From a virus: 30,804 nucleotides of DNA. Under the pieces are notes generated by a model. The model worked only from the letters and a program-made list of their open reading frames with translations. It did no database searches and was not told the origin of the DNA. The DNA lies in the IMG/VR virus record IMGVR_UViG_3300037042_001813, positions 1-30,804 of that record. One strand, given 5' to 3'. The translations under genes and the position numbers were made by a program. The stretch's first letter is position 1. Each line of letters begins with the position of its first letter. This document shows positions 1 through 30,804 of the stretch, one piece after another.

Positions 1-1
1 A

Positions 2-82
2 TTTACTGATTACATAGAACAGATAATGCGATGGGCAGCAGAAGAGGGGTGCTATATCCCCTCGGCAAACGAGTTTATCTAA
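2..82 (+). CDS. C-terminal end of an unidentified upstream gene (partial)
   Basis: An open frame enters from the left edge and ends at TAA 80-82, giving 26 residues that finish in CYIPSANEFI. The stretch is protein-like (acidic and aromatic, no low-complexity sequence) and lies 40 bp upstream of the terminase small subunit in the same direction, so it is probably the last gene of the preceding operon. Too little is present to name a family. Confidence 0.5.
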   Translation, partial: FTDYIEQIMRWAAEEGCYIPSANEFI

Positions 83-122
83 TCAAAGCTAAAATATGAC
101 ATGGCCATGATGAAAATGTGAC

Positions 123-584
123 ATGAAGACTAATTGGATACGGATAAAACAGGCATATATCGAAGGCACAGATACCCAAGAGGAGATTGCTGATAAATTC
201 AAGGTGAAGTTTGGTACTCTCCGCAACCGCGCGGCTAAAGAGAACTGGACTGAGCAGCGCAAACTATTCACCCATAAAGTAGACACCCTGCGCACCGAGC
301 AGAAGTCTATCGTCATGGCCGGGGAGAGCGTGGAGTTTGACTCAGAGTGCTTAAAGGCTGCACGTGTTGGCCTTTCCCTGGTCAATAAAGAACTATCTGC
401 GCTGATGAAGGATGCCCCGGATAGTTTATCAGGTGAAGAGTTAATGAAGTGGATATTTGGGCGCATTGACGGCATCGCTAAATATGGCAAGGCACTCAAT
501 GATTATCAGAAGGCTGGACGCTTGGCCTTCGGTGAAAACCCCGAGACAGATAAAGACATCAATATCAAAGTGAAGTATGAATGA
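123..584 (+). CDS. terS: Terminase small subunit-like DNA-binding protein
   Basis: Probable small terminase subunit of 153 aa, which recognises phage DNA and loads the large subunit. Residues 8-45 look like a helix-turn-helix of the kind found at the N terminus of many small terminases (EGTDTQEEIADKFKVKFGTL, then a basic helix). The rest is helical and charged, suitable for ring oligomerisation. It lies directly upstream of, and overlaps by 8 bp, an unmistakable large terminase, which is the strongest argument. The ATG at 123 has only a weak ribosome binding site. The family assignment is inferred from the helix-turn-helix, size and position. Confidence 0.8.
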   Translation: MKTNWIRIKQAYIEGTDTQEEIADKFKVKFGTLRNRAAKENWTEQRKLFTHKVDTLRTEQKSIVMAGESVEFDSECLKAARVGLSLVNKELSALMKDAPDSLSGEELMKWIFGRIDGIAKYGKALNDYQKAGRLAFGENPETDKDINIKVKYE

Positions 585-1860
585 TTACACGGTCACGTTA
601 CGCAGTCCTCATTCCAAGCAGCTCTCAATCATCAACTCCAAAGCCAAGCGTAAGATAATCAGGGCAGGCAGACGATCAGGCAAGACAGTAGTCTGCTCAC
701 AGATAGCAGTCAAAGGCTTCCTGGCAGGACAACGTATACTCTATGCCACGCCTACGCAAGAGCAGGTGGACACGTTTTGGTTTGAGGTCAAAAGGGCATT
801 AGCCGAGCCGATTGATGCCGGGGTTTATGTTAAGAATGAAACCCTGCACACCGTGGAGCTCCCGGGTACCAAGCAGAGGATCAGGGCAAAGACGGCATGG
901 AACGCCGATACCCTTCGCGGTGACTTCTGCTCCCTGCTGATATTAGACGAATACCAGTTAATGAATGAAGAGGCCTGGGAAGTGGTCGGCGCGCCGATGC
1001 TGCTGGACAATAACGGGGACGCAATATTTATTTACACACCACCCTCGCTTCACAGCCGGTCAACCACCAAAGCGCGGGACCCCCGGCACGCGGCCAAACT
1101 ATATAAGATAGCCGAGGCCAAACAGAAGGATTCAGAGTTAAAGGGTGAGCAGCCAAGGTGGGAGGTATTCCACTTTACATCGTTGGATAACCCGATATTG
1201 TCAAAGGATGCCCTGGACGAGATAGCCAGTGACATGAGCGCCATCTCTTACCGGCAGGAGATACTTGCCGAGGACCTTGAAGATGTGCCTGGGGCATTAT
1301 GGACACACGCTTTACTTGACAGGACGCGCAAGCAATTAAATGAAGTCCCTGCACTAACCAGAGTGGTAGTGGGTGTTGACCCGCCAGGTTCAATGGGTAC
1401 AGAGTGCGGGATTGTCGCAGCGGGCACCGCTAAGATAGACGGCGTGCAACATGGGTATATTTTACTTGACTACTCATTAAAGGCACTGCCGGACGCGTGG
1501 GCTGGCGAAGTATTGAGAGCCTATAACTTCTGCGGTGCTGATAGGATAGTGGGTGAAGCTAACTATGGCGGCAACATGGTACAGAATACCATTGAGCAGG
1601 CTGCCCGGTCTCGCAATATGACAGTTTCTTATAAAGATGTCCAAGCCACGCGGGGGAAGGCGGTACGCGCCGAGCCGGTAGTCGCACTATTTGAACAGGG
1701 GCGCTGTCACATCGTGGGGGAACTTGCTCTATTAGAAGAGGAGATGTGCAACTGGATACCTGGGGAAACGAAAGACAGTCCCAATCGCGTAGACAGCGCA
1801 GTCTGGTGTATCTACGAGTTAATGATTACGGGTAAAGACCCGAATATAAGGTGGTTGTAA
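577..1860 (+). CDS. terL: Terminase large subunit (ATPase-nuclease)
   Basis: Packaging motor of 427 aa that pumps DNA into the prohead and cuts the concatemer. The N-terminal ATPase has a Walker A at residues 30-37 (AGRRSGKT) and a Walker B at 120-125 (LLILDE). The C-terminal RNase H-like nuclease begins near VVVGVDPPGS, which holds the first catalytic Asp. VGEANYGGNM and RVDSAVWCIYEL then supply the further acidic positions. The length is normal for this family. The start overlaps the end of terS (ATGAATGA), which suggests coupling. The packaging type (cos or pac) cannot be told by eye. Confidence 0.95.
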   Translation: MNDYTVTLRSPHSKQLSIINSKAKRKIIRAGRRSGKTVVCSQIAVKGFLAGQRILYATPTQEQVDTFWFEVKRALAEPIDAGVYVKNETLHTVELPGTKQRIRAKTAWNADTLRGDFCSLLILDEYQLMNEEAWEVVGAPMLLDNNGDAIFIYTPPSLHSRSTTKARDPRHAAKLYKIAEAKQKDSELKGEQPRWEVFHFTSLDNPILSKDALDEIASDMSAISYRQEILAEDLEDVPGALWTHALLDRTRKQLNEVPALTRVVVGVDPPGSMGTECGIVAAGTAKIDGVQHGYILLDYSLKALPDAWAGEVLRAYNFCGADRIVGEANYGGNMVQNTIEQAARSRNMTVSYKDVQATRGKAVRAEPVVALFEQGRCHIVGELALLEEEMCNWIPGETKDSPNRVDSAVWCIYELMITGKDPNIRWL

Positions 1861-1861
1861 A

Positions 1862-2083
1862 ATGTCATCAAATTGTGCAAGAGATTTACCTGGTACTACT
1901 TTCGACCCGAATAGTTCATCAGGTACTACTAATCTGCCGCCTGTTCCAAATTCGGGATGCGGATGTTGCCCATGTCTTAATTGCCCAGCGAGGTATCAGC
2001 CTGTAACCCCTTATTATCCGCCGTGGCCTTATCAACCATATATACCTTATTATCCATATTGGCGACATGAGACGTGGTGCTAA
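1862..2083 (+). CDS. Cys/Pro/Tyr-rich small protein of unknown function
   Basis: A 73 aa protein starting 2 nt after the terL stop. The N-terminal third is Ser/Thr/Gly/Pro-rich. The middle has a dense cysteine cluster (CGCCPCLNCP), possibly a metal site or disulfide knot. The C-terminal half is made almost wholly of Pro, Tyr and Trp (PYYPPWPYQPYIPYYPYW). There is no signal peptide. Such low-complexity Pro/Tyr tracts can bind membranes or SH3/WW-like partners, but no family is recognised. Tight spacing after terL supports real translation. Confidence 0.55.
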   Translation: MSSNCARDLPGTTFDPNSSSGTTNLPPVPNSGCGCCPCLNCPARYQPVTPYYPPWPYQPYIPYYPYWRHETWC

Positions 2084-2085
2084 TC

Positions 2086-2217
2086 ATGCCAACTAAACTT
2101 GATAAATGGATGAGCGACCCCGCTAATTGGATATGGTGCATGGTCATAGGTGGAGGGACGGGCATATTCATGACCTTTGGCGCTTTATTGATAGCAAAAC
2201 TTATTGGAGTGTGGTAA
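2086..2217 (+). CDS. Small single-TM membrane protein
   Basis: A 43 aa ORF (MPTKLDKWMSD...) with a short polar N terminus and one hydrophobic, glycine-containing segment at about residues 17-40 (WCMVIGGGTGIFMTFGALLI). It begins 2 nt after the preceding stop and is followed after 2 nt by another tiny membrane protein of similar design. Function is unknown. A packaging- or lysis-related role is possible but unsupported. Confidence 0.5.
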   Translation: MPTKLDKWMSDPANWIWCMVIGGGTGIFMTFGALLIAKLIGVW

Positions 2218-2219
2218 AA

Positions 2220-2363
2220 ATGCAGGAACCGTGGTTTGAAAATGGATGGCCCAATATTCTAAGGCACGAAGTATTTTGTATTGCCATTGTTATCTCTGGG
2301 TTAACAGGTGGTGCCATAGGTTGCGCACTTTTACTTTTGCTCAAATACATGGGAGTATTGTAA
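2220..2363 (+). CDS. Small single-TM membrane protein
   Basis: A 47 aa ORF (MQEPWFENGW...) with a polar N terminus and a hydrophobic segment at about residues 21-45 (IAIVISGLTGGAIGCALLLL). An upstream in-frame start at 2127 would read through the previous gene, so the ATG at 2220, just after that gene's stop, is preferred. It ends in TAATG, coupling it to the next gene. It resembles its neighbour in layout (WxxNW-like N terminus, Gly-rich TM), so the pair may be paralogous or act together. Confidence 0.5.
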   Translation: MQEPWFENGWPNILRHEVFCIAIVISGLTGGAIGCALLLLLKYMGVL

Positions 2364-2632
2364 TGCCGACTAAAGACCCGATCAAGAAAGCCGAGGCTAA
2401 CCGGGCAAGGCAGGCAAGGTTCCGGGCTAAACAGGGCGTTAAACAAACGCAAATCGTAACGCCTCAACCACTAAAAGTAACGCAGGGCGTTACGCAGGCC
2501 GAAATAGACCAGCTCCCACCGTCATTAAAGTATGCTGTTGACGCAGAGACCCGGCGCAGGCAAGTCTTGAAAATGCCGCTTGAAATAAAGGAAAGGCAGG
2601 AAATGGCGGTCAGAAGGTTTAGGGGGTATTAA
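2363..2632 (+). CDS. Basic small protein, unknown function
   Basis: An 89 aa, strongly basic protein starting in a TAATG overlap. The first 28 residues are a Lys/Arg/Ala-rich predicted helix (KKAEANRARQARFRAKQGVK) that could bind nucleic acid. The middle contains short TQ-rich repeats. The C-terminal part (AEIDQLPPSLKYAVDAET) looks folded and helical. A longer frame from 2246 exists but runs through the preceding gene. The placement between terminase and portal, where HNH or small accessory packaging factors often sit, is suggestive only. Confidence 0.6.
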   Translation: MPTKDPIKKAEANRARQARFRAKQGVKQTQIVTPQPLKVTQGVTQAEIDQLPPSLKYAVDAETRRRQVLKMPLEIKERQEMAVRRFRGY

Positions 2633-2634
2633 AT

Positions 2635-2829
2635 ATGGTTTGCTGCATGGTTCAAATGGAAGTCTGTAAAGAATGTGGGAAATCTTTTGGGTCAGATGAG
2701 GCAAAGCGGTGTATTAAATGCAGTTCATTTATTTGCCCTTATTGTGGGCAATGTTCGTGCTACAAAACAGAGAAAATCACCCCATTACCTTCATGGCTAA
2801 ATTTTAATTTAGGAGTGAATCATGGCTGA
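2635..2829 (+). CDS. Zinc-ribbon small protein
   Basis: A 64 aa protein with paired CxxC motifs: CKEC near residue 11, then CIKC and CPYCGQC, consistent with one or two zinc-binding knuckles. It starts 3 nt after the previous stop. An internal ATG at 2656 (MEVCKEC) would keep all the zinc ligands and could be the true start. Its end overlaps the next zinc-ribbon gene by 8 nt. The function is unknown. It may bind nucleic acid or act as an adaptor. Confidence 0.6.
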   Translation: MVCCMVQMEVCKECGKSFGSDEAKRCIKCSSFICPYCGQCSCYKTEKITPLPSWLNFNLGVNHG

Positions 2830-2995
2830 ATCTAAAGTTTACACGGTATCCGACGTGTTCAACTGTGCTGTTTGTGGGACGGAAGTCATTATCAACCGTT
2901 CCTTAATTGCACTCAAAGAAGGCATAAAGATCGTGCAGTCCAGATGTCCTATTTGTGGGCACATAATTACCAAGGTGGAGGAAAAAACCGCCTAA
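2822..2995 (+). CDS. Two-CxxC zinc-finger small protein
   Basis: A 57 aa ORF with a good ribosome binding site (TTTAGGAGTGAATC) before ATG 2822. It has one four-Cys metal site, CAVC near residue 15 and CPICG near residue 42, spaced as in rubredoxin-like or Com-like zinc fingers of phage packaging regions (Mu Com is the classic case). The Com comparison rests on motif layout only. It immediately precedes the portal gene. Confidence 0.65.
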   Translation: MAESKVYTVSDVFNCAVCGTEVIINRSLIALKEGIKIVQSRCPICGHIITKVEEKTA

Positions 2996-3008
2996 CTGGA
3001 GACAACCT

Positions 3009-4901
3009 TTGGGCATATTAGATATATTTAGAAAGAAAGAATTTGTTACCAAGCAGCCCGCCGTCCCTTACCTTTATAATTACGGGCAGGCTATCCCCCC
3101 TGACAGGGACATGCGCGGTTTTATCAACGCGTTCGGCGAGGTCGGCTGGTTGTTTGCCGTAATATCCAAGATCGCCCAGGGCGTGGCCGACGCCGAATGG
3201 TGCCTATACACTGAAAGGAACGGGGAACTGAAAGAGGTTGAGAACAGTCCCATCATGGCGCTTTTGGATTTTGTGAATCCATTCCAGACCTTCCAAGAGT
3301 TTATCGAACTGCATGAGATTTATTTGGGACTCACGGGTGAGTGCTTTTGGGTAATCAACCGCAACAAAGGCGGCTTACCTGGGGAAATGTGGATTGTGCC
3401 ACCGGATAAGATGTCGGTTGTCCCTTCAAAGAAAGATTTTATTGCCGGGTATGTTTACCAGATCGGAGGCGAGAAGATACCGCTGGACAAGGAACTGGTC
3501 ATCCACCATAAACTGCCCAATCCCTCTAACCCTTACCGGGGACTTGGCCCGGTGCAGGCACTGGCCTATGACCTGGACTCCGAACTGTACGCAGGCAAGT
3601 GGAACCGTAACTTTTTCTATAACTCTGCCCGCCCGGACGGGATACTGTCATTTGACACTCTGTCCGAAGAGCAGTACAACCGACTGAAACTTCAATGGAA
3701 TGAACGGTATAAAGGAACTGCCAACGCCCATAAAATGGCTCTCGTTGAGGGCGCGGCCAAATATCAGCAGATATCGGTAAGCGCTAAAGATATGGACTTC
3801 AAAGAACTGAGGTTGTTAAACCGCGACAACATCCTGGGTATATTCGGTATGCCTCTCTCAGTAATGGGGATAACCGAGAACGTCAACCGCGCCAACGCAG
3901 AGGCCGGGGATTATACATTTGCACGTTGGATAGTCACCCCGAGACTTAAAAGGCTGCAAGGCAAACTTAATGAGCAGTTTATCCCGATGTGGCCGCACTC
4001 TCAAAATCTGATATTGATGCCCGAGGACGTGATACCCGAGTCCAAAGAGGAAAACCGTATGCTTGCAGAGTCCGGGATTAAGTCAGGTTACATGACCATC
4101 AACGAAGCCCGCGAACTTCAAGGACTGGACCCGCTGCCCGAAGGGGACGTGCTGGTTGCACCGTCCGCTAATCCATTTGGCGGTATGACGCTTGGTGTAA
4201 AAAAAAAGTCTTTCAGCGCTGAGCAGAAGGAATCTTACTGGCGGGGATATGTAACCCGCGCCGAGACTTATGAAAAGCGGATGATAACCGCATTAAAAGA
4301 AATGTTTAGCGCCCAGGAATCGGAGGCGCTTGGTAAACTACACGCCGGATCCCGCGACCTATTAGATGACTCGGAGGCAAAGGCAACATATTCAAAGCTG
4401 GCCACGCCTATATTGACTGACCTTATGAAGCTGGCCATCGATAATGGCCGGGAACTAATCAAACCAAAACCGCATAAAGACGCGCCTGAGAATCCCCCAA
4501 TGAGCGAAGCCGCCCGTAAATGGTTACTTACCAGAATTGGTTGGGCAGCAGTTCAAATAGGCGAGGAGACAGCGCGTGAACTAAGCGTGGCACTGGCCGC
4601 CGGATTTGAGGCAGGTGAATCAATGCCTGACATAGCAAAGCGCATACAGGCGGTATTCGATGGCTGCTCAAGCCGTAGGTCTATCTTAATTGCGAGAACA
4701 GAAACTATCAGCGCCAGCGCCCAGGGCGCCATCGAAGGTTACAAAGAAGCTGAGATTGAGCAGGTTGAGTGGTTATCATCTTACGATGATAGGCTGTGTG
4801 ATGATTGTGATTCGTTAAACGGCGAAGTATGGCCGATTGATGATGCAATAATTCCGCCCGCGCACCCAGATTGCCGGTGTTGCCTTATCCCAGTAGTATA
4901 G
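3009..4901 (+). CDS. Portal protein fused to MuF/SPP1 gp7-type head morphogenesis domain
   Basis: A 630 aa protein. Residues about 1-390 are an HK97-type portal (MGILDIFRKK start, then the portal core with LVIHHKLPNPSNPYRGLGPV and FGMPLSVMGI), forming the DNA channel at one capsid vertex. Residues about 400-630 match the Mu F/SPP1 gp7 minor head protein fold, ending in the typical DDRLCDDCDSLNGEVW and PPAHPDCRC signature. These are usually two adjacent genes; here they are one frame. The start is TTG 3009, seven nt after GGAG; no nearby ATG fits. The fused form would tie a minor capsid protein to every portal subunit. Confidence 0.9.
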   Translation: MGILDIFRKKEFVTKQPAVPYLYNYGQAIPPDRDMRGFINAFGEVGWLFAVISKIAQGVADAEWCLYTERNGELKEVENSPIMALLDFVNPFQTFQEFIELHEIYLGLTGECFWVINRNKGGLPGEMWIVPPDKMSVVPSKKDFIAGYVYQIGGEKIPLDKELVIHHKLPNPSNPYRGLGPVQALAYDLDSELYAGKWNRNFFYNSARPDGILSFDTLSEEQYNRLKLQWNERYKGTANAHKMALVEGAAKYQQISVSAKDMDFKELRLLNRDNILGIFGMPLSVMGITENVNRANAEAGDYTFARWIVTPRLKRLQGKLNEQFIPMWPHSQNLILMPEDVIPESKEENRMLAESGIKSGYMTINEARELQGLDPLPEGDVLVAPSANPFGGMTLGVKKKSFSAEQKESYWRGYVTRAETYEKRMITALKEMFSAQESEALGKLHAGSRDLLDDSEAKATYSKLATPILTDLMKLAIDNGRELIKPKPHKDAPENPPMSEAARKWLLTRIGWAAVQIGEETARELSVALAAGFEAGESMPDIAKRIQAVFDGCSSRRSILIARTETISASAQGAIEGYKEAEIEQVEWLSSYDDRLCDDCDSLNGEVWPIDDAIIPPAHPDCRCCLIPVV

Positions 4902-4978
4902 GTCGCCATAGCTCAGTAGGCAGAGCAGGTGTTTTGTAAACACCAGGTCGCAGGTTCGATTCCGTGCTGGCGGCTCCA
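4902..4978 (+). tRNA. tRNA-Thr (anticodon UGU)
   Basis: A full cloverleaf begins one nt after the portal stop. The acceptor stem is GTCGCCA/TGGCGGC (one G-U pair), with D-arm GCTC/GAGC, anticodon stem GGTGT/ACACC and loop TTTGTAA, so the anticodon TGT is at 4935-4937. The T-loop is TTCGATT, the discriminator T, and CCA is encoded. The T-stem GCAGG pairs with CCGTGC only if one G (4964) bulges out, so the gene is 77 nt including CCA. The bulge is unusual and may lower search scores. A phage-encoded tRNA here would supply UGU for ACA/ACG-type codons. Confidence 0.85.
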
Positions 4979-4982
4979 GTAT

Positions 4983-5082
4983 AGCGTAGTAGTCTAACGG
5001 TAGTGACGCGCTGGCAACTACGTGGATACGTTCACGTAGCCAGAACTGGCGAGATTCTGGTTCAACTCCAGACTATGCTCCA
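4983..5082 (+). tRNA. Atypical tRNA-like element, anticodon not assignable
   Basis: About 100 nt starting four nt after the tRNA-Thr and also ending in GCTCCA. A continuous acceptor plus T-stem helix can be drawn (AGCGTAG...TCTGG with CCAGA CTATGCT) with T-loop TTCAACT. A D-arm GTC/GAC has a loop containing GG. The centre is abnormal: CTGGC (5011-5015) can pair with GCCAG (5039-5043), but the intervening 23 nt contain a second perfect 7-bp inverted repeat CTACGTG/CACGTAG (5018-5024/5033-5039). That gives a long extended arm instead of a 7-nt anticodon loop. It may be a degenerate tRNA, a tRNA with a small insertion or a tRNA mimic. Confidence 0.5.
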
Positions 5083-5105
5083 ATTTTTATCCCAGGAGGT
5101 AATTT

Positions 5106-6008
5106 ATGGAAACTATGTACAAAACCTTCCGCCCTGAAATAAAGGCGGTCAATGAGGCCACTGGCGAAATAGACATGCTGATACCAATGTCTACCGCTTC
5201 GACTGACAGGGACGGGGAAAGCATCGACCCGTTAGGCTGGCGTAAATCGCTCCCTGCCTTCCGGAAGCGCCCGGTGCTGCTGTCCTCTCACAACTACGGA
5301 GACCTACGCAAGCAGATCGGGGAGTTTATGCAGGTCAAGGTCACTGAGGACGGGTTATTTGCCAAGCCTAAGTATTATGTGAATGAAGGGAACGAGGAGG
5401 CAGACTGGGCGTTCAAACTCGCGTCTAAGGGCATGGCTGCTTATTCTGTGGGCTTTATCCCTAAGTCATGGGTGGACGGTGATGGCGAGAAGTCCCCGGC
5501 CCGGACGTACACAGAGCAGGAATTGCTGGAAATCAGCCATGTTGTTGTGCCTTCAAACCGTGACGCCATTCAAGGACTGAGGGGCAAGAGCGCTGACCCG
5601 ACCATCAACGAGATAGTGGAAGAGGTTATTAAAGATATGGCACCCATCGTGGCCACCACCACTAACAGCACCGATGACAGCATAACTGTTACTGAACATG
5701 TGGCCACCGAGGAGATCATCATCAATTCCCCGCGCGTACACAGTCAACAGGAAATCACCGACGAACTTGACTACATCAGGACATTGGCCAAAGAGAACGG
5801 CCTCTCTGATGAGAACCGCAAACTATTATCAGACATAGCACAGGAAATAGCACGCACACCGGCCAGCGACATGGCCGCCAACGATATAGCGCTTGATATA
5901 AAAGGACTGCCAGAAGTGAAGGAAGTGCTTAATCAAGCCACCCAAATCATCGACAATGACCGAATCAATCGCATCATCAATCAAACCGTATCACATTTTA
6001 GGAGGTAA
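5106..6008 (+). CDS. HK97-family prohead maturation protease
   Basis: A 300 aa protease that processes capsid and scaffold during head maturation. The N-terminal catalytic domain carries His62 (LLSSHNYGDL) and Ser114 (AAYSVGFIPK), followed by ELLEISHVVVPSNRDA, the typical closing motif of the family. Residues about 170-300 are helical, acidic and Thr-rich, and may act as a scaffold extension since no separate scaffold gene is seen. The start is set by AGGAGG seven nt before ATG 5106. Its last two Arg codons and stop are the AGGAGGTAA that forms the capsid gene's ribosome binding site. Confidence 0.9.
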   Translation: METMYKTFRPEIKAVNEATGEIDMLIPMSTASTDRDGESIDPLGWRKSLPAFRKRPVLLSSHNYGDLRKQIGEFMQVKVTEDGLFAKPKYYVNEGNEEADWAFKLASKGMAAYSVGFIPKSWVDGDGEKSPARTYTEQELLEISHVVVPSNRDAIQGLRGKSADPTINEIVEEVIKDMAPIVATTTNSTDDSITVTEHVATEEIIINSPRVHSQQEITDELDYIRTLAKENGLSDENRKLLSDIAQEIARTPASDMAANDIALDIKGLPEVKEVLNQATQIIDNDRINRIINQTVSHFRR

Positions 6009-6012
6009 TTCA

Positions 6013-7170
6013 ATGGAACTTACAGATGAGATGACCGCTGAAATAGCCGCGAAAGCAGTCGCGGAATATCAGGCAAAAGAGGACAAGAAAATCGTCAATC
6101 GCTTCACCCCTGGCGGGCAGGCAGAGGAAACCACGGGCTTCAAATCCCTGGGTGAACAGCTCCACGCTGTCATGCGCGCCAAGACCGGCGCCGGTGAAGA
6201 CCCCCGCTTGAAGGCCATCGTTGGTAACAGCGAAGGCGTCCCCGCGGACGGCGGCTTCCTGGTACAGACCGACTTCGCCACTCAACTACTGGAAAAGACC
6301 TTCCTGGCCAGCGACATCGTAAACAGGGTATTCCGCATCCCTATCTCAGCCAACAGCAACTCGCTGAAAATCCCGGCAGTGTCCGATGCCAACCGCGCTG
6401 ACGGCTCCCGCTTCGGCGGCATCCGGGCTTACTGGATGAACGAAGGCGGCTCCAAAACCGAGTCTAACCCGTCATTCAAACAGGTATCCCTGGAACTCAA
6501 GAAACTGATCGGCTACTGCACCGCCACAGATGAACTGTTGCAGGACGCCTCGGCTCTTGAAGCCTGGATACAGAAGGCATTTGCCGCTGAGTTTGACTTC
6601 AAACTGGCGGACGCCATCATCAACGGCGACGGCGCAGGCAAACCCCTCGGTATCCTCAACTCCGGCGCATTGGTGACTGTCACGGCTGAAACCGGCCAGG
6701 GCTCAAGCACCATCGTTGCAGAGAACATCATCAAAATGTGGGCATCCCGCTTCGGCCCCAACGCTGGAAACTACGTCTGGTTGATTAACCAGAACATCGA
6801 ACCTCAGCTCTACACTATGGGACTCGCAGTAGGCGCAGGCGGTATCGCCGTCTATATGCCCGCTGGCGGACTGTCCGGCGCACCTTACGGGACGCTCTTC
6901 GGACGCCCGGTAATCCCTTGCGAGCAGTGTGCGGCCCTCGGCACCGTAGGCGACATCATCCTGGCCGACCTCTCACAGTACGTAATGATCGACAAAGGCT
7001 CAATGGCGAGCGCTTCGAGCATCCACGTCAACTTCCAGACCGACCAGACCGCTTTCAGGTTCGTGTACCGCTGCGACGGGCAGCCTATGTGGGACACTTA
7101 CCTGACCCCGTATAAGGGCACGACCTCTTACCAGTCTCCTTTCGTGGCGCTTTCGTCCACAAGGACCTAA
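6013..7170 (+). CDS. Major capsid protein, HK97 fold
   Basis: A 385 aa capsid subunit. The N-terminal ~60 residues are helical and charged (delta domain-like). After EGVPADGGFLVQTDFATQLL comes the standard HK97-fold body with VSDANRADGSRFGGI, the E-loop region, and the LADLSQYVMIDKG and FQTDQTAFRFVYRCDGQP C-terminal P-domain motifs. ATG 6013 lies four nt after the protease stop with AGGAGG overlapping that gene's end. An upstream in-frame start at 5956 would overlap the protease without a good site. The region is GC-richer and codon-polished, as expected for the most expressed phage gene. Confidence 0.93.
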   Translation: MELTDEMTAEIAAKAVAEYQAKEDKKIVNRFTPGGQAEETTGFKSLGEQLHAVMRAKTGAGEDPRLKAIVGNSEGVPADGGFLVQTDFATQLLEKTFLASDIVNRVFRIPISANSNSLKIPAVSDANRADGSRFGGIRAYWMNEGGSKTESNPSFKQVSLELKKLIGYCTATDELLQDASALEAWIQKAFAAEFDFKLADAIINGDGAGKPLGILNSGALVTVTAETGQGSSTIVAENIIKMWASRFGPNAGNYVWLINQNIEPQLYTMGLAVGAGGIAVYMPAGGLSGAPYGTLFGRPVIPCEQCAALGTVGDIILADLSQYVMIDKGSMASASSIHVNFQTDQTAFRFVYRCDGQPMWDTYLTPYKGTTSYQSPFVALSSTRT

Positions 7171-7195
7171 CCACCACACGAACTTAAACACAGCC

Positions 7196-7222
7196 GGGGG
7201 CAGGTTGTAATGATCTGCCCCC
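7196..7222 (+). terminator. Hairpin after capsid gene (attenuator or mRNA-protecting)
   Basis: GGGGGCAG (7196-7203) pairs perfectly with CTGCCCCC (7215-7222) around an 11-nt loop, 25 nt past the capsid stop. No T-tract follows, so intrinsic termination would be weak. A role in stabilising the 3' end of the capsid mRNA or partial attenuation is more likely. Confidence 0.5.
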
Positions 7223-7246
7223 GTATCAAATTCAGGAGGTTTAACA

Positions 7247-7723
7247 ATGGGAATAAAAAACTTATCACAGAACATTCATATTGTCCCGATATTGACCCGT
7301 GCCGCTAAGACTGCGGACTATGTAGCCCCGCACATCAACATGAAACTTTACGACAAAGTAGAGTTTATCGTACATTTGGAAGCAGTTGCAGCCAACGACT
7401 TCACAGTAACAGCCACCCAGAGCGCAGCCACGGCAGGCTCTACATCTACCGCTATTGCGGCTCATTACAGGTTGACTGCTGCGGCTGGCACTGATACCCT
7501 CGCGGCTACGACTGTATTGGCTTCGACAGGGCTTGCCATTACCACGGCGCACGCCACTTTGACCCTGATTGTCAGCATTGATTCTCAGGATATGACCACC
7601 GAAGCGAAACCTTACGCTGGCCTGACCTTTACGGATGCTGCATCGGGCAATCTTACCATGGTGATCATCGCTCTTTGCTGGCCGAAATACCCCAAGGAGA
7701 CTAACGCTGGCGCACTCACTTAA
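7247..7723 (+). CDS. Putative capsid decoration/structural protein
   Basis: A 158 aa protein with AGGAGG eight nt before ATG 7247. Rich in Ala, Thr and Val with alternating beta-type segments (KVEFIVHLEAVAANDFTVTA, TLTLIVSIDS), no signal peptide and no TM segment. The position directly after the capsid gene is that of decoration or head-stabilising proteins in siphophages. The sequence itself is not recognised; the role is inferred from place and composition. An early end segment (SGNLTMVIIALCWPKYP) looks like a final beta strand. Confidence 0.65.
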   Translation: MGIKNLSQNIHIVPILTRAAKTADYVAPHINMKLYDKVEFIVHLEAVAANDFTVTATQSAATAGSTSTAIAAHYRLTAAAGTDTLAATTVLASTGLAITTAHATLTLIVSIDSQDMTTEAKPYAGLTFTDAASGNLTMVIIALCWPKYPKETNAGALT

Positions 7724-7725
7724 AC

Positions 7726-7839
7726 ATGACCATCCCCAAATGTAACAAGAACAAGAAGGCGGAGAGGGATAAGGTCGCTCCGCCTAAAAAGAAAGGGGGA
7801 ACCGCTCCCTGTAAACCGAAAGGTACGGATAGGAGGTAA
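7726..7839 (+). CDS. Lys-rich 37 aa basic peptide
   Basis: A 37 aa ORF starting 2 nt after the previous stop. It is very basic (KCNKNKKAERDKVAPPKKKG and KPKGTDRR) with two Cys. Its terminal Arg-Arg-stop is encoded by AGGAGGTAA, which is the ribosome binding site of the next gene, so translation of this peptide would run straight into the next start. It may be a real nucleic acid-binding peptide or a coupling leader. Confidence 0.45.
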   Translation: MTIPKCNKNKKAERDKVAPPKKKGGTAPCKPKGTDRR

Positions 7840-7841
7840 CA

Positions 7842-8606
7842 ATGCCTGTAACCAACGTTAAAACTAAATGGTCAACTGGCAAACTAATCTTTGAGCAGGT
7901 ACGCGACAGCAACGGCCAAATTCAGGTAGGCCGATGGCCGGAGTGCGGCACCGCTCCCACGTTAAACGGCTTTGAACTCGGCACGCGCGTCACCCTCGCG
8001 GGCGTAAGCACCCGCAGGACCCGCGCCTTTGTAGTCGGCGCAAATGACGGCGGGCACGACCCGACAGACCGCATCGAATCATCCTGCCACACGTTTACTC
8101 AGTCAGTGGACTGGTCAACCGGCTGGTCGGCAACAGCACTTGAAGGCGTATTCTATGGCGGGTATGACCTGATCGCCACCGAAGATAACATGAACATCTC
8201 CGGCGCGGGCGGCTGGATATACCTCAATGACGAAATGGGCGGCGCTGCGGCTCCCGTAGTCGGCGGGTCATCTGGCAAAAACGTATTCGTCTGCGGCCTG
8301 GAATCATGGGTAGCACTACCCGCTGATGCAGTCATCAACGCGACTGGCTACGTTTGCGGCCTGAAACTATCCAACAACTTCGTATCAGGCGCGACCACCA
8401 CTGGCCTACTGGCTGCCATCTATGCTGAGACTGTTGACGCAATCGGTTATGATGTCGTTTACGGCTCTAACACGATGGGCAACGGCTTTGTGGCCTCGAC
8501 TACCGCTATGGGCACTGCTAATACCTTCGCGGCCATGATCGTCAGCATAGCCGGACAACTCGGTTATATTCCTGTGTTCTTTGACAAGGAATGGTCAGCC
8601 TCATAG
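7842..8606 (+). CDS. Putative virion structural protein, unknown family
   Basis: A 254 aa beta-rich protein starting 2 nt after the AGGAGGTAA coupler. It is Gly/Ala/Thr-rich with many Trp/Tyr (VDWSTGWSATALEGVFYGGY), no TM segment and no recognised catalytic motif. The position between capsid and connector genes, the high-quality ribosome binding site and the capsid-like codon use suggest an abundant head-associated protein, such as a second decoration protein or head fibre. The family is not recognised. Confidence 0.65.
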   Translation: MPVTNVKTKWSTGKLIFEQVRDSNGQIQVGRWPECGTAPTLNGFELGTRVTLAGVSTRRTRAFVVGANDGGHDPTDRIESSCHTFTQSVDWSTGWSATALEGVFYGGYDLIATEDNMNISGAGGWIYLNDEMGGAAAPVVGGSSGKNVFVCGLESWVALPADAVINATGYVCGLKLSNNFVSGATTTGLLAAIYAETVDAIGYDVVYGSNTMGNGFVASTTAMGTANTFAAMIVSIAGQLGYIPVFFDKEWSAS

Positions 8607-8616
8607 GAGGTGCTAA

Positions 8617-8784
8617 ATGGCGCTCTACGAAATTAAACTCAGGATAAACCCAAGCACATCGGTTACGCTTTACAAGGATAAAAACAATATCAAAGCTGCC
8701 TATGACTTCGCAATAGAGCAGGGCATTGAGATATTCGGCAGGGCTCCTGATGGCGTAAGTGTGACTGAACCAAAACCTGCGTAA
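8617..8784 (+). CDS. Small protein of unknown function (55 aa)
   Basis: A 55 aa ORF with AGGAGG (8605-8610) before ATG 8617. Sequence MALYEIKLRINPSTSVTLYK then a helical acidic middle (AAYDFAIEQGIEIFG) and a PKPA end. It looks like a compact beta-alpha mini-domain. Small proteins at this position often are head accessory factors, but no family is recognised. Confidence 0.6.
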   Translation: MALYEIKLRINPSTSVTLYKDKNNIKAAYDFAIEQGIEIFGRAPDGVSVTEPKPA

Positions 8785-8794
8785 CCAATAGCTT

Positions 8795-8826
8795 TGGCGG
8801 CTGTGCTTAACAACCGCCATATTTTA
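8795..8826 (+). terminator. Candidate intrinsic terminator at the end of the head gene block
   Basis: TGGCGG (8795-8800) pairs with CCGCCA (8814-8819), with TGT/ACA extending the stem across one mismatch. The sequence TATTTTAAT follows. It sits in the 53-nt gap between two genes. The T-run is short, so partial termination is the fair reading. Confidence 0.45.
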
Positions 8827-8837
8827 ATAGGAGCGAT

Positions 8838-9149
8838 ATGATTTTATCAGTATTCGACCGGCTCATTCTCCTGAATATCATGCCCAAAGAAGGCGATATC
8901 ACGACCTTAAAAATCATCCGCAAGTTAAAAGACGACCTGTCATTCAGTGAAGAGGAGCATACGGCGCTTCAATTCAAGAACGAAGATGGGCAGATAATGT
9001 GGAAAGAGGATGCCGACATTCAAAAGGAAATCGAGATAGGCGAAAAGGCCAGCGACATAATCGCCGATGCACTCAAGTCATTAAACAAGGCAAAGAAATT
9101 GACTGAATCACACATCCCGCTATACGAGCGATTCATAGGAGGACAATAA
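8838..9149 (+). CDS. Helical acidic protein, unknown function
   Basis: A 103 aa protein with AGGAGC before ATG 8838. MILSVFDRLILLNIMPKEGDITTL starts a fully helical, charged protein; the middle includes LSFSEEEHTALQF and the end KLTESHIPLYERFIGG. The layout (interaction helix, then helical bundle) is that of small phage proteins of many siphophages often labelled only as hypothetical. It ends in TAATG coupled to the next gene. Confidence 0.65.
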   Translation: MILSVFDRLILLNIMPKEGDITTLKIIRKLKDDLSFSEEEHTALQFKNEDGQIMWKEDADIQKEIEIGEKASDIIADALKSLNKAKKLTESHIPLYERFIGGQ

Positions 9150-9262
9150 TGGCAAAAGAAAAGAAGGTCAAGAAGGCTGAAGAGGAAGAGACCACCGAGG
9201 AAGTCATCGTTGAAAGACGAGAGGAGACCGTCGAGGAAAAGAATGAACGGTTAGGAGGCTAA
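9149..9262 (+). CDS. Highly charged Glu/Lys-rich 37 aa peptide
   Basis: A 37 aa ORF in a TAATG overlap. It starts MAKEKKVKKAEEEETTEE and goes on with alternating Glu/Arg; a single charged helix is likely. The last codons (TTAGGAGGCTAA) double as the ribosome binding site of the next gene. It may be a genuine small protein or a translational coupler. Confidence 0.5.
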   Translation: MAKEKKVKKAEEEETTEEVIVERREETVEEKNERLGG

Positions 9263-9264
9263 CC

Positions 9265-9720
9265 ATGACTGTATACAATGAAGCTAAACTCATAGAACAC
9301 TGCATCGAAAAGACAGACGGCTCGTGTGGAATCGGTGACGACAACCTGTTTACTGTCTCCGGCGGGCCAATACGGGTAACAGGCTTTTACGGGGTTGTTG
9401 CCACTATCATAGGTAACACAAGCGCAACTGTCACTATCCAACACGCCTGCACAGACCCGGCGGCTGATATTGCCCTGTCAACCGCGGTGAGGATTGATAC
9501 CGATGCAGTCGGCACGTTCTATTACATCGACAGTACAGCACTGGGTGTATTCACCCCGGTAACAGCAGGTTCATTTATACAGTCGACGACCATGCTGCCC
9601 TGGATACTCACGCCTGGTTATCTTCAGGCAACATTCAGCGCGGCTAATACTGGGAAGATTAGATGGTTCCTGGTGTATCAGCCGTTGTCGGCTTTAAGTA
9701 TTGTTGTGGCGAGCGCGTAA
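9265..9720 (+). CDS. Beta-rich putative structural protein
   Basis: A 151 aa Thr/Ala/Val-rich protein with AGGAGG before ATG 9265. Alternating strands (TGFYGVVATIIGNTSATVTI) suggest a beta-sandwich. No TM or signal peptide. The style resembles the 158 aa protein after the capsid gene, and both may be head decoration or collar proteins. This is an inference from composition and position. Confidence 0.6.
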   Translation: MTVYNEAKLIEHCIEKTDGSCGIGDDNLFTVSGGPIRVTGFYGVVATIIGNTSATVTIQHACTDPAADIALSTAVRIDTDAVGTFYYIDSTALGVFTPVTAGSFIQSTTMLPWILTPGYLQATFSAANTGKIRWFLVYQPLSALSIVVASA

Positions 9721-9885
9721 ATGGGCTTTGAAACTCTGAAAAACATCCTCGACTTTAATAAAGCGCAACCGAGTATCAATGAACAATGCCTCGCTAACAA
9801 CGAGTGCCCGGACTGCGCATGGCCATTGAAAGTAAACTCAGCGGGCGAGAAAGCCTGCCCGATCTGTGAGAAGGTGTTTAGATGA
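9721..9885 (+). CDS. Zinc-ribbon small protein
   Basis: A 54 aa ORF directly abutting the previous stop. After a helical N terminus it has CPDC near residue 29 and CPIC near residue 46, a four-Cys zinc ribbon. Its stop overlaps the connector gene start (ATGA at 9882-9885). This is one of five CxxC mini-proteins scattered through the window. The function is unknown; related layouts occur in phage genomes beside connector genes. Confidence 0.6.
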   Translation: MGFETLKNILDFNKAQPSINEQCLANNECPDCAWPLKVNSAGEKACPICEKVFR

Positions 9886-10688
9886 ATTGCTACGCTTCGA
9901 TTGCCGATCTTAAAAGCGCACTTGCCATCACGTCCACCACTGACGATACCGTCATGCGGAAGATTATCGACTCGGCCAGCCGGATGATTGACAAATATTG
10001 TGGCCGGTCTTTCGCTGTTAAAAGCGAGACCCGCTACTTCGACGCGGCTCCCTCGCGCCTATGGATCGACGACCTACTCGCAGTGACCACGTTAAAGACC
10101 GACGAGGACAGCGACCTGGACTATGACAACACCTATGCAACGACCGACTATATCCTTTACCCGTTGAACACTTACCCTAAGATTTACATTGAGACAAGCG
10201 ACGATTCTGATTATTCAGGATTCGGTGCGGGTAAAAAGTCTGTGCAAATCGTGGGCACATGGGGATATGGTGACGGCATCTCGGCCACGCCTTACCTGAT
10301 AGACACCACCACCAATGAGGCCCTCGACGCTTCCGAGGTGGCTGTCGATGTGACAGCGGCCACCAATCTCTCCGCCGGCCAAACTATCCTGGTGGAAAGC
10401 GAGCAGATGTTCATTGAGAGTATATCGACCACCACCATGACAGTTATCCGTGGCGTAAACGGCACCACAGCGGCCACGCATGACACCGCTAAACCTTTAT
10501 ATATATATCAGTATCCGTTAGACGTGTGGTCGGCCTGCCTGGCCCTGTCCTCGGCTGTTTATCAGAATCGCAACAAAGCCGGGATATCGAGCGAGCGCCT
10601 GGGGGATTACTCTTATTCGCTGGATAAATCACAGGCCAGCACAATCTGTAACGATTACCTCAAAGATTATCGGATTATAAGAGCATGA
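9882..10688 (+). CDS. Head-tail connector (gp6-like) with an inserted domain
   Basis: A 268 aa protein. The N-terminal ~60 residues (YASIADLKSALAITSTTDDT then IIDSASRMIDKYCGRSF) are a clear match in style to the HK97 gp6 family of head-tail connector proteins that form a ring under the portal. The C-terminal part (PLDVWSACLALSSAVYQNRN ... YLKDYRIIRA) is the usual closing helix pair. Between them, residues about 145-205 hold an extra Thr-rich beta segment with ILVESEQMFIES and TVIRGVNGTTAATHDT, not expected in a compact connector. It overlaps both neighbours by 4 nt. Confidence 0.8.
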   Translation: MNCYASIADLKSALAITSTTDDTVMRKIIDSASRMIDKYCGRSFAVKSETRYFDAAPSRLWIDDLLAVTTLKTDEDSDLDYDNTYATTDYILYPLNTYPKIYIETSDDSDYSGFGAGKKSVQIVGTWGYGDGISATPYLIDTTTNEALDASEVAVDVTAATNLSAGQTILVESEQMFIESISTTTMTVIRGVNGTTAATHDTAKPLYIYQYPLDVWSACLALSSAVYQNRNKAGISSERLGDYSYSLDKSQASTICNDYLKDYRIIRA

Positions 10689-11014
10689 GCTTCACATCTT
10701 TATTAAAGGACTCGTTTGTCCCTTATACATTGGCCGTAACCGATGACGGCGTGGGTGGTCCTGCACAGACATGGACAGCCGGCACAGCCTTCCAGGGGCG
10801 GCTGTCTATTATGGGGGCCAATGAGAGGCTTGCCGCCGACAAAGTAACCGTGTATGCAACTCACAGGCTTTACTGTGACGCATCAGTGTCTTTGACTGAG
10901 CAGGGCAAAATAACCTTCGATGGCCGCACGTTCCAAATCAAAACCATCCAAAAGCCGTCCGAATTGGCTTCGGGAATCGGGCATTTGGAAGTGGATTTAT
11001 TGGAGACTAAATAA
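10685..11014 (+). CDS. Head-tail adaptor/stopper protein (SPP1 gp16-like)
   Basis: A 109 aa small beta-barrel type protein with the family order: an N-terminal polar helix, AGTAFQGRLSIMGANERLAA, VYATHRLYCD and FDGRTFQIKTIQKP. This matches the phage head-tail joining family that closes the connector after packaging and docks the tail. It sits exactly between the gp6-like connector and the gp10-like protein, as in HK97- and SPP1-type modules, and starts in an ATGA overlap. Confidence 0.8.
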   Translation: MSFTSLLKDSFVPYTLAVTDDGVGGPAQTWTAGTAFQGRLSIMGANERLAADKVTVYATHRLYCDASVSLTEQGKITFDGRTFQIKTIQKPSELASGIGHLEVDLLETK

Positions 11015-11455
11015 ATGGCTGGATCAACAGTCAATTATAAAGGTATATCTGTAAAATTGGTGTGGTATGGCGATGAACGCGAAAAGGAAATCGCACTTGC
11101 AACTGGCAAAGGCATGATCAAATGTGGCCTCGCCATTGAGCGTGACGCTAAACGTATGTGCCCTGTGGATACAGGCAGGCTAAAGTCGTCTATCTCAACC
11201 AACTGGTCAAAGAGCGGAATGGTTTATGGCAAGGTTGAAAACAAAGCATTTGATGCTGACGGGGTGTCAATGCCTGTAGGTGAAGGCTTCTCTGTTAAGG
11301 TAGGCACACGGGTTGAGTATGCCGAATATCTCGAACATGGAACCTTCCGTATGGGAGGCGCACAACCATTCTTATTCCCCGCTTATGAATACAACAAAAG
11401 CAGACTACCTGAATATATCAAAGGCGAAAAGCCTGGCAAGATGGGGTTAGCATGA
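11015..11455 (+). CDS. HK97 gp10-like neck/tail completion protein
   Basis: A 146 aa protein with the family hallmark RDAKRMCPVDTGRLKSSIST near residue 45. It later has VGTRVEYAEYLEHGTFRMGG with a final PFLFPAYE. These proteins act at the head-tail interface or in tail completion. The gene starts directly after the adaptor stop and its end overlaps the tail terminator gene by 4 nt. Confidence 0.88.
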   Translation: MAGSTVNYKGISVKLVWYGDEREKEIALATGKGMIKCGLAIERDAKRMCPVDTGRLKSSISTNWSKSGMVYGKVENKAFDADGVSMPVGEGFSVKVGTRVEYAEYLEHGTFRMGGAQPFLFPAYEYNKSRLPEYIKGEKPGKMGLA

Positions 11456-12021
11456 TATCAGCCTTCACAACAGCCTTCCGGAATAAACTAATGCTATGGC
11501 CTACGACCTGGGCGGCCGGCACCGCGTATTCACTGGGCGCGATAATGAAGCCGACAACCTATGCCAACCACTGCTATGTCTGCACAACGGCCGGCACCTC
11601 GGCAGCGGTTACAGAGCCTTCATGGGGAACCACTGACGGCGGCACCACGGCGGACGGCGCCGGGACTTTGGTGTGGACATGCTACGATAAGAAAACCTAC
11701 AACACCACGGCGCCGCAGACAGCGACATTACCTTATGTGGTATTCGGGCTGCTAACAGACGTCCCGATGGGGACGTTTGAAAACCCGGCCATCATCGAGG
11801 ACATGACTTTTTATGTGAATGTATTTAGCTCGACATCTATCGCTCACGTTATGACATTAGTGGGACTGGTTAATACTGCCCTGCAGAATGTTGCTTTATC
11901 GATCACAGGCTATACGGCCATGAAGTGTGTTAGAGAATATGTCGGGAGCGTTATTATCGATGACCCTGATAAACCTGTCTATCAGATACCGATGAGATTC
12001 AGGGTGCAAGGGAGTTTGTAA
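11452..12021 (+). CDS. Tail terminator-like protein with inserted carbohydrate-binding-like domain
   Basis: A 189 aa protein in the tail terminator slot. The N terminus (MISAFTTAFRNKLMLWP) and the part from about residue 85 (TATLPYVVFGLLTDVPMG ... YQIPMRFRVQGSL) fit the fold of terminators that stop tube growth. Residues about 19-80 look like a small CBM5/12-type insertion: WAAGTAYSLGAIMKP, YVCTTAGTSAAVTEPSWG and TLVWTCY, with spaced aromatics. Such modules occur in many phage structural proteins and may bind glycans. Assignment is from position and fold pattern. Confidence 0.7.
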   Translation: MISAFTTAFRNKLMLWPTTWAAGTAYSLGAIMKPTTYANHCYVCTTAGTSAAVTEPSWGTTDGGTTADGAGTLVWTCYDKKTYNTTAPQTATLPYVVFGLLTDVPMGTFENPAIIEDMTFYVNVFSSTSIAHVMTLVGLVNTALQNVALSITGYTAMKCVREYVGSVIIDDPDKPVYQIPMRFRVQGSL

Positions 12022-12227
12022 TGATTAAAAAAGCAAAGAATACCGCGATATTAAACGACGATATTAAACCAGTGCATAAGGCACAGGTTCTTGAAATACC
12101 GAATAGCGATTACATAAATTCGGGATGCACAAAGTTAAACATCGAGGAACTTGGAAAATATAACCTGAAATCTATCACGATAATTAAGGGACGCAATACC
12201 GTGGTGGAAATCATCAAGGAGGCATAA
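12021..12227 (+). CDS. Small tail-module protein of unknown function (68 aa)
   Basis: A 68 aa protein starting in TAATG. Sequence of mixed alpha/beta type with basic start MIKKAKNTAILNDDIKPVHK and closing YNLKSITIIKGRNTVVEIIK. It lies between terminator and tail tube genes, and a good AAGGAGG for the next gene is within its end. No family is recognised. Confidence 0.6.
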   Translation: MIKKAKNTAILNDDIKPVHKAQVLEIPNSDYINSGCTKLNIEELGKYNLKSITIIKGRNTVVEIIKEA

Positions 12228-12228
12228 T

Positions 12229-12591
12229 ATGAGCCACGTCGCAGGTAAAACAGGCCAGGTCGACACCGGCTCCGCGGTCAGCGGAATCAAATCATGGACA
12301 CTCGATTACAACGTGGATATGTTAGAGACGACCGACTTCGCCGATGCGGGAGTCAAGACATTCCTGGCCGGATGCTCTGGCTGGTCGGGAACTTTTGAAG
12401 GCTATAAGGATGGCGTGCCCCAGGCAATCGGGTCGTCAATCACACTGAAACTTTACGAGGTTGCGGCAGGCGCATACTGGACAGGGGCGGCATTTATTAC
12501 AGGTGTCAGCGCTACTACTGCCAGCGACGGTATAGCTTCATATTCATACACATTCCAGGGCACCTCTACATTAACCGTTCCTATCGCGTAA
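12229..12591 (+). CDS. Tail tube protein, short paralogue
   Basis: A 120 aa protein of the small major tail protein type: N-terminal MSHVAGKTG, then SWTLDYNVDMLETTDF, SGWSGTFEGYKDGVP and a closing ASYSYTFQGTSTLTVP strand. It forms hexameric rings stacked as the tail tube around the tape measure. The next gene is a clear paralogue with an insertion, so this shorter form is probably the basic tube subunit. ATG 12229 follows AAGGAGG. Confidence 0.8.
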   Translation: MSHVAGKTGQVDTGSAVSGIKSWTLDYNVDMLETTDFADAGVKTFLAGCSGWSGTFEGYKDGVPQAIGSSITLKLYEVAAGAYWTGAAFITGVSATTASDGIASYSYTFQGTSTLTVPIA

Positions 12592-12602
12592 GGGGGTGAA
12601 AT

Positions 12603-13397
12603 ATGAGCCATGTAGCAGGTAAAACAGGAGCCGTGTACACCGGCGCAACCGTAATTGAAGATTGTGAGGATGTGTGGGTCCAGGGCACAGCGGCGACTAC
12701 GGTCAGCACTACCACAGGCAAAGTAGGAACTAACTGCGTCAGGGGCACGACCGTGTCCCTTGGCGGCACAACCTTGATGATGTATGAGGATATCTCGTCA
12801 AAGGATATTTCGTCTTATGAAGCGATTTATTGCTGGTTAAGGTCAAGCCTAACCATCGCCGCCGGGGATTTGCGGCTGCTGATTGACGAAGGCACAGGGG
12901 CTTCGGCGGCGGAAGAGAACCTTCAGATACCGATACTCACAGCGAATACCTGGCAGCGCGTCCTGTTGCCCATGACCACGCCTTCGGCGCTGAACGCTGT
13001 CCAGTCGGTCGGCATTTATCAACAGACTGACCTGGCCGACGGGACGTTTGACATTGACGACGTGGAAGCCGTGGCGGAGGTGGACGGTATCAAGTCATGG
13101 ACTTTGGATTACAACGTAGACATGCTCGAAACTACGGACTTCGGGTCAGCTGGGGTGAAGGAATTTATCGCTGCCGGATCTGGGTGGTCCGGAACCTTTG
13201 AAGGACTGAAAGACGGTGTGCCGTTGGGTATAGGCTCCTCGGTTATCCTCGCCCTTGGGGAAGCGCAAACACCCGGCCAGCATTGGCTTGGGGATGCTTT
13301 TATCACTGGTGTAAGCGCCAATGTAGCGCATGACGGCGCCGTATCCTATTCGTATACATTCCAGGGATCTGGTGCCCTTCAAGTGCCGGTAGCGTGA
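12603..13397 (+). CDS. Tail tube protein, long paralogue with inserted beta-sandwich-like domain
   Basis: A 264 aa paralogue of the preceding gene. Residues 1-14 repeat MSHVAGKTG, and residues about 162-264 repeat the remaining tube domain (SWTLDYNVDMLETTDF is identical in both). Between them lies an extra domain of about 145 residues, starting EDCEDVWVQG and closing YQQTDLADGTFDIDDVEAV, which looks like a jelly-roll carbohydrate-binding module. It would project from the tail surface if built into the tube. Whether it mixes with the short form or replaces it in a section of the tail is unknown. Confidence 0.8.
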   Translation: MSHVAGKTGAVYTGATVIEDCEDVWVQGTAATTVSTTTGKVGTNCVRGTTVSLGGTTLMMYEDISSKDISSYEAIYCWLRSSLTIAAGDLRLLIDEGTGASAAEENLQIPILTANTWQRVLLPMTTPSALNAVQSVGIYQQTDLADGTFDIDDVEAVAEVDGIKSWTLDYNVDMLETTDFGSAGVKEFIAAGSGWSGTFEGLKDGVPLGIGSSVILALGEAQTPGQHWLGDAFITGVSANVAHDGAVSYSYTFQGSGALQVPVA

Positions 13398-13666
13398 CCG
13401 GCCAGCTCGGAACCTTAATATGCGGGGAGCAGATAGGCGGATTCTATGACTGGGAGATCACGTTATCTTTAATCAGGATGAATGGCCCGGACGGGCATAT
13501 ATACAAAACCCAACAGATCAAAGCCACTGCCCGGAGGTTTTTTTACTTCACCGAGCCATCGGGTGAAATAATCGCCAATTACTATCAGTTAATCAAAGGC
13601 AAACTGGTACTGATGGCCAGCCACAAAGTGAGTATTTCTAAGCAGGAGATGATATGGATGAATTGA
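13394..13666 (+). CDS. Tail-module protein of unknown function (90 aa)
   Basis: A 90 aa protein with GTG start inside a GTGA overlap with the tail tube paralogue; no closer ATG fits the conserved-looking N terminus MTGQLGTLICGEQIGGFYDW. The order of strands (GGFYDWEITLSLIRM, FFYFTEPSGEIIANYYQL, GKLVLMASHKV) suggests a beta-sandwich similar in plan to tail tube proteins. A small tail accessory protein is inferred from place. Its 3' end overlaps the next gene by 13 nt. Confidence 0.65.
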   Translation: MTGQLGTLICGEQIGGFYDWEITLSLIRMNGPDGHIYKTQQIKATARRFFYFTEPSGEIIANYYQLIKGKLVLMASHKVSISKQEMIWMN

Positions 13667-13956
13667 TTGTCTACCTGTGCCTTGTCTGCCACTGGACGTT
13701 TGAATACTCCTGTAAATTCGTGAGGGAGACCAACGTCAAGAAACTGAACGCCTTTGTAGAGGAACTTCAATACCAGAAGGCCGTCGAGGATTACCGGCAG
13801 GCTGCTAATTTCGCGGTCATTGTGGCAACCCTGGCCTCGTCAAAGCAACGTAAGTATAAGGTACAGGATATCATCGGGCAGCCGCCCGCGCGTAAAGTCG
13901 AACCATCCGAACTCAAACAGGCCGCTGATAAAGCGGGTATTAAACTGGAGGCATAA
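13654..13956 (+). CDS. Putative tail assembly chaperone (first of pair)
   Basis: A 100 aa mostly helical protein between tail tube and tape measure genes, where siphophages place their tail assembly chaperones. The first 30 residues are Cys/aromatic-rich (VYLCLVCHWTFEYSC), then charged helices and a Pro-linked basic end (GQPPARKVEPSELKQAADK). ATG 13654 follows AGGAGA and overlaps the previous gene. I see no obvious lambda-type G-GT slippery site; the next gene is read from its own TAATG start. The role is inferred from position. Confidence 0.6.
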   Translation: MDELIVYLCLVCHWTFEYSCKFVRETNVKKLNAFVEELQYQKAVEDYRQAANFAVIVATLASSKQRKYKVQDIIGQPPARKVEPSELKQAADKAGIKLEA

Positions 13957-14267
13957 TGGACGTTCTCACATCGAAAGATAAAAAGTATCTCGTCAAGATT
14001 GAAGGCAAGGAATACGAGCTCGCGCCGGTTAATTGGAACGTCCTGTCGGGGATTGAAGAGGAACTCCATAGTAGTGTATTCGAGATAATCCCGCTTCTAA
14101 AGAAGTCTATCTATTCCTCTACTCTCACTTTAGTCTGGATATTCCTGCGGGATAAATACCCTGGGTTGACCAAAGAGGAGATCGGAAAGGTCACTGACCA
14201 CAAAGAAATCATGGTTATTAAATCGGCTATTGTGGATATTTTGGTGGACTATTATGGAGCCAAGTAA
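13956..14267 (+). CDS. Putative tail assembly chaperone (second of pair)
   Basis: A 103 aa helical protein with an N-terminal beta hairpin (KYLVKIEGKEYELAPVNWNV), then EEELHSSVFEIIPLLKKSIY and IVDILVDYYGAK. The Asp-Val-Leu-rich fold plan resembles phage tail assembly chaperone families that load the tape measure. It is joined by TAATG overlaps to the preceding gene and to the tape measure gene. Confidence 0.65.
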   Translation: MDVLTSKDKKYLVKIEGKEYELAPVNWNVLSGIEEELHSSVFEIIPLLKKSIYSSTLTLVWIFLRDKYPGLTKEEIGKVTDHKEIMVIKSAIVDILVDYYGAK

Positions 14268-15505
14268 TGTCTGATAAGCTCGCGGAATTATATGTAGAAA
14301 TCAGCGCCAAAACGGATAAACTGGACGCTGGCCTGAAGGCTGTTAAAAAGGACACTCAGGAAATGTCGTCGGGGTTTACCGCCGCCAGTGCTGTCATGGG
14401 CGCTGCCGCGGCCACGGTCGCTATTCAAATCGCGCAGACATTGGGCAAGGCCATCATTGATATCACTATCTCAACCGCGCAGTGGGCCGATGATATTATG
14501 GACGTGTCCGAAGCCTATGGGTTGACCACCGACCAGGTACAGAAGATGTCCTATATGGAGAAGTTGGAGGGCGCATCTAAAGGCAAACTTATTGAGATGT
14601 CTAAAAAGATGCTCATAAGTTTCGACAAGGAACGCACTGAATTAAGCAAGGTCACTGATAAAACCAAAGATGCCTCCGGCGCTTTCCAACAGTTAGGGAT
14701 TGATTTTGCTTTATTCTCTACCATGAGTGCCTATGAACAACTGGACTTAGTGGCACGTAAATTAAGGGAAATTAAAGATATACCGTCCAGGATTAGTTTA
14801 GCTCAACAGATATTCGGTAGAAGTGGGGATATCGACCTCATCATGGGCTGGACTGAAAACATGTCCCGAGCCGATGAGATACTTAAAAAGGTTGGATTTA
14901 CCGAAGAGCAGATCACCAAAATGGGTGGTATGCAGGGAGCACTTGGGGAGATAACTATTTATTTGGATGCCATGAAAATTAAATTCATGGAGGCGCTCGG
15001 CCCGGAGAATGTGGCTAAAATTGCAGAAGGTGTGGGCAAAATAGCCGAGGCACTGAGTAACTTCCTTGCTAAAAATCCTGCATTCATAGATCAAATGACA
15101 GGATTGGTGCAGAGTTTCCTTGATTTAACGCAGGCCATACTTGACATTGTAAACGCCTGGAATAGTTTACCTCCTGAAATACGAGGCGGATTATTAAGAG
15201 CAGGAAGTCAGGGCGTGATAGGTGGCATGAACTTTGCACCCGTCACCGCACGTGCATCCGGGGGCATTGTGACTAAACCGGAACTATCTTTGGTTGGCGA
15301 AGCCGGCCCGGAGGCCATCATACCACTGTCACAGATGGGCGGCATGGGCGGTGGCGTGACGGTTAACGTGGGTAATTACATGGGTGACGAGATCAGTAAA
15401 CGCGCCCTTGTTAGAGATATCCAGCGCATATTAAATGAAGAGAGCCGGCGGTCAATTACGCCCTCGGCAAAGACTGATTATTATTCTGTCGGAGGCCACC
15501 TGTGA
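14267..15505 (+). CDS. Tail tape measure protein (short)
   Basis: A 412 aa tape measure. The N-terminal LAELYVEISAKTDKLDAGLK is the usual start of these proteins. A hydrophobic Ala-rich segment follows at about residues 38-65. The middle is helical (minor phage tail length domain), and the C-terminal GGIVTKPELSLVGEAGPEAI followed by IPLSQMG is a hallmark motif. At about 0.15 nm per residue this predicts a tail near 60 nm, short for a siphovirus. The 3' end overlaps an HNH gene by 4 nt (GTGA). Confidence 0.92.
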   Translation: MSDKLAELYVEISAKTDKLDAGLKAVKKDTQEMSSGFTAASAVMGAAAATVAIQIAQTLGKAIIDITISTAQWADDIMDVSEAYGLTTDQVQKMSYMEKLEGASKGKLIEMSKKMLISFDKERTELSKVTDKTKDASGAFQQLGIDFALFSTMSAYEQLDLVARKLREIKDIPSRISLAQQIFGRSGDIDLIMGWTENMSRADEILKKVGFTEEQITKMGGMQGALGEITIYLDAMKIKFMEALGPENVAKIAEGVGKIAEALSNFLAKNPAFIDQMTGLVQSFLDLTQAILDIVNAWNSLPPEIRGGLLRAGSQGVIGGMNFAPVTARASGGIVTKPELSLVGEAGPEAIIPLSQMGGMGGGVTVNVGNYMGDEISKRALVRDIQRILNEESRRSITPSAKTDYYSVGGHL

Positions 15506-16056
15506 CCCAGCCTCAAATTGGTGACGTGAAACGTGATAAGTATTGGGTTAAGTCAGTTTATATCCCTTGTGAAAATTGTGGTGAGGGCAGATGGGTGCAA
15601 TTTCTAAATGGCCAACCCAAAACGTCTCTCTGCCGTCATTGCTTTGATAATCGTGGTTGCCGTTATAAAAATATAGTGAGCATGCACGGTTATTTGTGGG
15701 TGAAACTGCATAAAGACGATTTTTTCTATACGATGGCACGCTATGATGGATATTTAGCCGAGCACAGATATGTAATGGCGAAACATTTAGGGCGGTGTTT
15801 GCAGGGTTGGGAAATTGTCCATCATAAAAATGGCATAAAAAACGATAACAGAATAGAAAACCTCGAACTTACCACAAGGGGTAGCCACCATATAGAACAT
15901 GGCAAGGGATACAGGGATGGTTATCAAAAGGGATTGGCTGATGGAAGGATAAAACAAATTCAGGAATTAAAAGAGTTGATTGAAAATCAGACTAAGCAAA
16001 TTCGTTTACTTCAATGGCAAATGAAAGAGGCTGCAAATGACACAACCCACATATAG
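15502..16056 (+). CDS. HNH homing endonuclease inserted in the tail operon
   Basis: A 184 aa free-standing endonuclease. It has an N-terminal treble-clef-like pair (CENCGEG and LCRHCFDNRG), then an HNH core: AEHRYVMAKHLGRCLQGWEI, VHHKNGIKNDNRIENLEL with catalytic His and Asn, then a coiled basic tail. It is read from GTG inside the tape measure stop and overlaps the next tail gene by 20 nt. Its first codons (MTQP) copy those of the next gene (MTQP), as if it had entered at that gene's start. Base composition is more AT-rich than its neighbours. Confidence 0.88.
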   Translation: MTQPQIGDVKRDKYWVKSVYIPCENCGEGRWVQFLNGQPKTSLCRHCFDNRGCRYKNIVSMHGYLWVKLHKDDFFYTMARYDGYLAEHRYVMAKHLGRCLQGWEIVHHKNGIKNDNRIENLELTTRGSHHIEHGKGYRDGYQKGLADGRIKQIQELKELIENQTKQIRLLQWQMKEAANDTTHI

Positions 16057-16822
16057 TATTGCGGTGGACTGGGATAATTCCGACTGGGCAGGCACCCATG
16101 ACTTCACAACGTCCGGGGACGATATAACTGCCGTGGTAAAAGCCTTCAGGATAGCAAGGGGCAAAGATAAGGACTCTAATTCATACCCGGCGGCCACCCT
16201 GGAACTGACCATCGAGAACTCATCGGGCAATTACTACCCGACTAACTCAGGCGGCACACCCGGGCCTAAGGTTAGAATATGGCTGCCTGTCAGGGTCCAG
16301 GCCACCTATTCAGACACGACCTATGATTTATTCTACGGGTATATTAACCGGATCACAGCTTACCCGATCAAGAACAAACAGGAGATTTACTTTTACTGCA
16401 CCGATGGGATTGACCTGCTGGCCAAACAGATAGTGGTTCAAGATATGGATCACAAGACGACTATCAACGACGGTGAGGCGGTCAATCAAGTATTGAACGC
16501 CGCTGACTGGCGGACGGCTGACGTGGCCTGCACCATGCAAAACACCGGGGACACTGTTACTAAAAACGGCCACGGGTTATCCAATGCCGATAAAGTAATG
16601 TTTAACGGCGCGTCTATCCCTGCCGCACTGGATGAATACACGACCTACTATGTGGTAAATAAAACAGATAATACCTTCCAGGTTGAAACGTCCGTCGGTG
16701 GCGGCGCAGTAGTATTCGCCGGGGATGGCTCCGGGAACTACCATAAGATTTTAAGACGGTCAGTCGATGTGGACGGCGGGGACATAACGTCATTCCCCGA
16801 TACATTCGAGTTTGAGGCTTAA
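16037..16822 (+). CDS. Tail-tip hub protein, N-terminal segment, with inserted repeat domain
   Basis: A 261 aa protein that looks like the N-terminal part of the large tail hub/baseplate protein (VKAFRIARGKDKDSNSYPAA, LELTIENSSGNYYP, then DLFYGYINRITAYPI and a DGIDLLAKQ motif). Residues about 163-232 hold an extra beta-rich domain (NGHGLSNADKVMFNGASIP, TTYYVVNKTDNTFQVET) common as a mobile module in phage tail proteins. The frame stops at TAA 16820-16822 and the same frame restarts at once with ATG 16823, so the hub continues in a separate cistron. Confidence 0.7.
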   Translation: MTQPTYSIAVDWDNSDWAGTHDFTTSGDDITAVVKAFRIARGKDKDSNSYPAATLELTIENSSGNYYPTNSGGTPGPKVRIWLPVRVQATYSDTTYDLFYGYINRITAYPIKNKQEIYFYCTDGIDLLAKQIVVQDMDHKTTINDGEAVNQVLNAADWRTADVACTMQNTGDTVTKNGHGLSNADKVMFNGASIPAALDEYTTYYVVNKTDNTFQVETSVGGGAVVFAGDGSGNYHKILRRSVDVDGGDITSFPDTFEFEA

Positions 16823-17005
16823 ATGGCATACACAGACCACACATTAACAACCCCTTTCAATAAAGGTGAAGAGCATCCCGAAGGATATGACTTCGTGACC
16901 GCCGAGGAGTTGCTGCGCAAAATAGCCGATACCTCAGTGGGGAGAATCTATATCGACGGAGCCGGGAATTTGGTTTATGAAAGCCGTCTCCATAGGGAAG
17001 CGTAA
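16823..17005 (+). CDS. Tail-tip hub fragment A1 (60 aa)
   Basis: A 60 aa cistron in frame with, and directly after, the preceding stop. It contains TAEELLRKIADTSVGRIYID and GAGNLVYESRLHREA, a segment normally inside a longer hub protein. The same segment recurs at the C terminus of the next gene (TAKQALDTVSKIGVGRYYAD, YESRLRRNA). It ends in TAATG. On its own it is too small to be a complete tail protein, so it is either a coupled subunit or a leftover of a broken gene. Confidence 0.65.
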   Translation: MAYTDHTLTTPFNKGEEHPEGYDFVTAEELLRKIADTSVGRIYIDGAGNLVYESRLHREA

Positions 17006-18003
17006 TGGAACCAATAGTAGGGACTGATTCTCAACAGTATCTTAATGGAGGAGTGTATTTAACTTCGTGGGAAAATGTTTACAACGGCACGGGAGCATTG
17101 AATAATGGGTGGATATCTACTGCATGGTCATCTATACAGGTTAATAATTATGTAGAAACATACGCTCATATAGAACGTAGTATGATGTCGTTTGATACAA
17201 CGGGTTATTCATCAGATATTGCATATCTCATTATCAATATGAAAGGCCTTAAGGAATTTGAAAATGGTTTTGAATCAACATCATTAGTTATTACGGATGC
17301 TTCATCCGCAGATAGTTTTAGTTCATTAAAAAACTGTACTGAATTATATAGAATCCCACTCGGAGATCTTCTTGGAGGATACAAAAATTACGCTATCCTT
17401 CTATCAATAGATGATCTTAATTTATCAGGCACTACTAAATTCGGCTTTAGAGTTGCCACAGAATATGATGTGGAGAGACCCTCTTATGATCCGGGCACAT
17501 TCGTGATTGCTGCTGATATTATATATTTTAGTGGTGATGTGTATCTATCTGACAATGCCGTTAATGTTATGGAAACATTGCCGGCAAAGGCTATCACAAA
17601 ACATTCTGCAATAATCGGTGGTAAATATACTGCGCCCACTTCCACACACGTTGAGATGGGACTCCAGTGGAAACCCTCTACAACGTCGTCATGGACAACT
17701 TATTGGTGGGCGAAAACCCCAAACTACATAGATTCTGATTTAATCTTTTGGTACACACTATCGGGGTTGAATGTCAGCCGCACTTATAATTTCAGGGCGT
17801 TCTATAAGGTTGGCTCTGACTATTATTATGGATCGACATTATCATTTACCACTTTACCTGCGACGGTTGTATTCTCACCGGGATTTGATTACCGCACGGC
17901 TAAACAGGCGCTTGATACTGTCTCTAAGATAGGCGTGGGAAGGTATTATGCCGACGGTTCAGGGAATTTCCAGTATGAGAGCAGACTGCGGAGGAACGCA
18001 TAA
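17005..18003 (+). CDS. Jelly-roll plus FN3-like module ending in hub fragment A2
   Basis: A 332 aa protein. Residues about 1-180 form a beta-rich, jelly-roll-like domain (DSQQYLNGGVYLTSWENVYN near the start). About 190-285 look like a fibronectin type III domain (HVEMGLQWKPSTTSSWTTYW, YNFRAFYKVGSDYYYGSTL). The last ~40 residues repeat the A1 hub fragment. The first 800 bp are visibly more AT-rich than flanking hub genes, consistent with acquisition. It starts and ends in TAATG overlaps. It is a probable surface-exposed receptor-binding module. Confidence 0.7.
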   Translation: MEPIVGTDSQQYLNGGVYLTSWENVYNGTGALNNGWISTAWSSIQVNNYVETYAHIERSMMSFDTTGYSSDIAYLIINMKGLKEFENGFESTSLVITDASSADSFSSLKNCTELYRIPLGDLLGGYKNYAILLSIDDLNLSGTTKFGFRVATEYDVERPSYDPGTFVIAADIIYFSGDVYLSDNAVNVMETLPAKAITKHSAIIGGKYTAPTSTHVEMGLQWKPSTTSSWTTYWWAKTPNYIDSDLIFWYTLSGLNVSRTYNFRAFYKVGSDYYYGSTLSFTTLPATVVFSPGFDYRTAKQALDTVSKIGVGRYYADGSGNFQYESRLRRNA

Positions 18004-18470
18004 TGCCGGCCAGTGTGTTTACGTTTAACGACGCCAACATCACCGATTTAACCTACGAGTTAAACGATGGTGAGCTCTTCAATGACGTGATGGCCATTGT
18101 GGGCGCGGTTGATGCAGAGAATTTAGTCAGGTGGATTGACGCAGGCTCGATAACTAAATATGGGCGCAGGTCTTTCAAGATAGACCAGCCGTTAAATGTC
18201 GATGATGCCGGGGCGGATACCTTGATCGACGCCATGCTGGACCGCACCATCGAACCATACCCAAACCTGTCAATCACCGTCCAGTCAACCACGGACGCGC
18301 TGATTATAGGCATCCTGGATATCCAGATCAGTGACAAGGTAACGGTCACAGAAACCACGATGGGATTGTCAGCGGTTGAATTTATCGTTGAGAATATCGA
18401 TATGGCGCTGGACACCAATAATTTAATTACTGCGACTTACGGGATGGTGCAGGCCAGGACAGGGGAATGA
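18003..18470 (+). CDS. Tail-tip hub fragment B1
   Basis: A 155 aa cistron continuing the hub fold: TYELNDGELFNDVMAIVGAV, SITKYGRRSFKIDQ, SDKVTVTETTMG and FIVENIDMALDTNN are the standard order of the C-terminal hub domain in phage tail-tip proteins. It begins with ATG inside the previous stop (TAATG) at the very place where the single-chain versions would run on. It is paralogous to the next cistron (SISKYGRRT, SDVLTVTETTSG). Confidence 0.7.
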   Translation: MPASVFTFNDANITDLTYELNDGELFNDVMAIVGAVDAENLVRWIDAGSITKYGRRSFKIDQPLNVDDAGADTLIDAMLDRTIEPYPNLSITVQSTTDALIIGILDIQISDKVTVTETTMGLSAVEFIVENIDMALDTNNLITATYGMVQARTGE

Positions 18471-19009
18471 CAACCTTAACTACTGCTGAATTACAGAACC
18501 TTAAAATCAATATCGACGACTCCGAAATCCGCAACGATTTAAGGATACTGATCCCGCATTATGATTATGAACTTAATTATGTTGGTCTGCTGGTGGACTC
18601 TGTTACTTATAATGATTTGGTGCTGACCACGGTTGATTCAGACTCCATTAGCAAGTACGGCCGGCGGACTAAGATTAACAAACATCAGGTCATGGATAAA
18701 TCATTTCAGGACGCCTGGTCAGGGATGCAGAAGCAAGAATACGCCGAGCCGTTCTATTCGCTACAGGCCACTCTCTCACCCGAGCAGATTACTAAGATGC
18801 TGACCACCAAAATATCCGATGTGCTGACAGTCACCGAAACCACCTCAGGGGTAAACAACGAGTATATAGTGACGAACTGGGTATTGGAAGCCCGGCCAGG
18901 GATTACAACCTGCACCCTTGGATTAAAGGAACTGGACACCGACCAGCAGATTGACCTTTTCTGGATAGATACTGATTCAATAGACGGAGATCATTTATTA
19001 GGATGGTAA
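18467..19009 (+). CDS. Tail-tip hub fragment B2
   Basis: A 180 aa paralogue of the preceding cistron with the same motif order: IDDSEIRNDLRILIPHY, SISKYGRRTKINKH, SDVLTVTETTSG, YIVTNWVLEARPG. It carries an extra acidic C-terminal tail (DTDQQIDLFWIDTDSIDGDH) that may contact the fibres encoded next. It starts in a 4-nt ATGA overlap. It may be the original partner of fragment A1, with the A2-B1 unit inserted between. Confidence 0.7.
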   Translation: MTTLTTAELQNLKINIDDSEIRNDLRILIPHYDYELNYVGLLVDSVTYNDLVLTTVDSDSISKYGRRTKINKHQVMDKSFQDAWSGMQKQEYAEPFYSLQATLSPEQITKMLTTKISDVLTVTETTSGVNNEYIVTNWVLEARPGITTCTLGLKELDTDQQIDLFWIDTDSIDGDHLLGW

Positions 19010-19010
19010 T

Positions 19011-21281
19011 ATGAGCTGGACAACCCCAAAGACATTTACCGCTGAAGTCTTAACGTCAACCGACATGAACGCCCAAGTGCGCGATAACCTCAATTATTTG
19101 AAAACGCAGATCGCCCTGGAAGTTGCCGTTGAATTGACCCTGGACACGGACGGCGCTATCACTAAAACATATTCCCATCACACCGTTGATACCTTTGAGG
19201 ACGCGGCCTCTGACAACCTGGTGACGATATCCGGCGGAGCCGAGGGCGAGGTTATTTTATTAAGGGCGGCGCACACCGACAGGACAGTGGTAATTGATAC
19301 GGGCGCGGGCAATATAATCAACCCGGCGGGCGACGATATCTCCCTGGACAGCACGGATAAATATTGCCTACTCCAGCACAACGGGACTAATTGGATAGTC
19401 ATTGGAGGTGGCCTGGCCGCCCATGCTGCGGCTGCCGACCCGCATACCGGCTATCGTCTGGAATCTGCTGACCATACGCATCAATCAGCCGGCGCACAAG
19501 CTGGGCAATTAGACCACGGGCTTGCCCTTACCGGATTGTTGGACGATGACCATACCCAATACTTAAAAGAAGCCGACCTGCTAATAACCCTCGGCACAGA
19601 ACTTGCCCCTGCCATGACACAGGCCAACTGGACAGAGGGCGTAGGCTGGACTATCAATGACGGTGCAGGGACAGCCACAAGGGTTGCCGCGGCCTCTACA
19701 ACGATGGTTCCGACCTCTGCAATAGTGCCTTCTACTTCCAAGAAATATAAACTGACCTTTACTATATCCTCTTGGACAGCGGGTACAATGACCGTAACCC
19801 TCGGCGGCGTGGTAAGTTCACCGTTATCAGGCGACCAAGCGGTGATGCAGTATGTTGACCCGTTCACCACGGGCAACCTGATATTCACTCCTGATGCCAC
19901 GTTTGCAGGCGTGATTACGCTGGTATCCGTCAAGGAAATGACTGGCGGAGAGGTAACGATTGAGGGCGATTTACTGCACTATGACAGTCGTGGTCACTCA
20001 AATCGCCTTGCCCACATGACGCGCCATCTTTCCGAAATGGCAACCGATACCTTGTTGGATAAAAGCCGTTCCGAATTGTCCTGTACTGGTGGTGTGCTGA
20101 CCTATACCCTTTATGCTTATTACGGCGCAGGCACATGGAACTTCAACGGCGTGGTTTATCCTGCATCGGTAGCAAGCGCCTCAGTCGCTTTAACAGGTGG
20201 GTCGGATGCCGTTCCCAAAGCCAATCACGTTTACTTCAAGTTAGTGGGGAATACGCCTACTTTATCAGTATCATTGGATGCCGACCCGACAGGGGTACAT
20301 ATCCGTGTGGCAACCTTTATCGTGGGTGCTGTAGCAGGTTCTAACTATACCATCTATTCATATCATCGCAACAGGCGTGAAGTCGATACGATGATTAACA
20401 GAACAATCAACAGGGCAATCCTGGCAGGTACTCTTTATGATAGTGGTGCTTTGCCGACTGTATTAATCGGTTCAATCAGCGTGGCTTCAGGTGGTAAATG
20501 GTTACAGGGCATATTCCCGTTGGAGGCAGCCAATACCGTAACTTCGGCAGCTTTCTATTATATGAAGCAAGTTGCAGGGGTGTATAACTGGTTCGCAGGC
20601 ACGGCACTAACCGACCTTAAGTTTTATAATGATGGCACAGGCATCGGCAACCATGAGTTTGCGAACATTGTGTGGGGAATAGTGCCGACTACTACCACGG
20701 CTTTGGGAACTCTACCAACAACCGTTAAGCTAATCGCTGTCCTTCAAACCGACCCGACTGTTAATTACTCGACACTTGCTTTAGCACGACAGGATTTATA
20801 CGATGCTACAAACTATTTCCCGCCTGATAGTGAACTTAAAAAGGTATTCCTGCCGATTGCCCGTACAATAATCAGCGAAGATAACGACAACGAGTTTCAG
20901 ACATTTGATACTGGATTGTATTGGAAAGATTTACGAGGCCGTATAACTTCGGGTGGCGGTGCAGCCACTTCAACCGATACATCAGGGCTTGTGGCTAAAA
21001 GCCTTTATGATGCCTATACAATCTTGATGGCTACCACGGATGATACTCCGATTGCCTTAACAGTCAATGCACAAGAGGTAGTCGGCAGAATGACAGGTGG
21101 CACGATAGACGGTATTGCTCTTGGAATTGCCGATAATAATATCGTTCAAATGGATGATGCAGGGCCAGCCGCCGACAACGACTACGCCAAATTCACAGCA
21201 AACGGCTTAGAAGGTAGGTCGTACAGCGAAGTACGAAGCGACCTTGACGTTATGGTATGGGCCATAGTATTCGGAGGATAA
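19011..21281 (+). CDS. Tail fibre / receptor-binding protein
   Basis: A 756 aa fibre. Residues 1-31 carry the common fibre start (MSWTTPKTFTAEVLTSTDMN followed by AQVRDNLNYLK) used to dock to the tail tip. Then come beta-rich stretches, a spacer with DPHTGYRLES and HTQYLKEAD, a possible carbohydrate-binding domain (about residues 205-310), and further beta-structure. The C terminus has SLYDAYTILMATTDDTP, a module found again in the next gene. There is no TM segment or recognised enzyme motif. It starts 1 nt after the hub stop. Confidence 0.75.
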   Translation: MSWTTPKTFTAEVLTSTDMNAQVRDNLNYLKTQIALEVAVELTLDTDGAITKTYSHHTVDTFEDAASDNLVTISGGAEGEVILLRAAHTDRTVVIDTGAGNIINPAGDDISLDSTDKYCLLQHNGTNWIVIGGGLAAHAAAADPHTGYRLESADHTHQSAGAQAGQLDHGLALTGLLDDDHTQYLKEADLLITLGTELAPAMTQANWTEGVGWTINDGAGTATRVAAASTTMVPTSAIVPSTSKKYKLTFTISSWTAGTMTVTLGGVVSSPLSGDQAVMQYVDPFTTGNLIFTPDATFAGVITLVSVKEMTGGEVTIEGDLLHYDSRGHSNRLAHMTRHLSEMATDTLLDKSRSELSCTGGVLTYTLYAYYGAGTWNFNGVVYPASVASASVALTGGSDAVPKANHVYFKLVGNTPTLSVSLDADPTGVHIRVATFIVGAVAGSNYTIYSYHRNRREVDTMINRTINRAILAGTLYDSGALPTVLIGSISVASGGKWLQGIFPLEAANTVTSAAFYYMKQVAGVYNWFAGTALTDLKFYNDGTGIGNHEFANIVWGIVPTTTTALGTLPTTVKLIAVLQTDPTVNYSTLALARQDLYDATNYFPPDSELKKVFLPIARTIISEDNDNEFQTFDTGLYWKDLRGRITSGGGAATSTDTSGLVAKSLYDAYTILMATTDDTPIALTVNAQEVVGRMTGGTIDGIALGIADNNIVQMDDAGPAADNDYAKFTANGLEGRSYSEVRSDLDVMVWAIVFGG

Positions 21282-21282
21282 A

Positions 21283-22302
21283 ATGATAGTTATTGAAAGT
21301 GGAGACTTAATCGAAGGCGATGCCACTAACGCAACCGAGGTTGATTTTCAGATATATGGTCTTGATAACAATGCCTTGGTGAACTTTGCCGATGGGCAAC
21401 TCCCCAATTCTAAGGGTACTCTTTATACAGCTAATAGCACAGATGTAGTAACTGCGATTATCCTTGTGAATACAGGTGCGGCGCATAACCATATCAATCT
21501 TTACCATAAGCCATCAGCAGGTACTTCACGCAGATTGATAGCCAAAGACCTGCAACTTGAATCTGGATACTCTCTGCACTTCGAGGGTGGTAAATGTGAG
21601 ATACTAACTTCTGCTGGCGTAGTAGCACAAACGGTTGATACCGCTTCATTTCTTGATGACACCGCAGGAGGCACGGACGGATTACTCACGAAGGCACCCA
21701 CCAGTAATGTATTATATGACCATACTCAAGCCGCTGACCCTCATGCTGGTTATGTCTTGGAGAGTTTATTCGATGCACAAACCATATTGCAGGCGACATC
21801 TAATAACACTCCTGCTGCCCTAACAGTGGGGGAGCAGACCGTTGTGGGGCGTATTACCAGTGGCAACATTGCTGCCTTAACAGTGGCAGAATTACAGGCA
21901 TTGTTATTTTCCGCTGCCCTGCCGGAGAATGTTACGATACAATTAGACGCATCAATCAGCACAGACGAGAAATTTTCCGGTATGTCTGAACTTGGCACCT
22001 TCGGAGAAACCATCCAAAAAGGAGAATTGCTTTATCTTGCATCATCGGGTAAATGGCTAAAAGCTAAAGCGGATAGCGCAACAACCTCGACAAACAAACT
22101 TGGGATTGCATTAGCAGACGGAATTGATACGGGGACAGGCCAGATATTATTGATTGGGAAAATGTGGATACAAGTCCCAGACGCGTCAGTTGATTATATG
22201 CACATCACAAATTGCTCAGTGACTCCCGCAACCACATGGTACGCAGGGACACATTCTACTGATAATGGAGGGAATAGCGGCTGGATATTTACCGCACCAT
22301 AA
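21283..22302 (+). CDS. Second tail fibre-like protein
   Basis: A 339 aa protein. The N-terminal ~110 residues form a compact beta domain (VTAIILVNTGAAHNHINLYH) like small adhesin or decoration domains. The middle shares DPHAGYVLES and SLFDAQTILQATSNNTP with the preceding fibre. The C-terminal ~100 residues (GTFGETIQKGELLYLASSGK, ALADGIDTGTGQILLIGKMW) resemble a tail fibre shaft-tip domain seen in other phages. It is likely co-assembled with the long fibre. Confidence 0.7.
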   Translation: MIVIESGDLIEGDATNATEVDFQIYGLDNNALVNFADGQLPNSKGTLYTANSTDVVTAIILVNTGAAHNHINLYHKPSAGTSRRLIAKDLQLESGYSLHFEGGKCEILTSAGVVAQTVDTASFLDDTAGGTDGLLTKAPTSNVLYDHTQAADPHAGYVLESLFDAQTILQATSNNTPAALTVGEQTVVGRITSGNIAALTVAELQALLFSAALPENVTIQLDASISTDEKFSGMSELGTFGETIQKGELLYLASSGKWLKAKADSATTSTNKLGIALADGIDTGTGQILLIGKMWIQVPDASVDYMHITNCSVTPATTWYAGTHSTDNGGNSGWIFTAP

Positions 22303-22303
22303 T

Positions 22304-22636
22304 ATGAAATACTTTAGATTTGAAATTCCACTCAATGCCGATGGCACACGGGTAAGTTATTCCCCCGGCTGGCATGGAACGATGCCTCATTGTCCAGAAG
22401 GGAAGGTTACCGTTGTGCTGTATAACGACAAAGAAGGCTATGGCATAGCACAGGTCGAGGATTGCACGTTGCCCAAAGAAGTCACATCTTTGACCAAAGC
22501 AGACCATGACAAGGTGATTACCGAAGCAAGGGCAGTGGAAGGTGTTTATGTCGGCGTAGAATCAATAAGCGCACGGCCTGAATGGAACCCTGTTAAAGAG
22601 GAACCCGTTGCCGAGGAGGTAGACGATGAGCGATAG
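22304..22636 (+). CDS. Small fibre-linked protein, unknown function
   Basis: A 110 aa protein. ATG 22304, just after the previous stop, is preferred over an upstream in-frame ATG at 22265 that would lie inside the fibre gene. Alpha/beta N-terminal domain (MKYFRFEIPLNADGTRVSYS, KVTVVLYNDKEGYGIAQVED), then a helical linker and acidic end EEPVAEEVDDER. It overlaps the next fibre gene by 11 nt. It may be an assembly chaperone for the fibres; that is an inference from position. Confidence 0.65.
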   Translation: MKYFRFEIPLNADGTRVSYSPGWHGTMPHCPEGKVTVVLYNDKEGYGIAQVEDCTLPKEVTSLTKADHDKVITEARAVEGVYVGVESISARPEWNPVKEEPVAEEVDDER

Positions 22637-23909
22637 ATATGCAGTTCCCTTCCAAGCGTTCGTCACCAACGGCGCAGTCATTACCTCTGACGTTACAGGC
22701 CGTGTTGCTACCGCAGGGAATACCACTCTGACCCTTTCGACAACAGGCGGGGCAGGCACGTTCACTATCACATTGGGTAGCGGTTGCACAGGCACGATAA
22801 CCAGCGGAACCGCCACGATAACCGATAGTCCGAAAGCATTGGTGGCAGGCGCAAATACCATAACCTCAAACGGTGCAGGTAACTGTACCCTTAATCTCAC
22901 GTTAGGGACTGCCGCCAACTGGAATACGGTCAACACATGGAGCGCAGCCACAGGTGGAGTTTCAGGCGCATCCGTGCCGACTTCATCTGATAATGTTTAT
23001 TTCAACGCCAATTCTTTTACAGCAGCCAGCCAAATTCTAACAGTAGATGCCACAGCCAACTATCTTAATATGGATTGGACAGGCAGCTTAAATACACCAA
23101 CAATTTCATTGGCAGGGTTTGGAGTAAATGTGTATGGTAATCTCACCTGCATAGCTGATATGGTAGATGTGGGTTCAGGAGGAAGTGGGATTTGGACATT
23201 TGCAGGTACAGGCAACATAGACTCTGGTGGACACACATTCGCCCGTCCTCTTGAAATAAATACTGCTGGAACTCACACTTTTACTTCAGCCATCACGGTT
23301 AGCCATGCTTCAAGTATTCGTGTGAGGGCAGGAACCCTTAATACCAATGGTCAGACCATAAACTGCAATTCCTTTAATGATTTATCAAGTGCATCTGGTA
23401 AGACATTAACCCTTGGTAACTCCACTATTAACTGCACAGAGTGGTCTTTCCCGTCTGGTTCCTTAACTATGACAAACCAAACCCATACCATAAACGTCAG
23501 CGGGACTGGTGTGTTTTATGGTGGTGGTGTTTCCTATGGCACCGTCAACCTCAATGGCACAGCTCACACCATATCAGGAAGCAATACCTTTAATACATTG
23601 ACATTTAAGGCAGATACAACGCAGACCATAACTTTCACGGCAGGGACAACTCAAACCGCAACGACATTCAATATCACAGGTTCATCGGGCAAGGTCAAGA
23701 CTTTAACGGGTTCAGGAACGTGGTATCTCATCAAGGCAGGCAACCCAACACTTACGGTAGGCGCACCAGTTTACGCCAGCGCAGCAACCGCAGGTGCAAT
23801 TACCTCAACTAAACCGACCACAGCAACAAACATTCAAAGAATAATAGGCTACGGAAATGCCGCCAATGAACTCTACTTCCAACCTGACGGCTATTGGACG
23901 GTAGCATAA
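22626..23909 (+). CDS. Beta-solenoid adhesin-like tail protein
   Basis: A 427 aa protein made almost wholly of Thr/Ser/Asn/Gly-rich short strands, such as GTLNTNGQTINCNSFNDLSS and TVNLNGTAHTISGSNTFNTL, giving the look of a right-handed beta-helix. The N-terminal part has a repetitive Gly/Thr domain; the C terminus (NIQRIIGYGNAANELYFQPD, GYWTVA) is a common fibre-tip end. It is a probable surface adhesin or depolymerase-like fibre; no catalytic residues are evident. Start at ATG 22626 behind GAGGAGG. Confidence 0.75.
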   Translation: MSDRYAVPFQAFVTNGAVITSDVTGRVATAGNTTLTLSTTGGAGTFTITLGSGCTGTITSGTATITDSPKALVAGANTITSNGAGNCTLNLTLGTAANWNTVNTWSAATGGVSGASVPTSSDNVYFNANSFTAASQILTVDATANYLNMDWTGSLNTPTISLAGFGVNVYGNLTCIADMVDVGSGGSGIWTFAGTGNIDSGGHTFARPLEINTAGTHTFTSAITVSHASSIRVRAGTLNTNGQTINCNSFNDLSSASGKTLTLGNSTINCTEWSFPSGSLTMTNQTHTINVSGTGVFYGGGVSYGTVNLNGTAHTISGSNTFNTLTFKADTTQTITFTAGTTQTATTFNITGSSGKVKTLTGSGTWYLIKAGNPTLTVGAPVYASAATAGAITSTKPTTATNIQRIIGYGNAANELYFQPDGYWTVA

Positions 23910-23947
23910 TGATTAAAACGGGGCGATTGAATACTTGAAGGGGGTAA

Positions 23948-24025
23948 ATGATGAGGCTTAAAATACTGCTGACCATTTTGTTGATGTTAACAATATGGTT
24001 GACCTACACGATATTGAACTTTTGA
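23948..24025 (+). CDS. 25 aa hydrophobic peptide
   Basis: A tiny ORF, MMRLKILLTILLMLTIWLTY then TILNF, preceded by AAGGGGGTAA. It is a single membrane-spanning helix with a positive N terminus. It could be a toxin-like or holin-accessory peptide at the head of the lysis cassette. So short an ORF can occur by chance, so support is modest. Confidence 0.35.
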   Translation: MMRLKILLTILLMLTIWLTYTILNF

Positions 24026-24064
24026 CCCAACGTGTCATCCAATACAAACTATGGGGGTGTAATC

Positions 24065-24196
24065 ATGCGAAACAATCCACCGCACGATGAACGCTTAAAG
24101 GGAGGTGATAAGTGGACAATTCTCAGTTATGGGTTGTTATTGTTAGCTCTGGTGCTTCAATTATCGCTGTCCTTGTCTTGTTTATTCGCTCGTTAA
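24065..24196 (+). CDS. Overlapping 43 aa membrane peptide ORF
   Basis: ATG 24065 lies behind GGGGGTG and reads MRNNPPHDERLKGGDKW, then a hydrophobic helix (LLLLALVLQLSLSLSC). The ORF overlaps the first 85 nt of the following membrane gene in another frame, and both frames encode the TM segment over the same bases. T-rich TM codons are often hydrophobic in shifted frames, so this could be coincidence. The separate ribosome binding site and clean polar-then-hydrophobic layout keep it a candidate (holin/antiholin or nested spanin-like pair). Confidence 0.35.
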   Translation: MRNNPPHDERLKGGDKWTILSYGLLLLALVLQLSLSLSCLFAR

Positions 24197-24378
24197 TCAG
24201 CGAGAGGAAACCCGTAAATGGGAATGGCGCAAAGCAAAGCCGGGACTGTTGGGAACAGCATCAAAATCTCATCTCTAAAATTGACCAGATGCAAAAGACC
24301 CTCGATGATCGACAGGAATTATTCGTGAAGGTAGAAAGGAAACTCGATGAAATAAATCTAAGTGTACACAGCAAGTAA
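24112..24378 (+). CDS. Single-TM protein with cytoplasmic coiled coil, lysis-associated
   Basis: An 88 aa protein with GTG start seven nt behind a perfect GGAGGTGA. Residues about 7-27 are a TM helix (VVIVSSGASIIAVLVLFI), then a short basic turn and a helical heptad-like C-terminal half (ISKIDQMQKTLDDRQELFVK, VERKLDEINLS). The layout resembles small phage lysis accessory proteins (hemolysin XhlA-like or inner-membrane spanin-like), but the TM is N-terminal and no family is certain. Confidence 0.6.
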   Translation: MDNSQLWVVIVSSGASIIAVLVLFIRSLISERKPVNGNGAKQSRDCWEQHQNLISKIDQMQKTLDDRQELFVKVERKLDEINLSVHSK

Positions 24379-24379
24379 C

Positions 24380-24436
24380 CGGGCAGGCGCCCGTTAAATT
24401 GACCATCGCGAAATCTTAACGCGGTGGTTTTCTTTT
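24380..24436 (+). terminator. Rho-independent terminator (with a small upstream hairpin)
   Basis: ACCATCGCG (24402-24410) pairs over nine positions (one G-U) with CGCGGTGGT (24420-24428). TTTTCTTTT follows directly, a textbook intrinsic terminator. Just upstream CGGGC/GCCCG (24380-24384/24389-24393) makes a second short hairpin. The terminator sits 14 nt before the next gene's start, so read-through or a promoter inside must serve that gene. Confidence 0.8.
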
Positions 24437-24449
24437 ACCAGGAGGTAAC

Positions 24450-25121
24450 ATGAAAGAGATACTCGATAACGTGGCTGACTTCATCAAGAAGTTGATGCAG
24501 CCGATGTTGACCTTTGTGGCCGTAGCTGTATTCTTTATGTACGCGGGGCGACAATGGTTTACAAGCGACCAGGTCTTTTGGGTAGTCGGAGGTATAATTT
24601 TATTCTGGTTCGGCTATACCGCGATAAAGAACTTCAATTACAAAGACGAATCCCCAAAAGCTGAGGGCCCCATTGTAACAGGCAGTAAAGTGTCAGGATG
24701 GGGCGCACCGTGCGATGATTACGACAACGAGACCGTCAATACTGGATTTTCACCAGTTGGCAACACGAATAACGGCGAAGTAGATAAAATTATCCAGGGG
24801 ATATTCGCTGACCTTAAAGCTGACGGCATCACGGCAGATGTCGCATCTGTATCGGCGCGGATCGTCAGCTACCTGGGCGCCCACGGCGATGAACTCGACT
24901 ATGCTGACCTATCTTCGCTCATCGATGCCGGCATAAATTACGCCAGCACCGCATACACCGAGGTCACTGGACTCAAGAAAGTACCCCTGACCTATGCCGA
25001 GGTAGCAGACTTTAACCGATGGTGGCGCAACAATAAAGCGGCTTGCAAGGCCCCGGCGGGACAGGCCAAAGCAGTCCTGATGACGCTTCGCGACCTTTTG
25101 AACCGCAAGGAAAACATCTAA
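24450..25121 (+). CDS. Two-TM holin-like membrane protein with C-terminal soluble domain
   Basis: A 223 aa protein with AGGAGG before ATG 24450. Two TM helices lie at about residues 18-33 (MLTFVAVAVFFMYA) and 42-60 (VFWVVGGIILFWFGYTAI), typical of small holins. A long soluble part follows: a flexible Gly/Asn linker, then helices (IIQGIFADLKADGITADVAS) and a basic end. Classic holins lack such a domain, so a holin fused to another function, or a membrane-anchored scaffold, is possible. It ends in TAATG with the next gene. Confidence 0.6.
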   Translation: MKEILDNVADFIKKLMQPMLTFVAVAVFFMYAGRQWFTSDQVFWVVGGIILFWFGYTAIKNFNYKDESPKAEGPIVTGSKVSGWGAPCDDYDNETVNTGFSPVGNTNNGEVDKIIQGIFADLKADGITADVASVSARIVSYLGAHGDELDYADLSSLIDAGINYASTAYTEVTGLKKVPLTYAEVADFNRWWRNNKAACKAPAGQAKAVLMTLRDLLNRKENI

Positions 25122-25684
25122 TGGAGGACGGCAAGGTGGACGGATTCGGCAAGTTCCTACTTTTCTGGACTGCCGCCTTTCTGTTGCTGATGCTTGTCCT
25201 TGCACTTAGCTGTATGCCCCCTGAGAAGCCTGAAAACGGCGCAATCTGCATGACCCCTGATATGTTGCAGAAAACAATGGATCAATGCTGCACAGAGGGA
25301 TACGCCAACGGATACGCTAAAGCAAAGGCAGAAGTTGTGCCACGGGCAGACGTTGAACTCAACCTGATAACAAAGGATAAACTGGCAGCCTTCTTGAAAC
25401 TCGACCAGTGTGACAGGTGTACATCGGCAGTCTATGAACCAGAGGATAGTTGCCTGGCTCGCGCCGAATGTCTAACCGCATCGGCAAGGTCATACGATTG
25501 GGATGCCTATGGCGTAGTGATGAACTTTGCCGAAGGCGGTTCCCACGCTGTCGTTGCCTTTCCTTTGAAAGATGGCACGATAGTCTACATCGAGCCGTGG
25601 TATGATACCATCGAAGTTGTCGAGGTTGGTAGAATATACCGGCCGGCACAGAAAACCATCGAGGAAATTGGGACATTCAAATAG
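25121..25684 (+). CDS. Membrane-anchored transglutaminase-like protein, possible lysis role
   Basis: A 187 aa protein starting in TAATG; an upstream in-frame start at 25043 would lie inside the previous gene. The N terminus has a TM or signal segment (residues 12-30) ending in LALSC31, a near-lipobox, so a lipoprotein anchor is possible. The C-terminal half has a Cys-rich part (DQCDRC, DSCLARAEC), then SHAVVAFPLKDGTIVYIEPW, a strand pattern with His and Glu as in transglutaminase-like cysteine peptidases. A cell-wall or envelope enzyme is inferred from fold pattern and the lysis cassette context. Confidence 0.55.
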   Translation: MEDGKVDGFGKFLLFWTAAFLLLMLVLALSCMPPEKPENGAICMTPDMLQKTMDQCCTEGYANGYAKAKAEVVPRADVELNLITKDKLAAFLKLDQCDRCTSAVYEPEDSCLARAECLTASARSYDWDAYGVVMNFAEGGSHAVVAFPLKDGTIVYIEPWYDTIEVVEVGRIYRPAQKTIEEIGTFK

Positions 25685-26090
25685 CCTTCTAATCTATGTC
25701 CTGGGAATAGAAGGCCCCGGACTGTATGGGTCGGGTCAATGCCCGGCAACGGACTGCGTGTCGGTTGGCTCTGACAACAGATGGTGGGCGACACGGGATA
25801 AGGAAAGCCAACTCCCCCGTGTTTTGAATCTGCCGTGAAAATACGCACCGCCACCACGGTCGTTAGACATGGCTGTTAGTAGCCGTTCGTGTCATAATTT
25901 GCGTATAGCGCAGTCCAACAACGCCGCCGATAGTATCAGCGGCTAATGGGCGCAGGAGTCTGCGCCGCCAGCGGGTAACGGAGACAGGACGCTGTGACTC
26001 ACGCCCCGCTAAGTGGAGGCCGCGATTGCCGCAGGGGGGTTGCCTCGGTGAGGAATAACATCGCCCCCTGTCGGCAGGCGGTTCCTCTAT
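25685..26090 (+). ncRNA. Large structured non-coding RNA candidate, family unassigned
   Basis: About 400 nt without credible coding frames but dense in perfect helices. 5' part: GTCGGG/CCCGGC (25730-25735/25742-25747), CGTGTC/GACACG (25757-25762/25790-25795) crossed by GTTGGCT/AGCCAAC (25764-25770/25806-25812), with ACACGGG/CCCGTGT (25791-25797/25816-25822) as an alternative. 3' part: GGCT/AGCC (25871), GCCGC/GCGGC with a triloop (25923-25943), GGCGCAG/CTGCGCC (25949-25966), AGCGGG/CCCGCT (25970-26010) and a rod of about 20 bp at 26016-26087. RNase P, tmRNA, SRP and group I/II intron motifs were not seen. Strand + is inferred from the neighbours. Confidence 0.6.
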
Positions 26091-26120
26091 CATCACAAAT
26101 TTTGATGTTAAACACTTTTG

Positions 26121-26210
26121 TATAATAACTTGTGACAAACTAATGACAAAACTCGCGCCAACTTGTATTTACCAGTTCAACCCGTGACAAATTGTAACGC
26201 TTTCCATAAT
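26121..26210 (+). promoter_or_regulatory. AT-rich regulatory stretch with phased GTGACAAA repeats
   Basis: After the RNA the sequence turns AT-rich. (G/A)TGACAAA occurs at 26132, 26143 and 26184; the first two are 11 bp apart and the third is 41 bp further, near whole helical turns. The first is part of the palindrome TTGTGACAA (26130-26138) and the third of the inverted repeat GTGACAAATTGTAAC (26184-26198). TATAAT at 26121-26126 and 26244-26249 are -10-like, but neither has a good -35. It is a probable operator region for the rightward genes; no other feature is visible up to 26365. Confidence 0.45.
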
Positions 26211-26365
26211 GTCACCACTTATCAACAAATGTTGACTGCGCCTTATAATGACTGAAAATAAGGCTGTAATGTTATATAAATGGACTAACGCTCATTATTT
26301 TAGACATCATTCGGGACATCGAATGGCGCATTACGTTCAAAATACAGAACATTTAATAGGACACT

Positions 26366-26764
26366 ATGAAAACAACAACATACATGGTTTTGGTATTTGC
26401 CTCTGTGCTTTTAATTTGCGTGGTCGCACTCCAAATGCCCTCACCCTTGACCGACTTCACAGCAGAGGACTGCGTATGGTGGCTTGAGTGGGACAAAGAT
26501 ATTCACGAAAGCTATCTATCGTTACCTGAAGGCGATACCGGAACTTATAAAAGCCATCAGCAATGGATAAGCGACTTCACGCAGATAATAGCCAGAATAA
26601 AGAAAGAGCCTTCCAAACTAACCAAAGATGAGTGCATACAGCTTTTGTATAAAGCACAGTCAACTCATGCCGGGGATAGCGCCACAGACTACAATACTGT
26701 CAACTGGAATAGTAAATGGTTCTTTGCCTACGAAAACATTATTAAATACATGAAAAGCCAATGA
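26366..26764 (+). CDS. Secreted or membrane-anchored small protein, unknown function
   Basis: A 132 aa protein with an N-terminal signal/TM segment (TYMVLVFASVLLICVVALQM) followed by an acidic, Trp-rich soluble domain (AEDCVWWLEWDKDIHESYLS, DYNTVNWNSKWFFAYENIIK). Two Cys outside the leader could form a disulfide. It is the first gene after the regulatory stretch and is ATGA-coupled to the next. Phage-encoded exported proteins near early genes can be superinfection or surface-modifying factors, but nothing here proves it. Confidence 0.6.
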   Translation: MKTTTYMVLVFASVLLICVVALQMPSPLTDFTAEDCVWWLEWDKDIHESYLSLPEGDTGTYKSHQQWISDFTQIIARIKKEPSKLTKDECIQLLYKAQSTHAGDSATDYNTVNWNSKWFFAYENIIKYMKSQ

Positions 26765-26904
26765 AAAAGACAAAGGCCGAGCGCAGGGAGTTGAGAAAGG
26801 AAAACCGCGCCAAGTCCTATAAAATATCCGGTAGAACGCTCGGCAGTATCTATAGTCAAGAGGTTAAAAAACGTGCAGAAAAAGCGAAAGATACTAAGAA
26901 TTGA
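26761..26904 (+). CDS. Basic 47 aa protein
   Basis: A 47 aa Lys/Arg-rich ORF (MKKTKAERRELRKENRAKSY ... EVKKRAEKAKDTKN) starting in an ATGA overlap and overlapping the following gene by 32 nt. It is likely an extended basic helix binding nucleic acid. No family is recognised. Confidence 0.5.
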   Translation: MKKTKAERRELRKENRAKSYKISGRTLGSIYSQEVKKRAEKAKDTKN

Positions 26905-27109
26905 ATGGCTTGATAGTTGCGAATGGGGCGGATGGCGGGATACAATAGATGATATGAAGCCGTGTCCCTGCACGACAGTAGGCTACCTTCTAAAGGAAAC
27001 TAAGGCGCACGTTATCCTGGCCGGCTCCGCGTCAGGCACATCACATTGCAGTCACATGGTTATTCCCCGTGGTTGTATTATTAAAATAACGGAGATGCAA
27101 GATGTCTAA
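26873..27109 (+). CDS. Small conserved-looking phage protein (78 aa)
   Basis: A 78 aa protein from GTG 26873. After a basic start it reads IEWLDSCEWGGWRDTIDDM, then CPCTTVGYLLKETKAHVILA and VIPRGCIIKITEM, a compact beta-type fold. This layout (Trp/Cys near the start, closing with PRGCIIKI) is seen in short phage early proteins of unknown role. It overlaps both neighbours, consistent with a coupled operon. Confidence 0.6.
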   Translation: MQKKRKILRIEWLDSCEWGGWRDTIDDMKPCPCTTVGYLLKETKAHVILAGSASGTSHCSHMVIPRGCIIKITEMQDV

Positions 27110-27248
27110 CTTTTACTGTTGCGGATGCCGGGTGGTTTTACACAGCGGACTGGAATACGGCGTGATAGATGGCCTGCCGTATTGCCTTAAATGTTATCTT
27201 CAAATACAGGAGGCTTTGGGCGCTCCGGCGCCGGCTGATGTCAAATGA
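27102..27248 (+). CDS. Zinc-finger small protein (48 aa)
   Basis: A 48 aa ORF overlapping the previous stop by 8 nt and the phosphoesterase start by 11 nt. It has CCGC at residues 6-9 and CLKC at 28-31, giving a four-Cys metal site, and ends in an Ala/Pro tail (GAPAPADVK). Part of the recurring set of CxxC mini-proteins. Confidence 0.6.
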   Translation: MSNFYCCGCRVVLHSGLEYGVIDGLPYCLKCYLQIQEALGAPAPADVK

Positions 27249-28068
27249 AATTCTCCACGGAGAACTAATTTACCATTGCCAGGACTTATCCAGCAAATTC
27301 AAAGAGGTTACAATCGTTCCCATATCGGATATCCATTACGGAAACCCGATGTTCTCAAAGCACCACCTGCAAAAGACCATAGACTTCATACAATCTTCAC
27401 CAAATATCTACACAATACTCAACGGGGATTTGTGTGAGTGCGTGCTTAAAACCAGCAAAGGCGATGTTTATTCGCAAACCGCAACGCCTCAAAAGCAACG
27501 TGATTATATCATCGAGGCATTTGAACCGATAAAAAGCCGGGTCCTCGGCATGACCTCCGGCAACCACGAATCGAGGATATTTGAACTGACGGGCATCGAT
27601 ATATGCAAGGACATTGCTACGGCATTAGGCTGTCCCTACGGCCCAGAGGAGATACTTCTAAAGGTCAACTTCGGTGCTGGCAATGCCCGGATGAAGGATG
27701 TCCCCTATTCTTATTATGTTTACGCAACACACGGTTACGGCGGCGCCAGGACAAAGGGCGCAAAGAACGTCAAGGTGGAGAGGACCAGCCACCAGGTATA
27801 TGCACACTGCTACATAATGAGCCATGACCATGACGCCAGCATCCAAGAGGGAGCCTTCCTGACTCCACATATCAGGACTTACATCGATAAAACAACCGGC
27901 TTCAAAGTTGGCTCAATGATGTCCATTGATAAGAAGTTAGTGAAAACGGGGGCTTATTTGAAGCGGGGAGGCTATGCCGCGCGGGGCGGGTATGATCCGG
28001 TCAGCTTAAATATTATCGAGATAAAGCTCAAAGGTGAGGGCAAGCCACGGATACGCGTAGAAATGTAA
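27238..28068 (+). CDS. Calcineurin-like metallophosphoesterase
   Basis: A 276 aa metal-dependent phosphoesterase. All key motifs are present: DIH (Asp31, His33), NGD (Asp64), GNHE (Asn109-His110), His165 (ATHGYGG) and SHDHD (His196, His198), binding a dinuclear metal centre. Phage members act on nucleic acids (SbcD/DNA-repair type) or on small phosphate esters. The substrate here cannot be read from sequence. The start ATG 27238 lies inside the previous gene; an upstream start at 27169 gives a non-conserved basic extension. It is followed by a protein-like but startless frame. Confidence 0.9.
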   Translation: MSNEILHGELIYHCQDLSSKFKEVTIVPISDIHYGNPMFSKHHLQKTIDFIQSSPNIYTILNGDLCECVLKTSKGDVYSQTATPQKQRDYIIEAFEPIKSRVLGMTSGNHESRIFELTGIDICKDIATALGCPYGPEEILLKVNFGAGNARMKDVPYSYYVYATHGYGGARTKGAKNVKVERTSHQVYAHCYIMSHDHDASIQEGAFLTPHIRTYIDKTTGFKVGSMMSIDKKLVKTGAYLKRGGYAARGGYDPVSLNIIEIKLKGEGKPRIRVEM

Positions 28069-28153
28069 GCCAATCCGACATCGATGCTTACTGGAATGAT
28101 ACCGTCTTACGCTTCTTTGAAATTATCTGCTATCTGCACTATATGAGTGATGA

Positions 28154-28405
28154 ATGGGAATGTTCACAGTAAAACATCCGTTTGCTAATGGCGTATGGCA
28201 CGTTACCCACGACGATGACGACACGTTTTATATCCTGTTTGAAAAGCCGCCGTCATCACCGCAAATTATGTTTATCTGCAAAGGCTCCGCGATATTCTCA
28301 GCATTGGCTGAATGTGCCACTGTAATGTACTCGGAGCTGCACCCGGAAGTTAAATGGCACGATGCCCTTCAAGACACAATATCCAAAGCATTATTAAATG
28401 AATAG
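28154..28405 (+). CDS. Small protein of unknown function (83 aa)
   Basis: An 83 aa protein, MGMFTVKHPFANGVWHVTHD at the start with an Asp cluster (THDDDDTF), then YILFEKPPSSPQIMFICKG and a helical end (WHDALQDTISKALL). A second ATG two codons on is an alternative start; the ribosome binding site is poor. It is the last gene before a clear terminator. Confidence 0.55.
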   Translation: MGMFTVKHPFANGVWHVTHDDDDTFYILFEKPPSSPQIMFICKGSAIFSALAECATVMYSELHPEVKWHDALQDTISKALLNE

Positions 28406-28422
28406 ATACTCTCCTCCTGGTT

Positions 28423-28463
28423 GCCCGGTGACGTACTCGACCACGTTGCCGGGCTTATTTTTT
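28423..28463 (+). terminator. Intrinsic terminator ending the phosphoesterase operon
   Basis: GCCCGG (28423-28428) pairs with CCGGGC (28449-28454), with GTG/CAC inner pairing, followed by TTATTTTTT. It lies 18 nt after the last stop and just before a strong promoter, so it marks a transcription unit boundary. Confidence 0.8.
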
Positions 28464-28476
28464 GTGCAAAAAAAAC

Positions 28477-28506
28477 TTGACATTTTACAAATAAGTGTGC
28501 AATAAT
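28477..28506 (+). promoter_or_regulatory. Sigma-70-type promoter with extended -10
   Basis: TTGACA at 28477-28482 and AATAAT at 28501-28506 with 18-bp spacing and TGC directly upstream (extended -10). Transcription would begin near 28512-28513, only about three nt before ATG 28516, so the first mRNA would be almost leaderless. TGTGCAA occurs twice (28463-28469 and 28496-28502), flanking the -35, and may be repressor half-sites. Confidence 0.75.
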
Positions 28507-28515
28507 ATCGTTACT

Positions 28516-28647
28516 ATGAAATTACAAATATTCAAATGCAAGCGCTGTGGTGGCGAATGGGCGAGTAAGGCAGAGCACCCCATCCGGTGCAGTAAGTGTA
28601 AAAGCCCGTACTGGCATCTGTCGAAGAAAAAGAAGGAGGTTAAATGA
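28516..28647 (+). CDS. Zinc-ribbon small protein, near-leaderless
   Basis: A 43 aa basic protein with one zinc ribbon: CKRCGGEW near residue 8 and CSKCKSPYW near residue 25, then a Lys-rich tail. No ribosome binding site precedes it because the promoter's -10 is 9 nt upstream, so a leaderless start is likely. It overlaps the antirepressor by 4 nt (ATGA). Proteins of this CxxC-WxxK/CxxCxxPxW kind in phages are often small DNA-binding regulators; that function is inferred. Confidence 0.7.
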   Translation: MKLQIFKCKRCGGEWASKAEHPIRCSKCKSPYWHLSKKKKEVK

Positions 28648-29417
28648 CAACGGAAATTGTCACGACATCATTCCAGCATAAAACACAAAGGTCAATAGAA
28701 TATAATGGGCAGAAACTTTGGAACTTTGGGGATACTTGCGATATTTTAGGCGTTCTTAGAAATAATGCAAGGCAGTATATGGAAAAAGTAGATATATATT
28801 CCGTAGAAGTCTACTCTGACCGTACTATCGCCAAGACGGGTACAAAGTTCAGGAGACTTCAGCAGGTATTATTTGTAACTTCTAAGGGGATTCGGGACAT
28901 AGCCAGAAAATCTAAGTCACCGATAGCGCAAGCATATATAGACACCTTGCTTGAAGTGAAGATGCCATCCATGCAACAGGAAATAGCCACATTAAAGTCA
29001 ATGCCCGCCGTGCAGGATGATAGGCTTGAACGCATCCTTTCTATAATAGAATCTAATAGCAAGGATAACCGGGCAATCATTGAATTATTCACCTTACAAT
29101 TTTCTACTCAATTCGCAATGGTCAATGCCGAAATAGAAAAACTGAAGGATTCTAAGACTCGCAAGATATTACCTAAGGTTACTGCTGGACACGAATCTCA
29201 GCGGGATGAGGCAAATAATCTTCTGAAAGAAAAGGCTAACAGCATCGGTATAACTGGGCAAGACGTTGGCAGACTCAGGAATGATTACTACCGCCAACTA
29301 AACATTCTTGACGGGGTTGACTATATTGCTACAGCACGGGTACGCAAATGCCCAACCATACAAGTTATAGAGGAAGCAGGAAAACTATCAGACTTGATAG
29401 ACCTACTGAAAAAATAA
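28644..29417 (+). CDS. Bro-N domain phage antirepressor-like protein
   Basis: A 257 aa protein. Residues about 10-110 follow the Bro-N/antirepressor pattern: RSIEYNGQKLWNFGDTCDIL, then GTKFRRLQQVLFVTSKGIRD and SPIAQAYIDTLLEVK. The middle is a long helical linker; the C-terminal ~80 residues (QDVGRLRNDYYRQLNILDGV) form a second domain. Such proteins control the lytic switch by binding repressors or DNA. It is driven by the consensus promoter just upstream with AAGGAGG before ATG 28644. Confidence 0.8.
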   Translation: MTTEIVTTSFQHKTQRSIEYNGQKLWNFGDTCDILGVLRNNARQYMEKVDIYSVEVYSDRTIAKTGTKFRRLQQVLFVTSKGIRDIARKSKSPIAQAYIDTLLEVKMPSMQQEIATLKSMPAVQDDRLERILSIIESNSKDNRAIIELFTLQFSTQFAMVNAEIEKLKDSKTRKILPKVTAGHESQRDEANNLLKEKANSIGITGQDVGRLRNDYYRQLNILDGVDYIATARVRKCPTIQVIEEAGKLSDLIDLLKK

Positions 29418-29432
29418 AAAAGGAGGGTATCA

Positions 29433-29627
29433 ATGACACCACAAAAGTTTTGGATGGTATGGTTAGAGGCCAGCCCGCTGACAAAGCACCGGCATCCGAG
29501 TTACGAGATCGCCAGGTGCGAGGCCGACAGGATAGCGATGCTGCCGGAGAACAAGGGGCGCAAAGTCTACGTCCTTGAGGCGCTGGACTGGCGCTGCAAT
29601 GACGGTATGCCGAAGGTGGAGCTATGA
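29433..29627 (+). CDS. Small early protein (64 aa)
   Basis: A 64 aa protein with AGGAGGG before ATG 29433. FWMVWLEASPLTKHRHPSYE, then ADRIAMLPENKGRKVYVLEA and DWR: a beta-alpha-beta mini-domain with an ASPLTKHRHPS loop that is common among small phage proteins of unknown role. It overlaps the next gene by 4 nt. Confidence 0.65.
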   Translation: MTPQKFWMVWLEASPLTKHRHPSYEIARCEADRIAMLPENKGRKVYVLEALDWRCNDGMPKVEL

Positions 29628-29743
29628 CCTGGGCGGAAGTGTGGGCAAAAGTGCAGGCATCGTTAGCATGGCCACCATTGGAAATGGGCGATGGCCCGGA
29701 GGATTATACTGACTTAGAGGAAAACACCGAGAGGTGGAAGTAA
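29624..29743 (+). CDS. Small acidic protein (39 aa)
   Basis: A 39 aa ORF (MTWAEVWAKVQASLAWPPLE ... ENTERWK), helical then acidic. It starts in an ATGA overlap and ends in TAATG with the next gene. The good coupling is the main support; function unknown. Confidence 0.5.
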   Translation: MTWAEVWAKVQASLAWPPLEMGDGPEDYTDLEENTERWK

Positions 29744-29964
29744 TGCCGATCTATACAGCAACGATAAACTATCGAGGCACCCGTTACATAGAATTTGAAG
29801 CGATGGGTGACGACGAAGCCGGGGAACGCGCAGCCGAGATATTCGATGAGCTTCGCAAAGGCAGCCTGGAAATGGACGATATCGAGATAACACAGAACAC
29901 GTGCAACCGCATGGGAGCCGAGGATATCGCGGAACGCAAGGCCGAAGCGAGGGGCCAGATATGA
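29743..29964 (+). CDS. Small acidic early protein (73 aa)
   Basis: A 73 aa protein, MPIYTATINYRGTRYIEFEA, then an acidic helix (GDDEAGERAAEIFDELRKG) and ELITQ-type strand; a beta-beta-alpha fold frequent in phage early mini-proteins. ATG 29743 in TAATG is chosen over GTG 29734. It ends in ATGA with the next gene. Confidence 0.6.
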   Translation: MPIYTATINYRGTRYIEFEAMGDDEAGERAAEIFDELRKGSLEMDDIEITQNTCNRMGAEDIAERKAEARGQI

Positions 29965-30149
29965 TAACGAGACTCCTCGACGGCATCCTTTTACCAGAGC
30001 ACCGCGCCGCAGGCTTTGGTCTGATGGTTATGACTGATGGGGAATTGCAACTGCACAGGCATGGCATACTACTTCACGGATTTGACGACACAGCAACAAT
30101 GCAATGGATCAACCACATCGTAGAAAATATAAGGAGGGATAATGGCTAA
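29961..30149 (+). CDS. Small early protein (62 aa)
   Basis: A 62 aa protein (MITRLLDGILLPEHRAAGFG ... WINHIVENIRRDNG) with central strands (LMVMTDGELQLHRHGILLHG). The ATG 29961 in the ATGA overlap is preferred to an upstream in-frame ATG at 29901 inside the previous gene. It overlaps the next gene's start by 8 nt and contains that gene's AAGGAGGG. Confidence 0.55.
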   Translation: MITRLLDGILLPEHRAAGFGLMVMTDGELQLHRHGILLHGFDDTATMQWINHIVENIRRDNG

Positions 30150-30804
30150 AATACTCAGCGTACTCGAAAAGACTTCCCAGGCGGGGAAGGCATATTACAT
30201 TATTACCTGTGAAGCGCTTGATAAGCAGATCATCAGCTTTAACAAACTGGCGCTCGGATCTGACGTAAACCCCGACAACCTGGTGCTCAACGATCGAGGA
30301 GACTCTTACAAGTTCAAGAGCGGGACGGACGGTAAAAGCTGGCAGGATAAAAAGGCATCCTATCAAAAGAATGATGACCTCATTATCGCGCAGGTAGCTT
30401 ACAAGGGGATACTGGAATTGGTAAACGGCGGCAAAATGGAACTGACCGACATAACCGAGAACAACATCATCAGGCACGGCACCATGATAAAGAAGGCCGC
30501 AGAGATTATCCGCATAATGGCTGACCCGGCCTACGCGCCGCCCGCAGTAACCGCCGCGCCTGCAGAAAAAAGCCCCGTAGCGGCCCCTGTCGCAGAATTT
30601 AACCTGGACGAAGTGCTGTCCTGCGATTGGGCAACCTTCGATAAAAAGAACTATGACCAGGCATTGGCAGGGATGGCTAAGTATAAAAAACTTAGCGGCG
30701 CATCAGCTAAAGCGTTCTTAGTAGACCAATTCGGCATCGAGTCCAGTTCCATGATACCGATAGCAAAACGTAACGAAGTAATAAAAAATATGGCGGCGCT
30801 TGCA
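30142..30804 (+). CDS. Early protein of unknown function, runs off right edge (partial)
   Basis: ATG 30142 behind AAGGAGGG opens a frame that stays open for 221 codons to the window end. The first ~110 residues are alpha/beta with many strands (ILSVLEKTSQAGKAYYIITC, DLIIAQVAYKGILELVNGGK), reminiscent of an OB-fold or other nucleic acid-associated protein. An Ala/Pro linker (PAYAPPAVTAAPAEKSPVAA) joins a second helical domain (FNLDEVLSCDWATFDKKNYD). It is the start of the downstream early/replication block by position; the fold call is a guess. Confidence 0.7.
   Translation, partial: MAKILSVLEKTSQAGKAYYIITCEALDKQIISFNKLALGSDVNPDNLVLNDRGDSYKFKSGTDGKSWQDKKASYQKNDDLIIAQVAYKGILELVNGGKMELTDITENNIIRHGTMIKKAAEIIRIMADPAYAPPAVTAAPAEKSPVAAPVAEFNLDEVLSCDWATFDKKNYDQALAGMAKYKKLSGASAKAFLVDQFGIESSSMIPIAKRNEVIKNMAALA

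Follow-up and report, generated by a model that had tools for sequence, protein, structure and literature searches.

A hairpin-rich intergenic island between late and early genes in a virus and its relatives, one of which carries an orphan abiF RNA

The junction and its structured region

Between the late and the early genes of the viral sequence analysed here (IMG/VR record IMGVR_UViG_3300037042_001813, 30,804 nt, hereafter the window), positions 25685-26090 were proposed in an initial annotation to form a large, highly structured non-coding RNA that could not be placed in any class by eye. Does such a structured region exist, is it a single RNA, and what could it do for the phage?

All genes named here lie on the + strand. 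The region opens at the UAG stop codon of a 187-aa late gene (25121-25684), which has no match in Pfam and PHROG searches and shares 99% identity with its counterpart in one contig (L009) and 75% in another (L008). Downstream lie an AT-rich control region (26109-26365), in which TGACAAA motifs recur and a TATAAT-like element is present, and the first gene of the next operon (26366-26764, 132 aa), which is without assigned function. The control region is partly common to L003, in a changed order. L003 (41.9 kb) and L002 (17.3 kb) are the close relatives found in IMG/VR through the neighbouring genes. Within 26109-26260, a DnaA-box-like TTATCAACA and the TGACAAA repeats, which are also present in L003 in shuffled order, look like operators or a replication origin.

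Upstream of the late gene, 24450-25118 encodes a 223-aa protein with a TrbC-like N-terminus (a sub-cut-off match). Its last 33 residues are identical across three phages while the N-terminal parts are not, which hints at recombination or strong constraint; relatives of this gene were looked for in genome contigs and none were found. Elsewhere in the window, the large terminase (577-1860) has 51% identity over 89% of its length to that of the Methanosarcina virus MetMV, a match far exceeding every other among the named phages listed. The other window proteins tested against 30 kb of MetMV gave no match and, unlike the terminase, the capsid protein has bacterial phages as its nearest relatives. 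Just 3' of tRNA-Thr (4902-4978) lies a second tRNA-like sequence (4982-5073) with acceptor strands GCGTAGT/ACTATGC, a T-arm CTGGTTCAACTCCAG, a CCA end and an odd, enlarged anticodon arm. Neither ARAGORN nor Rfam calls it; it may be a tRNA carrying an insertion, or else a decoy.

The analysis confirms the structured region, which has its start at the late gene's stop codon. Counting perfect stems of at least 6 bp with at least four G/C pairs against 200 dinucleotide shuffles, 25685-26090 holds eight where the shuffles average 3.6 (6/200 reach eight); for stems of at least 7 bp the figures are five and 0.96, and none of the 200 shuffles reaches five. The excess of hairpins noticed earlier thus stands, with a count of eight by this rule instead of the nine or more first given. 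Folding energy reaches z = -4.2 for 25680-26100 (100 shuffles) and z = -2.9 for 25685-26090 (30 shuffles). When the window was scanned in segments of 406 nt, the top three of 153 all overlapped the region (z -4.1, -3.0 and -2.9). With 200-nt windows the region is no outlier, so that folding energy alone is only moderate evidence. As the initial annotation held, no credible gene occupies the region: L003, its sole close homologue, differs from it by a 1-nt indel (at 25917) and substitutions, L002 shares no frame with it, and no conserved protein frame exists between the three. The description of a structured, non-coding stretch at the late/early junction is therefore supported, and selection at the RNA level is seen in the relatives.

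Directly 3' of the stop codon, at 25684-25722, two hairpins overlap and are mutually exclusive. Hairpin A pairs 25684-25691 with 25708-25715 (-14.2 kcal/mol in the window and in L003, -12.9 in L002), and hairpin B pairs 25698-25701 and 25703-25705 with 25715-25717 and 25719-25722 (-10.1 kcal/mol in the window, -14.8 in L003, -15.2 in L002). L002 retains both with compensating sequence changes: stem A reads GCCUUCC/GGAAGGC there and GCCUUCUA/UAGAAGGC in the window, and stem B reads GGUGCC/GGCACC as against GUCC(U)GGG/CCC(C)GGAC. A single change of C25718 to A turns stem B of L003 into a perfect 8-bp helix. A ribosome at the UAG would mask the 5' strand of A and free B. The earlier suggestion of a switch between two states thus gains some support at this 5' end. 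A pseudoknot of A and B was rejected, as no nucleotides are free to cross stem A and alternative hairpins fit better.

Further in, three perfect 7-bp helices interlock (25757-25763/25789-25795, 25764-25770/25806-25812 and 25791-25797/25816-25822). The first two correspond to the crossing helices already noticed at 25757-25812 and the third interlocks with both; together they may form a pseudoknot or alternative states. All three are identical in L003, which leaves no covariation to read. The minimum free energy fold then contains a GCCGC...GCGGC hairpin (25923-25943), in which the sole L003 substitution (25938) is unpaired, and the perfect 7-bp hairpin GGCGCAG-gagu-CUGCGCC (25949-25966), also returned by the stem search. 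A resemblance of the latter to the terminal hairpin of STnc40 was put down to chance (18.6 bits against a cut-off of 45). An AGCGGG/CCCGCU hairpin (25970-26010) follows, and homology with L003 stops shortly 3' of it. The last element, described earlier as a rod of about 20 bp, is indeed a helix at 26016-26087, but an interrupted one with its core at 26032-26038/26064-26070.

Relatives, module exchange and the R1 hairpin

Only three related contigs were found (L003, L002 and L017), making four phages with the window. Further protein-based searches of IMG/VR yielded no close contigs beyond L002 and L003. A search with the exonuclease-like gene added L005-L007, and the upstream sequence read in L005 and L006 holds no such island. 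Compared by blastn with phages and plasmids, the region has no match apart from a chance one at E 0.4.

The island measures about 700 nt in L003 and about 320 nt in L002, with folding z-scores of -6.3 and -4.4. The window and L003 share 98.6% identity as far as about 26009 and diverge beyond, where some 300 nt of other hairpins in L003 take the place of the window's rod; GGCAGGCGGUUCCUC is common to the rod region (26016-26087) and L003. Another hairpin, CCUGGGGGUUUAAGG (the CCUGGGG hairpin), is 96% identical between L002 and L003, standing second in the former and near the end in the latter. Neighbouring phages thus keep the flanks while the hairpins between them are replaced, moved or lost. 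Since the relatives replace whole hairpins and do not keep the architecture, the region fits better as an array of modules swapped between fixed flanks than as one conserved large RNA.

One module could be followed further. R1 is a new 59-nt hairpin that recurs at a single gene junction in L003, L002 and L017, the last being part of a distant 100-kb phage. Between L002 and L003 sequence is conserved only in its apical and internal loops. A scan of IMG/VR with the pattern GAGG-NNN-Y-GAAACAU-N'N'N'-CGUCAC returned three contigs, which were these same three; in all of them the NNN triplets are complementary and the outer stems present. In the three-phage alignment, 9/15 pairs have both partners changed, standard pairs make up 97.8% of cells, and G-U pairs on the transcribed strand are among them. 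Not one of 500 shuffles reaches any of the pairing measures, and slid controls are 40-58% paired. By this covariation R1 is shown to be under RNA-level selection in the three phages. It is single-copy in each record. In L017 it follows a 261-aa gene, with one small gene between; this gene is homologous to the 223-aa gene of the window (BLASTP E 2e-14; hhalign 97.3%), which makes the junction the same as in the other phages.

The window itself gives a weak R1 match at 26022-26085 (cmsearch 11.5 bits, E 0.003 in 801 bases and 0.49 in 129 kb). Of the full definition, namely the stem, the GGAG/GUCA internal loop and the YGAAACAU loop, only the outer stem is found there, and the sequence may be an R1 outer stem whose conserved apex was lost or replaced. 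Outside these phages, 14 exact occurrences of the pattern in genome contigs were discarded, 13 for lacking full inner-stem complementarity and one (L025) for lacking the outer stem. In about 1,190 bacterial genomes the R1 model gave two 29-bit matches that overlap open reading frames (an IF-2-like one in L044) and were judged to be chance; under strict filters, this sample holds no credible R1 beside bacterial toxin genes.

An abiF RNA in the island of L002 and orphan copies in other phages

AbiF is a HEPN toxin and abiF RNA is its antitoxin. A permissive Rfam scan of the island in L002 found a match to abiF RNA (RF03085) at 6392-6429, with 31.2 bits and E 0.00067, ending 12 nt before R1. When RF03085 was searched in five phage records (241 kb), this match had E 8e-6 in its 17-kb contig, and the next match had 13 bits. 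Because 31.2 bits is below the family cut-off of 37, the score was calibrated on bacterial RF03085 matches drawn from 766 genomes of two phyla. Abi_2 genes accounted for 9/10 of the tested neighbours, including those of matches at 31.1, 33.6 and 34.8 bits, and bacterial matches at 31.1-36.3 bits (L070, L050, L052, L051, L049 and L061) adjoin Abi_2 genes. The copy in L002 keeps the core ACGCCUCU...GCG...ACCA, and, compared with bacterial copies, its stem has pairs in which both partners are changed. No Abi_2 gene (PF07751) lies on the contigs of the window, L002, L003, L017 or L006, L002 being a 17-kb fragment. Judged by the low-scoring true copies beside Abi_2, the kept core and the compensation in the stem, L002 6392-6429 is a genuine abiF RNA without a toxin gene on its 17-kb fragment contig. 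It is the only abiF-like RNA in the four island phages, and the window has no RF03085 match at E 10.

The RNA has a known activity in bacteria. RCd22 of C. difficile, an RNA with two abiF motifs, binds AbiF directly and so neutralises it both in cis and in trans; changes that break the stem abolish neutralisation and changes that restore it do not (PMC12373285).

Short-query searches of named phages revealed further orphan abiF copies, all in unrelated phages. That of Mycobacterium phage Thibault scores 54.9 bits, above the cut-off, and lies inside a tRNA cluster; abiF, a sub-cut-off DUF3800-IV RNA and two tRNAs fall within 1.6 kb (L075 2501-4056), and may make up a comparable island of RNAs linked to defence. 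Aeromonas T7-like phages carry orphan copies of 50-51 bits; in L071 and L079 (2501-2537) the abiF RNA sits in a connector/scaffold gap of less than 100 nt, without an Abi_2 gene. Orphan copies are also present in Salicola phage CGphi29 (50.1 bits) and podovirus ctMEh928 (40.0), and sub-cut-off ones in Sulfurimonas, Enterococcus and Rhizobium phages. Eight abiF-bearing phage records searched whole contain no Abi_2. A blastn match in Bacillus phage SBSphiJ5 has the core letters but no cmscan abiF call, and was left uncounted. Loci sampled around the abiF RNAs of bacteria and of other phages contain no R1.

Possible roles and known parallels

The observations comprise the structure, the turnover of modules, selection on R1 at the RNA level and an orphan abiF RNA in L002. 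From this we infer, as the leading explanation but at somewhat less than an even chance, a late-transcribed island of exchangeable hairpins that work in trans, mimicking antitoxins or serving as decoys against RNA-dependent host defences. The island would lie towards the 3' end of the late transcript, from the last late gene to the early control region, and its modules would act in trans on defences relying on structured RNA. Like the abiF RNA of L002, R1 and the hairpins native to the window would belong to this type, with other targets. This explanation leads because the island of a sister phage contains an orphan antitoxin RNA. For the window, the function would be transferred from that relative, as the window lacks abiF and its R1 is decayed or lost. 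Against a decoy role, the window hairpins match no known RNA, the bacterial genomes sampled show no credible R1 next to a toxin gene, an abiF-like RNA occurs in just one of the four phages, the part of that phage outside the L002 fragment could carry an Abi_2 gene, and an operon junction is also the expected place for terminators and processing hairpins.

The main rival, possible though clearly short of probable, is a cis-acting 3'-UTR of the late operon, serving termination, antitermination, processing or nuclease protection, with a ribosome-controlled switch between hairpins A and B. It accounts for a region that starts at a stop codon just before the next control region, for the preservation of both mutually exclusive hairpins in L002, for a single-copy R1 that is syntenic in three phages, and for the GC-rich hairpin and short U-rich stretch that close the island in L002 and L003. 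However, no canonical terminator is found on the + strand within the region, 300-700 nt is long for a terminator, and neither the abiF RNA nor the exchange of modules is explained. The two roles could also hold together.

An element acting as DNA, such as a replication origin or a packaging or recombination site whose inverted repeats form single-stranded structures or cruciforms, appears unlikely. The two strands of the window region do fold about equally well (z -4.2 and -4.6), and the AT-rich repeats downstream resemble operators or an origin. However, the + strand of the L003 island gives the better fold (z -6.3 against -2.9), some of the pairing in R1 is maintained by G-U pairs on the transcribed strand while the sequence of its loop and internal loop is conserved, and abiF works as RNA (PMC12373285). 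Still less probable is GC-rich intergenic sequence that folds by chance into hairpins without function. The unremarkable 200-nt scan would suit it, as would the scarcity of homologues, which puts most window hairpins beyond a covariation test, but the stem excess, the 406-nt scan, the covariation of R1 and the abiF match in L002 with its stem changes all speak against it, and for R1 and abiF it is already disfavoured. Least probable of all is a single large, ornate RNA similar to GOLLD or ROOL, perhaps multimeric. The size of the region and the interlocking helices of the window would fit it, but there is no Rfam match, the architecture varies between window, L003 and L002, and island length ranges from about 120 to 700 nt.

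Beyond the decoy role itself, we advance a broader and more speculative idea, which we think possible but rather doubtful: that phages possess intergenic RNA counter-defence islands which gather and swap antitoxin mimics and decoys, with R1 and some of the window hairpins mimicking antitoxin or guide RNAs of undescribed systems. If so, the unannotated intergenic RNA of virulent phages would serve as a store of counter-defences on a par with anti-CRISPR loci. Hairpins of the R1 kind would lead to RNA-dependent defences not yet discovered, and the islands could be mined for undescribed defence systems. The orphan abiF RNAs of T7-like, Enterococcus, Mycobacterium and Salicola phages offer direct and cheap test cases.

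Among known systems, GOLLD, ROOL and HEARO RNAs had been mentioned as candidates. Rfam scans with 4,227 families (the window at the gathering cut-off, the region at E 10) give no match at or above the cut-off for the window region, L003 or L002, so that the region is none of these three. It is like GOLLD and ROOL in being a large structured phage-associated RNA, and unlike them in having no covariance-model match and no fixed architecture. The put sites of HK022, compared by description, are also hairpins in phage RNA at the boundary of an operon, but they lie in early leaders, whereas the hairpins here precede a probable early promoter. With bacterial abiF RNA the module of L002 has in common the core and a stem with compensating changes; it differs in lacking a toxin gene and in standing inside a hairpin island, which in the window has no abiF. 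Cyanophage S-CREM1 carries an abiF RNA within 830 bp of wcaG and manA RNAs, considered a possible sRNA (PMC9964418); it resembles L002 as a lytic phage with an orphan abiF RNA, but no decoy reading was proposed there. Phage PhiTE evades ToxIN with pseudo-ToxI, an RNA mimic of a type III antitoxin (PMC3475682), and like L002 it encodes a non-coding relative of a bacterial RNA antitoxin. PhiTE repeats one ToxI-like unit, whereas the islands described here set unlike modules of putative activity side by side.
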